DNA of 44,918 nt from a virus. A program made the position numbers and the translations under genes. Shown one piece after another: positions 1 through 44,918 of the stretch; positions within the stretch are counted from its first letter, which is position 1, and each line of letters opens with the position of its first letter. A model generated the notes under the pieces. It was given only the letters and a program-made list of their open reading frames with translations, ran no database searches and was not told the DNA's origin. Where the stretch lies: IMG/VR virus record IMGVR_UViG_3300020180_000032, positions 1 to 44,918 of that record; one strand, written 5' to 3'.

Positions 1-52
1 CGAAGCCGTCGATGATGGGGGTGGTGGTGGTGGTGGTGGTGGTGGTGGTCAT
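1..52 (-). CDS. 5' end of a small gene with a poly-threonine N-terminus (cut by window edge)
   Basis: An ATG at 52 (minus strand) is preceded by an AAAGGAA ribosome-binding site about 8 bases upstream. It reads Met, ten Thr, Pro, Ile, Ile, Asp, Gly, Phe before the window ends. It is the last visible gene of the minus-strand series of small genes and has the same style of ribosome-binding site as its neighbours. The Thr run is encoded by a pure GGT/ACC microsatellite. The function cannot be judged from 17 residues. Confidence 0.5.
   Translation of the reverse strand, partial: MTTTTTTTTTTPIIDGF
20..49. repeat. (GGT)10 trinucleotide microsatellite
   Basis: Ten uninterrupted GGT units (ACC on the coding minus strand) encode ten threonines directly after the start codon of the edge gene. 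Pure triplet runs are prone to slippage; here it would change protein length without a frameshift. Confidence 0.9.
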
Positions 53-76
53 TGTGTTTTCCTTTGGTGGTGGGGT

Positions 77-97
77 GGGCGAGGAGCGCCCGTGGGG
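77..97 (-). repeat. Intergenic hairpin module, copy A
   Basis: A 5-bp stem (77-81 with 87-91, GGGCG/CGCCC) has a 5-base loop and is followed by a G-rich stretch leading to the TAA of the 99-368 gene. A copy with one mismatch in 21 bases lies at 860-880 in the same position, just after the stop of another minus-strand gene. In minus-strand RNA the loop reads CUCCU, complementary to AGGAG. It may be a processing or translation-control element; this is inference. Confidence 0.55.
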
Positions 98-98
98 G

Positions 99-368
99 TT
101 AGGCTGCTAGGGTCAATACTGCACTACCGATGCTGCCCCAGCAGTCCAACTCGTACAGGACCGGGCAGCCAGCATTAGCTGCAAGCGCGACTTTATAGCA
201 TGGCTCGCCATTAAAGTACGACGTCTCGAACTCGCATATGAGAAACATTCTATCCACGTCTGAACTTGTCATCTGGCTTGGGGTGGAGCCCCAGCAGTCC
301 GAGATGTAGTCGAATATTTGATCCGGCCCGTAGGCCTCCGCGAGAGCGATCGCTATTGGGTTTATCAT
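99..368 (-). CDS. Small acidic protein of unknown function (89 aa)
   Basis: The ATG at 368 has a strong AAAGGAG site a few bases upstream; the stop is TAA at 99. I do not recognise the family. The protein is acidic and has two CWGS motifs, near residues 25 and 76, and four cysteines in all, which could hint at an internal repeat or paired cysteines. It belongs to the minus-strand cluster that diverges from the late genes, so an early or host-takeover role is possible but not shown. Confidence 0.6.
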   Translation of the reverse strand: MINPIAIALAEAYGPDQIFDYISDCWGSTPSQMTSSDVDRMFLICEFETSYFNGEPCYKVALAANAGCPVLYELDCWGSIGSAVLTLAA

Positions 369-398
369 TGTGGTCTCCTTTGTGGGGGTTGGGTTGGG

Positions 399-827
399 TT
401 AGTCCGTCTCTTCCGCCGCAATAAACGCCTCGGCGTCAAAGTAGACGCCAATCGGCATCTGTGAGATCTCTGCTTCCGGGTCAAAGCGGAATCTCAAAAA
501 CATGTCGTCGCACTCAGCCCAGTACAAAATTGCTGGTTCGCAGTCCATCCAAGTCTGGATAAACGCGGAATTACGCGCTACGCCGTTACCCGGCGTCCGC
601 ATAAACTCGCTGTGTGTCGTTGCGCCGTCCAAGTTGGTGATGGCGTAGGTGTTGCAGCCTTCCCTCGCCGATTCGTTCCACACCTCACACGCATCCGACT
701 CGTTAACGTGTGCTTCGGCGTCCATGTACCCGCCACACTCCGCGCGAATAATGGCGCGGGCGTCTTCTATCGTTTGTGCGGACCGACTCCAGTTTGGCAG
801 GCCGCCGTAGCTGATTGTGTATTCCAT
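399..827 (-). CDS. Acidic protein of unknown function (142 aa)
   Basis: The ATG at 827 follows an AAAGGAG site; the stop is TAG at 399. The protein is acidic and aromatic, with five cysteines, and no motif I can name. The N-terminus, with a beta-rich start followed by a helical segment of the type DARAIIRAECGG, looks like a small compact domain. It lies between two other small genes with short gaps and probably belongs to one minus-strand transcript starting near 1525. Confidence 0.6.
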   Translation of the reverse strand: MEYTISYGGLPNWSRSAQTIEDARAIIRAECGGYMDAEAHVNESDACEVWNESAREGCNTYAITNLDGATTHSEFMRTPGNGVARNSAFIQTWMDCEPAILYWAECDDMFLRFRFDPEAEISQMPIGVYFDAEAFIAAEETD

Positions 828-859
828 TTTATTTCTCCTTTGGTTGTGGGTTGTGGGTT

Positions 860-880
860 GGGCGAGTAGCGCCCGTGGGG
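860..880 (-). repeat. Intergenic hairpin module, copy B
   Basis: This is the second copy of the 77-97 hairpin (stem 860-864 with 870-874, loop AGTAG). It sits between the stop codon at 883 and the ribosome-binding site of the 399-827 gene. The stem is identical and the loop differs by one base. Confidence 0.55.
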
Positions 881-882
881 GG

Positions 883-1227
883 TTAGCGGGTGGTTAACAA
901 CCTAGCGATCACGACAGCTTCCCGTATTACTATCTCTCCGGGGTCTTCTCCTGTCATCGCCACTTGCCCGCCTATCAGATACAAATGGCCGAAGCTCTTG
1001 TATCCGGCTATCAGGACCAGTGCATTATCAGCCTGGGCATTTATGGCGCAAGTGCCATCGAGCTGCTCGCCGGTATCCTCGCCATCGTCCCATCGGTAAG
1101 AGTCGCCGAGATCCTCGCCGTCTGCGAGGTCCCTATCGTCGTAACGGAGCCCAACTGATGCGTAGCTTTGCAGCGCGGATTCGATTGCTTGGTTGGTGTT
1201 GGCTTCCATGTAATTAGCAAAGCTCAT
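883..1227 (-). CDS. Acidic protein of unknown function (114 aa)
   Basis: The ATG at 1227 overlaps the TGA of the upstream gene (ATGA), indicating translational coupling. The middle (about residues 28-58) is very rich in Asp, Glu and Gly, and the C-terminal half has hydrophobic beta-like segments. No known family is recognised. The overlap with 1224-1484 supports it as a real gene of the minus-strand operon. Confidence 0.6.
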   Translation of the reverse strand: MSFANYMEANTNQAIESALQSYASVGLRYDDRDLADGEDLGDSYRWDDGEDTGEQLDGTCAINAQADNALVLIAGYKSFGHLYLIGGQVAMTGEDPGEIVIREAVVIARLLTTR

Positions 1228-1484
1228 GACCTGGCCGACCAGAAAGCTCGTACAGCAGCTTGTACCAAAAAGGCGACTTCCTGACTTGCATTGTGGGACA
1301 TGTATTGGTCTGCAAAAGATAGGAAAAGTTCGAAATCTCTGCTAAATAATGCTTTTGCTGCGTCCTGTACATAAGAGCGGTAGATCACTACCTTTTCCTC
1401 ACGAGCTGCGACTAATAGAGCCATTTCCATAAGCTGCCGATCGGTCAGCTTGATAGTCTTCGGTCTGCGGTTCGTGGTGGTCAT
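1224..1484 (-). CDS. Small helical protein of unknown function (86 aa)
   Basis: The ATG at 1484 is preceded by GGAGAAATAAA. The protein starts MTTTNRRPKTIKLTDRQ and is then mostly helical. The basic N-terminus and helix-rich body could fit a small regulator or DNA-binding protein, but no helix-turn-helix is convincing. It is the first full-size gene after the minus-strand promoter and its ATG overlaps the stop of the 14-codon mini-ORF at 1481-1525. Confidence 0.6.
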   Translation of the reverse strand: MTTTNRRPKTIKLTDRQLMEMALLVAAREEKVVIYRSYVQDAAKALFSRDFELFLSFADQYMSHNASQEVAFLVQAAVRAFWSARS

Positions 1485-1525
1485 TTTATTTCTCCGGTTT
1501 CTATGGCAGCCGTGTTGGCGTCCAT
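1481..1525 (-). CDS. Predicted leaderless 14-codon leader peptide
   Basis: This short frame encodes MDANTAAIETGEIK and ends TGA in an ATGA overlap with the 1224-1484 gene. Its ATG lies 6 bases after the -10 hexamer of the minus-strand promoter (1532-1537), so the transcript would begin at or next to the A of the start codon. I prefer it to the longer same-frame reading back to a GTG at 1729, which would run antisense through the terminase start and both promoters. Translation is inferred only from geometry. Confidence 0.4.
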   Translation of the reverse strand: MDANTAAIETGEIK

Positions 1526-1531
1526 AGAATG

Positions 1532-1560
1532 ACTGTAAACCAGCGCTGCATTGCTGTCAA
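1532..1560 (-). promoter_or_regulatory. Sigma70-type promoter for the minus-strand operon
   Basis: On the minus strand a perfect -35 TTGACA (1560-1555) is followed by a 17-base spacer and TACAGT (1537-1532, 4 of 6 to TATAAT). The predicted +1 is near 1525, at the ATG of the mini-ORF. It diverges from the plus-strand late promoter at 1609-1644. Confidence 0.65.
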
Positions 1561-1608
1561 GAGCTAATTCAAAATATTTTTGGCTGGAAATGTACAATAA
1601 CGCGGCCG

Positions 1609-1644
1609 CCGAAAGCCTCGCCACTCGCGGGCAATCTTCGGATG
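1609..1644 (+). promoter_or_regulatory. Late promoter element copy 1 (terminase)
   Basis: -35-like CCGAAA (1609-1614), 17-base spacer, then -10-like CAATCT (1632-1637) inside GGGCAATCTTC (1629-1639). The predicted +1 is at 1644, which is the G of an in-frame GTG codon of the terminase. This is one of five plus-strand copies with identical spacing (others end at 5934, 17787, 28120 and 34743). It is the weakest copy at the -35 position. Confidence 0.65.
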
Positions 1645-3368
1645 TGACCGCGATCTCCGACGCCATACTCATCCAAGCCGCTCTGCGCTCGTTTGCTGAT
1701 CGCGAGGCCATGGCAGCCGCCTGTCTCACTATTCAGGACAAATCTGGCCAGACAGTGCCCCTCGTCTATACACCGTCACAAAAAAAAGTTTCTGCGCTCA
1801 TCCGCAAGCAGCGCCGCGCCGGTAAGCCCGTCCGCATCGTAATCCTCAAACCCCGCCAGGCGCATTTCTCCGTCGGCTGCGCCGCTGAGATCTTCGCGGA
1901 ATGCGCCTTCCTCCCCGGCCAGCACGGCGCGTGCGTGGCGGATATATTCCGCACTGCCAAGAATCTCTGGAGTTATTACGATCAGTTCCAGCGCTCATAC
2001 CAGGAGCGAGGGCCGTTTTGCGGGATACGGCAACTCGCGCCTGGGTCAAGCCAAAACGGCAAGCTCATCGCGTGGGATAGAGACTCTTACGTGCAGTTTT
2101 TATCCGCCGACACCACCACCAGCGGCCGCTCCTACTCCCTTCGCCATCTCCATTTGTCTGAGTACGCTTTCTATCGCGACGCCTCAACCCTGATGACTGG
2201 CCTCATGCAGTCTGTACCCGAGGACCCAGGCACGACGATAATCGTCGAATCGACGGCAAACGGCATCGGCGGAGGCTTCCACGAACTTTGGACACGCGCC
2301 AATAATCCGAAAGAGTGCGGCGACTGGGTCCCGCTATTTTTTGCTTGGTACGAGCATCCAGAATACTCGCGGCCAATCACCGTCCCGCGCGACGTATTCC
2401 AGCGCTCGCTCGACCCGGAGGAGATCCTACTCCACCAGCAGCACGGCGTCACGTTCGAGCAGCTCGAATGGAGGCGCTGGGCAATCTCGAATAAGTGCGA
2501 TGCCTCCGTTGACGCATTTCATCAGGAATACCCATCCAGCCCCGAGGAAGCCTTCCTCGTTTCCGGCCGGCCGGTGTTCGAGGGGAAGGCACTCAACGCC
2601 ATGCCGATTGATCGCAACCCGATCACAGGCAATCTCAAAATCGTTGAGGAATTCCCCTCGAACCGTATCGTATTCGAGCCAGCCGAGAAGGGCGAGCTAT
2701 CTCTGTTCCGGAAGCCGGAGCGGGTGCGCTCATACGCTATCGGCGTAGACACTAGCCGAGGTATCGACCGCGCGGAAGGCGCTGGCCGATCTGATCCGGA
2801 TTACTGCGTAGCGCAGGTACTCGACGTCGATACCGGCGAACAGGTGGCGAGTCTGCGCGGCCGCTATTCGCCTGGGCAGTGGGGCGCGCTAGTGGCAACG
2901 CTCGGCAGGTGGTTCAACACCGCCTACATTGTGCCGGAGAGCAATGAAAACGGGTTAGGTGTAATCGAACATCTCACTCAGCAGTATCCCATCGCCAAGA
3001 TCTATCGGCGCTACCCGACTCCCGACGAGCGGGGCCCGGTGCAACTCAACGAGCTAGGCTGGTGGACTGACACGCGCACGCGGCCGCAGCTGGTGAACAC
3101 CCTCGGCAATGCCATCCGCGAGCAGGCCATCATCATCCGCAAGGCCAACACGCTCCAGGAGTGTTTGACTTTTGTGTACAAATCCACCGGCAAAGCCGAA
3201 GGCCAGAGCGGATGCCACGACGACGAGGTTATAGCCCTGGCGCTGGCCGTGATCGGCATGATCCGCGCACCGCGCGAAACCCCAACCACAGCGGAAGCAA
3301 AAATTGCAGCCCGCGTGCAAACATACACCAACAGACGCCGACGACGGCGCGATGAGGACGACGACTAA
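1644..3368 (+). CDS. terL: Terminase large subunit (DNA packaging ATPase/nuclease)
   Basis: The TerL motor docks on the portal, translocates DNA with its ATPase and cuts it with an RNase H-like nuclease. From a GTG start at 1644 (574 aa) the visible motifs are: a P-loop region near 69-78 (KPRQ-AHFSVG), unusual because the typical G-K/S-T is degenerate; a Walker B-like HLSE near 170-173; ESTANG near 202-207; QEYPSSPEEAF near 295; nuclease aspartate in GVDTSRG near 369; acidic PESNENGLG near 432; and HDD near 525-527. I chose GTG 1644 because the late-promoter element places +1 there; an ATG at 1590 or TTG at 1551 in the same frame would add 18 or 31 residues. The stop TAA overlaps the portal ATG. 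Confidence 0.93.
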   Translation: MTAISDAILIQAALRSFADREAMAAACLTIQDKSGQTVPLVYTPSQKKVSALIRKQRRAGKPVRIVILKPRQAHFSVGCAAEIFAECAFLPGQHGACVADIFRTAKNLWSYYDQFQRSYQERGPFCGIRQLAPGSSQNGKLIAWDRDSYVQFLSADTTTSGRSYSLRHLHLSEYAFYRDASTLMTGLMQSVPEDPGTTIIVESTANGIGGGFHELWTRANNPKECGDWVPLFFAWYEHPEYSRPITVPRDVFQRSLDPEEILLHQQHGVTFEQLEWRRWAISNKCDASVDAFHQEYPSSPEEAFLVSGRPVFEGKALNAMPIDRNPITGNLKIVEEFPSNRIVFEPAEKGELSLFRKPERVRSYAIGVDTSRGIDRAEGAGRSDPDYCVAQVLDVDTGEQVASLRGRYSPGQWGALVATLGRWFNTAYIVPESNENGLGVIEHLTQQYPIAKIYRRYPTPDERGPVQLNELGWWTDTRTRPQLVNTLGNAIREQAIIIRKANTLQECLTFVYKSTGKAEGQSGCHDDEVIALALAVIGMIRAPRETPTTAEAKIAARVQTYTNRRRRRRDEDDD

Positions 3369-5464
3369 TGCAAATGAAACTGTCCGAGCAGGAGCGCGTG
3401 CGAATCGGCCATTACGTGGAGGAGGTCCACCGCGCCGCCATCTCCAATCATCAGGAGCGAATGAACCGATTCCGGCGCTACTATCGCCGGTTTCGAGGGT
3501 TGATGGACCCGCCGAAAGCAGGGGACGAGGACGCCAGTAATTATCAGGTCCCGCTCCTCAAATGGCACGTGTTCTCAAAATGGGCCGACCTCATGCACGG
3601 CTGGCTTGGTCGAGGAGCCGAGGTTGCAGCCGAACCCACTGGGCCATACGACCAAAAGATTGTAGAGCGCGTCTCGCGCATGGTGACTTGGCGCATTTTT
3701 ACCTATATGAAAATGGTCAAGCCCGCGGCGATCGCAACTTTCCGCGCTGTGATCTTTGGTCGAACTCACGTCTATATTCCGTGGGACCAAGAGTACGATA
3801 AAACCGGGCGTATCTGGTACGACGGGCCAAAGTACATCCCACTTTGGCCCAACGATTTTATTGTTCCGGTGGAGGATGTGTGCAGTCTCCACGAGTTCTC
3901 GTGGGTGATACACAAGGAGCGTCTCAGCCCGCAGCAACTACTCAACGGCGAGCGGTCCGAGCGCTACATTGGCATCGAAAAAGATTTCCAGAACATCATC
4001 CAACTCGCCAGCCAGACAGGCACGCGGCGCGAACCCCACGGCAACGAGCTGATGGAAGCGAAGGATGAAGCGGAAGGCGTGACAGAGGACAGCAGCGGGT
4101 CGAGAACAGGAACGCTGACAGTACTGCACTGGTACGGGAAACGCCGTATGCCGACAGGTACCGGCGACGTAGCAGAAGACGCCATCCGGGGCCGTGATCT
4201 CGACGAGTCTGAGATCCTGGTGCACTACTGCCTGGAGCTGCACCGAGTCATTGGCGTGCAGGATCTCGACGCGCTTTACCCCCAGGCGAGGCGAAAAAGG
4301 CCGTTCGGGGAAATTGCACTCAACGAGGAGGGCTCCTACTGGACCATGGGACTCGGCGAGATGCTGGAGACCGAAGGCGAGGAGCTAACCGCGAATCACA
4401 ATCTCGGGACCGAGGCAGGCGAGTTTAGCGTTGCGCCGGTCATCTTCGCGGCTCCGGAAGCCGGTCTCAATGCGAAGAACTTCCGGTACCGGCCAGGGAC
4501 TGTCATCACGACAGAACATGCCGACAAGGTCAAGGTCGTGTCGATGTCGGCTGATCTCAGTTACGTTGTAGCCAAAGAGCACACGATGCTGGCGATGGCT
4601 GAGCGCGTTACCGGGCAGAGTGAGCAATCGCTGGGGCGCAGCAGTTCCGCGCCGAACGCACCGCGCACGGCGAGCGGGCAGGTACTCCTCGCCGAGATGG
4701 GAAACCTGCGGGCGTCCCTCGACAACCTGTTTTTCAAGTCACACCTGGAGGATCACCTCCGGCATATCTGGTGTTTAGAGCAGCAGTTCGCACCAAAGGA
4801 TCTGTTCTTCCGGATAACCGAGGACGACCTGCCCGGCACCGAAGTGCGGAACGGTTTCGGGAAAATGACCCAGGAGGATTACGAAAATGAATTCGATTTC
4901 ACCTTGAAATTCGCGGAGTCGCCGTGGGCGAAAGAAGCGCTGGGGCAAAAGCACCTCCAGCTTTACCAGCTCGATTTAGCCAACCCGCTGATCGCGAGCA
5001 ACCCCAATGCGTTGTGGGCGGTTGCCAACCGAGTGCATAAGGCACTGGGCGACGACAACTTTGCCGATGTCGTCCCGCAGCCATCCGACATGGACACACC
5101 CAAGAATCCGCAGTTGGAATGGACGATGATCCTACAAGGCGACTTGCCGGAAGTGAACCCGAACGATAATGACGATTTGCATTTGAAAGACCACGAGCGG
5201 AGATTGTCGATGGCGGAAAACGCACCGCCGGAAGCGATGTCGGCGATGCAGGCGCACATGCAGGCGCACACCGTTCAAAAAAATCAAAAGGCGCTCATGC
5301 AGCAGATGGTCTCCGGAATGGCAGACAGTTTGGCGTCGATACTTCCGCAGGAAGTCGGAGGCCAGACCGGAGCACCAGAGACACCGAAACCGCCGGCAAT
5401 GACGCAACCGGAAGGCGAAGGCGGAATCCAGGGACGGCTGCAAAACGTGATGGAGAAAATGTAA
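3368..5464 (+). CDS. Portal protein (698 aa)
   Basis: Portals form the dodecameric DNA channel at the capsid vertex and hold the terminase and tail adaptor. The length fits podovirus-type portals, and the position directly after terL is classic. Visible hallmarks are a basic, helical N-terminus, the segment YIPLWPNDFIVP near 155-166, a long central region with MAERVTGQSEQ-type helix, and an acidic, Gln/Met-rich helical C-terminus (MQAHMQAH, LMQQMVSGM). The ATG is in a TAATG overlap with terL. The assignment rests mainly on size, position and general resemblance. Confidence 0.85.
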   Translation: MQMKLSEQERVRIGHYVEEVHRAAISNHQERMNRFRRYYRRFRGLMDPPKAGDEDASNYQVPLLKWHVFSKWADLMHGWLGRGAEVAAEPTGPYDQKIVERVSRMVTWRIFTYMKMVKPAAIATFRAVIFGRTHVYIPWDQEYDKTGRIWYDGPKYIPLWPNDFIVPVEDVCSLHEFSWVIHKERLSPQQLLNGERSERYIGIEKDFQNIIQLASQTGTRREPHGNELMEAKDEAEGVTEDSSGSRTGTLTVLHWYGKRRMPTGTGDVAEDAIRGRDLDESEILVHYCLELHRVIGVQDLDALYPQARRKRPFGEIALNEEGSYWTMGLGEMLETEGEELTANHNLGTEAGEFSVAPVIFAAPEAGLNAKNFRYRPGTVITTEHADKVKVVSMSADLSYVVAKEHTMLAMAERVTGQSEQSLGRSSSAPNAPRTASGQVLLAEMGNLRASLDNLFFKSHLEDHLRHIWCLEQQFAPKDLFFRITEDDLPGTEVRNGFGKMTQEDYENEFDFTLKFAESPWAKEALGQKHLQLYQLDLANPLIASNPNALWAVANRVHKALGDDNFADVVPQPSDMDTPKNPQLEWTMILQGDLPEVNPNDNDDLHLKDHERRLSMAENAPPEAMSAMQAHMQAHTVQKNQKALMQQMVSGMADSLASILPQEVGGQTGAPETPKPPAMTQPEGEGGIQGRLQNVMEKM

Positions 5465-5704
5465 ATGGCTGATCGGCTCGACGGTATCGACGTTAGTCAA
5501 GTTATCGAAACCATGCGCAGCGATGGACACGCGCTGATTGTGGCGCGGATGCAGGCTATCCACGCATCGAAAATCAAGGAGCTGCGCAATCCGGACATGG
5601 ATCACGGCGCGACCCAGGCGCTCCGTGGGTTTCTGGACGGTATCGACAGGTGTCTGGCTGTGCCGCAGCAACTCCGGGATGAATTCGACGAGAGGCGGAA
5701 ATGA
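5465..5704 (+). CDS. Small helical protein after portal (79 aa)
   Basis: The ATG follows the portal stop with no gap (TAAATG). The protein is entirely helical and charged, with no cysteine-rich or membrane segments. I do not recognise it. Its place between portal and scaffold, with an ATGA overlap to the next gene, suggests a small virion- or assembly-related protein. Confidence 0.6.
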   Translation: MADRLDGIDVSQVIETMRSDGHALIVARMQAIHASKIKELRNPDMDHGATQALRGFLDGIDRCLAVPQQLRDEFDERRK

Positions 5705-6054
5705 TCGCCGCGCCAATCGTTATGGGAGTTCGCTGCCATTATTGCAGTCGGCACCGCTCTCCATCCGAGATCCATCACATGGGTACCGGGGGAGTAAAGA
5801 TCTGCTTCCGCTGCTTAGAATGGCACAGGGTCGCTATGCGCGCTTTGAGCGGCGCGCCACCCCCCGGATGTCAGGATTGCGGCCTCAAATTCGCCGACCT
5901 GAAAGAGATCGACGCGGCGGGCAATCTTAGAATGTCACTGGTTGTGAAAGACGGCATCTACCAGATCCTCTGCACCACCTGCAGTGACAGTTACGAACGC
6001 AAACGGGCCGACCTGTTTCGGGAAACCGAATACGGTTATAAAAGGAAAATCTGA
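5701..6054 (+). CDS. Zinc-binding protein with four CxxC knuckles (117 aa)
   Basis: CxxC pairs at residues 12/15, 35/38, 57/60 and 91/94, with His-His at 25-26, suggest two zinc sites. The first half (CxxC, IHH, CxxC) superficially recalls the frame of HNH nucleases, but the required Asn/His pattern is not clear, so I do not call it a nuclease. It starts in an ATGA overlap and ends in a TGATG overlap with the scaffold gene. It contains late-promoter copy 2 near residues 66-78. Confidence 0.65.
   Translation: MIAAPIVMGVRCHYCSRHRSPSEIHHMGTGGVKICFRCLEWHRVAMRALSGAPPPGCQDCGLKFADLKEIDAAGNLRMSLVVKDGIYQILCTTCSDSYERKRADLFRETEYGYKRKI
5899..5934 (+). promoter_or_regulatory. Late promoter element copy 2 (scaffold/capsid), inside a gene
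   Basis: CTGAAA (5899-5904), 17-base spacer, then CAATCT (5922-5927) within GGGCAATCTTA (5919-5929). The predicted +1 at 5934 is a G followed by TC, not GTG. This is the only copy not placed at a start codon, so the element is conserved apart from the start codon. It would feed the scaffold, decoration and capsid genes from 6054 on. Confidence 0.6.
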
Positions 6055-6890
6055 TGGCTAACGAAGTGGTGTACGAGGACCTGGAATCCAGTACCCCTGT
6101 TGGACTGGAAACATCTGCCGACAACGCGACCCCGCCAGCAAAGGCGACGGAACAGGCTGAGGAGCCGAAGCACTCTCCGAAAGACATGGCGGCCTTGAAC
6201 CGCCGTATCCAGGAGTTGGAGTCGAGCGAGCGGTACTGGGCCGATAAGGCCAAGTCCGGATCGCCCGCTCCGGTACAGAAGCAGGCCGACGGCCCAGACG
6301 AGCTCGAAGCGCTGCTGACGAATGCCGGTATCGACGACGACACAGCCGCATCGCTGCTGGACGACCTTGGCGAGAAGGGTGTTTCGGCACTCCAAAAGCG
6401 CGGTGTCATCACGATGGCGCAATTGAAGCCAATACTTGCAGCCGTCGAGCGGCGCATGGAAGCCAAAGCCGAATCCCTGGCCGACGGCAAGATAACGTCG
6501 GCTCGCGGCCAGATGACCGCCGAGGCGAAACTGGTGAAGGAATACCCGGAGCTGAGCGACCCGAAGTCTGCACTCTCGATTGCCACGGCGAAAGAATTTG
6601 CCGAGATGGTCGCCGAAGATCCCAGTCTGCAGCACAGCTATACGGCGCTGGGCATGGCCGCTAAGCTAGCCCGGTCGCAATCCGGTAGCAGCGGGATGTC
6701 GATGACAGATCGTATGCGGCAGATCGCGGCGCAAGGCCCGGCCCGTGGCAGCCGTTCAGCCGGGTACAACGAGTTCGACGATGACGCCGACGTAGCGATC
6801 ACCCCGGAAGCGCAGACGTTTATCAACGCCGGTGCAAAGTACGGGCTCACTCAAGAAGGCTACAAAAAGCACGCGAAGAGGGTGTCATGA
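6054..6890 (+). CDS. Capsid scaffolding protein (278 aa)
   Basis: This protein is acidic and low-complexity at the N-terminus, with a coiled-coil-like helix around 45-60 (ALNRRIQELESSERYWADK) and a long charged helical centre (about 80-165). A Ser/Gly/Arg linker and a short acidic-to-basic C-terminal segment follow. This is the usual build of phage scaffolds, and it sits between portal and capsid genes. The start is in a TGATG overlap. No protease motif is visible, so it is probably a simple internal scaffold. The assignment is by composition and synteny, not by a signature motif. Confidence 0.75.
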   Translation: MANEVVYEDLESSTPVGLETSADNATPPAKATEQAEEPKHSPKDMAALNRRIQELESSERYWADKAKSGSPAPVQKQADGPDELEALLTNAGIDDDTAASLLDDLGEKGVSALQKRGVITMAQLKPILAAVERRMEAKAESLADGKITSARGQMTAEAKLVKEYPELSDPKSALSIATAKEFAEMVAEDPSLQHSYTALGMAAKLARSQSGSSGMSMTDRMRQIAAQGPARGSRSAGYNEFDDDADVAITPEAQTFINAGAKYGLTQEGYKKHAKRVS

Positions 6891-7522
6891 GCAAAGATCG
6901 CAAACCAGTTTCAGCCGGCATAGGCGATAGCAAACCGCACGTCGCCCCACCTGGCTCGTTCGATGAGAATCCAACCCGCCACGCTGGCGGCCGCCCCGTC
7001 GGCACAGGCGCGCTCGACTATCTACTGGCATCGGCGCACAGCGACGAGCAGCAGGCCGAGAACGATTTGAAGCCGAAAGCCCGCACTACAATGGTGCGTG
7101 ATGCGTTCGAAAAGCAAACATACGACAAGTACGCCGATGAACGCGTCAACACTTACAAGCCGTGGATGACGTCGAACCCGATGCAGGCCATGGCTGATCA
7201 GCACACACCCACTGGGCACGTTCCGCGATTTCTGGGAGAACGCAAGACCCAGATTGACGGGCTCCGCGGATGGCAGCCGGTAATCGGCTCGAACGGCGAT
7301 CCGGTCAAGCTCGGCAGTATGACGCTGGCTTCCATGCCACGCGAAGAGGCTGATGAGCGCAACAAGTTTTTCCGCGATATGGACGCGGACAAGATTCGCG
7401 GCATGAGAGACGAAACGTCTGAACAGACCAGCCGATTGGCTAACGCAAAGGGTATGCGCGTTGCCTCTGGCGAAGCCGGTTTCAAACGGTCTCACGGAAG
7501 CATAGCCGCACTAGACGAATAA
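6887..7522 (+). CDS. Unrecognised head-region protein (211 aa)
   Basis: This is a hydrophilic protein with a low-complexity Pro/Gly/His N-terminus (about 1-45) and helical charged segments (about 130-190). Its start overlaps the scaffold stop by 4 bases (ATGA), and the decoration gene follows after 16 bases. The position suggests a minor head or assembly protein. I cannot assign a family. Confidence 0.6.
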   Translation: MSKDRKPVSAGIGDSKPHVAPPGSFDENPTRHAGGRPVGTGALDYLLASAHSDEQQAENDLKPKARTTMVRDAFEKQTYDKYADERVNTYKPWMTSNPMQAMADQHTPTGHVPRFLGERKTQIDGLRGWQPVIGSNGDPVKLGSMTLASMPREEADERNKFFRDMDADKIRGMRDETSEQTSRLANAKGMRVASGEAGFKRSHGSIAALDE

Positions 7523-7538
7523 CCAGGAGTAAAGTCAC

Positions 7539-8063
7539 ATGCCTAATGTTGACAATCCGCATGGCCTCAATCTTCTCGGCCGCACTTTGGCTGGAGGATT
7601 ACCGACCATCGAGAGTTTTAACAAGGCCGTAGGCTACGGCACCGCCATTTTTATCGGCGATGCTGTAGCCCGCGCGGCCGACGGGTCGATCGATAAAGCG
7701 ATCACGCCCGGCACCACCAATTACAGCGGCGTTGCGCTCAACCACGGCGCCGCCTCCACAGCGACAGCACATCTCGTTGTTACGTCTCCCGATTCGCTGT
7801 TCGAGTGCCAGGATAATAACGACACAGATGGGTTCGCTGCCGTTGACATGGGCCTCAATGTCAATCTGGAATTGAACGCAGGTTCGGCTTCCACCCAACT
7901 CTCGGGGCACGAACTGGACGAATCGACGGCCGCTGGAACAGCCACGCTCGATGTTAAATTGCTTCGGCTCTTTGGGAACCCGAACAACGATTACGGGGCG
8001 TTCGGCCGCTACGAAATCGTGTTTAATAAGCACCGCATGGCCAACGCCATCGCCGGAATCTAA
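7539..8063 (+). CDS. Head decoration/capsid cement-like protein (174 aa)
   Basis: The start MPNVDNPHGLNLLGRTLAGG is of the type seen in small proteins encoded just upstream of major capsid proteins. The rest is beta-rich and Ala/Thr/Gly-rich, with a FIGDAVARAADGSIDKA segment common to decoration proteins. A CCAGGAG ribosome-binding site lies about 10 bases upstream of the ATG. It would stabilise the expanded capsid shell. Assignment is by resemblance and position. Confidence 0.7.
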   Translation: MPNVDNPHGLNLLGRTLAGGLPTIESFNKAVGYGTAIFIGDAVARAADGSIDKAITPGTTNYSGVALNHGAASTATAHLVVTSPDSLFECQDNNDTDGFAAVDMGLNVNLELNAGSASTQLSGHELDESTAAGTATLDVKLLRLFGNPNNDYGAFGRYEIVFNKHRMANAIAGI

Positions 8064-8087
8064 GGAAAGGAATCAGAGAGAACCCAT

Positions 8088-9005
8088 ATGATTATTCGTG
8101 GCGCATTTTCCGATTTCTATATGACAACCATGCTCCCCGCCCTTCGGGGCGTGGTGTCGGCGCGGTACAAAGAGTACCCGACCCAGTGGGACCAGATTTT
8201 CGACGTGCAGACCAGCAACCGGAGCATCGAACAGATGTCGGAATTTTCCGGCGTCGGCCAGTTCTCCACCATCGGCGAAGGTCAGGCCGTGCGATTCGAC
8301 ACACCGATCCAGGGCTTCGACAAAACGTTTACGCACACCCGCTACGGATTGGGCATCCAGACCAGCGAGGATGCGGTCGAGGACGACAAGTTCTCGCTGA
8401 TCATGAAATCCCACGCGGATCTTGCGGTGTCGGCCCGAGACACACAAGAGATCGATGCCGCATCGACGATCAACAACGGGACCAGCGCGTCGTACCTTGG
8501 CCCGGACGGCAAGGCCCTGTTCGCGACGGATCACCCCCTTTACAAGGCGGGTGGCACCCAGAGCAATCTGGGTACGGCCGCCGATTTGGACATTGTGTCG
8601 CTGCAGATCGCACTCACCGACTACCGGACCCAGAAAGACCCAGCTGGCCGGATCATCAACGTGCCCTGCCAGAAACTCGTTGTCGCACCGTCGAACGAGT
8701 GGGTTGCCATCGAAATCACCAAGAGCTCGATGCGGCCCGACACCAGCAACAACGCAGTTAACGCTCTGAAGTTCGGATCGAAAGGAATGCCCACGCCGTT
8801 CGTGTGGAACTACCTCACCGATCCGGACGCATGGGGCTTGTTCGCGCCGCCGGCCGATACCGGCTTGGTGTGGTTCTGGCGTCGGAAGCCCTACTCGAAA
8901 CAATGGGCAGAAGAGGCAACCGAGACAGGCAACTACGCTCTCCGCTATAAGAAGTCCCACGGCTGGTACAGCTTCTACGGCACGTACTGGAACTCGGGCG
9001 CCTAA
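8088..9005 (+). CDS. Major capsid protein (305 aa)
   Basis: The size and sequence style match HK97-fold capsid proteins of the Mu gpT-like type. An N-terminal helix is followed by a beta-rich body with GKALFATDHPLYKAGGT near 141-157 (the typical LF-x-x-x-HP segment), then a conserved LVVAPSNEW segment near 201-209. The C-terminus is aromatic. It follows the decoration gene and ends just before a strong terminator, as expected for the most abundant virion protein. The ATG at 8088 has a weak ribosome-binding site. Confidence 0.88.
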   Translation: MIIRGAFSDFYMTTMLPALRGVVSARYKEYPTQWDQIFDVQTSNRSIEQMSEFSGVGQFSTIGEGQAVRFDTPIQGFDKTFTHTRYGLGIQTSEDAVEDDKFSLIMKSHADLAVSARDTQEIDAASTINNGTSASYLGPDGKALFATDHPLYKAGGTQSNLGTAADLDIVSLQIALTDYRTQKDPAGRIINVPCQKLVVAPSNEWVAIEITKSSMRPDTSNNAVNALKFGSKGMPTPFVWNYLTDPDAWGLFAPPADTGLVWFWRRKPYSKQWAEEATETGNYALRYKKSHGWYSFYGTYWNSGA

Positions 9006-9013
9006 ACCCCAAA

Positions 9014-9050
9014 CGGGGCCAGATAGACAAGCTGGCCCCGAACCCTTTTT
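9014..9050 (+). terminator. Rho-independent terminator after the capsid gene
   Basis: A 9-bp GC-rich stem (9014-9022 CGGGGCCAG with 9032-9040) has a 9-base loop and is followed by a T run at 9046-9050. It lies 8 bases after the capsid stop and would reduce transcription into the tail genes. Confidence 0.85.
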
Positions 9051-9062
9051 GAGGAGACTTTG

Positions 9063-9512
9063 ATGCCACGATCTTTGATGCACATTCCCCGGAGCGGACC
9101 GGGCCCAGACGGCGGAATCGTTACCCAGCGATATCTTCACCGGCAATTTCTTTTGAACGGGACCCAACCTGCGACGGCAGGAAATTATGGGACCTGCTTT
9201 TTCACACCTCGCGATGGAACGTATGAACTGATCGCTATTTATGAGCGGCATGCAACGGCAGGCAATGACGCGGGAGCGGTTACTGGAATGCTCAAGAAGG
9301 TGCCGAGCGGCACGGCGGCGGCATCCGGAACCGATATGCTGAGCGCCGGAATGGACCTGAAAGCAACGGCAGACACGCTGCAGGCGGGATCGTTGAGCGC
9401 GACTGCGGCCAACCTGCAACTCGACATTGGAGATTCCGCGGCGTTTGTGCTTACCGGCACGCCTACGGCAGCGGCTGGCTTGTTCGTGGAAACGTACTGG
9501 AAGCGGGTCTAA
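9063..9512 (+). CDS. Small structural protein, unrecognised (149 aa)
   Basis: ATG 9063 lies after GAGGAG at 9051-9056; I prefer it to a TTG one codon earlier. The C-terminal half is beta-rich, with Ala/Gly/Thr, of the style AATANLQLDIGDSAAFVLTGTPTA seen in phage structural proteins. The N-terminus is aromatic and basic. Its position after the capsid gene suggests a head-surface or head-tail component. The stop is in a TAATG overlap with the next gene. Confidence 0.6.
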   Translation: MPRSLMHIPRSGPGPDGGIVTQRYLHRQFLLNGTQPATAGNYGTCFFTPRDGTYELIAIYERHATAGNDAGAVTGMLKKVPSGTAAASGTDMLSAGMDLKATADTLQAGSLSATAANLQLDIGDSAAFVLTGTPTAAAGLFVETYWKRV

Positions 9513-9856
9513 TGCCGAGTTTCAGCCGAACTGCGACAGTGACGATTGCGAGCGGCCAGAGCCTTTCGGCGGCCGTAGCGCTGGGCGCTGGCGTGCCGCT
9601 GGCTATGCAGATCCCGGCAGCGATCACGGGCACAGAGTTGACGGTGCAAGGAAGCCTGGACGGGATCACGTACACCGACATCTTTGACAGCGGTGTTGAG
9701 TTGTCGATTCCGGTACTGGCAAGTCAAAACGTGGTGTTGCCCGCAACCGCTTTGGCTGGATTCTCGTACTTCAAGTTCCGCAGCGGAACGGCATCCGTAC
9801 CGACGAACCAAGGGGCTGATAGAACGCTGGTGTTGCACAACCGGGTCGATTTTTAA
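9512..9856 (+). CDS. Small beta-rich structural protein (114 aa)
   Basis: The whole protein is predicted beta from its alternating pattern (VTIASGQSLSAAVALGAGVP, QGSLDGITYTDIFDSG, NQGADRTLVLHNRV). It resembles phage proteins with carbohydrate-binding or decoration-type beta sandwiches, but no family can be fixed. The start is in a TAATG overlap. It is followed after 9 bases by the first signal-peptide gene. Confidence 0.6.
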   Translation: MPSFSRTATVTIASGQSLSAAVALGAGVPLAMQIPAAITGTELTVQGSLDGITYTDIFDSGVELSIPVLASQNVVLPATALAGFSYFKFRSGTASVPTNQGADRTLVLHNRVDF

Positions 9857-9865
9857 GGAGATTGT

Positions 9866-11047
9866 ATGAACCGATTCACTTTGGCGCTGCTTTGTGCAGC
9901 GCCCTTTGTTTTTGCGCAGCCTTGGTTTGACAGCGGCAACGCGAAGAAGATCCAGGGTCGGCCGGTTTCGGCGACGGCTCCGACTAACGGCGAAACGCTG
10001 GTTTACAATTCCACCACGAAAACATGGGGTCCAGGCGCCGGTTCGGCAGCGGCACCGGCGGCCGGCACCGGCATATCGGTGGCGGGATCGACTGTCTCCA
10101 TTGACACCACCCTCACCGCGACAAGACCTGTGGTGCAGGCGGGCGCTGATGAGGTGTGTACGGACGCTGGCGGCGATGACACGTATGTGTGCACGCTTGC
10201 ATATCCGCTCGCAGCTTATCCCGCTGGCAAATGTTTTTCGCTCATCGTGACTACGGGGAACACTGGCACGGCAAGTGTGAATATGGGGCCGAGCGTCGTG
10301 AGTGTGTTCAAGGCAACTGGCGCGGCATTGTCGGACGGCGACATTGTAGCCAGTGGCGCAATTAATAGAGTTTGTTACGATGGCGCGGCCATGCGTCTCG
10401 CCGGTGGTGGAACATCGGTTTCCGCAACTCCTCCATACCTGACCATTGGAGGAATTCCGTATACTTCCGACGGATTTGCCGTTACATTACCCCCAACAAC
10501 GGGTTGGACCGCTGATAATTGCGGGGCCTGCACATTTACGACGAGCGGATTTAACGGCGCGATATTATTGGTTGGCGGAACGGCAAACCCAGCCATATTC
10601 AGCCAAACGCGAGCAATTGGTGCGACGAGAACTTTAATCGCAAAAATTGCCATGAGTGGGAATGCAAGTTCTTCAAGTACGAGCGCTTGCGGAATCGGCG
10701 TCGTGAACACCGCGCTAACGAAATATAGAATTCTAGGTCCGTTTGTCAGTAATACCGCTGCCGGAATCACTGATCTTTCTTTTGATCCGAACGCGACGTC
10801 GTTTAACTTTGAATCACCAATCGGTCCGGGTGATGGAACCACCGTTCTGAAGATTGTCATCGGCACAAACTACACAGCAAGTGTCAGCAATGACGGCGGG
10901 TTGAATTTTCAAGACGTGTACACAGCAACGTATTCCACTATCTTTGGTGGGGTCGTAGCCAACACCGATCTGTGGACGTTCACCAGCAAAACGAACGGGC
11001 AGGGATTTGCCACAAAGTGCACTTTGCTTTCCTGGAGCGCGGCCTAA
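9866..11047 (+). CDS. Tail-fibre-like protein with Sec signal peptide (393 aa)
   Basis: The N-terminus has a Lys/Arg-poor but clear signal peptide: MNR, a hydrophobic core to about residue 15, then VFA before Gln-Pro at about 17-19. After it come a low-complexity stalk (SATAPTNGETLVYNSTTKTW) and a fibre-type module (FKATGAALSDGDIVASGAIN, then a YDG motif), as in many phage tail fibres. A beta-rich C-terminal domain ends the protein. The mature part has eight cysteines, compatible with disulfides formed outside the cytoplasm. A good GGAG site precedes the ATG. A secreted fibre is unusual for a phage. Confidence 0.75.
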   Translation: MNRFTLALLCAAPFVFAQPWFDSGNAKKIQGRPVSATAPTNGETLVYNSTTKTWGPGAGSAAAPAAGTGISVAGSTVSIDTTLTATRPVVQAGADEVCTDAGGDDTYVCTLAYPLAAYPAGKCFSLIVTTGNTGTASVNMGPSVVSVFKATGAALSDGDIVASGAINRVCYDGAAMRLAGGGTSVSATPPYLTIGGIPYTSDGFAVTLPPTTGWTADNCGACTFTTSGFNGAILLVGGTANPAIFSQTRAIGATRTLIAKIAMSGNASSSSTSACGIGVVNTALTKYRILGPFVSNTAAGITDLSFDPNATSFNFESPIGPGDGTTVLKIVIGTNYTASVSNDGGLNFQDVYTATYSTIFGGVVANTDLWTFTSKTNGQGFATKCTLLSWSAA

Positions 11048-14000
11048 ATGCGATTCCTGCTACTGATTTTGTCCGTTTGCATCTACGCGCAGCCAACGGT
11101 AACGTGCACCGGGACAGACGCGCAGGGGGAACCGCGCGGTGCAAATTACATCGGTTCGACCTACGCGCAAATCAACTGCACGATTTCCGGCACTCCGTAC
11201 TATTCTTGGGTCGAATATGGAACATCGACCGGGGTTTATCCAGACCGGACGAAAACAGTGTCAAACATGGAGGGAAATGGTCAAACTCCCTCTGTACAAA
11301 TTCGTCTGGCCATGGGAGGACTGAAGGCCAGTACATTGTATTATGTGCGGGCTGGGGCGCAGCCAAACATCAACAACAGAACTGGAGCGGGTTATTCCGC
11401 CGAGTTCACTTTCACAACATTGGCCGAAAGTGCCGTTAGTCCGCCATATCCAACTATGGCCACGCCGTATACACCCGGAGCCATAAATACTGCCGGATAT
11501 ACGGTTGTACTTTTGAAACGTTGCACCTCAGGATTTGCATGTGCTGACGGCGCGGTTGCATCCTTAGGAATTCTGAATGAGGCGACGTTACAAGAAATAT
11601 ATAACGCGGCCACATACACAAATGGAACATTAATTCAGGCTCCCGTTGGGTTGGACACAAATGTCGAGTTTGTCGCCGCCGATGGAAACCGGGGATATAA
11701 CCTGCCGAGCAAAGCGGTGCAAGCAGGTAAGTCCGGGATAGACGATGCCACCCATAATTGGATTGTCACGGAAACCGCGGGCTGCGATACAACAGCGAAT
11801 TTCCCGCCGTTCGGAAGCCGGATTGATCCTACTTTCGCTGGGAAAACGTGGACTCTCAGGGCAACAACTCCGTCAAGTCGCGGCCAGCATTTTGAGGCCC
11901 CCAGCAATGCTGGGATAACGCACCATTATGCGTTTCGCTGCCTTAACCTGGAAACTCCCACGCCTGGAGCAACGGAGGCGAACCCATTCACGTTTAAGCA
12001 CGCGATCTATATCTCGCAAAACGCCCTGCCCGAACCGAATCTCAAATACTTTATTATCGATCGAGTCATCGTAGCCGGAACCACAGCGACGGGGCCGAAG
12101 CGTCAATATGGCGGCCTACATTCCGGCGCGGCATACACTTCGATTATTGGCTCCGACGTGAGAACGGGCATCTGGTTGCAGTGGCAGATGCCCACAGCGT
12201 CGATAACGATAGGTGGGACCGGAAACAGAACAATAACGCTCGGGTCCGGCAGTGGCGCCGAGATGAAAGTTACGGCGACATCAAATGTCCTGGGTTGCTC
12301 CAGTGGTGCAGTCGCCGTTGTAACCAGTTTGGGTGCAACCGGGAAATGGGTGCTGGCCATGACGCCAAGTGGGTGCAAGTTTTACTACAGCGCCGCTGCC
12401 GTTACGTTGTCTTCCTGTACAAATTGTACGGGATCATCTTTCGCCGGGGATCCCGATGTGGAAACAATCGCTATAGATGAGTTCCCATATTCCCGTGGGA
12501 CATTTTCAAGCGCAGGGGCCATGTCGCTCACTTACACAGCATCCGGTTTCGCCAGTCTTGGCGCGCCAACGTGGGGTGGAGGATCTTACGATTTGGCATT
12601 CGGCATAGAGGTGGGGTCCTACGACGTCGGACCGTTCACAATTCAAAACAATTACGTTGAGACGCCTGGGATTGGGTTTTACCTGGACTCCGGTTACGGT
12701 GGGTACGCCTACGACACGGTAAATGGGCTAACAAGAATGAACTGGTTCAATTTGCCCCCGCAATATCAGTGGAACCACGCATCGACAAACGGCCGGAATT
12801 ACAAGAACAGGCAGCACTGGGAAATAAAACGCGGTCGTCAATGGCTGGTAGTCGGGAATAGGTTTACGGGACTGACAGCCGAGACCAACGCGGGGCCGTC
12901 CATATTTCTATCCGGTCGCCCAAACTATTTGCCTAACATCGGCAATATGATCGCCGACATTGAGATCCGATCAAATGTGATTGCCCATGCCCCGCAGGGT
13001 TGGGACTGTTCCGTGAACAATCCGCGTTCAGCCGACCCGGTACCGAACGCAAGGATTTGGTTTCACAACAATTCCCTGTACTCGATCAATTCCTTTTTGC
13101 ATTCAGCGCCATCGGGGTCGAAGCTGAATTCCTCCTATTACGCGGCGTTTTCCGCGTGCCAGGATGTACGCATTAACAACAATACCCACGGACTGTCCGT
13201 CGGGCTCGGGCCGGTTATTTCTTTGATCGGCGGCGATGACCTTCGCGGCGGTAAACATGCCGTTACTGACAATGTGTTTTACGCGTCGAAAGGCGATTCC
13301 GGGTGTTCCAGGTTTCTTTTGATCAATGATTCGACTGCAATTAATACAACATACCCCAGTCTGCCCGCAGTGTCTGGCGCGGACGCAAAGGCGATTTGGG
13401 ACAGTTATTTTGCATCAGTCGCTGGCGGTGTGGTTACCGCTACCAATATTTTCTCGAACAATGTCATGGTCGGCGGGAAGTGTTCCGTCGATGCAAGCAA
13501 TATCACGGATCTATCGCAAGCTGACACAACGGCACTCGCATCCGCATGGAAAACCGGGAACTTATGGCCAGCGGGAAATACATTGGCTTTGCGCGAATCC
13601 GCGGCGGGATTCTCCACGGCCACGAATTCCATGTTGCCGGCATCCCCGTACTATCGGGCGTCGGCAAACAAATTTAATGCCATCGGACACAATCCGCAGG
13701 TGTTGACCCAAGAGATGGGTATCGTCACCGGCATCAGTATCTCGCCGGGAGCTACGTTCGTGACTGCCACCTATTTGGCCCCCGATACGCGGGCGTGCCG
13801 GTTGGACGTCACTGCCAATGGCGGGACTACTTGGAGCAGCACCACCGACGCGGGTGGGTCGCCCTACCGGGTGACCAGCGTGGCAGGGCTTTTGGTTTCG
13901 ACGGCGTACACGTGGCGGTTGCTCTGCTACTACCAACAGCTCAACGACGGCCGTCAGTGGGATGATTGGGCTACCAGCCAAATCACGGCGGGCAGTACCT

Positions 14001-14323
14001 CAACCCTTGCTTCCTCGGGTGGGTCTCGCACGGTCACCTATGTTCTGCCGGCCGTGACCGGGGCGAGCAAATATCAGATTGTGTTCACACTGGCAGACGG
14101 GACTACGTCCACGGCGACGTCCTGCACGGCATCACCGTGCACAGTTACATTTCCAGCGACGGCGGTTTTGATGCGGCCTAATATCTTGAGCGCGGCGGAC
14201 GCCGTACTTTTGACCGGAAGTTTGATCGCGGTTACACCAGGAACCGGCGGAGCGCCTTTAATCGCTTGGTCCGATTTAACTAACGCATGGAGCATGTACA
14301 CAGGAGCATGGAGCGCATTATGA
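11048..14323 (+). CDS. Large secreted fibre/beta-helix protein (1091 aa)
   Basis: The signal peptide is MRF, a hydrophobic run of about ten residues, then IYA before Gln-Pro. Next comes a fibronectin-III-like domain (about 15-125: WVEYGTSTGVY, GLKASTLYYVRAGA, FTFTT). A long central region shows strand-turn repeats ending in NN or NS (IRSNVIAHAPQG, IWFHNNSLYSI, DVRINNNTHG), which suggest a parallel beta-helix. The C-terminal region has one or two further Fn-III-like domains. There are about eighteen cysteines, several in close pairs. It starts with no gap after the previous stop (TAAATG). A receptor-binding, glycan-binding or depolymerising role is plausible, but catalytic residues are not identified. 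Confidence 0.7.
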   Translation: MRFLLLILSVCIYAQPTVTCTGTDAQGEPRGANYIGSTYAQINCTISGTPYYSWVEYGTSTGVYPDRTKTVSNMEGNGQTPSVQIRLAMGGLKASTLYYVRAGAQPNINNRTGAGYSAEFTFTTLAESAVSPPYPTMATPYTPGAINTAGYTVVLLKRCTSGFACADGAVASLGILNEATLQEIYNAATYTNGTLIQAPVGLDTNVEFVAADGNRGYNLPSKAVQAGKSGIDDATHNWIVTETAGCDTTANFPPFGSRIDPTFAGKTWTLRATTPSSRGQHFEAPSNAGITHHYAFRCLNLETPTPGATEANPFTFKHAIYISQNALPEPNLKYFIIDRVIVAGTTATGPKRQYGGLHSGAAYTSIIGSDVRTGIWLQWQMPTASITIGGTGNRTITLGSGSGAEMKVTATSNVLGCSSGAVAVVTSLGATGKWVLAMTPSGCKFYYSAAAVTLSSCTNCTGSSFAGDPDVETIAIDEFPYSRGTFSSAGAMSLTYTASGFASLGAPTWGGGSYDLAFGIEVGSYDVGPFTIQNNYVETPGIGFYLDSGYGGYAYDTVNGLTRMNWFNLPPQYQWNHASTNGRNYKNRQHWEIKRGRQWLVVGNRFTGLTAETNAGPSIFLSGRPNYLPNIGNMIADIEIRSNVIAHAPQGWDCSVNNPRSADPVPNARIWFHNNSLYSINSFLHSAPSGSKLNSSYYAAFSACQDVRINNNTHGLSVGLGPVISLIGGDDLRGGKHAVTDNVFYASKGDSGCSRFLLINDSTAINTTYPSLPAVSGADAKAIWDSYFASVAGGVVTATNIFSNNVMVGGKCSVDASNITDLSQADTTALASAWKTGNLWPAGNTLALRESAAGFSTATNSMLPASPYYRASANKFNAIGHNPQVLTQEMGIVTGISISPGATFVTATYLAPDTRACRLDVTANGGTTWSSTTDAGGSPYRVTSVAGLLVSTAYTWRLLCYYQQLNDGRQWDDWATSQITAGSTSTLASSGGSRTVTYVLPAVTGASKYQIVFTLADGTTSTATSCTASPCTVTFPATAVLMRPNILSAADAVLLTGSLIAVTPGTGGAPLIAWSDLTNAWSMYTGAWSAL

Positions 14324-16611
14324 GATTCATATTATTTCTGACGATTGGCGCTGGGCTATTTGGCCAGTTTGTCACGATTTTGTCGAGCGACACGCCAGCC
14401 GGGTCACTCACCCAACTCAACAAGAAGATGGCCGCGCAGGTTAACGCCGGGGTTCCCAGCGGGGTTTGTACGGCGGGCCTTGATTTTGCATTGAACTCTT
14501 TGACAAACGGGGTGTACATTTGCCCTGCCGGATCATGGGTGTTGTATGCGCCTGCTGCCGGGACAGTTACCAACGCCATGCTGGCCGGGTCCATCGACCT
14601 GACGGCTAAGGTAACTGGCGTCCTGCCGAATGCCAACACGACGGCAGCGACCGCGAATACAGCGTCGGCTATCGTGGCGCGTGATGGAAGCGGGAACTTC
14701 GTCGCAGGGACGGTAACCGCGGCGCTGACAGGCAACGTGACCGGGAACGTTACCGGCACCAGCGGATCGGCAACCGGTAACGCGGGGACATCCACAGCGT
14801 TAGCGGCGAATGGCGCAAACTGTAGCGCGGGGCAGTTCCCGCTTGGCGTGGACGCATCAGGGGCGGTCGAGACATGCACGTCGCTGCCAACGACGGTTGC
14901 CGGTACTGCAAACCAGATTACGGCATCGGCTTCGACGGGGGCTATCACTCTTTCTATCCCGACATCGCCTACGCTGCCAGGTACGACGACTGGCACGTTC
15001 AGCGGTAATCTCACGGGGAATGTAACGGGTAATGCTTCCGGCTCATCTGGTAGCACGACCGGCAACGCGGTGACAGCGACAGCGCTGGCGGCGAATCCAG
15101 CCGATTGCGCGGCAAACAATTTTGCAACGACCATCGCGGCGAACGGTGATTTGACATGCGCGCAGCCGTCTATCAGTGCTGGCGTATCCGGCCTCGCGGC
15201 GAACGTCGCCACGGCGCTCGCAACGCCATCATCGGCCAATCTCCTCGCGGCGCTGACCGATGAGACAGGGACAGGCGCGGCGGTGTTTGGCACTTCTCCG
15301 GCGATCACTACTCCGGCGATAACCGGCCTCCCGACTGGCTCCGGCGTGGCCTCGGCTGCGACAGCATCGACGCTTATGAGTCGCGACGCCAATGCCAACG
15401 CAAGCGCCAACTCATTTATTTATGGGTATGCGACGACGGCAACAGCGGCCGGCACGACTACGCTTACGGTATCCTCGGCCAACCAGCAATTTTTTACAGG
15501 GAGCACGACGCAAACGGTTACGTTGCCAGTGACTTCGACGATGGTTTTGGGCCAGCGTTACGTGATCCAAAATAACTCTACCGGTGTCGTGACAGTTCAG
15601 TCGAGCGGCGCAAACACAGTTACCGCTTTGCCTACGTTAACTTCAGCGACGTTTACCGTTATCCTCACCAGCGGCACTACGGCGGCTTCGTGGTCCTCGA
15701 ATTATGTGGCGGCTGGCGGCGGTGGTGGCTCTCCTGGCGGCTCTGGCACGGAGTTGCAATACCGGAGCGGCGCATCTACATTCGGCGGGCTGGAAAACTC
15801 CAGTAGGCCGAATTCTGGCGAATTGCGCCTTGGTACAACTCCGGCTGCGTCTGCCGATCGCGCTGTGTTTACCGTAGGGACGGCGGCGATTGCGGCCGGA
15901 TCGGCTAACGGGAATATGCTCGGGATTAATGCGCCGAGCGGTTTTGGTGGCGAGATAATTCAAGCGGAGTTAAACGGGGTAAAAGTATTTGGCGTGCATT
16001 CGAACGGCAATATTACCATGAAGGCAGGAAGCTCATTCTTTACAGATATTGGATCTGGTGGCCAGGTAAGCAATGCTGGTCTTATTTTTTCAAGCGCAAG
16101 CGTTGTCTCGACCATACGGAATCATGCTGGAGTTGCAAACAGTGATATGCGAATTATCGGAACCAACGGGACTACCAGTAGCAGGTTTTTTGCTCTCCAA
16201 GGTACCGGCGGTGGGACTCCGACTGATCAACTACGCATCAACGCTGATCAAAAAGCTGTCATGATTGGGCAAACTGCTAATACGACGAGCCTATCAAATA
16301 CAACGCTTTACCTAAGTGATCGCACTGCGACAACTGGAGTAACCCGCACAATGTCAGAAGCGGGCGCGGGGCAGTCTACGACGCCCATGGAAGAATGGCG
16401 GTCATATCACGCCACGCCTGGAAGCGGCACGCTGATAATGTCAATCGCTGGTGACGCAATTCCACAATGGGGAACAATCGCGGAACCAACATGCAACTCC
16501 GCCAATCGAGGCAAACTGGTCATGGTTCAGGGCGGCGCGGGGGTTCAGGACACATTCAGAATCTGCGCAAAAGACGCGGCGGACGCATACGCTTACAGGA
16601 CGATTTACTAA
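14320..16611 (+). CDS. Secreted repetitive tail fibre (763 aa)
   Basis: I chose ATG 14320 because it has GGAG six bases upstream and an ATGA overlap with the previous stop. It also gives a proper signal peptide: MRF, a hydrophobic core, then LFG before Gln-Phe. Earlier in-frame ATGs would bury the signal behind charged residues. The body is Ala/Gly/Thr/Asn-rich with repeats such as LTGNVTGNVTGTSGS and FSGNLTGNVTGNASG typical of trimeric fibre shafts. A later region (about 480-760) looks like a fibre head ending DAYAYRTIY. Eight cysteines are placed mostly as xCxx near repeat ends. Confidence 0.72.
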   Translation: MRFILFLTIGAGLFGQFVTILSSDTPAGSLTQLNKKMAAQVNAGVPSGVCTAGLDFALNSLTNGVYICPAGSWVLYAPAAGTVTNAMLAGSIDLTAKVTGVLPNANTTAATANTASAIVARDGSGNFVAGTVTAALTGNVTGNVTGTSGSATGNAGTSTALAANGANCSAGQFPLGVDASGAVETCTSLPTTVAGTANQITASASTGAITLSIPTSPTLPGTTTGTFSGNLTGNVTGNASGSSGSTTGNAVTATALAANPADCAANNFATTIAANGDLTCAQPSISAGVSGLAANVATALATPSSANLLAALTDETGTGAAVFGTSPAITTPAITGLPTGSGVASAATASTLMSRDANANASANSFIYGYATTATAAGTTTLTVSSANQQFFTGSTTQTVTLPVTSTMVLGQRYVIQNNSTGVVTVQSSGANTVTALPTLTSATFTVILTSGTTAASWSSNYVAAGGGGGSPGGSGTELQYRSGASTFGGLENSSRPNSGELRLGTTPAASADRAVFTVGTAAIAAGSANGNMLGINAPSGFGGEIIQAELNGVKVFGVHSNGNITMKAGSSFFTDIGSGGQVSNAGLIFSSASVVSTIRNHAGVANSDMRIIGTNGTTSSRFFALQGTGGGTPTDQLRINADQKAVMIGQTANTTSLSNTTLYLSDRTATTGVTRTMSEAGAGQSTTPMEEWRSYHATPGSGTLIMSIAGDAIPQWGTIAEPTCNSANRGKLVMVQGGAGVQDTFRICAKDAADAYAYRTIY

Positions 16612-16621
16612 GGACAACACA

Positions 16622-17101
16622 ATGAAATACCTACTATTACTCGCCTCGCTTGCCGTTTACGGCCAAGCCACAATCAATGCTCCGGCTATTACGCTGGACG
16701 CAACGGGATCAACACATGTTCTTGCCTGGATGGCCGGTCAAGGAACAGGCATCACGCAAACACTTGGATCCGATATCTCAGCGGTGGCAACATCAATCAC
16801 CCTTGTGTCCGCGCAGGGCATCGGGGCGTCGGCCGTGATCTCTATCGGCACGGAGCATATTAGTGTCACGAGCAAAGCCGGGAACGTTCTGACGGTGGTC
16901 CGCGGTGCAAACGGTACCACGGCGGCATCGGCGCTTTCCGGCGCTTCGGTAACGGAAATGAAGTACAAAAGCCTGAATCAACTCGGCAAGGATATTATTG
17001 TCGATGCACTACGGAAGATCGTTCGGCAACAAAGTCTGGCAGCGCCTATCGCTACGGCTGAAGCCAACGCGGACGTGGCGACGGTGGCGGCGGTAAAGTA
17101 A
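16622..17101 (+). CDS. Small secreted fibre-associated protein (160 aa)
   Basis: The signal peptide is MKY, a hydrophobic core, then VYG before Gln-Ala. The mature part holds a phage-type beta module (about 50-110: SAVATSITLVSAQGIG, SIGTEHISVTSKAGN, LTVVRGANGTT). The tailspike at 19371 has the same module. The C-terminus is helical. An AAGGA site precedes the ATG at 16622. It is the last gene of the secreted block, followed by 685 gene-free bases. Confidence 0.68.
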   Translation: MKYLLLLASLAVYGQATINAPAITLDATGSTHVLAWMAGQGTGITQTLGSDISAVATSITLVSAQGIGASAVISIGTEHISVTSKAGNVLTVVRGANGTTAASALSGASVTEMKYKSLNQLGKDIIVDALRKIVRQQSLAAPIATAEANADVATVAAVK

Positions 17102-17171
17102 CGCGCTCATCGCGGTAACGCCAACTCCATAACCAGATCTCAGCATTCTTTTTTTTTGCTCTTGTTCCCCA

Positions 17172-17191
17172 TTGATCACCTAGGAAACGGG
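17172..17191 (+). repeat. Diverged direct repeat, left copy
   Basis: TTGATCACC-TAGGAAACGGG matches 17726-17745 at 17 of 20 positions, 554 bases apart, near the two ends of the gene-free stretch. Confidence 0.5.
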
Positions 17192-17531
17192 GCAGAGCGG
17201 GCAGAGTTCAGAAGTCCTGTTCTCTGGACCGCTCCTGAAATGCTCACCTGAGGTTATCCGGTTGCTTTCGCGAGCCTTGGGGCGTCGATGGTACTCCCAA
17301 GTTTCGGGCTACTTTCGCCGGTCCATCCCAGCGCTCCCACTGTTCCCGATTAAGTCCTCAGTGCGGCTTTGGAAGGTCCCCTGGTGGCCGCTTAGCAGTG
17401 ATCCTGCGACCGTCGCCAGCGTTTTGACCGCTCAACGGATAAACCCAGCATAGACCATTTGACGAGGTGGAGCAAGTTTGCGATACTGAAATTGCGGCGC
17501 GCGGTGTTTTGACCACCACGCCAGATTCTCG

Positions 17532-17564
17532 AACCCCCGGCCCTACCCTGGAGCCGGGGGTTTT
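17532..17564 (+). terminator. Rho-independent terminator after the secreted-fibre block
   Basis: A 10-bp stem (17532-17541 AACCCCCGGC with 17553-17562) has an 11-base loop, and the stem ends in a TTTT run. It isolates the upstream secreted-fibre block from the promoter at 17752-17787. Confidence 0.75.
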
Positions 17565-17725
17565 CTGCGTTCGGAGGGTGGCTAGCCGATGGCGCCATCA
17601 AGGGGGCCGACAGACCAATTTCGGATTTTAACCAATATGTGTGCCCATTCAGAGGGAGTCATTGTTTTCCATGGAGTTTCCGGCTCTGGCCAAATTCTCC
17701 GAACGCGGAAGGCTTCTGTTTTCCC

Positions 17726-17745
17726 TTGATCACCCAGGGAATGGG
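17726..17745 (+). repeat. Diverged direct repeat, right copy
   Basis: This is the second copy of the 17172-17191 repeat. It ends 6 bases before the -35 element of late promoter copy 3. Confidence 0.5.
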
Positions 17746-17751
17746 TTACGC

Positions 17752-17787
17752 CTGAAAGCCACTGCCATGCCGGGCAATCTTCGAACG
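17752..17787 (+). promoter_or_regulatory. Late promoter element copy 3 (adaptor/tailspike unit)
   Basis: CTGAAA (17752-17757), 17-base spacer, then CAATCT (17775-17780) within GGGCAATCTTC (17772-17782). The predicted +1 at 17787 is the G of the GTG start codon of the next gene. There is no Shine-Dalgarno sequence in the 20 bases before that GTG. It stands in non-coding DNA after a terminator, which makes it the clearest promoter copy. Confidence 0.75.
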
Positions 17788-18689
17788 TGGCCCGCACATT
17801 TGGTTCCATCCAGTTCGAGCTCGCTCACTTCGCGAAAGCGAACCAACTCCCGGCTGTCGATGCGGAGCTGCTAAAGGCGTGGATCAACGAGGCGTACAAC
17901 AACATCCTGGACGCCCGCCAGTGGAAGGGGCTCGAAACCCGCACCGTTCTTCAGACCGTTGCCACCTACCGCACTGGATCCGCCGCCATCACCAACGGAG
18001 CCACGGCCGTAACCGGCACTGGAACCACATTTACCGCAGCCATGTCCGGCCGGCGGTTTCGCATCGCCGGAAGCCTGGAAACATATACATTCGCGTATCT
18101 GTCCGCCACCACGGCCACGCTTGATCGGCCATTCGAAGGCGCGACCATCACAGGCGGGTCCTTCGAAATCTTCGCCAACGTGTACGGCCTCCCGGACCGC
18201 GTGAAGCTGATCACATTGATGCGCAACACCCGCATCAACAAATACATGGAGCTGATCACCGAGGAGAATCTAAACCAGGCGGACGCCTCCCGGCTTTCCA
18301 TCGGCGAACCCTACTTTTACATGCCGGGCCCGCATTCGGGCGGCGAAGGCACGGCGCTTATCCGCCAGGTCGAAATCTATCCAGCTCCGGAAGTCGCGAT
18401 TGGACTGCTATACACCTATATCAAGTTGCCACTGGAGTTCAGCGGGTCAAACAATAGTACCGAGATCCTCGGATGGGTTGACCCTCGTGCCGTTATCGCC
18501 GGTGCGAAAGCCCTTATGCAGGCGCATGTAAAGGACTACGCCGGAGCGGCCGCCGAAAAGGCAATCCAATCCGTAGCCCGCGGCACAATGAATCAGGTCG
18601 AGACCGATACCGTCGGTCCATCGCAAATCAAGATGGCAAGCCGGTACACCGCGCACAGGCGTAGCCGAGGCCAGTGGGGGGCGGAGTGA
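17787..18689 (+). CDS. Head-tail adaptor/neck-like protein (300 aa)
   Basis: The N-terminus has a helix typical of phage adaptors (LKAWINEAYNNILDARQWKGLE, about 29-50). A small beta insert follows (about 60-130: ITNGATAVTGTGTTFTAAMSGRRFRI), then a second helical part. Such proteins dock under the portal. The start is GTG at 17787, predicted to be the first codon of a leaderless mRNA. The stop overlaps the next gene (GTGA). Confidence 0.65.
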   Translation: MARTFGSIQFELAHFAKANQLPAVDAELLKAWINEAYNNILDARQWKGLETRTVLQTVATYRTGSAAITNGATAVTGTGTTFTAAMSGRRFRIAGSLETYTFAYLSATTATLDRPFEGATITGGSFEIFANVYGLPDRVKLITLMRNTRINKYMELITEENLNQADASRLSIGEPYFYMPGPHSGGEGTALIRQVEIYPAPEVAIGLLYTYIKLPLEFSGSNNSTEILGWVDPRAVIAGAKALMQAHVKDYAGAAAEKAIQSVARGTMNQVETDTVGPSQIKMASRYTAHRRSRGQWGAE

Positions 18690-19378
18690 CGGTCGCCGAA
18701 CTCTTCGCCGCTACCCGCCAGCGAACAGACGATTCAGCCGCGTCCGGATCGCCCGCGACCGATGACGTTTACTGGACGCTGCCGGAGCAATACTGCGCTC
18801 TGAACGAAGCGCAGAACATGTTCGCGCTCATAACGCTCTGTCTCGAATCGACGGGCACGATTACTCTTTCCGCCGCCAAGTGCTTCTACGGAGTGCGTGG
18901 GTATCTGCCGGGGTTTTTGCTCCCGCTCCGGATCTCCGTGGGCGGGGCGAAGTTACAGCCGACGCGCCTTGTGGACTTGGACGCTAGGTACTTCGCCTGG
19001 CCGGACACACCAGGGACGCCTGCGAAGTATATGCAGGTCGGCATGAACCTGTTGGCCATCGTGCCACAACCATCCGCACTCAGCTCGGCCAGCGTTATCT
19101 ACGCCAAGGAGCCCAGCGTACTGGTTTCGACGGGGCAGGTTCCGGAGATTCCTCCGGAGTACCACTTGGCGCTGGCGAAGTACGCCTCCTATTACCTGCT
19201 GCAGAAACGCGGCGGCCAGTATCTGCAGCTGGCGGTCGCACATTGGAAAGAGTTTCTGGTGGACGCAGCACACTGCGCTGATTACGTTCGCCGGCGCAAC
19301 CGGGCGAGACAGTACGACAACGAACCGGCTGAAATTCGCTTGCCGGTAAAAAAAGAAGGATCCCAAATCGATGCCTAG
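18686..19378 (+). CDS. Second adaptor/tail-completion-like protein (230 aa)
   Basis: GTG 18686 is in a GTGA overlap with the previous stop, with a G-rich ribosome-binding stretch before it; a GTG at 18674 is the alternative. The N-terminal helix and later PPEYHLALAKYASYYLLQKRGGQYLQLAVAHWKEF segment resemble podovirus adaptor or gatekeeper proteins. The C-terminus is basic. The family is not certain. It overlaps the tailspike start by 8 bases. Confidence 0.6.
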   Translation: MTVAELFAATRQRTDDSAASGSPATDDVYWTLPEQYCALNEAQNMFALITLCLESTGTITLSAAKCFYGVRGYLPGFLLPLRISVGGAKLQPTRLVDLDARYFAWPDTPGTPAKYMQVGMNLLAIVPQPSALSSASVIYAKEPSVLVSTGQVPEIPPEYHLALAKYASYYLLQKRGGQYLQLAVAHWKEFLVDAAHCADYVRRRNRARQYDNEPAEIRLPVKKEGSQIDA

Positions 19379-21770
19379 TTTCCCCGCCACCGTCGCCACT
19401 GACGCGGATTTGCTTGTTGCGCTGGATAACGCCGTGACGGCGCTGGCTGCGGGGATCGGAAGCGGAGACACTTCGCTGTCTGTCGTGAGTGGCGCAGCGA
19501 TCGCCACCAACGTCGTCGTGACCATCGATAGCGAAATGATTTTTTTGGGCGCCGTGGCCGGGGTGAACGCCACGAGCTTGACGCGAGGCTACGGAGGCAC
19601 CACCCCAGCCGGGCATTCGTCCGGAGCCGCAGTCAATGTCAATGTCATTGCAAAGCATCACAACGCTATAAAAGACGAAGTGAAGGCGATCCAGACTTCG
19701 CTGGGCGCCGGGCTAATCAGCATGGGAGTTCGCGCGGCCGTGTATGCGTGGAGTCTGGCTGGGCCGGTTAATTTGACGGGCGGAGTACCCACTGTTATTT
19801 CTTTGTCGCCGTTTCCCTCGGGCATCACGGCGGCCGGCATCGCGCTTGGACACTATGTCTTGATAGCCGATAGCTTGGGCGGATATGAAAGCGTATTGAT
19901 TTCAGCAATCAATCCAGGCGTCTCCATCACCATCACGCCCGTGAGCAACCATACCGCAGCAAACTACAGTATCGGCAGCGCAAACGGCGGCATCCAGGAA
20001 GCCATCTACGCAACTACGGCGAACACAATACATGTGAAAGACGGAGTGACGATCATGTATCGCGGGATTGCCTGCGGACAGCGCCGATTGACATTCGCAG
20101 GGGCGGGGCACAATTCCAGTTACATCCGCATGGCGTTTCCGACGCAGGCCGGATTCTATTCGGACGCATTTGGTTTCCAGTTTCGTGACCTGACCATAAA
20201 AGCCTACGGCGCAGCGTCCGGAACGGCGACACATGCGGCTAGCGGAGTGTTAGCGTATGCGGCCGGAAGCCAGTGGGGCGCAGAGATTGTCGGACGGCAG
20301 TTCACCTACAACGGCGTTTCTGTAATTTGTACAGCGTTCAATTCGGCAACCAGTATCACCGTCTCCCCAGTTCCAGCAGTAGTTGTCTTGCCTGCGGCAT
20401 GGTCTGCGACGGCGCAATCCGCGGGCAAGGCGGCGCACCTCACCGGTTCCACGGTGTACCCGAACGGCGACGGCGACCTCGCGGCCACCGGGTGCGAATT
20501 CTACGGGCTTTACGACGTGTTCTATGGCGACTGGCCCGGTGGGTTCATCCGCCTCACCAACAACCTGTTCCGCGGAATCGTGCGATACGCGGCATACGGC
20601 AAAGGGACGAGCGCATGGGCGTGCCAGTACATCGGAAACTACCTCGACGGTCGAGATTCACCGGGCCTGTTCTGGATCGAGGGAACTCTCGGCGGAGGAA
20701 TAATTGCCGACAACTGGATGCAGGCATCTCTCGCCCATATTGTGCTTAATGGGGTAACCGGAGCGATCAACGAAACGCTCATCGTGGGGAATATTCTAGA
20801 CCAGGACACGGCTGCTACGGCGTGCGTGGTGATCAACAACTCCGCAAATTGCATCCGTATCGCTGAGAATTTCATTGCCGGTTTCGATATCGGCGTGCTT
20901 ACGCAGGCAGCCGAGAACGTCATGATCGTTAACAACCGATTCCGGGTTAGAGGCAATGATGCGGGGATCGTCATTGGCGGCGCGACGGCTGACAGAATCT
21001 CCGTGCAAGGCAATGACTTGCAGTGTGAGGGCAATGCCATGAACTACGCGATTCAGGTGAGTCCCACGGCTGGTTCGAATATCACAGTGAAAGGGAATAC
21101 CGGCGACGGAACGGCTTCGGTATCGGCCTTTATCGGGGTGATAGGGGCGTTCACCGGCTTGACCATTGACAGTAATACGCCGGGCTTGAATTATGCGAAG
21201 TTGATTAACGATGTGGGTGTGACAGGCGGTGGAGAGGTAGCCTGTTTTGCCAACCGGGCGCGGAATATTCCGGCGATCACACTGGCATCGGCTGAGACAA
21301 TCACACTACCGCTGGCAGACGAAACCCAGGTCATCGCGTTGACCGGGACAACAACGATTAGAGCCATGATCGGTGTGTCGGCCAGGGCTGGCAGCAAGCG
21401 GATATTCGTAATGGGCGGCGCGTTGAGCTGGGCTCTGCCAAGTTCCATCAGCATCACCAGTGCCACGAATGCAAATCCCGTTGTTTTCACGGTGGCGGCG
21501 GGGCATGGGTTTGCGACCGGCGAAGGCCCTGTTATTACGATCTCAGGCGGTACCGGCGCATGGACGGTGGTGAATGGGAGTTTCGTTGCAACCATTCTAA
21601 GTCCCACTACTTTTAGCATTGCAGTAAATTCTACGGCGATTGGAGCCGTTGCCGGGACGATTGTTTACGTGCGATCGTCTAACTCTATTGGCAGGGCTTT
21701 TGGCCCAACCGTGGCTGGCCAGATTGTCCAGATGATCAAATACTCCGACAACATTTGGTACCCACTGTGA
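19371..21770 (+). CDS. Tailspike with beta-helix (799 aa)
   Basis: The N-terminal module (about 25-100: SGDTSLSVVSGAAIATNVVVTIDSE, LTRGYGGTTPAGHSSGAAV) is shared with the secreted protein at 16622. The centre (about 250-610) shows a run of strand-turn units with Asn at turns (IIADNWMQ, LIVGNILDQ, IRIAENFIAG, MIVNNRFRV, ISVQGNDLQ), typical of right-handed beta-helix tailspikes that bind or cut surface polysaccharide. A C-terminal beta module with GHGFATGEGPVITISGG is common in phage fibres. No signal peptide is present, unlike the upstream fibre block. The ATG overlaps the previous gene by 8 bases. Confidence 0.75.
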   Translation: MPSFPATVATDADLLVALDNAVTALAAGIGSGDTSLSVVSGAAIATNVVVTIDSEMIFLGAVAGVNATSLTRGYGGTTPAGHSSGAAVNVNVIAKHHNAIKDEVKAIQTSLGAGLISMGVRAAVYAWSLAGPVNLTGGVPTVISLSPFPSGITAAGIALGHYVLIADSLGGYESVLISAINPGVSITITPVSNHTAANYSIGSANGGIQEAIYATTANTIHVKDGVTIMYRGIACGQRRLTFAGAGHNSSYIRMAFPTQAGFYSDAFGFQFRDLTIKAYGAASGTATHAASGVLAYAAGSQWGAEIVGRQFTYNGVSVICTAFNSATSITVSPVPAVVVLPAAWSATAQSAGKAAHLTGSTVYPNGDGDLAATGCEFYGLYDVFYGDWPGGFIRLTNNLFRGIVRYAAYGKGTSAWACQYIGNYLDGRDSPGLFWIEGTLGGGIIADNWMQASLAHIVLNGVTGAINETLIVGNILDQDTAATACVVINNSANCIRIAENFIAGFDIGVLTQAAENVMIVNNRFRVRGNDAGIVIGGATADRISVQGNDLQCEGNAMNYAIQVSPTAGSNITVKGNTGDGTASVSAFIGVIGAFTGLTIDSNTPGLNYAKLINDVGVTGGGEVACFANRARNIPAITLASAETITLPLADETQVIALTGTTTIRAMIGVSARAGSKRIFVMGGALSWALPSSISITSATNANPVVFTVAAGHGFATGEGPVITISGGTGAWTVVNGSFVATILSPTTFSIAVNSTAIGAVAGTIVYVRSSNSIGRAFGPTVAGQIVQMIKYSDNIWYPL

Positions 21771-22468
21771 GTTCTGCTTACAACGCGATTCTTTATAACA
21801 CGTCGCTCTATGGCGGCGGAAGCCTTCCGGACCCGATTGAGCCAACGGTGTCTTGGGCGGATCTCCTGGACTGTCTGTATCCTCGGATGCACGCATCCGG
21901 TGAGGCTTCGCTTGTTTGGTGGACAGAAGCAAATCTTCGAGGCTGGGCCAATGAGGCACTGCAACTCCTTTCGCGCGAGGCGCTGCTGTTCGTCCGTAGG
22001 GACACGGGCAACGTGACCGTCGCCGCCAGGCGGGAATACCATCTCCCTGACAGGCACATTGCCACGATCCACGTGGCCTACGATGACCAGCCATTGAACC
22101 CGACCGATCGGGATTTGCTGGATGCGCTGGACGCCGCGGCCGACGCGGCCGTGTGCGGTGTGGGCGCATCGCCGACGCGCTGGTACGAGGATACGCTGGG
22201 CGTTCACAACACCGTCGGCGTCTACCCGTCTCCGTCGGCGGCCGTGGTGCTGGCGATCATCTTCATCCAGCAGGTAGATTTGCTGATCAGCTCGGCCTCA
22301 ACGATGCCGATCCCACGTTGCATGGCTGCGTTCATTGAGGACTACGTACTGGGCGAGGCGTGGGGGCATGACTCTGATTTCTCGATGCCGGAGTTGGCCG
22401 AGCACTTCCAATCCAAACGGGATTTGTACCTGGGACTCTACCGGCAATATTGGGGGCCAAGGCAGTGA
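21767..22468 (+). CDS. Adaptor-like structural protein (233 aa)
   Basis: GTG 21767 is in a GTGA overlap with the tailspike stop. A helical segment (WWTEANLRGWANEALQLLSREA, about 45-66) resembles the adaptor helix of the 17787 gene. A middle beta segment and a C-terminal helix-rich part follow (FIEDYVLGEAWGHDSDF, then FQSKRDLYLGLYRQYWG). It may be another connector component. The family is not fixed. Confidence 0.58.
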   Translation: MSSAYNAILYNTSLYGGGSLPDPIEPTVSWADLLDCLYPRMHASGEASLVWWTEANLRGWANEALQLLSREALLFVRRDTGNVTVAARREYHLPDRHIATIHVAYDDQPLNPTDRDLLDALDAAADAAVCGVGASPTRWYEDTLGVHNTVGVYPSPSAAVVLAIIFIQQVDLLISSASTMPIPRCMAAFIEDYVLGEAWGHDSDFSMPELAEHFQSKRDLYLGLYRQYWGPRQ

Positions 22469-23064
22469 CAAAGCAAGAACAGGAACGGCAAGGAAATCTG
22501 GCGCGAATTGCATCGTCCGCCGTAGCGCTGGAGGTTGAGACCGGCATTCCGGCAGAGCTGACGGCGGGGCAGTGCATTATTGAAAGCGCCTGGATGACCG
22601 AGGCCCCTGGCAATAATCCGTTTGGAATGAAAGCCCCGAAAGGTGCAACGGTCTACCAGATCCTGGAAATCTACGAGGAGCTGACGAACCAGCAGATAAA
22701 GAATCTAGCAACGACCGGCAGGCGCATTGCGGATATGGGTCCGGCACTCAACGGACACCGGCGTGTTTCGTTTCAGGATCGCTTCCAAGTGTTCGCGTCC
22801 ATAGATGCGGCGTTCCGCGCCTATGGCGAGCTACTCATCAATGAACGCCATTTCGCGCCGCGCTGGCAGCGATATATGGCACACCGGAGCTTATCGCGCC
22901 TGCTGCTGGACATGAGCGGGCGCGATGGATATCCGCCCTACTTCACATCACAGTCTTATCTCACTCTCTTCGACCAGGTAACCGGCCAGGCGAACGTAAA
23001 GGCCGCGCTGGCCTATGCACGCGCGGGCAAAGAATCACCAACCAAAGAAGGACCCAATGGCTAA
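22465..23064 (+). CDS. Glucosaminidase-type peptidoglycan hydrolase (199 aa)
   Basis: This looks like a GH73/FlgJ-like lysozyme that cleaves the glycan chain of peptidoglycan. The pattern PAELTAGQCIIESAWMTEAPG-NNPFGMKA (about 29-57) contains the expected catalytic glutamate at about residue 40. A later FQVFASIDAAFRAYGELL segment (about 109-126) is typical of this family. No signal peptide is present. In the middle of tail genes it could be a virion-borne lysozyme for entry; it is also the only lysis enzyme I see, so it may serve as endolysin with the holin at 34775. Start GTG 22465 is in a GTGA overlap. Confidence 0.75.
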   Translation: MTKQEQERQGNLARIASSAVALEVETGIPAELTAGQCIIESAWMTEAPGNNPFGMKAPKGATVYQILEIYEELTNQQIKNLATTGRRIADMGPALNGHRRVSFQDRFQVFASIDAAFRAYGELLINERHFAPRWQRYMAHRSLSRLLLDMSGRDGYPPYFTSQSYLTLFDQVTGQANVKAALAYARAGKESPTKEGPNG

Positions 23065-23575
23065 AGCAAAACAGAAACAGTCGGTATCTTCCGCCGCAAC
23101 AACGCCGTGGAACGGCCGCAACCAGAGCTTCGATACCAACGTGCCGGCAATCTTTGCCAGCGTAATGCAGGTGTCGAAGCTCGACCCAATGACGAAGTAC
23201 CGCGGAACGTATGAAAACGTTTCCTCGGCTGACGTTGCATCGATCGCACAGGGCCAAGCATTCGCGGCCATCCTGGCCCAGGAAGTTGCGCAGCGCAACC
23301 TCATTGTTCCCATTCCGGTTCTCATCGCCCAGCAAGTGAGCGCCGCCGAGGATTACTTCCGGGTTTCAGAAATGTTGGCCGATGGGTTCCCAGACAGCCA
23401 GCCCATTCACTTGCATTTGCTTTTCTCCAAAGGTGAAACGCAGCCGGACGAGGATCGCGGCGCACTGGAGGGGATTTCGAATCAAAAGAACAACACCATG
23501 ATTGAGGTGGCGGACGCCATTCGCGCATGGTTCAACGGCCACCAGCAAGACGTTCTAAACGATATCGCCCGGTAA
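23057..23575 (+). CDS. Virion-region protein of unknown function (172 aa)
   Basis: ATG 23057 overlaps the lysozyme stop by 8 bases and is preceded by AAGGA. The N-terminus is basic and disordered; the rest is helical and hydrophilic. No recognisable motif. It sits directly upstream of the nozzle-like gene. Confidence 0.6.
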   Translation: MAKAKQKQSVSSAATTPWNGRNQSFDTNVPAIFASVMQVSKLDPMTKYRGTYENVSSADVASIAQGQAFAAILAQEVAQRNLIVPIPVLIAQQVSAAEDYFRVSEMLADGFPDSQPIHLHLLFSKGETQPDEDRGALEGISNQKNNTMIEVADAIRAWFNGHQQDVLNDIAR

Positions 23576-23577
23576 CC

Positions 23578-26500
23578 GTGGCCTACAAAAAACACGAGCA
23601 AGCGATTGTCCCTGGGAGCCTGAACCTTCTGGCTCCTGGGGACAAGTCCGCCGACGGGGACTGTCTGCAGCTCACCAACTGGAGAGTTGACCAAGCAGGC
23701 CAACTTACCCAGAGGTGGGGGTGGATTTGCCTCAACCCTTCGCAGTTGTCACTTTACCGGCTGAATCGTGTGGCCCAGGTGGACTCGCGCATTTACTTCA
23801 GCGGGAACGGCCTGCTGTATATGCTCGGCGACATCGACCCTGGTGGCGTTGACGGGAATATCGACCAGGGATATTCAGGCGGGCCGGTGGCGATTGTCTC
23901 TCTCCAGGGACTTGCGTGGGTGATGAACAACGGGACGCAACGTGTGGACGATGGGACATTCACGCGTAACTGGACTCCGGAGACTCCGGCTATTCCGACA
24001 CTGGCTAAGGCGGTTGCGGCAGGGTCCACGCTGCCTGCTGGCGACTGGGAATACTACGTCACATTCCAGACCGCTGGAGGACACGAAGGAAACCCGAGCA
24101 CGGTGCAGACCCTCGTCGGAGTTGTGCTGGGCGAACTGGCTTCCATCACGCGACCGGCGCGCGTCGAGAACATGTCGAAGCACGACAACACCACCAGCCC
24201 GGCGATTACCGGCTGGAACGTGTACCGAACCGGGCCAGGTCTCGGCGCAATCTATCGGGTGAACTCAAACGTCATCCCTTACGCGACGAACCCATATTTA
24301 GACGGCGGCGCTGAAGCGGGTGGCGTCGGCACGGAAAGCGCCCAGTCGAACGGAGATTTGCAGGACCGAAACATTACGCTGGATTTCGACCACAACGCGG
24401 CTCCGGCCGCGATCGGCGCCGTAGCTGGCAGCGACGGGCGTATCATCGCGTTCCGCACGATTGCTAATCCAAACCGTATCTTCTGGACGAACGCGAATGA
24501 GCCCTGGTACTTCCCGACAGCCAACTATGCCGATATCGGCGCCGTGAACGATACGATCATGGCTGTTTCGGTTAAGCCGAACCAGACGATAGTTTACAAA
24601 CAGAAATCAATTTGGAGGATCGTAGGCCAGTTGGGCCTAGGGCGGATCGAGAAGGTTAGTGACGATGCCGGGTGCATCGGTATGAATGCGATCGCGCGAA
24701 GCAGCTCCGGTGACTACATTGTCGGTGCCGAAGGCGTCTATCGCTGGAACGGGGAATCAGCGAAGAAGGTTTCGACGAAGCTGGACCCGCTGTTCAAGGG
24801 CGAGGACGTCACCATTGCCAACGGCATCACCTACCAGAAGGCTAACGGGAATCTGACGAACGCGGCGCTGGGTATTCGCAACGGCCGATTGTACTTCAGC
24901 TACCCCACCGGCGGGGCGACGTATCCGACCGACGGCGGCCGGACGGCGGTGATGGAATTGGAGAGCGGGCGCTGGATTGACTGGGAGAGCGCCTGGAACG
25001 ATTACTTCGACCAGGGGCAGAACGGAAACTTGATCGGGGCAGGCGACCAGGTCGTCGGGACGCTCGAAGTCGGGTATGCAGACGACACCAGCGCGGGACC
25101 GCCGGCCGCCTACGACTGTGTATACCAGTCACGTTATGAAGACCAGGGAAACCCGGACAAGGAAAAGACCTATGCCGATCTGACGATTGAGCACAACACC
25201 CGCGGCCAAGCTCTAACAGTGAGCGTCTGGGCTAATAACGGGATCGGCGCCGGGAGCGAGTACATTCTCGGGTCAATCAGTTCGACGGCCCGGACGCCGA
25301 CAACCTTCCGGATTATTGACGGGAGTGCAAACCCGGTCAGAGCTTTTAATCTCGCCATTCGGATAGAGGGATCGACCAATGCCGCGCAGACGGCGCCCAT
25401 CATCATTTATGCGATCTTCCTGCACTCCTACCTGGAGGCGACCAAGGCCAAGACGTTCGACACCGACGAGATGACCATGGGCACCCCTGCAATGAAAGAG
25501 TGCAGGGAGATTGCCATCGACGTGCAGATCGACGGCACAACGACGCTGAACCTTTGGACGGATTACCCCGGCAACGCCATGACAAAGCGGGCGGCATTCC
25601 TCACAGTGGACCCGAAGACACTGGCGGCGACGACAGGCCGCACCCGGGTACAGATCCCGGTTGACCAGTACACGTTCGGTCGATTGTTGCGAGTGACGGC
25701 GCAGAGCTCTGGGAGCCAGTTCCAGCTCTACGCGATGTGGCTGCTGGTGCGCGCGATCGGCGTGTTCATCGAAGCCTATGAGACGACAGCCGGCGGATTC
25801 TGGTATTCCGACCATCAGGACTTTGGGAACCCGGACGTGAAGGCAGCGCGAGAACTTGAGCTCGACATTGACACCGGAGGCGCGGTTACCTGGACGCTGT
25901 CTTCCGATATGCCTGGGAACGCGCTTGCAAGCCGGGCAACGGCAGTGGTCGACACCACGCCGACGACGACTCGCCGCCGCATCGTCCGGATCCCGGTAAC
26001 GTGCGAGGGGCGACACTTTGCGTTGCGTCTGGCGGCCGCTGGGCAGGAGATCGTTTGTTACGGCGCACGCCTCGAAGTGAAAGCGTTCGGCGTTTACGTA
26101 GAGGCTTACGAGAGCGCGGCGGGCTTTCAATGGGATTCGTTCGTTCAGGATCTTGGTATTCAGGACATCAAGGACTTCGCCGAGATCCAGTTCGATATTG
26201 ATACCGATGGTTCGATTGCGTGGGCGCTGCTTACCGATCTGCCGGGGCAGGCGATGAATACGAGGGCGTCGGCACTGTTCGACACGACGGCCACGACGAG
26301 CGGCCGCCGCATGGTTAATATCCCGCTGTCGAACGTGCAGGGCCATTTCATCCAAGTGCTGCTGGGCGGAGCCTCGGCGTATCGGCTGTACGGCATCCGG
26401 TTGCGGGTGCGGCCGTACTCCCATTACATTGAAACATCAACGGCGGCGGCCGGGGCTATCTACGATTCGACGGAGATTAGCTGGGGCACGGCAAGCCCAA

Positions 26501-27276
26501 AGGAGTTTGATTCGCTGGTGGTTGACTATGAGGGCGGGCCGTTGACGGCGACGTTCTATACAGACCTGCCGGGCGATGCAATGGCTAGCCGCGTCACGTA
26601 TGCGATTCCCGCGTCTGTGGGGCGGCGCACGGTAACGATTCCGCTGAACCAGATCAAAGGACGACTGGCCCGGTTCACGTTGGCGGGCGCGGCGGCATAC
26701 AAGCTGTACGGCGGGTTCGTGCGGTTGCGGCCCGTCGCCGTTTATCTGAATGGGGGGAACGGTGAAAGCTACAGAACCAGGGACCTCGACTTCGGGAGCG
26801 AAGCCGTTAAGATGTTCGGAGAATTTGAGGTCGATGCGGAGATTAATGGCACGGCTACTCTCAACGTGTACGCCGATCAGCCGTCGGGGGCGCAGGCGCT
26901 TGTGGCGTCATTTCCGATTACTGGAGCCGGGACCCGCAAGACGGTGAAGTGTCGCTCGACCGGGTTGGTGAAAGGGCGATTGTTACGGCTGGAAGTGGTG
27001 GCCGGTTCGGCGGCCATTACGATTCACGCGATACGGGTTTGGCTGAAGGCCATGGGCGGTCGTGGCGGTACTGAGTGGCAGTGGGCGCCGGTGGAGATGC
27101 CGAGCACTCCGGCCACGTATTCGGAAGTAGACTTGCCTGTGAAGGCGACACCGATACAATGGGACTGGGTAGAGTTGCCGGTGCGAAAGACGGCTGCCGA
27201 TTGGCAGTGGGTCGAATTCCCGGTGAAGAAAACGTCGTCAGAGTTTGAGTGGGTGGAGGTTCCCGTTGAGCAATAG
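23578..27276 (+). CDS. Large tail nozzle/stabilisation-like protein with tandem repeats (1232 aa)
   Basis: The start GTG 23578 lies 3 bases after the previous stop. The first half (SLNLLAPGDKS near 11-21, LTNWRVDQAGQLTQRWGW, later ITGWNVYRTGPG, DGRIIAFRTIANPNRIFWTN) resembles beta-propeller tail proteins of short-tailed phages (T7 gp12/P22 gp10 type). From about residue 627 there are five tandem domains of about 100-110 residues, beginning near 627, 740, 849, 959 and 1063. Each follows a DxxxxGxPxxK, TDxPGxAMxxRA, then R(R)xVxIPL pattern. The tail (about 1163-1232) has four or five 14-residue units, two of them matching WxWVExPVxKT. The repeats may form the outer tube or receptor-facing part. 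Confidence 0.68.
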   Translation: MAYKKHEQAIVPGSLNLLAPGDKSADGDCLQLTNWRVDQAGQLTQRWGWICLNPSQLSLYRLNRVAQVDSRIYFSGNGLLYMLGDIDPGGVDGNIDQGYSGGPVAIVSLQGLAWVMNNGTQRVDDGTFTRNWTPETPAIPTLAKAVAAGSTLPAGDWEYYVTFQTAGGHEGNPSTVQTLVGVVLGELASITRPARVENMSKHDNTTSPAITGWNVYRTGPGLGAIYRVNSNVIPYATNPYLDGGAEAGGVGTESAQSNGDLQDRNITLDFDHNAAPAAIGAVAGSDGRIIAFRTIANPNRIFWTNANEPWYFPTANYADIGAVNDTIMAVSVKPNQTIVYKQKSIWRIVGQLGLGRIEKVSDDAGCIGMNAIARSSSGDYIVGAEGVYRWNGESAKKVSTKLDPLFKGEDVTIANGITYQKANGNLTNAALGIRNGRLYFSYPTGGATYPTDGGRTAVMELESGRWIDWESAWNDYFDQGQNGNLIGAGDQVVGTLEVGYADDTSAGPPAAYDCVYQSRYEDQGNPDKEKTYADLTIEHNTRGQALTVSVWANNGIGAGSEYILGSISSTARTPTTFRIIDGSANPVRAFNLAIRIEGSTNAAQTAPIIIYAIFLHSYLEATKAKTFDTDEMTMGTPAMKECREIAIDVQIDGTTTLNLWTDYPGNAMTKRAAFLTVDPKTLAATTGRTRVQIPVDQYTFGRLLRVTAQSSGSQFQLYAMWLLVRAIGVFIEAYETTAGGFWYSDHQDFGNPDVKAARELELDIDTGGAVTWTLSSDMPGNALASRATAVVDTTPTTTRRRIVRIPVTCEGRHFALRLAAAGQEIVCYGARLEVKAFGVYVEAYESAAGFQWDSFVQDLGIQDIKDFAEIQFDIDTDGSIAWALLTDLPGQAMNTRASALFDTTATTSGRRMVNIPLSNVQGHFIQVLLGGASAYRLYGIRLRVRPYSHYIETSTAAAGAIYDSTEISWGTASPKEFDSLVVDYEGGPLTATFYTDLPGDAMASRVTYAIPASVGRRTVTIPLNQIKGRLARFTLAGAAAYKLYGGFVRLRPVAVYLNGGNGESYRTRDLDFGSEAVKMFGEFEVDAEINGTATLNVYADQPSGAQALVASFPITGAGTRKTVKCRSTGLVKGRLLRLEVVAGSAAITIHAIRVWLKAMGGRGGTEWQWAPVEMPSTPATYSEVDLPVKATPIQWDWVELPVRKTAADWQWVEFPVKKTSSEFEWVEVPVEQ
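26830..27038 (+). repeat. 209-bp duplication, copy 1 (inside repeat 5 of the nozzle gene)
   Basis: About 97 percent identical to 27305-27513 (about seven substitutions, no indel). It encodes most of the fifth tandem domain. Confidence 0.9.
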
Positions 27277-27526
27277 AGATTCGAGCATGATTCCGCCGGT
27301 GAACGTCGATGCGGAGATTAATGGCACGGCTACTCTCAACGTGTACACCGATCAGCCGTCGGGGGCGCAGGCGCTTGTGGCGTCATTTCCGATTACTGGA
27401 GCCGGGACACGCAAGACGGTGAAGTGTCACTCGACCGGGTTGGTGAAAGGTCGCTTGTTGCGGCTGGAAGTGGTGGCCGGTTCGGCGGCTATTACGATTC
27501 ACGCGATACGGGTCGATACGGGTTGA
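27266..27526 (+). CDS. Stand-alone copy of the nozzle repeat (86 aa)
   Basis: The TTG at 27266 has GGAGG 6 bases upstream and overlaps the nozzle stop; an ATG at 27287 is the alternative. Residues 14-82 nearly copy the fifth tandem domain of the upstream gene (DNA copy at 27305-27513). The first ten codons copy the start of the next gene (29-base repeat). The gene therefore looks like a recent composite duplication product. It may be expressed as a free single domain or be non-functional. Confidence 0.55.
   Translation: MSNRDSSMIPPVNVDAEINGTATLNVYTDQPSGAQALVASFPITGAGTRKTVKCHSTGLVKGRLLRLEVVAGSAAITIHAIRVDTG
27267..27295 (+). repeat. 29-bp direct repeat of a gene start, copy 1
   Basis: Matches 27532-27560 with one mismatch. 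Both copies span the first codons of a gene, encoding SNR-x-SSMIP. Confidence 0.9.
27305..27513 (+). repeat. 209-bp duplication, copy 2
   Basis: Second copy of 26830-27038, with start points 475 bases apart, in the 27266-27526 gene. Confidence 0.9.
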
Positions 27527-27530
27527 GTGC

Positions 27531-28088
27531 GTGAGCAATAGAGCTTCGAGCATGATTCCGATACCGGAGTTCCTTGGCGAAGGGGAGTTGATACCGCTGG
27601 TGAACGAGCGGCTGCTGCGCGTTGACCAGGAGTTGGGCCGGGTTGATGCGCGGATCGACGCCATCCCGGCGGCTGCGGTGGTCACATCATCGACATCGGA
27701 CAATCTTGCGCTGGCGGCTGTATCGACGGCGGCAGTGGTGGGCGGAGCCGGTTACGCGAATGTGACCGGCTGCCAGTTGACATTGACGAAAGCGGGCGTG
27801 TGGGTGATCCATGCGACGATTTGCGCGATTATCAATATTGGCGGATCGTTAATGGTGGGGCAGGTGCTTAAGACGCCCGTGGTGGGAGCGCCTGCCGCGC
27901 TTCCAGGGAACCTCGTATTACTGGGCGCGGCGGCTCATCACGCGACGGTATCGCAGTCATGGCGGTACGTGGCCGTGTTGTCCGATCAATTGAATTTACA
28001 GATAGTTGGGGTGGGGACGGCAACCGATCCAGTGACGCCTGGAGTAGGCAAGTCCACCACCATTACCGCCGTTTGGATTAGTGCCTGA
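27531..28088 (+). CDS. Beta-rich virion protein (185 aa)
   Basis: GTG 27531; the first ten codons are repeated at 27267-27295. A short helical segment (ELIPLVNERLLRVDQELGRVDARIDAI, about 19-45) may be a trimerising coiled coil. It is followed by a beta-rich domain (GVWVIHATICAIINIGGSL, YVAVLSDQLNLQIVG) that recalls small C1q/TNF-like fibre heads. It is probably a tail-tip or fibre component. The stop overlaps late promoter copy 4. Confidence 0.6.
   Translation: MSNRASSMIPIPEFLGEGELIPLVNERLLRVDQELGRVDARIDAIPAAAVVTSSTSDNLALAAVSTAAVVGGAGYANVTGCQLTLTKAGVWVIHATICAIINIGGSLMVGQVLKTPVVGAPAALPGNLVLLGAAAHHATVSQSWRYVAVLSDQLNLQIVGVGTATDPVTPGVGKSTTITAVWISA
27532..27560 (+). repeat. 29-bp direct repeat of a gene start, copy 2
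   Basis: Partner of 27267-27295; spacing 265 bases. Confidence 0.9.
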
Positions 28089-28120
28089 AACCTCCGCTTG
28101 TGGCGGGCAATCTTCAAGCG
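28085..28120 (+). promoter_or_regulatory. Late promoter element copy 4 (internal virion protein unit)
   Basis: CTGAAA (28085-28090), 17-base spacer, then CAATCT (28108-28113) within GGGCAATCTTC (28105-28115). The predicted +1 at 28120 is the G of a GTG codon that opens the GNAT-like frame. The -35 overlaps the stop codon of the upstream gene. Confidence 0.72.
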
Positions 28121-28749
28121 TGGACGTTCGCATCGAATCGCCGTTTCCCGAGTATGCCTGGCCGCGCGTGTGGACATGGATGAACCAGTTCCGGTCGCGC
28201 GTTGCCGACGACTTCAGCCCACAGACGATGGAGGAGTATGTCGAAACTCAAAGCAATCGGATGCATACTGGCCTTAATTGGGGTGTTTATCGCGGCGGCG
28301 ATCTGGGAGGCGCTATTTGGTTCGAGCCGGGAAATCCGGTTAATGGCATCATCCATACCGTTTTTCGCAAGGACTTTTGGGGCAGGGAAACGACATACCC
28401 GGCGCTCAACGAAGCGATTGAGAAGATATTCGAAGCCGGAATGATAAAAGTGCAGGCAATGTTTTTTGCCGACAATCACTCGGTACGCGGCATGGCGAAG
28501 CAGTTGAACATGCGGCCTGAAGGGCTGCTTAGGTCAACAACGATACGGAACGGGACGCCGGTGGACATGGCGATCTTCGGGCTACTGAAAGAGGAGTTCT
28601 ATGGGAATCGAGACAGGAACGGCAATGCTGATCAGCGCACTTTTCAGCGGCGGCGCGGGGATAGCGGGCGGGTTATTAGGGAAGAAAAAAACGGCGACAA
28701 CGGACACGTCGCCGAAGCTGGACCCGTCACTGCAGCCGCTCCAGAATGA
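28120..28749 (+). CDS. GNAT-type acetyltransferase-like protein with overlapping tail (209 aa)
   Basis: Residues about 1-163 look like a GNAT fold of the type found near phage tail genes. A beta segment (WGVYRGGDLGGAIWFEP) comes first. A long helix follows (YPALNEAIEKIFEAGMIKVQAMFF), then DNHSVRGMAKQLNMRPEGLLRSTTIRNGTPVDMAIFGLLKEEFY, the usual end of the fold. Substrate unknown. The frame does not stop there but runs about 50 hydrophilic residues further, overlapping the next gene by 149 bases in another frame, so a stop may have been lost. I chose GTG 28120 from the promoter; an in-frame GTG at 28081 overlaps the previous gene. Confidence 0.65.
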   Translation: MDVRIESPFPEYAWPRVWTWMNQFRSRVADDFSPQTMEEYVETQSNRMHTGLNWGVYRGGDLGGAIWFEPGNPVNGIIHTVFRKDFWGRETTYPALNEAIEKIFEAGMIKVQAMFFADNHSVRGMAKQLNMRPEGLLRSTTIRNGTPVDMAIFGLLKEEFYGNRDRNGNADQRTFQRRRGDSGRVIREEKNGDNGHVAEAGPVTAAAPE

Positions 28750-29215
28750 TCTTTTAGCCAGCATTACGAACCGGCTCAAGAACGGAACGGACCTTAGCGC
28801 GGTGAAGTCGCCCGCATTCGAAGCGGTGAACCGACGGTTCAGGAATATGCCGTCGGCTATCACTGCGGACTTTGCGGGGCGCGGCTACGGATCGAGCGGC
28901 GTACTACAGAGTGAGATCGCGCGGAGTCACGGCGAGCGGATCGGCGCGTTGAACGACATGGAGGGAAAGTTTGCCGGGTTCCAAATCGATCAGGATAATC
29001 AGGCGCAGGATATGGCATCCAGGCTACTCGCCAGCGGCCGTGGAAGTTCAACGACCCAAACGCAGAGCGGGAACCCGGTTGGCTCTGGCATATCGAGCGG
29101 GCTGGAAACGCTCACAACGCTTCTGACGTTGGGCCGCATGATGAAAGGCGGCGGCGGGAATACTACCAGCTCCCCGCCGAACGGGTTCGACTCATTCGGC
29201 TTCGGTAAGCGGTAA
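28601..29215 (+). CDS. Virion/ejection-related protein with N-terminal membrane segment (204 aa)
   Basis: The N-terminus (TAMLISALFSGGAGIAGGLLG, about 7-27) is hydrophobic and Gly-rich, followed by KKK. The rest is helical with SSGVLQSEIARSHGERIGALNDMEGKF and ends in Gly/Ser. Proteins of this design are common just before internal virion proteins in podoviruses and are thought to be ejected. ATG 28601 has GAGGAG upstream. The first 149 bases are shared with the GNAT-like frame. Confidence 0.62.
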   Translation: MGIETGTAMLISALFSGGAGIAGGLLGKKKTATTDTSPKLDPSLQPLQNDLLASITNRLKNGTDLSAVKSPAFEAVNRRFRNMPSAITADFAGRGYGSSGVLQSEIARSHGERIGALNDMEGKFAGFQIDQDNQAQDMASRLLASGRGSSTTQTQSGNPVGSGISSGLETLTTLLTLGRMMKGGGGNTTSSPPNGFDSFGFGKR

Positions 29216-29227
29216 GGAGAGATTACC

Positions 29228-30355
29228 ATGGAATATACAAGCCCGGTAGTACGCGGGTTGATGAACGGCTTCTCGTTGGGCAACATGCTCCAACAACAGC
29301 AGATGGACAAGCGCCGTCTGGATATGCAGGAGCAACAGCAGGGCTTCGACAATCAATCCAGGCAGGTTACGCTACTCTCGCAGCTCGCCGAGATGGGCGC
29401 GCGCCCGGTTACGCAGAGCGACCAGTACGAGGCCGACGGTGGCCAACATGTGAACTTCGGAGAAGACTTTTCTATCACTTCTTCGCCTACCGATTTGCCG
29501 GCGCGAATGTTGGCGATGCCAGGAACCGGGCAGCGGTTTGTTCTGCCGTCTACAGGGGAGCGAGACGAGCGGGCGGCCAGACAAACCCAGCGGTCGTTAC
29601 TGGACCGCAACCGGGCGGCAGCCGAGGCGCACGCGACGACGTTGACGCAGAACGAGGCGGGTGCGGCGCGCAACTTGGAAGCCACTGGCATTCAGTTGCC
29701 GGCGGAATTATTGCAACGGTTCGGCATGCAACCGGGCCGGAAGGTATTGCCGACGCAGATGGATGACTTGATGCGGGCGGACACGTACCGGACCCAGGTG
29801 ACTACGCCCAAGGCGCGGAAGGTAATCAACACCGCGCGAGTTCAGGGCCAGGACGGAAAACTAATGTCGGTCCTCACCTACGAGGACGGCACCCAGGAAT
29901 TCAAGCCGATCAACGGGACGACCCCCACACGCGCCGGTACCGGTACCGGATCCGGAAGATCGAAAGCGGCGGCCGAGCCGAAGCCGACGTTTACTCAGAC
30001 GGTAAACGCGCTCTCGACGAAGGTGCTGGAGGAATCGGCGGCCGGTGGCGGGCAGACCATTGACGACGCGCTGGACAACGTAGACGCGTACTATCAGAAC
30101 GATCCTCAGTTCAACGGCGCTATCCGGCAGCAGATTCGTTCGAAGCTTCGCAAGATGGGAGCAAAGGACGCAAAGAATCCCTTTGCAAAAGAGGTCGCGC
30201 CGAAGGTCGCGCCGAAGGTCGCGCCAAATGCCGCGCCAAATGCCGCGCCGAAGGTCGCGTCGAAGGCAAACGTTTCAGCGTTCGCCACAGCGAAAGGAAT
30301 CACTGAGGCGCAAGCCATGGAAGAGTTTAAGAAATCCGGCTACGAGGTTAAGTAA
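29228..30355 (+). CDS. Internal virion protein-like, Gln-rich (375 aa)
   Basis: The N-terminus is a Gln/Met-rich helix (MLQQQQMDKRRLDMQEQQQGFDNQ, about 19-43), of a type common in phage ejection proteins. A long low-complexity, helical body follows. Near the C-terminus a run of Lys-Val-Ala-Pro/Asn-Ala-Ala-Pro units (about 322-345) comes from a 12-base tandem repeat. AAGGAGA lies just before the ATG; the stop is in a TAATG overlap with the giant gene. Confidence 0.62.
   Translation: MEYTSPVVRGLMNGFSLGNMLQQQQMDKRRLDMQEQQQGFDNQSRQVTLLSQLAEMGARPVTQSDQYEADGGQHVNFGEDFSITSSPTDLPARMLAMPGTGQRFVLPSTGERDERAARQTQRSLLDRNRAAAEAHATTLTQNEAGAARNLEATGIQLPAELLQRFGMQPGRKVLPTQMDDLMRADTYRTQVTTPKARKVINTARVQGQDGKLMSVLTYEDGTQEFKPINGTTPTRAGTGTGSGRSKAAAEPKPTFTQTVNALSTKVLEESAAGGGQTIDDALDNVDAYYQNDPQFNGAIRQQIRSKLRKMGAKDAKNPFAKEVAPKVAPKVAPNAAPNAAPKVASKANVSAFATAKGITEAQAMEEFKKSGYEVK
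30193..30264 (+). repeat. 12-base tandem repeat (six units)
   Basis: Units of the type GTCGCGCCGAAG or GCCGCGCCAAAT repeat about six times and encode VAPK/AAPN tetrapeptides. Confidence 0.8.
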
Positions 30356-33300
30356 TGGCCGATCTTTCCGTTGAAGAGTTTATGAAATCAGGAGCGTCAG
30401 AGTTGACGCCCGATTCGTTTATGGCGTCGGCGCCCGGCCAAACCAACCCCGCAGTTTCCCCGCAGGTTCCAGCCGGTTCCCCCAGCAGCCCCACCCCATC
30501 CGGCGCTGGCTTCATGGAGCCATTCCGCCGTATCGGCGAGATGGTTCTCGGGTCACCCAGGAAACCCACCGCAATCGGAGAGATCGTGTTCCCGATGACC
30601 GAGACGGACCCGACGGTACTGCGGGACCTTCGCGCTACTCGCGCCCCGTGGGAAGCGCCGCCGATTCTGGACTTGGGCGCAATCGGTGTGTCTAAGGCGA
30701 TGCCATCCGGCGCTGTCAGGGGAGCGGCGCAAGGTGTTGAAGAGTTCATGAGCGGGCTATCCAGTCCCACGAACGTGATGCTGATGGGAGGGATGGGACT
30801 GTTGAAGGCGGCGCCCACGCTCCAGAAGTTGGCGTCGGCTGGATTCTCCATCGACATGCTCCGCGGAGCGTATGAGCAGAACGAGCAGTTTCAGCAGGCC
30901 GTGCAAGCGGGCGACACCGAGGCGGCGGCGCGGGCATTCGTCGGCCTTACTGGATCGGCAGCAATGGGAGTTGGCGCGGCAAAGCATGCCGTAGCGACAC
31001 CGAAGCAGAAAATCCGCATTGCGCCGGACACGCCGGCCGAGGCGGAGTCCAGGCGTATTTCGCTGGCCGAGAATAGGGACTTAGCCGAGGCTCGTACAGA
31101 TCCGGCCCAGGCGTCGAAGCTGGTGAACAAGGAAATCGAGCGGCGACAGGCGGCCGGGCAGTGGGATGCGGCATTGGAGAAGACGCCGAGCCCGCAGGAA
31201 GCCCGCGCGCGAAAGCAGGCCAGCCGTGTCACGGTACCCGAAGAGGGCGACCAGAACCCGGCGCTGACATACCAGCGAGGGAACGTCGCCGCGGAGCTGG
31301 CTGGCAAGGGGTACGAAGAGCTTACTCCCGAGGAGCGGAGTTCGGTGGATGATCTGGTGCGGCAGGGGTACGGGATGCGCGAAGCGGGGACAGAATCCCG
31401 CCCATCACAATTGCCGTCTGATCAAAGTCGAAAAGTCGAATCTGGCACCCGCACGGAAGACAGTGCAGTAATAGCCCTTCCCGCCGATAAGATTCAACTT
31501 CCCGCTGACACTGTGGGCATTCCATCCCCCAAGGATACGCCAGTCCGCCAGGCCCGCGTAGAAGAGCAGAACGCGGTAACACGCGAAGCACTACGCGAGG
31601 ATGCGCAGCGGATACTGGACGAATCCACGCTGGACGCTGCTACGAAACCATCGCCGAACGTGCGGCTTGACCAGGACGGGGTGGTAAGGGAAGTCCGGAA
31701 TCCAACCTACCAGGAAGCGCAGGAAGCCCGCAGGGCCGAGCGCCTCCCTAAAGAACCGGAACCGCTGCTTGATCAGATAGCCGACGCCGAACCGGAGCCG
31801 AGCTTTATGAGGAGGCTGGATGAAACCGGCAAGGAAGCTTCAAAGCGTTTGCAGCAGCGTTTATCGAAGACCAGCTCCGCGAACGAGTTCCTGAACCCGG
31901 AGACCATCCGCGACATGGCGCAGGCCATTGCGGGCGATGTGGCCCGCGGCACGCTGAAGCTGGCCGAGGTAGGGCGACGGCTGAGCGCCGAGTACGGGCC
32001 CAAAGCGCGGGCCGTGGCGCAGAAGGTGTGGGCGGAAGCGCAGAACATTATCCGCATCAGCGGGCAGGGCTCCAGAGAACGGCAGCGTGGCAGTATCGTA
32101 CTCGGCGGAATCGAACCGAAAGCCGAGCCAACTGGATCCGCTCCACCGAAGAAGACGGCCACCGCCGAAGCGCCCGCGTCCCCAGGCGACGGCGCTATTC
32201 CGGTATCGCCGTCCTACGAGAAGACCAAAGGGAAAATCCTTGACAAGCTGGACGTGTCAGAGGAAACGAAAAAGCAAACCGCCGGCAAGATGCAGGAGTG
32301 GGAATCCGCTCATCCGGAGAGAAAGAAGATTACCCATGCCGAGATTCGCGAGGAGGCGAGGAAGCTCGACCCGTCTATCCTCGCGGACATGGATACAAAA
32401 GCCGCACAAGACATTGCGATCAAAGATCCAGCCATGTACCATGCGGCGCGACAAGCCATTCCCGGTTTGATCGAGAAAGCGGCGCGAATTCAAAAGGAAG
32501 TCGACAAAGCCCCGCGCGGCGCCGACGTGACCGAACTGCAAAATCAGCTCGAACAGGCGAACCAGGACGCACAGCAGATGTTAAACGTCACCATCCCTGT
32601 ACGCAGCCAGCATGGCCGCAATCTCGCCATGCATCGAATGACCGTCGATACAGTCGGCTTCGATCCTACTTACTGGGTTGGCCGCGCCAAGAAGTCGATG
32701 GGATTGCCACCGGATGCCAGCCTGCCTCCAGAAGTACAACGTGACTTAAACGGCGTCCTGGCCGAGGGACGTGCAGCCGAGCAGGAAGCGCTCGGCAAGA
32801 TTCGCGAGCAGGAAGAGCCCAAGCCGAATATCGAAGCTCCGGTACCGAAGCGAAAGCAAGACCGCCGCACCGTAGACGAAACCGGTGCCCCCATCGAGCC
32901 TCCGAAGGCGAAAGAGAAACCGCAGCGTGAGGCCGTAGACACAACGACTCCACCGACGCCGGAGGAGAAAATAAAGATCGATGCCGACGCTAATGTGCAG
33001 GCCGCGCGGCGCAATCTGGCCCGCAAAATGGCCAAGCTGCAGAAGACTTCGCTACTGGACACTATTTCCGCTATTCGCCGGGCCGGTCTCCTCACCAGCC
33101 CACGAACCATGATCAGGAACATCGGTGGCAACTTCACCATGATGGCCCTCGAAGAAATCAGCCGTGTTCCCGGAGCAATGCTCGACGTCGGTATCTCCCT
33201 GTTCTCAAAACAGCGGACCGTCCAAGGTCCAAGCGGAATTGCGATTGCCAGATCTTCTTATGCAGCAGCAACAAAAGGAATAGCGGAAGCACGCCAAATC

Positions 33301-34722
33301 ATGAAACATGGCTCAACCGCTGAACAGCTCGCCCAGTTCGATATGGTGAAGGAGTTGAACCTCGGCGGCGGGCGACCATCCCGAGTCATGGAATCTTACG
33401 TAAACGGCGTGTTCCGCTTCATGTCGGCGACTGATCGCGTTTTCAAGCGGTACGCGATTGAGCGGTCCTTGCAGGAGCAGCAGAAACTTGCCGGTGTCGA
33501 TAAGCCGACGGAAGCGATGATGGCGCAGGCCATCGCCGACGCTGATTTCGCGACCTTCAACAACCAGAACAAGCTGGCTGATATGTTTAGCCGCGCCAAG
33601 AGAGGCGCTTCCCCAGGCACCCGCTTCGCAATGGACATGACAGTGCCATTTGTCCGAACGCCTGCCAACGTCTTCGCCCGAGTTCTGGACTACTCAGGCG
33701 GCGGTCTGCTAAAGGCAGGCGCGGGCGGCATCAAAGCGGCGATCGATAAGTCGATGACTCCAGAACAGCAGCGTGCGATCTCGCAGAACTTTGGCCGTGG
33801 AGTGACCGGCCCGGCGCTGATCTATATGGGCTACCAACTCGCAGCCGCTGGCCTCGCCACCGGCAGTTATCAGGCCGATGCCGGGAAGCGCAACACCGAC
33901 GAAGCCGCCGGACGTCTCGCTGGCGCGGTTAAGATTGGCGGCACATGGCAGATGGTTTCTCCGCTCTCGCCAGGCGGTGCACTAATAACTATCGGCGCGA
34001 CCTTGCAGCGCGAAGCGACCGGGCCGCTAAAAGACGAGGCCAAGCGGCCGGGGAAACTGCTATCAGTTATCGGGCGCACGGTCCTCGACCATCCCTTTTT
34101 GCAGGGAGCGAAGGAAATTATTGAGGCCATCAGCGATCCGGAGCGGCAAGGCGAACGCGCGGCCGCATCCATGGCGGGCTCGTTCGTACCGTCGGCAGTG
34201 TCGGATGTCGCCAGTCTCGGCGATAAAGTACGGCGCGACTCCCGGACCGACGGCGGCACACTGGACGCGAGCGCCGCCGCCATGGCCGCGCGAACGCCCG
34301 GAGCACGCAACACCCTCCCCGAGCGCAAGGACGTTCTTGGCCGGCCGCTGCCACAGAGCAATACGGCTGTCGTCAATCCGGGCATCGGCAGCCAAGCGAA
34401 AGAAGATTCCGACCCGATCATCCGGGAATTAGTCCGTAACAAAGTCGCGTTGAGCGAGCCACAGAAAGCACCCGGCGAAACGCTGGACCAATTCCGAATG
34501 CGCCGGGAGATTCTAGGCCACGAAATCGAGAAGCAACTCGGCAGGGAGATCGCCACCCCAACCTACCGCGCACTCGATACTGAGGATGAACGCCGCGGCT
34601 CACTCGACAAAGCCGAGGGCCGAGCGCGGCGATTGGTGGCGGCCAAACTCGGCAAGCGTTACGCCGGAGCATCGGCGGCCGCGCGAATGGCGATGCTCAC
34701 CGAACTCCTGAAATCCAAGTAA
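30355..34722 (+). CDS. Giant internal virion (ejection) protein (1455 aa)
   Basis: The protein is hydrophilic and helix-rich, with a disordered Pro/Ser N-terminus (about 25-50), an Ala/Gly-rich hydrophobic segment (about 120-220) and long charged linkers (about 230-860). Then comes a folded region (about 890-1260) with LLTSPRTMIRNIGGN and TVPFVRTPANVFARVLDY. That second motif recurs in large phage internal proteins. A C-terminal helix bundle follows. Its size and place before the lysis genes fit a core protein injected with DNA. I see no certain enzyme motif, so a transglycosylase or other activity is not claimed. The stop TAA lies inside late promoter copy 5. Confidence 0.7.
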   Translation: MADLSVEEFMKSGASELTPDSFMASAPGQTNPAVSPQVPAGSPSSPTPSGAGFMEPFRRIGEMVLGSPRKPTAIGEIVFPMTETDPTVLRDLRATRAPWEAPPILDLGAIGVSKAMPSGAVRGAAQGVEEFMSGLSSPTNVMLMGGMGLLKAAPTLQKLASAGFSIDMLRGAYEQNEQFQQAVQAGDTEAAARAFVGLTGSAAMGVGAAKHAVATPKQKIRIAPDTPAEAESRRISLAENRDLAEARTDPAQASKLVNKEIERRQAAGQWDAALEKTPSPQEARARKQASRVTVPEEGDQNPALTYQRGNVAAELAGKGYEELTPEERSSVDDLVRQGYGMREAGTESRPSQLPSDQSRKVESGTRTEDSAVIALPADKIQLPADTVGIPSPKDTPVRQARVEEQNAVTREALREDAQRILDESTLDAATKPSPNVRLDQDGVVREVRNPTYQEAQEARRAERLPKEPEPLLDQIADAEPEPSFMRRLDETGKEASKRLQQRLSKTSSANEFLNPETIRDMAQAIAGDVARGTLKLAEVGRRLSAEYGPKARAVAQKVWAEAQNIIRISGQGSRERQRGSIVLGGIEPKAEPTGSAPPKKTATAEAPASPGDGAIPVSPSYEKTKGKILDKLDVSEETKKQTAGKMQEWESAHPERKKITHAEIREEARKLDPSILADMDTKAAQDIAIKDPAMYHAARQAIPGLIEKAARIQKEVDKAPRGADVTELQNQLEQANQDAQQMLNVTIPVRSQHGRNLAMHRMTVDTVGFDPTYWVGRAKKSMGLPPDASLPPEVQRDLNGVLAEGRAAEQEALGKIREQEEPKPNIEAPVPKRKQDRRTVDETGAPIEPPKAKEKPQREAVDTTTPPTPEEKIKIDADANVQAARRNLARKMAKLQKTSLLDTISAIRRAGLLTSPRTMIRNIGGNFTMMALEEISRVPGAMLDVGISLFSKQRTVQGPSGIAIARSSYAAATKGIAEARQIMKHGSTAEQLAQFDMVKELNLGGGRPSRVMESYVNGVFRFMSATDRVFKRYAIERSLQEQQKLAGVDKPTEAMMAQAIADADFATFNNQNKLADMFSRAKRGASPGTRFAMDMTVPFVRTPANVFARVLDYSGGGLLKAGAGGIKAAIDKSMTPEQQRAISQNFGRGVTGPALIYMGYQLAAAGLATGSYQADAGKRNTDEAAGRLAGAVKIGGTWQMVSPLSPGGALITIGATLQREATGPLKDEAKRPGKLLSVIGRTVLDHPFLQGAKEIIEAISDPERQGERAAASMAGSFVPSAVSDVASLGDKVRRDSRTDGGTLDASAAAMAARTPGARNTLPERKDVLGRPLPQSNTAVVNPGIGSQAKEDSDPIIRELVRNKVALSEPQKAPGETLDQFRMRREILGHEIEKQLGREIATPTYRALDTEDERRGSLDKAEGRARRLVAAKLGKRYAGASAAARMAMLTELLKSK

Positions 34723-34743
34723 TCGCCCGGCAATCTTCAGTTG
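34708..34743 (+). promoter_or_regulatory. Late promoter element copy 5 (lysis unit)
   Basis: CTGAAA (34708-34713), 17-base spacer, then CAATCT (34731-34736) within CGGCAATCTTC (34728-34738). The predicted +1 at 34743 is the G of GTG of a mini-ORF that leads into the holin gene. Confidence 0.7.
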
Positions 34744-34778
34744 TGCCTAAACTCGGAACGATTCCTAAAGCGAAATGA
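34743..34778 (+). CDS. Predicted leaderless leader peptide before holin (11 aa)
   Basis: GTG encodes MPKLGTIPKAK and the TGA overlaps the holin ATG (ATGA). The GTG is at the predicted +1 of late promoter copy 5. The holin ATG itself has only a poor ribosome-binding site (AAAGCGAA), so translation of this mini-ORF could deliver ribosomes to it. Inferred from geometry. Confidence 0.45.
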   Translation: MPKLGTIPKAK

Positions 34779-35293
34779 TTGACGCCACAGCACCTACGTC
34801 GCTCGTGAAGACCAAACTGGCCGCTGCGCCAGGAATAGCGCTCTCGTTCCTTGCAGGAGTTCACCCCTTGCTAATCGGTTTGTTCGTTTTCCAGGTTTTG
34901 GATTTCGTCACCGGCATCATGGCCAGTTTAGGTGCGGGCCACAAGCTCTCATCGACGATTGCTACGGGCGGGATTAAAAGGAAAGTCATGATGTGGGTGT
35001 ACGTCCTCATGGGTCACCTGTGTGTCACGCTCTCCCCGCAGCCGTTGGGGTTCGACGTCGCCGCCGCAATCGCGGGCTTGTGGATATGCGTAGAAGCGAT
35101 TAGCATTTGCGAAAACGGCGCCAAGCTGGGCCTGCCCCCGCCCAAGCCACTACAATGGGCCATCGTAAAATTCCAGGGCATCTACGAGGCTTCGAACGGA
35201 CAGGTAATCGGTGTGGCTCAAATGGTGGCGCAACCGCCGTCTGGCATTACTCCTCCGGTCGAGACGCCGAACGCAACTAAAGTTGGCGAATAG
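34775..35293 (+). CDS. Phage holin, toxin-secretion/lysis type (172 aa)
   Basis: This protein has three or four hydrophobic segments (about 16-36, 37-52, 76-92, 97-112) and the family-like signature LDFVTGIMASLGAGHKLSSTIATGGIKRKVMMW. A later EAISICENGAKLGLPPPKPL segment is typical of the Holin_4 family (PF05105 as I recall). It would permeabilise the inner membrane for the glucosaminidase at 22465 or an unseen endolysin. The C-terminal tail of about 40 residues is hydrophilic. Confidence 0.8.
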   Translation: MIDATAPTSLVKTKLAAAPGIALSFLAGVHPLLIGLFVFQVLDFVTGIMASLGAGHKLSSTIATGGIKRKVMMWVYVLMGHLCVTLSPQPLGFDVAAAIAGLWICVEAISICENGAKLGLPPPKPLQWAIVKFQGIYEASNGQVIGVAQMVAQPPSGITPPVETPNATKVGE

Positions 35294-35312
35294 TTCAAGT
35301 ACGGTTGAACTA
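35291..35312. promoter_or_regulatory. Perfect inverted repeat after holin (operator-like)
   Basis: TAGTTCAA (35291-35298) and TTGAACTA (35305-35312) flank a 6-base centre. Too AT-rich for a strong terminator; looks like a protein-binding palindrome. The first triplet is the holin stop codon. Confidence 0.5.
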
Positions 35313-35350
35313 TTTGCTGGAGGTTGTAGATAACTGGGGCTTGCGTGAAG

Positions 35351-35375
35351 GCTACTTTATATTGACTAAAGTAGC
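35351..35375. promoter_or_regulatory. Perfect 9-bp inverted repeat overlapping a possible -35
   Basis: GCTACTTTA (35351-35359) and TAAAGTAGC (35367-35375) enclose 7 bases. TTGACT at 35362-35367 could be a -35 with a weak CATCCT 17 bases downstream (35385-35390) for the 35439 gene. A second 10-base palindrome, CTGTATACAG, follows at 35393-35402. These look like operators around a weak promoter. Confidence 0.4.
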
Positions 35376-35438
35376 TGTTCCCCTCATCCTGTCTGTATAC
35401 AGTCCATAAGCGGCTTAGGCCAGCAGAAAGGAGGACTG

Positions 35439-35633
35439 ATGTCAGACGAAGCCCAGGTGCCGGTAGGCGTCCGTAAATACATGTCGGCAATTGGCCGCAA
35501 AGGCGGCCTCGTTTCAAGCGAACGAAAGGGCGCGGCTGGATGGACTCCAGAGCAGCGTTCCGAGAACGGGAAAAAGGGCGCTTTTGCTCGCGCAAAGAAG
35601 AAGAAAAAACGCTTGACAGCCAAAGCCGCTTAG
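35439..35633 (+). CDS. Small basic KGG-type protein (64 aa)
   Basis: The gene has a perfect AAAGGAGG site about 7 bases before the ATG. The protein has two Gly/Lys units (IGRKGGLVSSERKGAAGWTPEQ and SENGKKGAFARAKKKKKR) recalling the KGG motif of small stress or DNA-associated bacterial proteins. It is strongly basic. Possibly a nucleic-acid binder or regulator of the adjacent palindromes; inference only. Confidence 0.65.
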   Translation: MSDEAQVPVGVRKYMSAIGRKGGLVSSERKGAAGWTPEQRSENGKKGAFARAKKKKKRLTAKAA

Positions 35634-35641
35634 GCTAATCT
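35613..35641 (+). promoter_or_regulatory. Strong sigma70-type promoter for the right-hand (early) genes
   Basis: Perfect TTGACA (35613-35618), 17-base spacer, TAATCT (35636-35641); predicted +1 near 35648. It overlaps the end of the 35439 gene and the inverted repeat at 35641-35677, so it is likely regulated. Confidence 0.6.
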
Positions 35642-35677
35642 CAAACTGTTCACAATTCAAAAACGTGAACGGTTTGA
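35641..35677. promoter_or_regulatory. 13-bp inverted repeat at the early promoter start site
   Basis: Arms 35641-35653 and 35665-35677 match at 12 of 13 positions around an 11-base centre. They cover the predicted +1 and end at the ribosome-binding site of the 35688 gene. It could be an operator or an RNA hairpin. Its GTTCA/TGAAC halves recall the 35291-35312 palindrome. Confidence 0.5.
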
Positions 35678-35687
35678 AGGAGCCAAG

Positions 35688-35924
35688 ATGGAAATACAAC
35701 TGAATCCGAGCGACGTGCTTTACCTCGCCGGACACTGCGCAAACAACGCAACGACGAACGTCGATATCCAGCGCCGCTGCGACGGATGCAGCTCCGGCTT
35801 ATGCGCTAAGGCGGAAGCGGAAGCCGACATTGAGCTTGCTCGGCTCATCGACAAGCTTTGCGTCGCTTGGTGCTTCTTGGGGCTTTTTGCCGGTATCATC
35901 GTCGGCCTGTTGGTGGTGCGATGA
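35688..35924 (+). CDS. Small membrane protein with cysteine cluster (78 aa)
   Basis: GAAGGAG precedes the ATG. Cysteines at 18, 31, 34 and 39 may bind metal or form disulfides, and residues about 59-77 (AWCFLGLFAGIIVGLLVV) form a C-terminal transmembrane segment. First gene after the strong early promoter. Function unknown. Confidence 0.65.
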   Translation: MEIQLNPSDVLYLAGHCANNATTNVDIQRRCDGCSSGLCAKAEAEADIELARLIDKLCVAWCFLGLFAGIIVGLLVVR

Positions 35925-36109
35925 TATCCGCCGTAGCGCTAACGGCTGCGGTGCTGTTCGGTGCCGGGGCCTTCGTGTCGTTTTTGCATGGCGGTCGGCT
36001 CTTTAAGGCAAATTGTTTCGAGTCGTGCCGAGATTGTGACGCCCGCGCAATGTGGCTCGGAGTCATGGCGTTTGCGTGCGCAGTGTTTGGGCTGATTGGG
36101 CTGGCATGA
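35921..36109 (+). CDS. Small membrane protein, two hydrophobic segments (62 aa)
   Basis: ATG 35921 is in an ATGA overlap with the previous stop. Hydrophobic segments lie at about 3-22 and 44-62, with a cysteine-containing loop (ANCFESCRDCDAR) between. Together with the previous gene it may form a membrane pair. No family recognised. Confidence 0.6.
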   Translation: MISAVALTAAVLFGAGAFVSFLHGGRLFKANCFESCRDCDARAMWLGVMAFACAVFGLIGLA

Positions 36110-36111
36110 GC

Positions 36112-36138
36112 GGCGGCCCCCTGACCGCCCCTATTTTT
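36112..36138 (+). terminator. Weak terminator/attenuator before the nuclease gene
   Basis: GGCGG (36112-36116) and CCGCC (36125-36129) form a 5-bp stem with an 8-base loop, followed by CCTATTTTT. The short stem makes this uncertain. Confidence 0.35.
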
Positions 36139-36158
36139 GAAAAACGAAAGGAAAAACA

Positions 36159-37265
36159 ATGGAAAAAAAAGTGACAGCGCTCGAAGCAGCCATCGCCGTT
36201 GTTGACGGCGAACCGGAGTACACGCTCCGCCAAGCCACGATCCGCGCCATGTTAGTCGGCTACGATCATCGATACGCCGATAACTGGAACCAGTTCCAGA
36301 TTCACGAGGTTGAGGAGTTCATTTCCTCTCCTCTGTTTAACCCAGCGACTGGGGCGAAATCGAGAACCTTCATCAACGGCGGAATCATCGACGTTGAGAT
36401 GGACGACGGCCAAGGGCACGGCATCATGGATCACAAGACGACGTCGGACCAGATCGAAAATCCAGACGACACATACTGGAAGGTCCTGCAAGTCGAGAGC
36501 CAGCTTGACCACTACCTGTTGCTGAAGCACATCAACGGGCAGAAGGCGGACTGGGCAATTTGGGATGTGATGCGCAAGCCGGGCATCCGTCCGAGAGCCA
36601 TCACGAAAGCCGAATTGAAAGTGTTGGAATCCGAAGGCATTTACTTCGGCGCCCGGATCCCGCCCGATATCATTCGCCCGGCATGCCTGGACGGCAGAGA
36701 GTCGCTGGAACTATTTGAAGCCAGACTGATTGGAGAATGTACCGGCGAGAATCAGGGGAGGTACTTCCAGCGCCGCCGAATCACGCGTTTGGCCGGGCAG
36801 ATCCTCACTTACGCCGAGGAACTTTGGGACAACGGGCTGGAGTTCCGCGAGGCCCGGCAGAGCAAGCGCCGCGGACGCAACTCCGGCGCGTGCATGAACT
36901 ACGGCAGAGCCTGCATGTATCTGCCGATTTGCGCAGGCCACGATGCGGTGGATTCCGGCAATTGGAAACAGAAGGAGTACGTACACGGCGAGCTTCCCAT
37001 CTTCGACGACAAGCAGGGCGGCCGATCGATCCTCACCAATTCGCGCATCCGGACGTTTCAGTCGTGCCGGCGTAAAGAGTACCTGGCCTATGACCTGGGA
37101 ATTGAAAGAAACGATCCGGAGGAGATTGAAGTCCTCGCCTTCGGCACACTCTGGCACAAGGCCCTCGCGGCCTATTTTTTAACCATCAAGGAGATTCAAC
37201 ATGGCAATGCCACAACTACCGGCCCGGAAGCAGAACGGTCCGCCGCAAACTTCGTTAGCGCCTAA
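36159..37265 (+). CDS. RecB/Cas4-like PD-(D/E)XK exonuclease, apparently circularly permuted (368 aa)
   Basis: Catalytic core motifs are GIIDVEM (Asp 78), DHK (91-93) and QLDHY (115-119). A cysteine cluster C245-x6-C252-x5-C258 matches the C-terminal part of the iron-sulfur motif in Cas4/AddB-like nucleases. In family members known to me a LTNSRLxxFxxCPRK...FGTLxHxAL module opens the protein. Here the start lacks it and an equivalent module (LTNSRIRTF-QSCRRK with C303, FGTLWHKAL with H333) lies at residues 292-340. All expected active-site and cluster residues are therefore present, but reordered. AAAGGA precedes the ATG. The last 65 bases overlap the next gene. Confidence 0.75.
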   Translation: MEKKVTALEAAIAVVDGEPEYTLRQATIRAMLVGYDHRYADNWNQFQIHEVEEFISSPLFNPATGAKSRTFINGGIIDVEMDDGQGHGIMDHKTTSDQIENPDDTYWKVLQVESQLDHYLLLKHINGQKADWAIWDVMRKPGIRPRAITKAELKVLESEGIYFGARIPPDIIRPACLDGRESLELFEARLIGECTGENQGRYFQRRRITRLAGQILTYAEELWDNGLEFREARQSKRRGRNSGACMNYGRACMYLPICAGHDAVDSGNWKQKEYVHGELPIFDDKQGGRSILTNSRIRTFQSCRRKEYLAYDLGIERNDPEEIEVLAFGTLWHKALAAYFLTIKEIQHGNATTTGPEAERSAANFVSA

Positions 37266-38088
37266 ATTCACGATGGCCGATATCACCGGCAAAGGCCCCG
37301 GCCTTCCGAATCGGCTGATCCTTCACGCCACGGAGGGATGGGGAAAAACGAGTTTTGGCGCAATGATTAAGCAGGTTATCTTCATTCAGGCGCGCGGTGA
37401 GACGGGCCTGGAAACGCTGATCGACGCCAAGCAGGTTCCGGAGACGCCGCACTTCCCGGTTGCTAATACCTGGCTTGATTTGAATGCGCAGGTTGAGTTC
37501 CTGCTTTCGGAACAGCATGAATTCAGGGCACTCGCCATCGACACAATTAACGGAATCGAGCGGCTCTGCCACGAGCACACCTGCGATACCGAGTACAGCG
37601 GCGACTGGGGTGAAAGAGGCTTCATGGGCTTTCATAAAGGCTTCGAAACGTCTCTGGCCCCATGGCGTGAGTTCCTTTCGAAGCTCGATCGACTTCGCGC
37701 CGAAAAGCGGATGTCGATTATTCTTCTTTGCCATACGGCCGTGAAGAACTTCAAGAATCCGGAAGGGTCGGATTACGACCGCTACCAGACGAAGATGCAC
37801 GACAAAACATGGGCATTGACCAAGGAGTGGGCGGATATCGTCCTGTTTGGGCATTACCAAACCATCGTGATCGGGAAAAATGGGAAGGAAGAAACAGACC
37901 CGACGAAGCGAGGCAAGGCGGCGGGCGGAGCCGAGCGAATCCTCCTGACGGAGCGCACGGCCGCGTGGGACGCCAAGAATCGGTTGGGATTGCCGGCTGA
38001 AATCGAGTGCGGCGATTCCGCACAGGAAACTTGGGCGGCGTTCGTCGCCGCCGCTAAAGCCGCCAAGGAGGCGGGTATCAATGGCTAA
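37201..38088 (+). CDS. Sak4-like/AAA_24 recombination ATPase (295 aa)
   Basis: The Walker A is HATEGWGKTSFGA (about 42-54), the Walker B is FRALAIDTINGIE (about 108-120), and sensor-like ILLCHT lies near 175-180. This is the pattern of phage P-loop proteins in the RecA/Sak4 group, thought to load on single-stranded DNA and help annealing or strand exchange. Neighbouring nuclease and SSB-like genes support this. AAGGAG lies just before ATG 37201. It overlaps the nuclease gene by 65 bases and the next gene by 8. Confidence 0.78.
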   Translation: MAMPQLPARKQNGPPQTSLAPKFTMADITGKGPGLPNRLILHATEGWGKTSFGAMIKQVIFIQARGETGLETLIDAKQVPETPHFPVANTWLDLNAQVEFLLSEQHEFRALAIDTINGIERLCHEHTCDTEYSGDWGERGFMGFHKGFETSLAPWREFLSKLDRLRAEKRMSIILLCHTAVKNFKNPEGSDYDRYQTKMHDKTWALTKEWADIVLFGHYQTIVIGKNGKEETDPTKRGKAAGGAERILLTERTAAWDAKNRLGLPAEIECGDSAQETWAAFVAAAKAAKEAGING

Positions 38089-38782
38089 GCCATTCTATAA
38101 GCAAGGCAAGTACGCTGTAACCTTTCGAGGCGAGCAGGGATTCAGCGAGACGCAGAGTGGAAACACGCAATTTTTCCTCCGCTTCGATGTAACGCACATC
38201 GCGGTGGGGGAAGAGTGGGAGGCGGTTCCGAACTCCTACACGCGGACTTATTACCGAGTCATCAACGCCAACACGGCGGAATTTGCCGTCGAGGACTTGA
38301 TGGCACTCGGCTACACCGGCGATTCTTTCAAGCAATTGGACCCACGATGGCCGGAACCCTTTATGTTCGAAGGGCAGTCGGTCATGATCTGCAACCACGA
38401 ATCGTGGGGAAATGGCGAGCCCAAGGAGTCGTGGACTCCAGCGCGCGAACGGGCCGGTAGCGCCAAAGCCGTTGAGCTAATCGATAGCAAGAAGTTGAAG
38501 CAGCTCGACATGCTGTTTGGCAAGGCGTTCAAGGGAGAGAAGATCGGTTCTCCCGCCCCGCCGAAGGCATCCGGACCGGTTCTCCCGGCCCGCGGATCGA
38601 CGGCTGGCCTCCCGCTGAAGGCAGACGAGCTGCCGTTGACTTCTCAGCCGCGCCAGAAACCGGAGCCAACCCTCCCGCCGCAGGGAATTGACCCAGCCAC
38701 AGGCTATGCCAATGAGCCCGCTCAACCGCCAGCAAGCGTCTACGGCCCGGCGGAAATCGACGACGACGATATTCCCTTTTAA
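38081..38782 (+). CDS. SSB-like single-stranded DNA-binding protein (233 aa)
   Basis: The N-terminal part (about 1-110) is beta-rich with aromatic residues and could form an OB-like fold. A Pro-rich linker (about 155-225) follows, and the protein ends in DDDDIPF. That is the hallmark acidic tip by which SSB proteins recruit repair and replication partners. Encoded directly after the Sak4-like ATPase. The family of the N-terminal domain is not certain; it could be of DUF669-like type. Confidence 0.72.
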   Translation: MAKPFYKQGKYAVTFRGEQGFSETQSGNTQFFLRFDVTHIAVGEEWEAVPNSYTRTYYRVINANTAEFAVEDLMALGYTGDSFKQLDPRWPEPFMFEGQSVMICNHESWGNGEPKESWTPARERAGSAKAVELIDSKKLKQLDMLFGKAFKGEKIGSPAPPKASGPVLPARGSTAGLPLKADELPLTSQPRQKPEPTLPPQGIDPATGYANEPAQPPASVYGPAEIDDDDIPF

Positions 38783-38800
38783 CCAATTAACCAATCAAAC

Positions 38801-38959
38801 GTGTTCCTGCACATCTGGTGGCGTTTCTGGTGGCACGAAAGCGGATCGCACACGCCGGGCTGGATGAGACATCTAGCCTTCGGCGTGTGCTGGCAGCAAA
38901 TGAATTTTACGCCACGGCCGAAACGGCTGTGGACAAGGATCTGGAGGATTAAGTGGTGA
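38801..38959 (+). CDS. Tryptophan-rich small protein (52 aa)
   Basis: GTG 38801 to TGA 38957-38959. It has nine tryptophans in 52 residues plus many Arg/His, for example IWWRFWWHES at the start and RLWTRIWRIKW at the end. No clear ribosome-binding site. The TGA overlaps the next start (GTGA), which supports it. It could be membrane-active or nucleic-acid-binding, but function is unknown. Confidence 0.5.
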   Translation: MFLHIWWRFWWHESGSHTPGWMRHLAFGVCWQQMNFTPRPKRLWTRIWRIKW

Positions 38960-39210
38960 GCCAGCGCAAACTGAATGGGAAATTGCGGGAATTGGCGCAG
39001 TATATGGTCGAGCGCCGAGGAAAGTTTATTTCCCGCGAACAGATTTTAACCGATGTATTCGGCATGAAACCGGGTTCCGAGTCGCGCACTATAGATACCC
39101 ATATTCAGTGGCTGAGGGGTTGCCTCGGTGAGTCCGAAGAAATCATGTCGTTCCGGAGCCAAGTCCGAACCGGCTACATTCTGGCGCAGAATCCCGGTGG
39201 TGAAATCTGA
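38956..39210 (+). CDS. Stand-alone PhoB/OmpR-type winged-helix DNA-binding protein (84 aa)
   Basis: The pattern FISREQILTDVFGMKPGSESRTIDTHIQWLRGCLGE, then FRSQVRTGYIL, matches the C-terminal effector domain of response regulators (Trans_reg_C): recognition helix RTIDTHIQWLR and the wing ending in GYIL. No receiver domain is attached. It is a good candidate for a phage transcription regulator, possibly of the late-promoter element. GGAGG lies 8 bases before GTG 38956; a GTG at 38953 is the alternative start. Confidence 0.7.
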   Translation: MSQRKLNGKLRELAQYMVERRGKFISREQILTDVFGMKPGSESRTIDTHIQWLRGCLGESEEIMSFRSQVRTGYILAQNPGGEI

Positions 39211-39263
39211 TGGCTGCGATCAAGATCCTCCGGCGTCCGCGAGCGGCTGGCGGTGCGGTATGA
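39210..39263 (+). CDS. Bridging mini-ORF (17 aa)
   Basis: Reads MAAIKILRRPRAAGGAV. Its ATG is in a TGATG overlap with the winged-helix stop, and its TGA is in an ATGA overlap with the start of the next gene. It exactly fills the gap between two genes. A very basic peptide; it may simply carry ribosomes across. Confidence 0.4.
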   Translation: MAAIKILRRPRAAGGAV

Positions 39264-39454
39264 CGCCGTGCGTTCGCTTCACCAGTTTCCGCTTCTCCGG
39301 CATCTGCCGGGTATGTGGCGTCATCGCCGAATGGCACGAACAAGGCGGGCGGTTCCTCTGTGCCGCATGTTGCCCATTTTGCCGTCAGGTGACGGCGTTC
39401 GATGTTGAGCCCCTGCCGGTGGGCGTTACCGGCGAACAAAAAAAGTTGTTTTGA
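39260..39454 (+). CDS. Zinc-ribbon-like protein (64 aa)
   Basis: Cysteines form CxxC-type pairs (CRVC at about 16-19, then CAACCPFC at about 34-41), so it probably binds one zinc. ATG 39260 is in an ATGA overlap with the mini-ORF stop. Function unknown. Confidence 0.6.
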   Translation: MTPCVRFTSFRFSGICRVCGVIAEWHEQGGRFLCAACCPFCRQVTAFDVEPLPVGVTGEQKKLF

Positions 39455-39465
39455 ACGAGGAGAAT

Positions 39466-39615
39466 ATGATCAATCCACACCATCCGCCGCATTGCGGCTG
39501 GCACTGCCCGGAGCCGATGACAGCCGTACCTGAGCCTTCAACGTGGCTCATTGTCGCGCTTGTTTTTGTCGCTTGGTTTCTTTGGAGCCAACGCGGGAAC
39601 TGGGAGCGACGATGA
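39466..39615 (+). CDS. Small single-span membrane protein (49 aa)
   Basis: GAGGAG precedes ATG 39466. The N-terminus is Pro/His/Cys-rich (HHPPHCGWHC), followed by one transmembrane helix (about 27-41, WLIVALVFVAWFLW) and a basic end. The TGA overlaps the next ATG. Function unknown. Confidence 0.6.
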   Translation: MINPHHPPHCGWHCPEPMTAVPEPSTWLIVALVFVAWFLWSQRGNWERR

Positions 39616-40217
39616 CCCTCGCCGACAAGTTGGCGTCAATATTTGCATGTGGCTATTCGGAAGATAAAGGACGGATCGAATACGAGGGGAGCGTTTATCA
39701 GGCCTCACTGCATTTTTTTATCGCCGTCGATTTGCCCGCTTCTGCCGATGAAAACATCACGATGCCATTGCGAAAGGCGAAATTACGGACGACGCCGGTC
39801 AAGGCTGCGTCAACAACAGTGTCTGGCGCATATGTCGGCACGGCATACCGTCAGATCGGCTCTGTACTGGTAAACGAGGTATATTACAGGCTATTCCCAG
39901 CCGACGCTGAATGGTTTTCCGAGGGCGATAAAATATCTATGATTGCCGCCAGGTCGTCGGAAGGGGCGCTAATTGGGGTTATAAGTCCGATCTTTGTTAA
40001 ATGCGATTGTTTCGATGTGCCAATTCCGACTGATGAGGAGTTGTACCCAGCTCCGGCAAAGATCCAAGGGGCAGAGCTGGAAAGATTGCGCAGGGAGCTG
40101 GCCGAAACCATAGATCGCAGGGACGATATCGATGGTGATATCGAAGATTTACGCTGCGAGATAGAGAAAATCGTGAAAGGTTTGGCCACAGCGCCAAATG
40201 GGGGGGAGAGGCCATGA
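39612..40217 (+). CDS. Protein with C-terminal coiled coil (201 aa)
   Basis: I chose ATG 39612 for the ATGA overlap with the previous stop. The N-terminal two thirds are mixed beta; residues about 152-192 (ELERLRRELAETIDRRDDIDGDIEDLRCEIEKIV) form a strong coiled coil. No family recognised. Confidence 0.62.
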   Translation: MTLADKLASIFACGYSEDKGRIEYEGSVYQASLHFFIAVDLPASADENITMPLRKAKLRTTPVKAASTTVSGAYVGTAYRQIGSVLVNEVYYRLFPADAEWFSEGDKISMIAARSSEGALIGVISPIFVKCDCFDVPIPTDEELYPAPAKIQGAELERLRRELAETIDRRDDIDGDIEDLRCEIEKIVKGLATAPNGGERP

Positions 40218-40423
40218 TAGCTCTGTACCTGAGCGCCGCAGTAGGGGCCGTCGCGCTCCTCGTCGTCGCCGTTGGCATAACATGCCACGTCTTTGGCAGG
40301 CGCATTGCCGACGTCGAACAAGACCTGGCGAACTGGCTTTTACGCGATGCCTTTGGATGGCGGGCGCGGGAAGCCGAGCTGGCGCGAGTGAAGGGCCTAC
40401 GGGCCGGACTGGAGGGCGCGTGA
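40214..40423 (+). CDS. Small membrane protein (69 aa), first LEGA-ending gene
   Basis: One transmembrane helix at about 2-24, then a charged helix. The last ten residues, KGLRAGLEGA, are shared with the 40423-40821 gene through a 39-base direct repeat. ATGA overlap at the start. Confidence 0.6.
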   Translation: MIALYLSAAVGAVALLVVAVGITCHVFGRRIADVEQDLANWLLRDAFGWRAREAELARVKGLRAGLEGA

Positions 40424-40425
40424 TG
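40387..40425 (+). repeat. 39-bp direct repeat at gene end, copy 1
   Basis: Matches 40785-40823 at 37 of 39 positions. It covers the last codons of one gene and the start codon of the next. A shorter part (GGAGGGCGCGTGATG) also occurs near 40526-40542. Confidence 0.9.
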
Positions 40426-40821
40426 AAGTCGCTATATGAAATACCGCCAGGCTGCATCTGCCAAGGCGATGGCCTGCTGGGCATGCGTTGTCCGGCACCT
40501 AAGCACGCGACAAAGAGTGCAGCTACTGGAGGGCGCGTGATGCCGTTGCCAGACGCCCAGCTAACTAAAAGCGAACATGACGTTGCGGCAATAGCGATGG
40601 TCGCCACGCTACGCCGATGCGCCGATGAAATCGACTTGATAACCGCAGACGATGTTGCGTTTGCTAAAGCCACGATGTCGGAAAACGGGTTCCCAGCGGA
40701 TCGCGTCGCCAGCATAGATCGTGCGGAGGTGGCAGCCGCACAGTTCCGCGTCACGGCGCGAGATGTAATGGAGAAGTTGGATCAAGTGAAGGGCCTGCGG
40801 GCCGGACTGGAGGGCGCGTAA
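40423..40821 (+). CDS. Helical protein of unknown function (132 aa)
   Basis: ATG 40423 is in a TGATG overlap. A Cys/Pro-rich N-terminal part (about 1-36) precedes an internal Met at about 40 that follows the same GGAGGGCGCGTG string as the neighbouring gene junctions, so this may be a fusion of two former genes. The rest is helical and ends KGLRAGLEGA. Function unknown. Confidence 0.58.
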   Translation: MKSLYEIPPGCICQGDGLLGMRCPAPKHATKSAATGGRVMPLPDAQLTKSEHDVAAIAMVATLRRCADEIDLITADDVAFAKATMSENGFPADRVASIDRAEVAAAQFRVTARDVMEKLDQVKGLRAGLEGA

Positions 40822-40823
40822 TG
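40785..40823 (+). repeat. 39-bp direct repeat at gene end, copy 2
   Basis: Partner of 40387-40425; copies are 398 bases apart. Confidence 0.9.
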
Positions 40824-41072
40824 CCGTGGACTTATGAGGTAAGGCACTGGTCAAACGGCCGTCGGACGATTGAGATTTATGAGAAGCGAGAGCAGGCATA
40901 TAAGCGTTCTGATGCGCTGAATAAGTATGCGCACAGATTTAGTTCATCGAACCGGCTGGGGCCTGCCATCGTGGCCTATTGCTGTTCGACGCATGATGTG
41001 ATCGAAGAATTTCGCGAGATACGAAAGAAACAGCGCCCAGCGGCAGTTGTGGCGAAGGGGGGGACCGCATGA
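40821..41072 (+). CDS. Small protein of unknown function (83 aa)
   Basis: TAATG overlap with the previous stop. Basic and aromatic, with a short beta start (YEVRHWSNGRRTIEIYEKREQA) as seen in compact phage accessory proteins. No family recognised. Confidence 0.58.
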   Translation: MPWTYEVRHWSNGRRTIEIYEKREQAYKRSDALNKYAHRFSSSNRLGPAIVAYCCSTHDVIEEFREIRKKQRPAAVVAKGGTA

Positions 41073-41323
41073 TAGTTACATTCCAATGCAGCTACTACCA
41101 GACCGTCGTCGGGGTAAACCCGGCGCACGTGGTCATGGCGATGGCACAGACGGAAGTCCAGAGCGCTAAAAATGACAAATATTCGGCTCAGCACCTGTTG
41201 TTCCACGTTGCCGGGCAGACGCGCCTATATTTCCCATCTGCGAGCGAGGACCAAGCCAATTACACTGTGGTCGATGGCACGGTCGAAGAAGTCATTGCGA
41301 AGCTGAACGGAGGTACCACATGA
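41069..41323 (+). CDS. Small protein of unknown function (84 aa)
   Basis: ATGA overlaps at both ends. A mixed alpha-beta protein; no motif recognised. Part of the tightly coupled accessory array. Confidence 0.58.
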   Translation: MIVTFQCSYYQTVVGVNPAHVVMAMAQTEVQSAKNDKYSAQHLLFHVAGQTRLYFPSASEDQANYTVVDGTVEEVIAKLNGGTT

Positions 41324-41823
41324 CGCCGGGTCAGGTGGCGTTTGAGACGTTTAAGGCGTCAGTGGAATTCTACATTGCGCCATGGCGGTTTCTGGAATCA
41401 GAGTGGCAAGCCGCATGGGATGCCGTCGCGAATGCCGTGTCGGGCGATCTCATCGCGGACAACGATCGGCTGCGGGCGGCGCTGGCCACGCTCAAGTATG
41501 AAGTAGAGACGATCTCAAATGGCAGGCAGGAGGAAGTACGTAGCGACTTCACATCCGGCGAGGCCAATGGCTGGACTATGGCTGCGTGCCATATCGGGGA
41601 GATCGTCACCATTGCACTTGCACCACCAGCACCAGCCGCCGTCTCGGCGTACCGGGCAGCGATCAGGAGAGAGGCGTTCCTGGAAGCGGCGAAGCTGATA
41701 CAAAAGACAACGCCAGACCCGCTGACGGACGAGGGATGGTCGTGGCATGGCGGAAGAATGGCGAACGTAGAACAGCTGGAAGCAATGGCAAAAAGAGAGG
41801 GGAAGGGGCGCGATGAAAAGTAA
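41320..41823 (+). CDS. Protein of unknown function (167 aa)
   Basis: ATGA overlap with the previous stop. It has an aromatic N-terminus (FYIAPWRFLESEWQAAWDAV), a helical segment (about 50-65) and a C-terminal charged helix (about 122-137). No family recognised. Confidence 0.6.
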   Translation: MTPGQVAFETFKASVEFYIAPWRFLESEWQAAWDAVANAVSGDLIADNDRLRAALATLKYEVETISNGRQEEVRSDFTSGEANGWTMAACHIGEIVTIALAPPAPAAVSAYRAAIRREAFLEAAKLIQKTTPDPLTDEGWSWHGGRMANVEQLEAMAKREGKGRDEK

Positions 41824-42007
41824 AGCTCTAGACCGGCTGATTGAGTACGCTCAGCGCCGATATGGCACGTCGTGGAATGGTCATGGCGTAGACGACCTTG
41901 TCCGCAAAGCTTACGCCCTTGGGCGTAAGGAGAGCGGCAATTACGCAGGCGCGAAAGCAGTGAAAGTTGAGGTAGTCCAATGTCCGACATCGACATCGAA
42001 GCGCTAA
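41813..42007 (+). CDS. Small basic protein (64 aa)
   Basis: Overlaps the previous gene by 11 bases and the next by 28. Helical and basic; no family recognised. Confidence 0.52.
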   Translation: MKSKALDRLIEYAQRRYGTSWNGHGVDDLVRKAYALGRKESGNYAGAKAVKVEVVQCPTSTSKR

Positions 42008-42189
42008 GGCGGCGCGTGGACGTGCTGGAGAAGGCGCTACAAGATGCTGCGTCTGTGTTTTATGAGTTTGCATGGCGCGGGAACACGGATTACTCTCAGC
42101 TTAAACGAACTCAGATCGAAAGCATGGCGAGAGATAGCTTGCAAGCGGTGCAAAAAGCATTAGGGGCCAAGATCGAAGGTGACAAATGA
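41980..42189 (+). CDS. Small coiled-coil protein (69 aa)
   Basis: ATG 41980 lies inside the previous gene. Residues 1-25 form a heptad-like helix (IDIEALRRRVDVLEKALQDAA). The protein ends GDK in a 48-base sequence that is repeated at the next junction. Confidence 0.58.
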   Translation: MSDIDIEALRRRVDVLEKALQDAASVFYEFAWRGNTDYSQLKRTQIESMARDSLQAVQKALGAKIEGDK

Positions 42190-42220
42190 GAGATCCGCGG
42201 ACAGACCCGAAGCCTGGGGA
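42173..42220 (+). repeat. 48-bp direct repeat at gene start, copy 1
   Basis: Matches 42382-42429 at 45 of 48 positions. It encodes the MRDPRTDPKPGD start of two neighbouring genes. Confidence 0.9.
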
Positions 42221-42398
42221 CGTGCTGATTTACGGGCCGCAATGGCAGCGAGAAAAGGTACGAGTCGATAAAGTGACCAGTAGCGTCGTCTATTGCGTAA
42301 TGGGCGGTTGGATCCACCAGTACACGATGGCTGAATGGAATGATTGGATGGTAGTGGCGGAGGTTTTACATGTTGCAGAATTCGAAGGTGACAAATGA
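42186..42398 (+). CDS. MRDPRTDPKPGD-type small protein A (70 aa)
   Basis: ATGA overlaps at both ends. The start MRDPRTDPKPGD and the VLHVAE near the end are shared with the next gene, while the middle differs apart from a GP...K-RVD-VT pattern. The start motif is common in small phage proteins of unknown function. It looks like a compact beta domain. Confidence 0.65.
   Translation: MRDPRTDPKPGDVLIYGPQWQREKVRVDKVTSSVVYCVMGGWIHQYTMAEWNDWMVVAEVLHVAEFEGDK
42358..42381 (+). repeat. 24-bp direct repeat near gene end, copy 1
   Basis: Identical to 42600-42623; encodes EVLHVAE near the end of the two paralogous genes. Confidence 0.9.
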
Positions 42399-42429
42399 GA
42401 GACCCGCGAACAGACCCGAAGCCGGGGGA
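42382..42429 (+). repeat. 48-bp direct repeat at gene start, copy 2
   Basis: Partner of 42173-42220; spacing 209 bases. Confidence 0.9.
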
Positions 42430-42625
42430 TATCTACGCCGGACCAATTGTGAAATTGCGAGTAGATCGCGTAACGTATGTGATTGGCATGAAGCTCGAAA
42501 CAGTTGAGTTTACGATATGCCATAGAAATCGCGAGGCTTACAAAGGGCACCGCAAGTTAACTGCGGCTGAGTTTATCAATTTTGTATCTGGAGAAAAGAC
42601 GGAGGTTTTACATGTTGCAGAATAG
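42395..42625 (+). CDS. MRDPRTDPKPGD-type small protein B (76 aa)
   Basis: Tandem paralogue of 42186-42398: same first 12 residues and same VLHVAE end, with a diverged or replaced centre. Overlaps the next gene by 14 bases. Confidence 0.63.
   Translation: MRDPRTDPKPGDIYAGPIVKLRVDRVTYVIGMKLETVEFTICHRNREAYKGHRKLTAAEFINFVSGEKTEVLHVAE
42600..42623 (+). repeat. 24-bp direct repeat near gene end, copy 2
   Basis: Identical to 42358-42381. The copy contains the ATG (42612) of the next gene. Confidence 0.9.
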
Positions 42626-42947
42626 ATCGAGGGAGTGGCTCGAAGGGGCGATTGCGGCGCTGGAGTCATTCAGGCGGAGCGGGATTGACACCACCGATCG
42701 GTTAGACCTATACCGAGCCCAACTCGAATCGCTACCGCCTTCGCAGCCCGACCCGCTGCGACTTGCGGCGGAAGCATCCTTGGTGGCGTTTGAAAAGATG
42801 TTGGAATTCGAAGCGGCCGACGAAAAGTATTGTCTCGGGGACTTTATTGGAGACGGAACCGATACGGTTTCCTTGCTGCGCCAATTTAAAAGCCTGAGGG
42901 ACGAAGCCATACCCATCCTGCGGGCGGCGCTGGAGCAAAAGCCATGA
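42612..42947 (+). CDS. Helical protein, SREWLEGAI-type (111 aa)
   Basis: I chose ATG 42612 (start MLQNRSREWLEGAIAALESF) because GGAGG lies about 7 bases upstream. It shares SRE-x-x-EG-x-IA-x-LE-x-F-x-RSG at its start and LRAALE at its end with the next gene. Function unknown. Confidence 0.6.
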   Translation: MLQNRSREWLEGAIAALESFRRSGIDTTDRLDLYRAQLESLPPSQPDPLRLAAEASLVAFEKMLEFEAADEKYCLGDFIGDGTDTVSLLRQFKSLRDEAIPILRAALEQKP

Positions 42948-43195
42948 TAGATGACGCACTGATAGCAACAAAGTCGCGGGAGTGCATGGAAGGGGTAATT
43001 GCAACGCTGGAGCTATTTAGCCGAAGCGGGCTTGATGCCTTTGCGCAACTAACAGAACAAGAACTAACCGCGATCGCGGACATGCTGGATCACATCGCCG
43101 CTGCGCATTTTGCGCATGACATCTACCGCGCCGAATACCTCGCATGCGAGACCGCTGCACGCTTCCTGCGGGCGGCGCTGGAAGGGAAAGTATGA
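42944..43195 (+). CDS. Helical protein, paralogue of the previous gene (83 aa)
   Basis: ATGA overlaps at both ends. SRECMEGVIATLELFSRSGLD near the start and FLRAALEGKV at the end match the previous protein. A 19-base exact repeat (42916-42934 and 43164-43182) underlies the shared end. All-helical; function unknown. Confidence 0.6.
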   Translation: MIDDALIATKSRECMEGVIATLELFSRSGLDAFAQLTEQELTAIADMLDHIAAAHFAHDIYRAEYLACETAARFLRAALEGKV

Positions 43196-43449
43196 CAAGA
43201 CAAGATGACGTACCGCTGCCCTGCTACTCAGACGACCTACTCGCCGGTATCTGCGCCTTGGAATGCTGGCGAGCGGTGGAGGAGGGTCGCTGGTGGCAGC
43301 TAAGCTCGGCTAATATAGCAGGAGGCTCGTTCCATTGCCGCTTAGCGGTAGACGATGGTCCGCTATATACCGATATAGGGTTTGGGGCCACGCCAGCAGC
43401 CGCTGTAGCAGCGGTGCTGCTGGTAATCGCTAATGAGACAGCACCATGA
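43192..43449 (+). CDS. Small protein of unknown function (85 aa)
   Basis: ATG 43192 is in an ATGA overlap. A compact mixed protein with WRAVEEGRWWQLSSAN and GFGATPAAAVAAVLLVIA, reminiscent of small phage domains that bind double-stranded RNA or substrate, but no family is certain. Confidence 0.58.
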   Translation: MTRQDDVPLPCYSDDLLAGICALECWRAVEEGRWWQLSSANIAGGSFHCRLAVDDGPLYTDIGFGATPAAAVAAVLLVIANETAP

Positions 43450-43655
43450 CCGCGCAAAAACTTTGCGCTATGGCACAGCGTATGGATGCAAAGGCTCGGC
43501 TGTTAGACGCGGCGGCGCGAAACTGCGTCGAGCCAGACGAACGGACAGGCCGACTCATTCAAGCCGCATCCGACGCCCGCATGGCAGCGCGATTGGCGCG
43601 CGAGAAAGCCACAGAGATCGGTGTAGCGGAGTGGTTGGAGCGGGGCAAGCCATGA
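43446..43655 (+). CDS. Small basic helical protein (69 aa)
   Basis: ATGA overlaps at both ends. Ala/Arg-rich helical protein. No family recognised. Confidence 0.56.
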   Translation: MTAQKLCAMAQRMDAKARLLDAAARNCVEPDERTGRLIQAASDARMAARLAREKATEIGVAEWLERGKP

Positions 43656-43870
43656 CCGGCGAATGCTGGCGTCCCATATCGGAAATCGACGAAGATTGCG
43701 GCGAATGCGTGTTCGTAAACGTGCTTGACATTGATGAGTTTTCGGTTGGGTCTTGGTCTGACTGGGATTTCCAGAACAGGGCGAAAATACATGGCTGGAC
43801 CCACTTCAAGCGCATCATTTTGAGCCACGACGACGCAATGACTTTGAGAGCCAAATTAGGGAAAGCATAA
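43652..43870 (+). CDS. DUF551-like small protein (72 aa)
   Basis: Starts MTGECWRPISE in an ATGA overlap; a W-x-P-I/V-S/E start is common to small phage proteins of the DUF551 type. The middle (GWTHFKRIIL) fits that style. Stop in a TAATG overlap. Function unknown. Confidence 0.55.
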   Translation: MTGECWRPISEIDEDCGECVFVNVLDIDEFSVGSWSDWDFQNRAKIHGWTHFKRIILSHDDAMTLRAKLGKA

Positions 43871-44028
43871 TGGACCCAAAAAAAATCAAGCAATTAGCAA
43901 AGCGGCTGGCTAAAAACCCGGAACTGCTGGCCAAAGTGAGAGCCGCTGACCAGCCTTACTGGATATGGGGAATCACCGATGACGAAGAGCTTGTACGGAA
44001 GACTGTCGAATTAATGGATCGAAAATAG
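43870..44028 (+). CDS. Small helical protein (52 aa)
   Basis: ATG 43870 is in a TAATG overlap; reads MDPKKIKQLAKRLAKNPE at the start and ends ELMDRK. Basic N-terminal helix and acidic C-terminal helix. Contains an A8 run near the start. Function unknown. Confidence 0.6.
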   Translation: MDPKKIKQLAKRLAKNPELLAKVRAADQPYWIWGITDDEELVRKTVELMDRK

Positions 44029-44035
44029 GACTAAC

Positions 44036-44089
44036 ATGACCAAAAAACCACGCAACTCGAAAGGAGGAATTAGCCATGTTCGGAGGTAG
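44036..44089 (+). CDS. Possible mini-ORF around a ribosome-binding site (17 aa)
   Basis: Reads MTKKPRNSKGGISHVRR and overlaps the start of the next gene by 14 bases. Its KGG codons are the perfect AAAGGAGG ribosome-binding site of that gene, so it may be spurious. Confidence 0.25.
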   Translation: MTKKPRNSKGGISHVRR

Positions 44090-44462
44090 ATTCGCGCGGC
44101 GCGTGCCAGCGATGGGTATCACCAAGAAGCGTATTCCCGGAACCATGAACAAGACCGAGGCCCGCTATGAGCAGGAGGTTTTGACGCTGGAATATACCAG
44201 CGGCCGCTTGCTTTGGTACTGCTTCGAGGGGATGACTTTCAAACTCGGTCCAGACTTGCGATACACGCCTGATTTCGTAATTTTACGACCCGATGGATTG
44301 ATTGAATGCCACGAAATAAAGGCCGGCAAAAAAACCGGTGATCCGCTAGTGGAAGACGACGCCAGAGTGAAAATCATCGCAGCCGCCGAGAAATTTCCAT
44401 TCAGTTTCCGGATGCGTTGGTTCGATTTGACCCAGGGCGCATGGGTGGAGAGGGTGTACTAA
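44076..44462 (+). CDS. PD-(D/E)XK nuclease, DUF1064-like (128 aa)
   Basis: Pattern: MNKTEARYE (about 24-32), YTPDFVI (about 65-71) and ECHEIKAGKK (about 77-86), giving the Glu, Asp and E-x-K residues of this nuclease fold. It resembles small phage endonucleases of the DUF1064 type, suggested to act in recombination or junction resolution. A perfect AAAGGAGG site precedes the ATG. Confidence 0.7.
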   Translation: MFGGRFARRVPAMGITKKRIPGTMNKTEARYEQEVLTLEYTSGRLLWYCFEGMTFKLGPDLRYTPDFVILRPDGLIECHEIKAGKKTGDPLVEDDARVKIIAAAEKFPFSFRMRWFDLTQGAWVERVY

Positions 44463-44503
44463 TGAGAGGAATTACATTTCAAACCTGGAATATTGAGCCA
44501 TGA
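44462..44503 (+). CDS. Bridging mini-ORF (13 aa)
   Basis: Reads MRGITFQTWNIEP. Starts in a TAATG overlap with the nuclease stop and ends in an ATGA overlap with the replication gene. It may couple translation between the two. Confidence 0.35.
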   Translation: MRGITFQTWNIEP

Positions 44504-44918
44504 AACGGCCATCTTTTCAGTTTTATCCGGGCGATTTTTCCCGCGATTCTGCTGTGAGATCTGTATCGCTGTCAGCACGCGGACTGTGGATAGAAATGCT
44601 CTGTTTGATGCATCAATCTGAGCGCCGCGGATACATCGAAGTTGGCGGTACAGCCCCGACAGTCGAGCAGTTCGCCCGCATGGTTGGAGCGGAGAAAAAG
44701 GAAGTCTCTAAACTCCTGCAAGAACTTGAAAAATCAGGGGTTTACAGCGTAGAAAACGGTTTCATTTACAGCCGCAGAATGGTTCGGGATTCAGAGAAAG
44801 AGGAGTCCGATAGGGTTAACGGGGGACGTGGCGGAAACCCGAAAATCACCCACCCCCCGGTTAACCCCCCGGTTAACCGGGGGGTGGGTGATTTTCGGGT
44901 TTCCGCCACGTCCCCCGT
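44500..44918 (+). CDS. Phage replication initiation/helicase-loader-like protein, N-terminal part (cut by window edge)
   Basis: From ATG 44500: KRPSFQFYPGDFSRDSAVRSVS (about 2-23), ARGLWIEMLCLMHQS, an RGYIEVGG turn, and a winged-helix region (PTVEQFARMVGAEKKEVSKLLQELEKSGV, about 53-81). This is the usual start of phage replisome organiser-like proteins, whose C-terminus normally meets the helicase. From about residue 108 the frame enters the terminal palindrome, so the last 30 or so residues may not be real. No stop codon before the edge. Confidence 0.7.
   Translation, partial: MKRPSFQFYPGDFSRDSAVRSVSLSARGLWIEMLCLMHQSERRGYIEVGGTAPTVEQFARMVGAEKKEVSKLLQELEKSGVYSVENGFIYSRRMVRDSEKEESDRVNGGRGGNPKITHPPVNPPVNRGVGDFRVSATSP
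44819..44918. repeat. Perfect 100-bp palindrome at the window end
   Basis: Arms of 48 bases (44819-44866 and 44871-44918) are exact reverse complements around CCCC. The arm ends precisely at the last base. The centre is built on GGTTAACC palindromes natural to this gene (a VNPPVN repeat). A fold-back assembly or amplification artefact is the first explanation. Confidence 0.95.

Follow-up and report, generated by a model that had tools for sequence, protein, structure and literature searches.

Genomic organization of the podovirus contig

The 44,918-base virus contig of record IMGVR_UViG_3300020180_000032, referred to here in its entirety as the window, is that of a podovirus, and its genes are named by their start positions. 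TerL starts at 1551 and is followed by a portal/adaptor gene at 3368, assigned on a weak match, and by the major capsid protein (8088-9005, plus strand), which served as the query for finding relatives. The four genes 9866, 11048, 14320 and 16622 are placed between the capsid and adaptor genes and are separated by gaps of ~0-10 bases. The SU10-type adaptor (18674-19378, plus strand) marks the neck module around them, and a second one starts at 21755. Gene 19371 (19371-21770, plus strand) encodes a signal-less tailspike-type protein that serves as an internal control. Further downstream are the endolysin (22450), two large virion proteins (23527 and 30355, the latter assigned by size and position only) and the holin (34775). 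No Rfam match is returned in the 17.1-17.8 kb gap.

Acidobacteriota MAGs, of which several are Bryobacterales, supply most of the capsid relatives found in bacterial genomes, so this soil podovirus probably infects Acidobacteriota. One of the seven top capsid relatives is labelled Streptosporangiaceae and is perhaps misbinned. Searches for a closely related cultured phage of Acidobacteriota returned none.

Four consecutive genes start with Sec signal peptides

The initial annotation had proposed that 9866, 11048, 14320 and 16622 each begin with a Sec-type signal peptide cut before Gln, and both direct reading of the sequences and a rule-based Sec scorer confirm it. All four N-termini display a basic n-region, a hydrophobic core and small residues at positions -3/-1, as expected for Sec export and signal peptidase I. 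The predicted signal peptides, all on the plus strand, are MNRFTLALLCAAPFVFA^QPWF for 9866 (9866-9916, cut before Gln18), MRFLLLILSVCIYA^QPTV for 11048 (11048-11089, cut before Gln15), MRFILFLTIGAGLFG^QFVT for 14320 (14320-14364, cut before Gln16) and MKYLLLLASLAVYG^QATI for 16622 (16622-16663, cut before Gln15). In control runs, 12 of 15 E. coli signal peptides passed the scorer, as did one of six negatives (LacY, a membrane protein). At a threshold of >=4.0 it retains these four among the 38 window genes, the next gene scoring 3.1; the neighbouring tailspike 19371 is indeed devoid of a signal, as first annotated. When a Shine-Dalgarno sequence is also required, exactly the same four are retrieved among the 121 ORFs of >=90 aa on both strands, which rules out a chance origin. 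Wrong start codons are likewise ruled out as the source of the signals by a Shine-Dalgarno match at each start and by the repetition of the pattern in relatives. The ORFs listed at 14287 and 16451 have upstream in-frame starts, their likely true starts being 14320, preceded by GGAG and overlapping the preceding stop by 4 bp, and 16622, preceded by AAGGA. Lipoprotein signals processed by signal peptidase II are discarded too, as no lipobox Cys occurs at +1, which is Gln in 4/4 proteins. The abundance of cysteines claimed for the first three proteins also holds, the mature chains containing 8 (9866), 18 (11048) and 8 (14320) cysteines, and none in 16622.

Domain composition of the four proteins

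The 9866 protein (9866-11047, plus strand; 393 aa) is of fibre type and comprises an N-terminal domain with a NARxxQGR motif (NAKKIQGRPVSATAPTNGETLVYN), a YDG-type module and a third part. The module (residues 83-180; 10112-10405, plus strand) is a common phage-fibre module, widespread in phage contigs, and holds here the two cysteine pairs C98/C109 and C123/C170. In the predicted model, C98 and C109 lie on adjacent strands (97-100 and 106-109), a placement read from secondary structure only. Beyond residue 180 the structure prediction has a pLDDT <50 and the fold search gave no match; residues 199-392 are homologous to the first gene of a cassette found in host polysaccharide loci (see below).

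The 11048 protein (11048-14323, plus strand; 1091 aa) combines an FN3/purple-acid-phosphatase-N-like N-terminus with a repeat region that, from its sequence, probably forms a β-helix. No fibre module was found in it. The 14320 protein (14320-16611, plus strand; 763 aa) is again of fibre type, with an NVTGNVTG shaft, and its C-terminal domain (16462-16608, plus strand; PTCNSANRG..VCAKDAADAYAYRTIY) carries a Cys pair and also occurs on signal-bearing proteins of L030, L115, L116 and G027.

The shortest protein, 16622 (16622-17101, plus strand; 159 aa), is made up of a single fibre-attachment-type domain and a C-terminal helix. Residues 42-115 (16745-16966, plus strand) adopt the predicted fold of phage fibre and tailspike attachment domains, which is common to the signal-less tailspike 19371, and the core of the mature domain is modelled with a pLDDT >90. 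Phage virion chains head the list of structural matches (9in6, Z 11.7; 8rk3 and 8jov, 10.7; 9n71, 10.2; 4ru4, 9.2), and the matches to phage fibre, spike and baseplate structures, at Z 9-11.7, rank above the unrelated ATP-synthase ones at ~8. The 8jov match covers the ordered N-terminal 116 residues of GP4, a putative tail fibre in a portal-tail complex. Sequence-profile support is weaker than that of the fold (8rk3, E 0.0003; 8jov, E 0.24). As modelled, 16622 is thus folded like known phage fibre-attachment domains, and resembles the GP4 N-domain (8jov), the VP1 capsid chain (9in6) and the JBD30 baseplate (8rk3). This likeness is one of fold, at 18-24% identity; in contrast with these chains, 16622 possesses a signal peptide and is devoid of a receptor-binding part.

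Of the four tail-fibre-type proteins originally announced, three therefore stand: 9866 and 14320 by their modules (the YDG-type module and the NVTG shaft, in which at least two fibre-module proteins had been recognized), and 16622 by its fold. The assignment is not supported for 11048, of which only the FN3/purple-acid-phosphatase-N-like N-terminus is recognized.

Signal-bearing fibre genes in related phages and prophages

A search for relatives in other phages, suggested at the outset as a check, shows that signal-bearing fibre genes are carried by related podoviruses, by a contractile-tailed phage and by unrelated prophages of Acidobacteriota. Among the related podoviruses, at least five genomes carry such genes, in other arrangements and among neck genes, and the trait is kept between phages whose capsid proteins are only ~45-51% identical. 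Three are found in L003 (capsid protein 51% identical) and one or two each in L005, L028, L030, L031 and G076, while L006 and L034 provide weaker candidates. L004 has no fibre insert at the corresponding place. In the nearest relative, L002, a signal-like stretch lies ~129 codons inside an open frame, with no clear ribosome site.

The signal-bearing proteins of L030 and G076 are pectate-lyase-type tailspikes that match PF12708 and the PHROG tailspike and pre-neck-appendage families, like the pectate-lyase-fold tailspikes and the phi29-type gp12 pre-neck appendage. They differ from these known proteins by their signal peptide and a conserved Cys pair in the N-domain, a domain homologous to those of the window proteins 19371 (signal-less) and 16622. 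A signal-less fibre is also encoded in each relative read to the end of the tail module (L003 and L030), as it is in the window (19371).

Outside this group, one unrelated Acidobacteriota prophage (G329) contains a run of three signal-bearing genes, each with its cut before Gln, and another (G102) contains one. Elements of this kind in L151, L154 and L155 are located on long contigs of chromosomal origin. In the three genomes inspected for it (G335, G319 and G164), a ~1550-aa signal-bearing fibre-like protein is encoded on a short element, together with capsid-like, head-tail adaptor and terminase genes; part of the protein sequence recurs in 39 of the 396 genomes that were sampled for the phylum. 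Among 50,697 records of isolated phages, no relatives of the 9866 or 11048 proteins were found.

Cysteine pairs track the signal peptide

In the tailspike N-domain family, a Cys pair occurs at two fixed positions in 5/6 signal-bearing members and in 0/7 signal-less ones (Fisher p=0.0047), 19371 being one of those that lack it, and the Cys content of the whole protein is higher when a signal is present (p=0.0025). The p-values of this test and of the fibre-module test below are optimistic, since homologues are treated as independent and only two independent contrasts between signal and no signal stand on well-supported branches of the tree, a number insufficient for a test corrected for phylogeny. 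The signal state changed at least two or three times along the tree, and the predicted cut falls where signal-less members have their start Met. L174, which branches within a clade of signal-bearing members (support 95/94), has neither the signal nor the two cysteines.

The fibre module of 9866 displays the same association. All three signal-bearing copies have the pair CTDAGGDDTYVC (C98/C109), which the 11 distinct signal-less ones lack (p=0.0027), a test less independent than it looks because two of the three signal-bearing copies were search queries. Both cysteines of the C123/C170 pair are present in the window and in L270, and both are missing in L003. An even number of cysteines in 10 of 12 complete Cys-containing proteins (p=0.019) is weakly supportive; on the other side, 16622 and three further signal-bearing proteins are free of cysteine.

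Cysteine pairs that track the signal are the pattern predicted by oxidative folding outside the cytoplasm, and the two natural experiments indicate, at the level of sequence, that the signals work. As the association recurs in two module families, the signal-bearing fibre proteins are very probably exported and oxidized outside the cytoplasm; the oxidation put forward in the initial annotation hence gains independent support.

Glutamine after the cleavage site

A measure applied alike to phage and host sequences allows Gln at +1 in 18 of the 24 phage fibre signals (75%), as compared with 13 of 38 (34%) from one Bryobacterales genome, a small host sample set against a phage set gathered partly by hand; an E. 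coli control set was left out as too small. In the window, this Q-rule feature, a Gln directly after the signal peptidase I cut, is found in 4/4 proteins. Most substrates of signal peptidase I in Bacteroidetes expose a Gln that becomes pyroglutamate, in an account that does not mention Acidobacteria (PMC5837995). The Q-rule was described for Bacteroidetes with a glutaminyl cyclase. The top capsid relatives of the window phage come from Acidobacteriota MAGs.

A gene cassette common to phages and host polysaccharide loci

A first viral scan with 11048 alone gave no match; its homologues came first only from genomes, and an alignment-based search then added one phage contig. Near-full-length homologues are present in the Acidobacteriota chromosomes G095, G100 and G044 (28-33% identity, E <1e-90), and G061 contains a partial homologue. 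A fibre-like gene that begins with a signal-like stretch precedes each of them; in G044, this gene and 9866 have homologous ends (31%, E 9e-12), the gene order being that of the phage. The four chromosomal pairs are located next to genes for flippase, MBOAT, glycosyltransferases, sulfotransferase and asparagine synthase, and no phage structural genes were seen near them in the 14-20 kb read. In G027, a single gene associates a module common to 9866 with a C-terminal domain common to 14320.

The contractile-tailed phage (tail sheath, E 4e-81) also encodes a signal-bearing pair, the second gene of which is partially homologous to 11048. This pair sits in the tail module near the sheath and neck genes and is flanked by a fibre-like gene and the tail completion gene. 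Unrelated phages and host surface loci therefore both contain the cassette.

Possible fates of the signal-bearing proteins

The presence of the signal peptides, their conservation and their link to Cys pairs are well supported by the sequence comparisons. The four genes, part of the structural operon of a podovirus, would thus encode proteins exported by Sec, of which three are composed of tail-fibre modules. Their products would be directed to the periplasm by the host Sec machinery and cut before Gln by signal peptidase I, and very probably fold there with disulfide bonds. At lysis, once the contents of cytoplasm and periplasm mix, they might then join the progeny particles as disulfide-hardened fibres and spikes, a step less certain than export itself. 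The genes would travel as cassettes, the 9866-11048 pair being common to host polysaccharide loci.

Among the possible fates, attachment to progeny at lysis appears the most likely because some of the proteins carry an attachment-type N-domain and sit among neck genes, and the interchange of signal-bearing and signal-less spikes argues in the same direction. Some spikes and fibres are able to attach to finished particles in vitro, as in P22 and T4. We favour this sequence of export, periplasmic oxidation and virion attachment at lysis, with a probability of about 0.45.

A close rival, somewhat less probable, is that the proteins are exported and never join the virion, acting as surface or matrix proteins, akin to those of the host polysaccharide loci, that remodel or cut the host polysaccharide, aid release, or occupy receptors against competing phages. 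The matches to 9866-11048 in the polysaccharide loci of G100, G044, G095 and G061, which are signal-bearing pairs in the same order, speak for it, and since these chromosomes show no phage genes nearby, the cassette can work without a virion. So do the lack of a fibre module in the FN3 and repeat protein 11048 and the signal-less fibres encoded alongside, because of which the exported proteins need not be receptor-binding proteins. It accounts less well for a tailspike family in which signal-bearing and signal-less versions interchange on the same attachment-type N-domain, the signal-less spike having no evident exit route before lysis. Nor does it readily explain why podoviruses and a contractile phage alike carry the genes within their neck/tail module, or why 16622 comprises little beyond an attachment-type domain.

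That the genes are instead host-derived cargo, encoding adhesins of the lysogenic-conversion type displayed on the lysogen surface for the benefit of the lysogen, is improbable. Homologous cassettes and stand-alone signal-bearing fibre-like genes do occur in host chromosomes, and Lom is a known signal-bearing phage gene located between tail genes (PMC12309495). However, a weak scan of the window genes revealed no integrase, and the four genes follow one another closely in the structural operon, with almost no intergenic space and, in a similarly weak scan, no convincing promoter of their own. Least probable of all is an uncut anchor or virion-internal segment in place of an export signal: the internal signal-like stretch of L002 would fit it, but most cases have typical -3/-1 sites followed by Gln, more commonly than in the host sample, signal-less spike relatives begin where the cut would be, and the Cys pairs occur only together with the signal.

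Relation to known systems and implications

The nearest precedent for signal-bearing phage fibres is provided by Porphyromonas gingivalis phages (proposed Nixviridae), in which five genes of unknown function have Q-rule signal peptides, from which their authors infer a use of host secretion (PMC10367356). The likeness resides in a predicted signal cut that exposes Gln. Those genes are not reported as fibres and belong to phages of a Bacteroidetes host, whereas the proteins described here are of fibre and spike types, occur in Acidobacteriota-linked phages and have Cys pairs that track the signal. The host polysaccharide-locus cassette resembles the phage genes by homology to 9866 (C-terminal half, in one genome) and 11048 (nearly full length), by gene order and by the kind of signal; it differs by its chromosomal location next to genes for flippase and glycosyltransferase. 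Phage DGR target proteins reportedly have no signals, and the absence of a signal peptide has been taken as favouring a phage origin (PMC6199706).

Coat proteins of filamentous phages are virion proteins with signal peptides, exported by Sec. Filamentous phages, however, extrude through the membrane, whereas the window phage is a tailed dsDNA phage with a holin and an endolysin. Folding of tailed-phage fibres is assumed to take place in the reducing cytoplasm, and no description of signal-bearing tail fibres as a group trait was found in the literature searched, the coverage of which is incomplete.

Extended to the tailed phages of Acidobacteriota, the favoured reading would have heads and tails made in the cytoplasm and disulfide-hardened fibres and spikes made in the periplasm via Sec, the two being joined only at lysis, with cassettes exchanged with host polysaccharide loci; we hold this generalization to be possible, at slightly less than even odds. 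If true, a phage group routing its fibres via the periplasm would change ideas on tailed-phage assembly and explain the disulfides of these fibres. Signal-bearing fibres may also offer a handle on the phages of Acidobacteriota, an abundant soil phylum, and the cassette common to phages and host polysaccharide loci would link phage spikes to host surface biology.

Signal-bearing genes in Acidobacteriota chromosomes

In three Acidobacteriota genomes, short prophage-like elements located on chromosomal contigs (L151:5810-15865, L154:6132-20000 and L155:5667-20000) comprise a capsid-like gene, a head-tail adaptor and TerL, and each encodes a single fibre-like protein of ~1550 residues that bears a Sec-signal-like N-terminus. 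These elements may be domesticated. An unrelated Acidobacteriota prophage (L159:7895-12833) exhibits three signal-bearing genes in succession, with Gln after every predicted cut. Signal-bearing fibre-like genes are found in each of five chromosomal polysaccharide loci (L288, L289, L290, L291 and L160), four of which possess them as a two-gene cassette. Stand-alone signal-bearing fibre-like genes of ~440 codons are located in non-prophage surroundings in two Acidobacteriota genomes (L156:8247-9572 and L157:9244-10545).

Nucleotide features of the window and its nearest relative

Within the signal-peptide codons of 9866, a GC-rich hairpin with a perfect 8-bp stem precedes a T-rich run (window:9883-9903); such sites are no more numerous in this region than expected by chance. 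A 685-base gap devoid of any assigned gene (window:17102-17786) separates the last signal-bearing gene from the structural gene that follows; this gap contains an imperfect 34-nt direct repeat with copies 554 bases apart and returned no match in an Rfam search. In the nearest relative, L002, a signal-like stretch, MWKRFRRWLALMIYASLFLVSA^Q (^, predicted cut), occurs ~129 codons into an open frame (L002:8724-9434), with no clear ribosome site for this internal stretch.

Glutamine after the cut in signal peptides of a Bryobacterales genome

Signal peptides of one Bryobacterales genome (L069-L078, L095-L109) seem to prefer Gln after the cut: it occupies position +1 of the best site in 8 of 37, and could stand at +1 in 13 of 38. 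A habit resembling the Q-rule of Bacteroidetes, with Gln at +1 of the signal peptidase I cut (PMC5837995), would deserve a proper survey beyond that phylum.

Follow-up and report, generated by a model that had tools for sequence, protein, structure and literature searches.

The nuclease gene, its segments and its neighbours

The window, i.e. the whole 44,918-base stretch of viral DNA analysed here, carries at 36159..37265 on the + strand an ATG-initiated gene of 368 aa for a permuted nuclease of the RecB/Cas4 type, in which the conserved segments follow one another in the order D-K-M. A purine-rich ribosome site (GAAAGGAAAAACA-ATG) precedes the ORF, and as an in-frame stop is located upstream at 36138-36140, leaving 36141 as the earliest conceivable start, the N-terminus of the protein has no missing part. 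Segment D (36219..36392, + strand) consists of helices and a strand bearing D78 (codon 36390-36392), the first of the catalytic Asp residues, and matches a profile (coreN, E 2e-13) for the part that comes second in ordinary relatives. Segment K (36423..36995, + strand; coreC profile, E 9e-29, and invariance in alignments) contains DHK (D91 at 36429-36431 and K93 at 36435-36437), QxxxY (Q115 at 36501-36503 and Y119 at 36513-36515) and three cysteines (C245 at 36891-36893, C252 at 36912-36914 and C258 at 36930-36932), and ends at HGEL. At the junction (36981..37025, + strand) the chain passes from VHGEL, where ordinary relatives usually terminate, through a short linker into segment M (37026..37178, + strand; cmod profile, E 1e-11, and Pfam PDDEXK_1), the module that opens ordinary relatives, which holds the fourth cysteine (C303, 37065-37067) and the histidine of GTLWH (H333, 37155-37157). 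The C-terminal tail (37203..37265, + strand) is variable, unconserved and predicted to be disordered, with pLDDT <50 for residues 351-368, and the last 65 bases of the gene (37201-37265) are shared with the beginning of the following gene.

An earlier note, made from the letters of the window, had given this order of motifs, and its ORF, its coordinates and every residue it named (D78, D91, K93, Q115, C245, C252, C258, C303 and H333) are correct. It also held that the residues of the active site and of the four-cysteine set are present but reordered, and indeed all ten, Y119 included, are invariant in a 22-row alignment of DKM proteins. Likewise, the chain opens where the second part of an ordinary protein would begin, as the note had said, the new ends lying between the helix of GTxxH and the one that follows it.

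The overlapping gene downstream (37201..38088, + strand) encodes a Sak4-like ssDNA annealing ATPase of the AAA_24 type (PF13479, E 8e-29; phrog_124, E 5e-26), the presumed recombinase partner. It is followed at 38081..38782 (+ strand) by a probable single-strand DNA-binding protein with the acidic tail DDDDIPF, for which Pfam and PHROG gave no match and which occupies the same place as the annotated SSB of the Tunturi phages. Upstream, the window also contains a 1455-aa ORF for a large uncharacterised protein without any PHROG match (30355-34722) and a short ORF (35439-35633) for a basic product of 64 aa that shows the pattern IGRKGG...ENGKKGAFARAKKKKK.

Permuted and ordinary members of the family

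Pfam PDDEXK_1 (PF12705) matches the window protein in two stretches, with 46.6 bits against a cut-off of 22. As the best of these places residues 293-349 on profile positions 3-51, the C-terminus of the window protein corresponds to the N-terminus of the family. The exonuclease profile phrog_1218 also matches in two stretches (E 2.8e-20), the best placing residues 16-148 on profile positions 88-216. The collinear order of the family, i.e. Cys/GTxxH module, Asp, ExK, QxxxY and three cysteines, is not that of the window protein, and because of its permuted motif order we file it as a permuted offshoot, homologous to PF12705/phrog_1218 and yet not a collinear member. Relative to an ordinary protein, two homologous segments have changed places and the old termini are joined, as defines a circular permutant, and the four conserved cysteines are arranged as one plus three (C303; C245, C252 and C258), as in nucleases of the AddB/Cas4 type. 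The Cas4 Pfam model (PF01930) does not match the protein, PDDEXK_1 being the only model reported at E up to 1, and cas1 and cas2 are absent from the neighbourhood, which consists of the Sak4-like and SSB-like genes.

The unpermuted form, which the earlier note had proposed to look for in related phages, exists as close ordinary relatives in many phages and prophages. By tblastn only residues 280-358 of the window protein were linked to the N-terminus of Cas4-family exonucleases of Microbacterium and Streptomyces phages, and in a protein of Siphoviridae sp. ctuI7215 both pieces are present with their order swapped. Close ordinary relatives were also obtained by a profile search of 294 genomes from the phylum of a Planctomycetaceae MAG, and when IMG/VR was scanned with an alignment of ordinary relatives, most of the relatives kept (80 of 276 related stretches) read M (the module), D (the first-Asp part) and K (the part with ExK, Q and three cysteines). 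The cysteines of these MDK relatives are C22 and C297, C303 and C309, and the proteins end a median of 7 residues past the conserved HxEL. In permuted proteins the linker from HxEL to the module has a median of 9 residues (range 7-15 in DKM and 6-21 in KMD, a further order described below). Since the DKM chain crosses HxEL where ordinary relatives end and then enters the module, the old C-terminus has been joined to the old N-terminus.

The known phage exonucleases of PF12705/phrog_1218 (PermaG gp43 of a Microbacterium phage, Araceli gp50 of a Streptomyces phage and the protein of Siphoviridae sp. ctuI7215) have the same catalytic residues as the window protein and in many phages lie beside a RecA/Sak4-like gene, as the window gene does, but they read module, D, K, whereas the window protein reads D, K, module. 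All four cysteines are common to the window protein and the close MDK relatives, whereas the PermaG and Araceli products have only two C-terminal cysteines. One MDK relative (L119:1258-3552, + strand, in IMGVR_UViG_3300047160_014300) carries an intein of ~350 aa inside the active-site motif, EHK|TTSE, which is matched by both Pfam Intein_splicing and LAGLIDADG_3.

Together with the window protein we count 34 distinct DKM proteins. Tunturi_1 and Tunturi_2, isolated phages of Tunturiibacter psychrotolerans (Acidobacteriota), encode the DKM form at 45-47% identity, 27 related loci in IMG/VR are 35-80% identical to the window protein, and a contig of one Planctomycetaceae MAG also carries a DKM nuclease. 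That contig came from the second of two scans for bacterial carriers with back-translated patterns, the first of which found none; a plasmid search gave no match. As the ten residues are invariant in proteins (21-22 aligned) that share 37-80% identity with the window protein, the motif pattern is not due to chance. Two DKM loci deserve separate mention, a very divergent and probable one before a Sak4-like gene, whose first-Asp part falls below the profile threshold (L211:2385-3377, + strand), and a gene spread over two frames of a metagenome contig, probably owing to a frameshift or sequencing error (L031:3310-4330, + strand).

Compared with the ordinary family the start and end of the window protein look abrupt, as they would if it were a broken nuclease, a pseudogene or the product of a misjoined contig. 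Such an origin has next to no probability, since both halves are conserved in the 33 further distinct DKM proteins, which come from many contigs and from two isolates, and Tunturi_1 and Tunturi_2 rule it out unless their records are wrong. We also looked for the case raised in the earlier note, a complete second nuclease of which the window protein would be a mere fragment, and the 44,918-base record proved to contain no further copy of the nuclease. The window ORF is confirmed as an intact PD-(D/E)XK nuclease of the RecB/Cas4 type that is genuinely and conservedly circularly permuted, and, as judged from the alignments, the permutation has lost no conserved active-site residue.

Separate profiles were made for M, D and K, all loci were scanned with them ORF by ORF, and the segments were ordered in 180 distinct full proteins. 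The ordinary order MDK was found in 139, DKM in 34 and KMD in the remaining 7, and none of the 180 had a non-cyclic order (MKD, KDM or DMK). In all three orders conservation is 99-100% at the four cysteines, at the His of the module and the first Asp, and at the Lys, Gln and Tyr. The second permutation, KMD, which the earlier note had missed, is represented by the phage proteins L122, L123, L124, L131, L138, L147 and L149, the last of only 289 aa. These proteins begin a few positions ahead of the ExK strand (e.g. 'MGRWLVEHKTTSED...' in L149) and most of them stop a few residues past the first-Asp strand ('...GKIDAIVEAE'). As the chain starts just before ExK and ends just after the first Asp, the cut lies at the hairpin inside the PD-(D/E)XK motif itself.

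Natural circular permutations are usually known as a single odd relative. The present case is unusually clear, as related phages carry the enzyme both permuted and unpermuted within the same gene neighbourhood, in all three cyclic rotations and in no other order, and it offers a rare natural series for asking how enzymes become permuted, whether iron-sulfur clusters help and what the nuclease gains. A search of the open-access literature for permuted Cas4, RecB or PD-(D/E)XK nucleases returned nothing relevant, which is weak evidence of novelty. The nearest parallel is provided by DNA methyltransferases with permuted motif orders (PMC3320104), in which, as in this nuclease family, one fold occurs in several natural rotations with its motifs kept; they differ in fold and reaction, and for them duplicated intermediates are documented. 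The proteins of Tunturi_1 and Tunturi_2 are annotated only as 'exonuclease', and annotation that filters on motif order or relies on collinear profiles would miss or halve such proteins.

Predicted fold and role

AlphaFold gave confident models, predicting the window protein (21 sequences) with pLDDT 89.4 and pTM 0.85, and the KMD protein L122 (7 sequences) with pLDDT 90.0 and pTM 0.83. By sequential alignment, a method unable to locate module M, residues 4..261 of the DKM model align to 839..1039 of AdnA (Z 9.2, 3.3 A, 178 residues) and residues 2..264 to 843..1138 of AddB (Z 6.7). The KMD model scores low, its best alignment being that of 132..316 on AdnA 785..927 (Z 4.5); about the same range falls on AddB 772-778..951 (Z 3.2-3.5, low), and residues 1..133 fall on MGME1 244..335. 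Although the KMD scores are singly low, the aligned ranges of the two models are complementary, which argues for one nuclease domain cut at two points. The nuclease domains of AddB (AddAB, 3u44/4cej) and AdnA are alike in core fold to the window model; unlike the window protein they are helicase-fused and unpermuted. CRISPR Cas4 (PF01930) and the Cas4-family ACE1 proteins (9iac, 9iab; Z 7.9 between ACE1 and the window model) combine a nuclease with a four-cysteine cluster, as predicted for the window protein, but these too are unpermuted, whereas the window protein has neither a Cas4 Pfam match nor adjoining cas genes.

When the permuted profile was run against the sequences of solved structures, only chance matches came up. 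Among predicted viral structures (BFVD) the window model has one near-full-length match, A0A6J5NSY1 of an uncultured phage (TM 0.72/0.77 over 354 columns), which by its model is probably another DKM protein; the other matches are mostly partial. A0A6J5NSY1, A0A6J5MFE0 and A0A516LBA7 align near full length to the DKM or the KMD model and, on these models, are probably permuted nucleases that have gone unnoticed in public databases.

We propose that the window chain would fold into the usual nuclease, in which D78, D91 and K93 would bind metal and cut, H333, far away towards the other end of the chain, would complete the active site, Q115 and Y119 would touch DNA, and C245, C252, C258 and C303 would hold an iron-sulfur cluster pinning module M to the core. 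Sequence alone cannot separate packing of the module within one chain from packing between chains, and a domain-swapped region, noted in 1fzr (PMC1913061), is known within the superfamily. Accordingly, the C-terminal module of one subunit might complete the active site and cluster of its neighbour in a domain-swapped oligomer. This seems quite improbable, since the single-chain AlphaFold model is confident over the module (pLDDT block means of ~88-97 for residues 291-350, pTM 0.85) and the junction linker, at the median length given above, is short. The confident model, and a core that aligns to the part of AdnA and AddB where it is expected, lend indirect support to module M of the window protein packing in its usual place.

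In all three orders a Sak4-like gene usually comes next: among loci whose flank was long enough it lies downstream in 31/31 DKM, 7/7 KMD and 115/133 MDK, so that the enzyme most probably serves as the exonuclease in a phage recombination pair. Nuclease and Sak4-like gene lie side by side, as expected of such a pair (31/31 DKM loci), and for Burkholderia phages it has been suggested that an exonuclease together with a Sak4-like protein forms a recombination system (PMC3483164). The nuclease would resect DNA ends into single-stranded tails, which would then be used by the Sak4-like protein and the SSB. The permuted nuclease could be active and nevertheless serve another task, such as processing of replication forks or countering of host defence; Cas4-like phage proteins of PF12705 have other reported roles, e.g. 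in Campylobacter, where they affect host spacer acquisition (PMC5704561). We find such a task unlikely given that a Sak4-like neighbour, followed by an SSB-like gene, accompanies nearly all permuted and most ordinary members, and given the pairs suggested for recombination in the Burkholderia phages. End resection for phage recombination is the likeliest role, and it is highly probable that the window gene encodes an active, naturally permuted RecB/Cas4-like PDDEXK_1 exonuclease working with the adjoining Sak4-like protein. Its nuclease activity, polarity, iron-sulfur cluster and partnership with the Sak4-like protein are all predictions from these comparisons.

Origin of the permutations

In AddB the ends are held together by an iron-sulfur staple, to which the stretch ahead of the nuclease core contributes one cysteine and the stretch behind it three. 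As ordinary members of the present family carry a single cysteine close to the N-terminus and the other three close to the C-terminus, their presumed cluster would likewise hold the ends side by side. A short linker could then join the stapled ends, and new ends could open elsewhere with the fold undisturbed. By analogy with AddB we suggest that the staple may have been the enabling feature for permutation in this family. We consider it probable that one phage nuclease family occurs in all three M-D-K rotations and only these, through at least two independent permutation events eased by an iron-sulfur staple of the ancestral termini, the KMD form having the ExK strand first and the catalytic Asp strand last, so that the PD-(D/E)XK motif is split between the chain ends.

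The earlier note had put the permutation down to a tandem duplication whose outer halves were then lost. This stands in so far as it fits the junction, and duplication with subsequent trimming would explain both rotations; the intermediates it implies were not seen, as 211 distinct family ORFs included no fused duplicate (MDKM, MDKMDK or longer). The missing duplicates would agree with an origin by fission and re-fusion or by cut and paste of module M, and both duplication and fission are recognised as routes to circular permutation (PMC3320104). Nevertheless, natural split halves are equally absent from the 211 ORFs, and a tandem fusion trimmed at different points would readily account for two rotations of one domain that share their type of junction. 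We therefore hold fission or cut and paste to be a serious but less probable route, and duplication with trimming remains the explanation that fits.

The number of events was approached with a carefully built tree of 73 rows, whose deep branches are poorly resolved. In this tree 16 rows, the window protein among them, form a firmly supported DKM clade (100/100), to which L043 is weakly attached; the L130/L132 group and L148 lie elsewhere, and the KMD rows occupy two positions. In AU tests a single clade of all permuted proteins received p 0.036, whereas single clades of all DKM, all KMD and DKM minus L148 received p 0.072, 0.29 and 0.387, respectively. At least two permutation events are likely, though not firmly so. 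A quick tree of 109 rows indicated several origins; as constrained trees outscored the free tree, it is not relied on and was set aside. L148 (L148:2983-3999, + strand) is the DKM protein nearest in sequence to ordinary and KMD proteins and not to the window clade, and may represent an independent DKM permutation.
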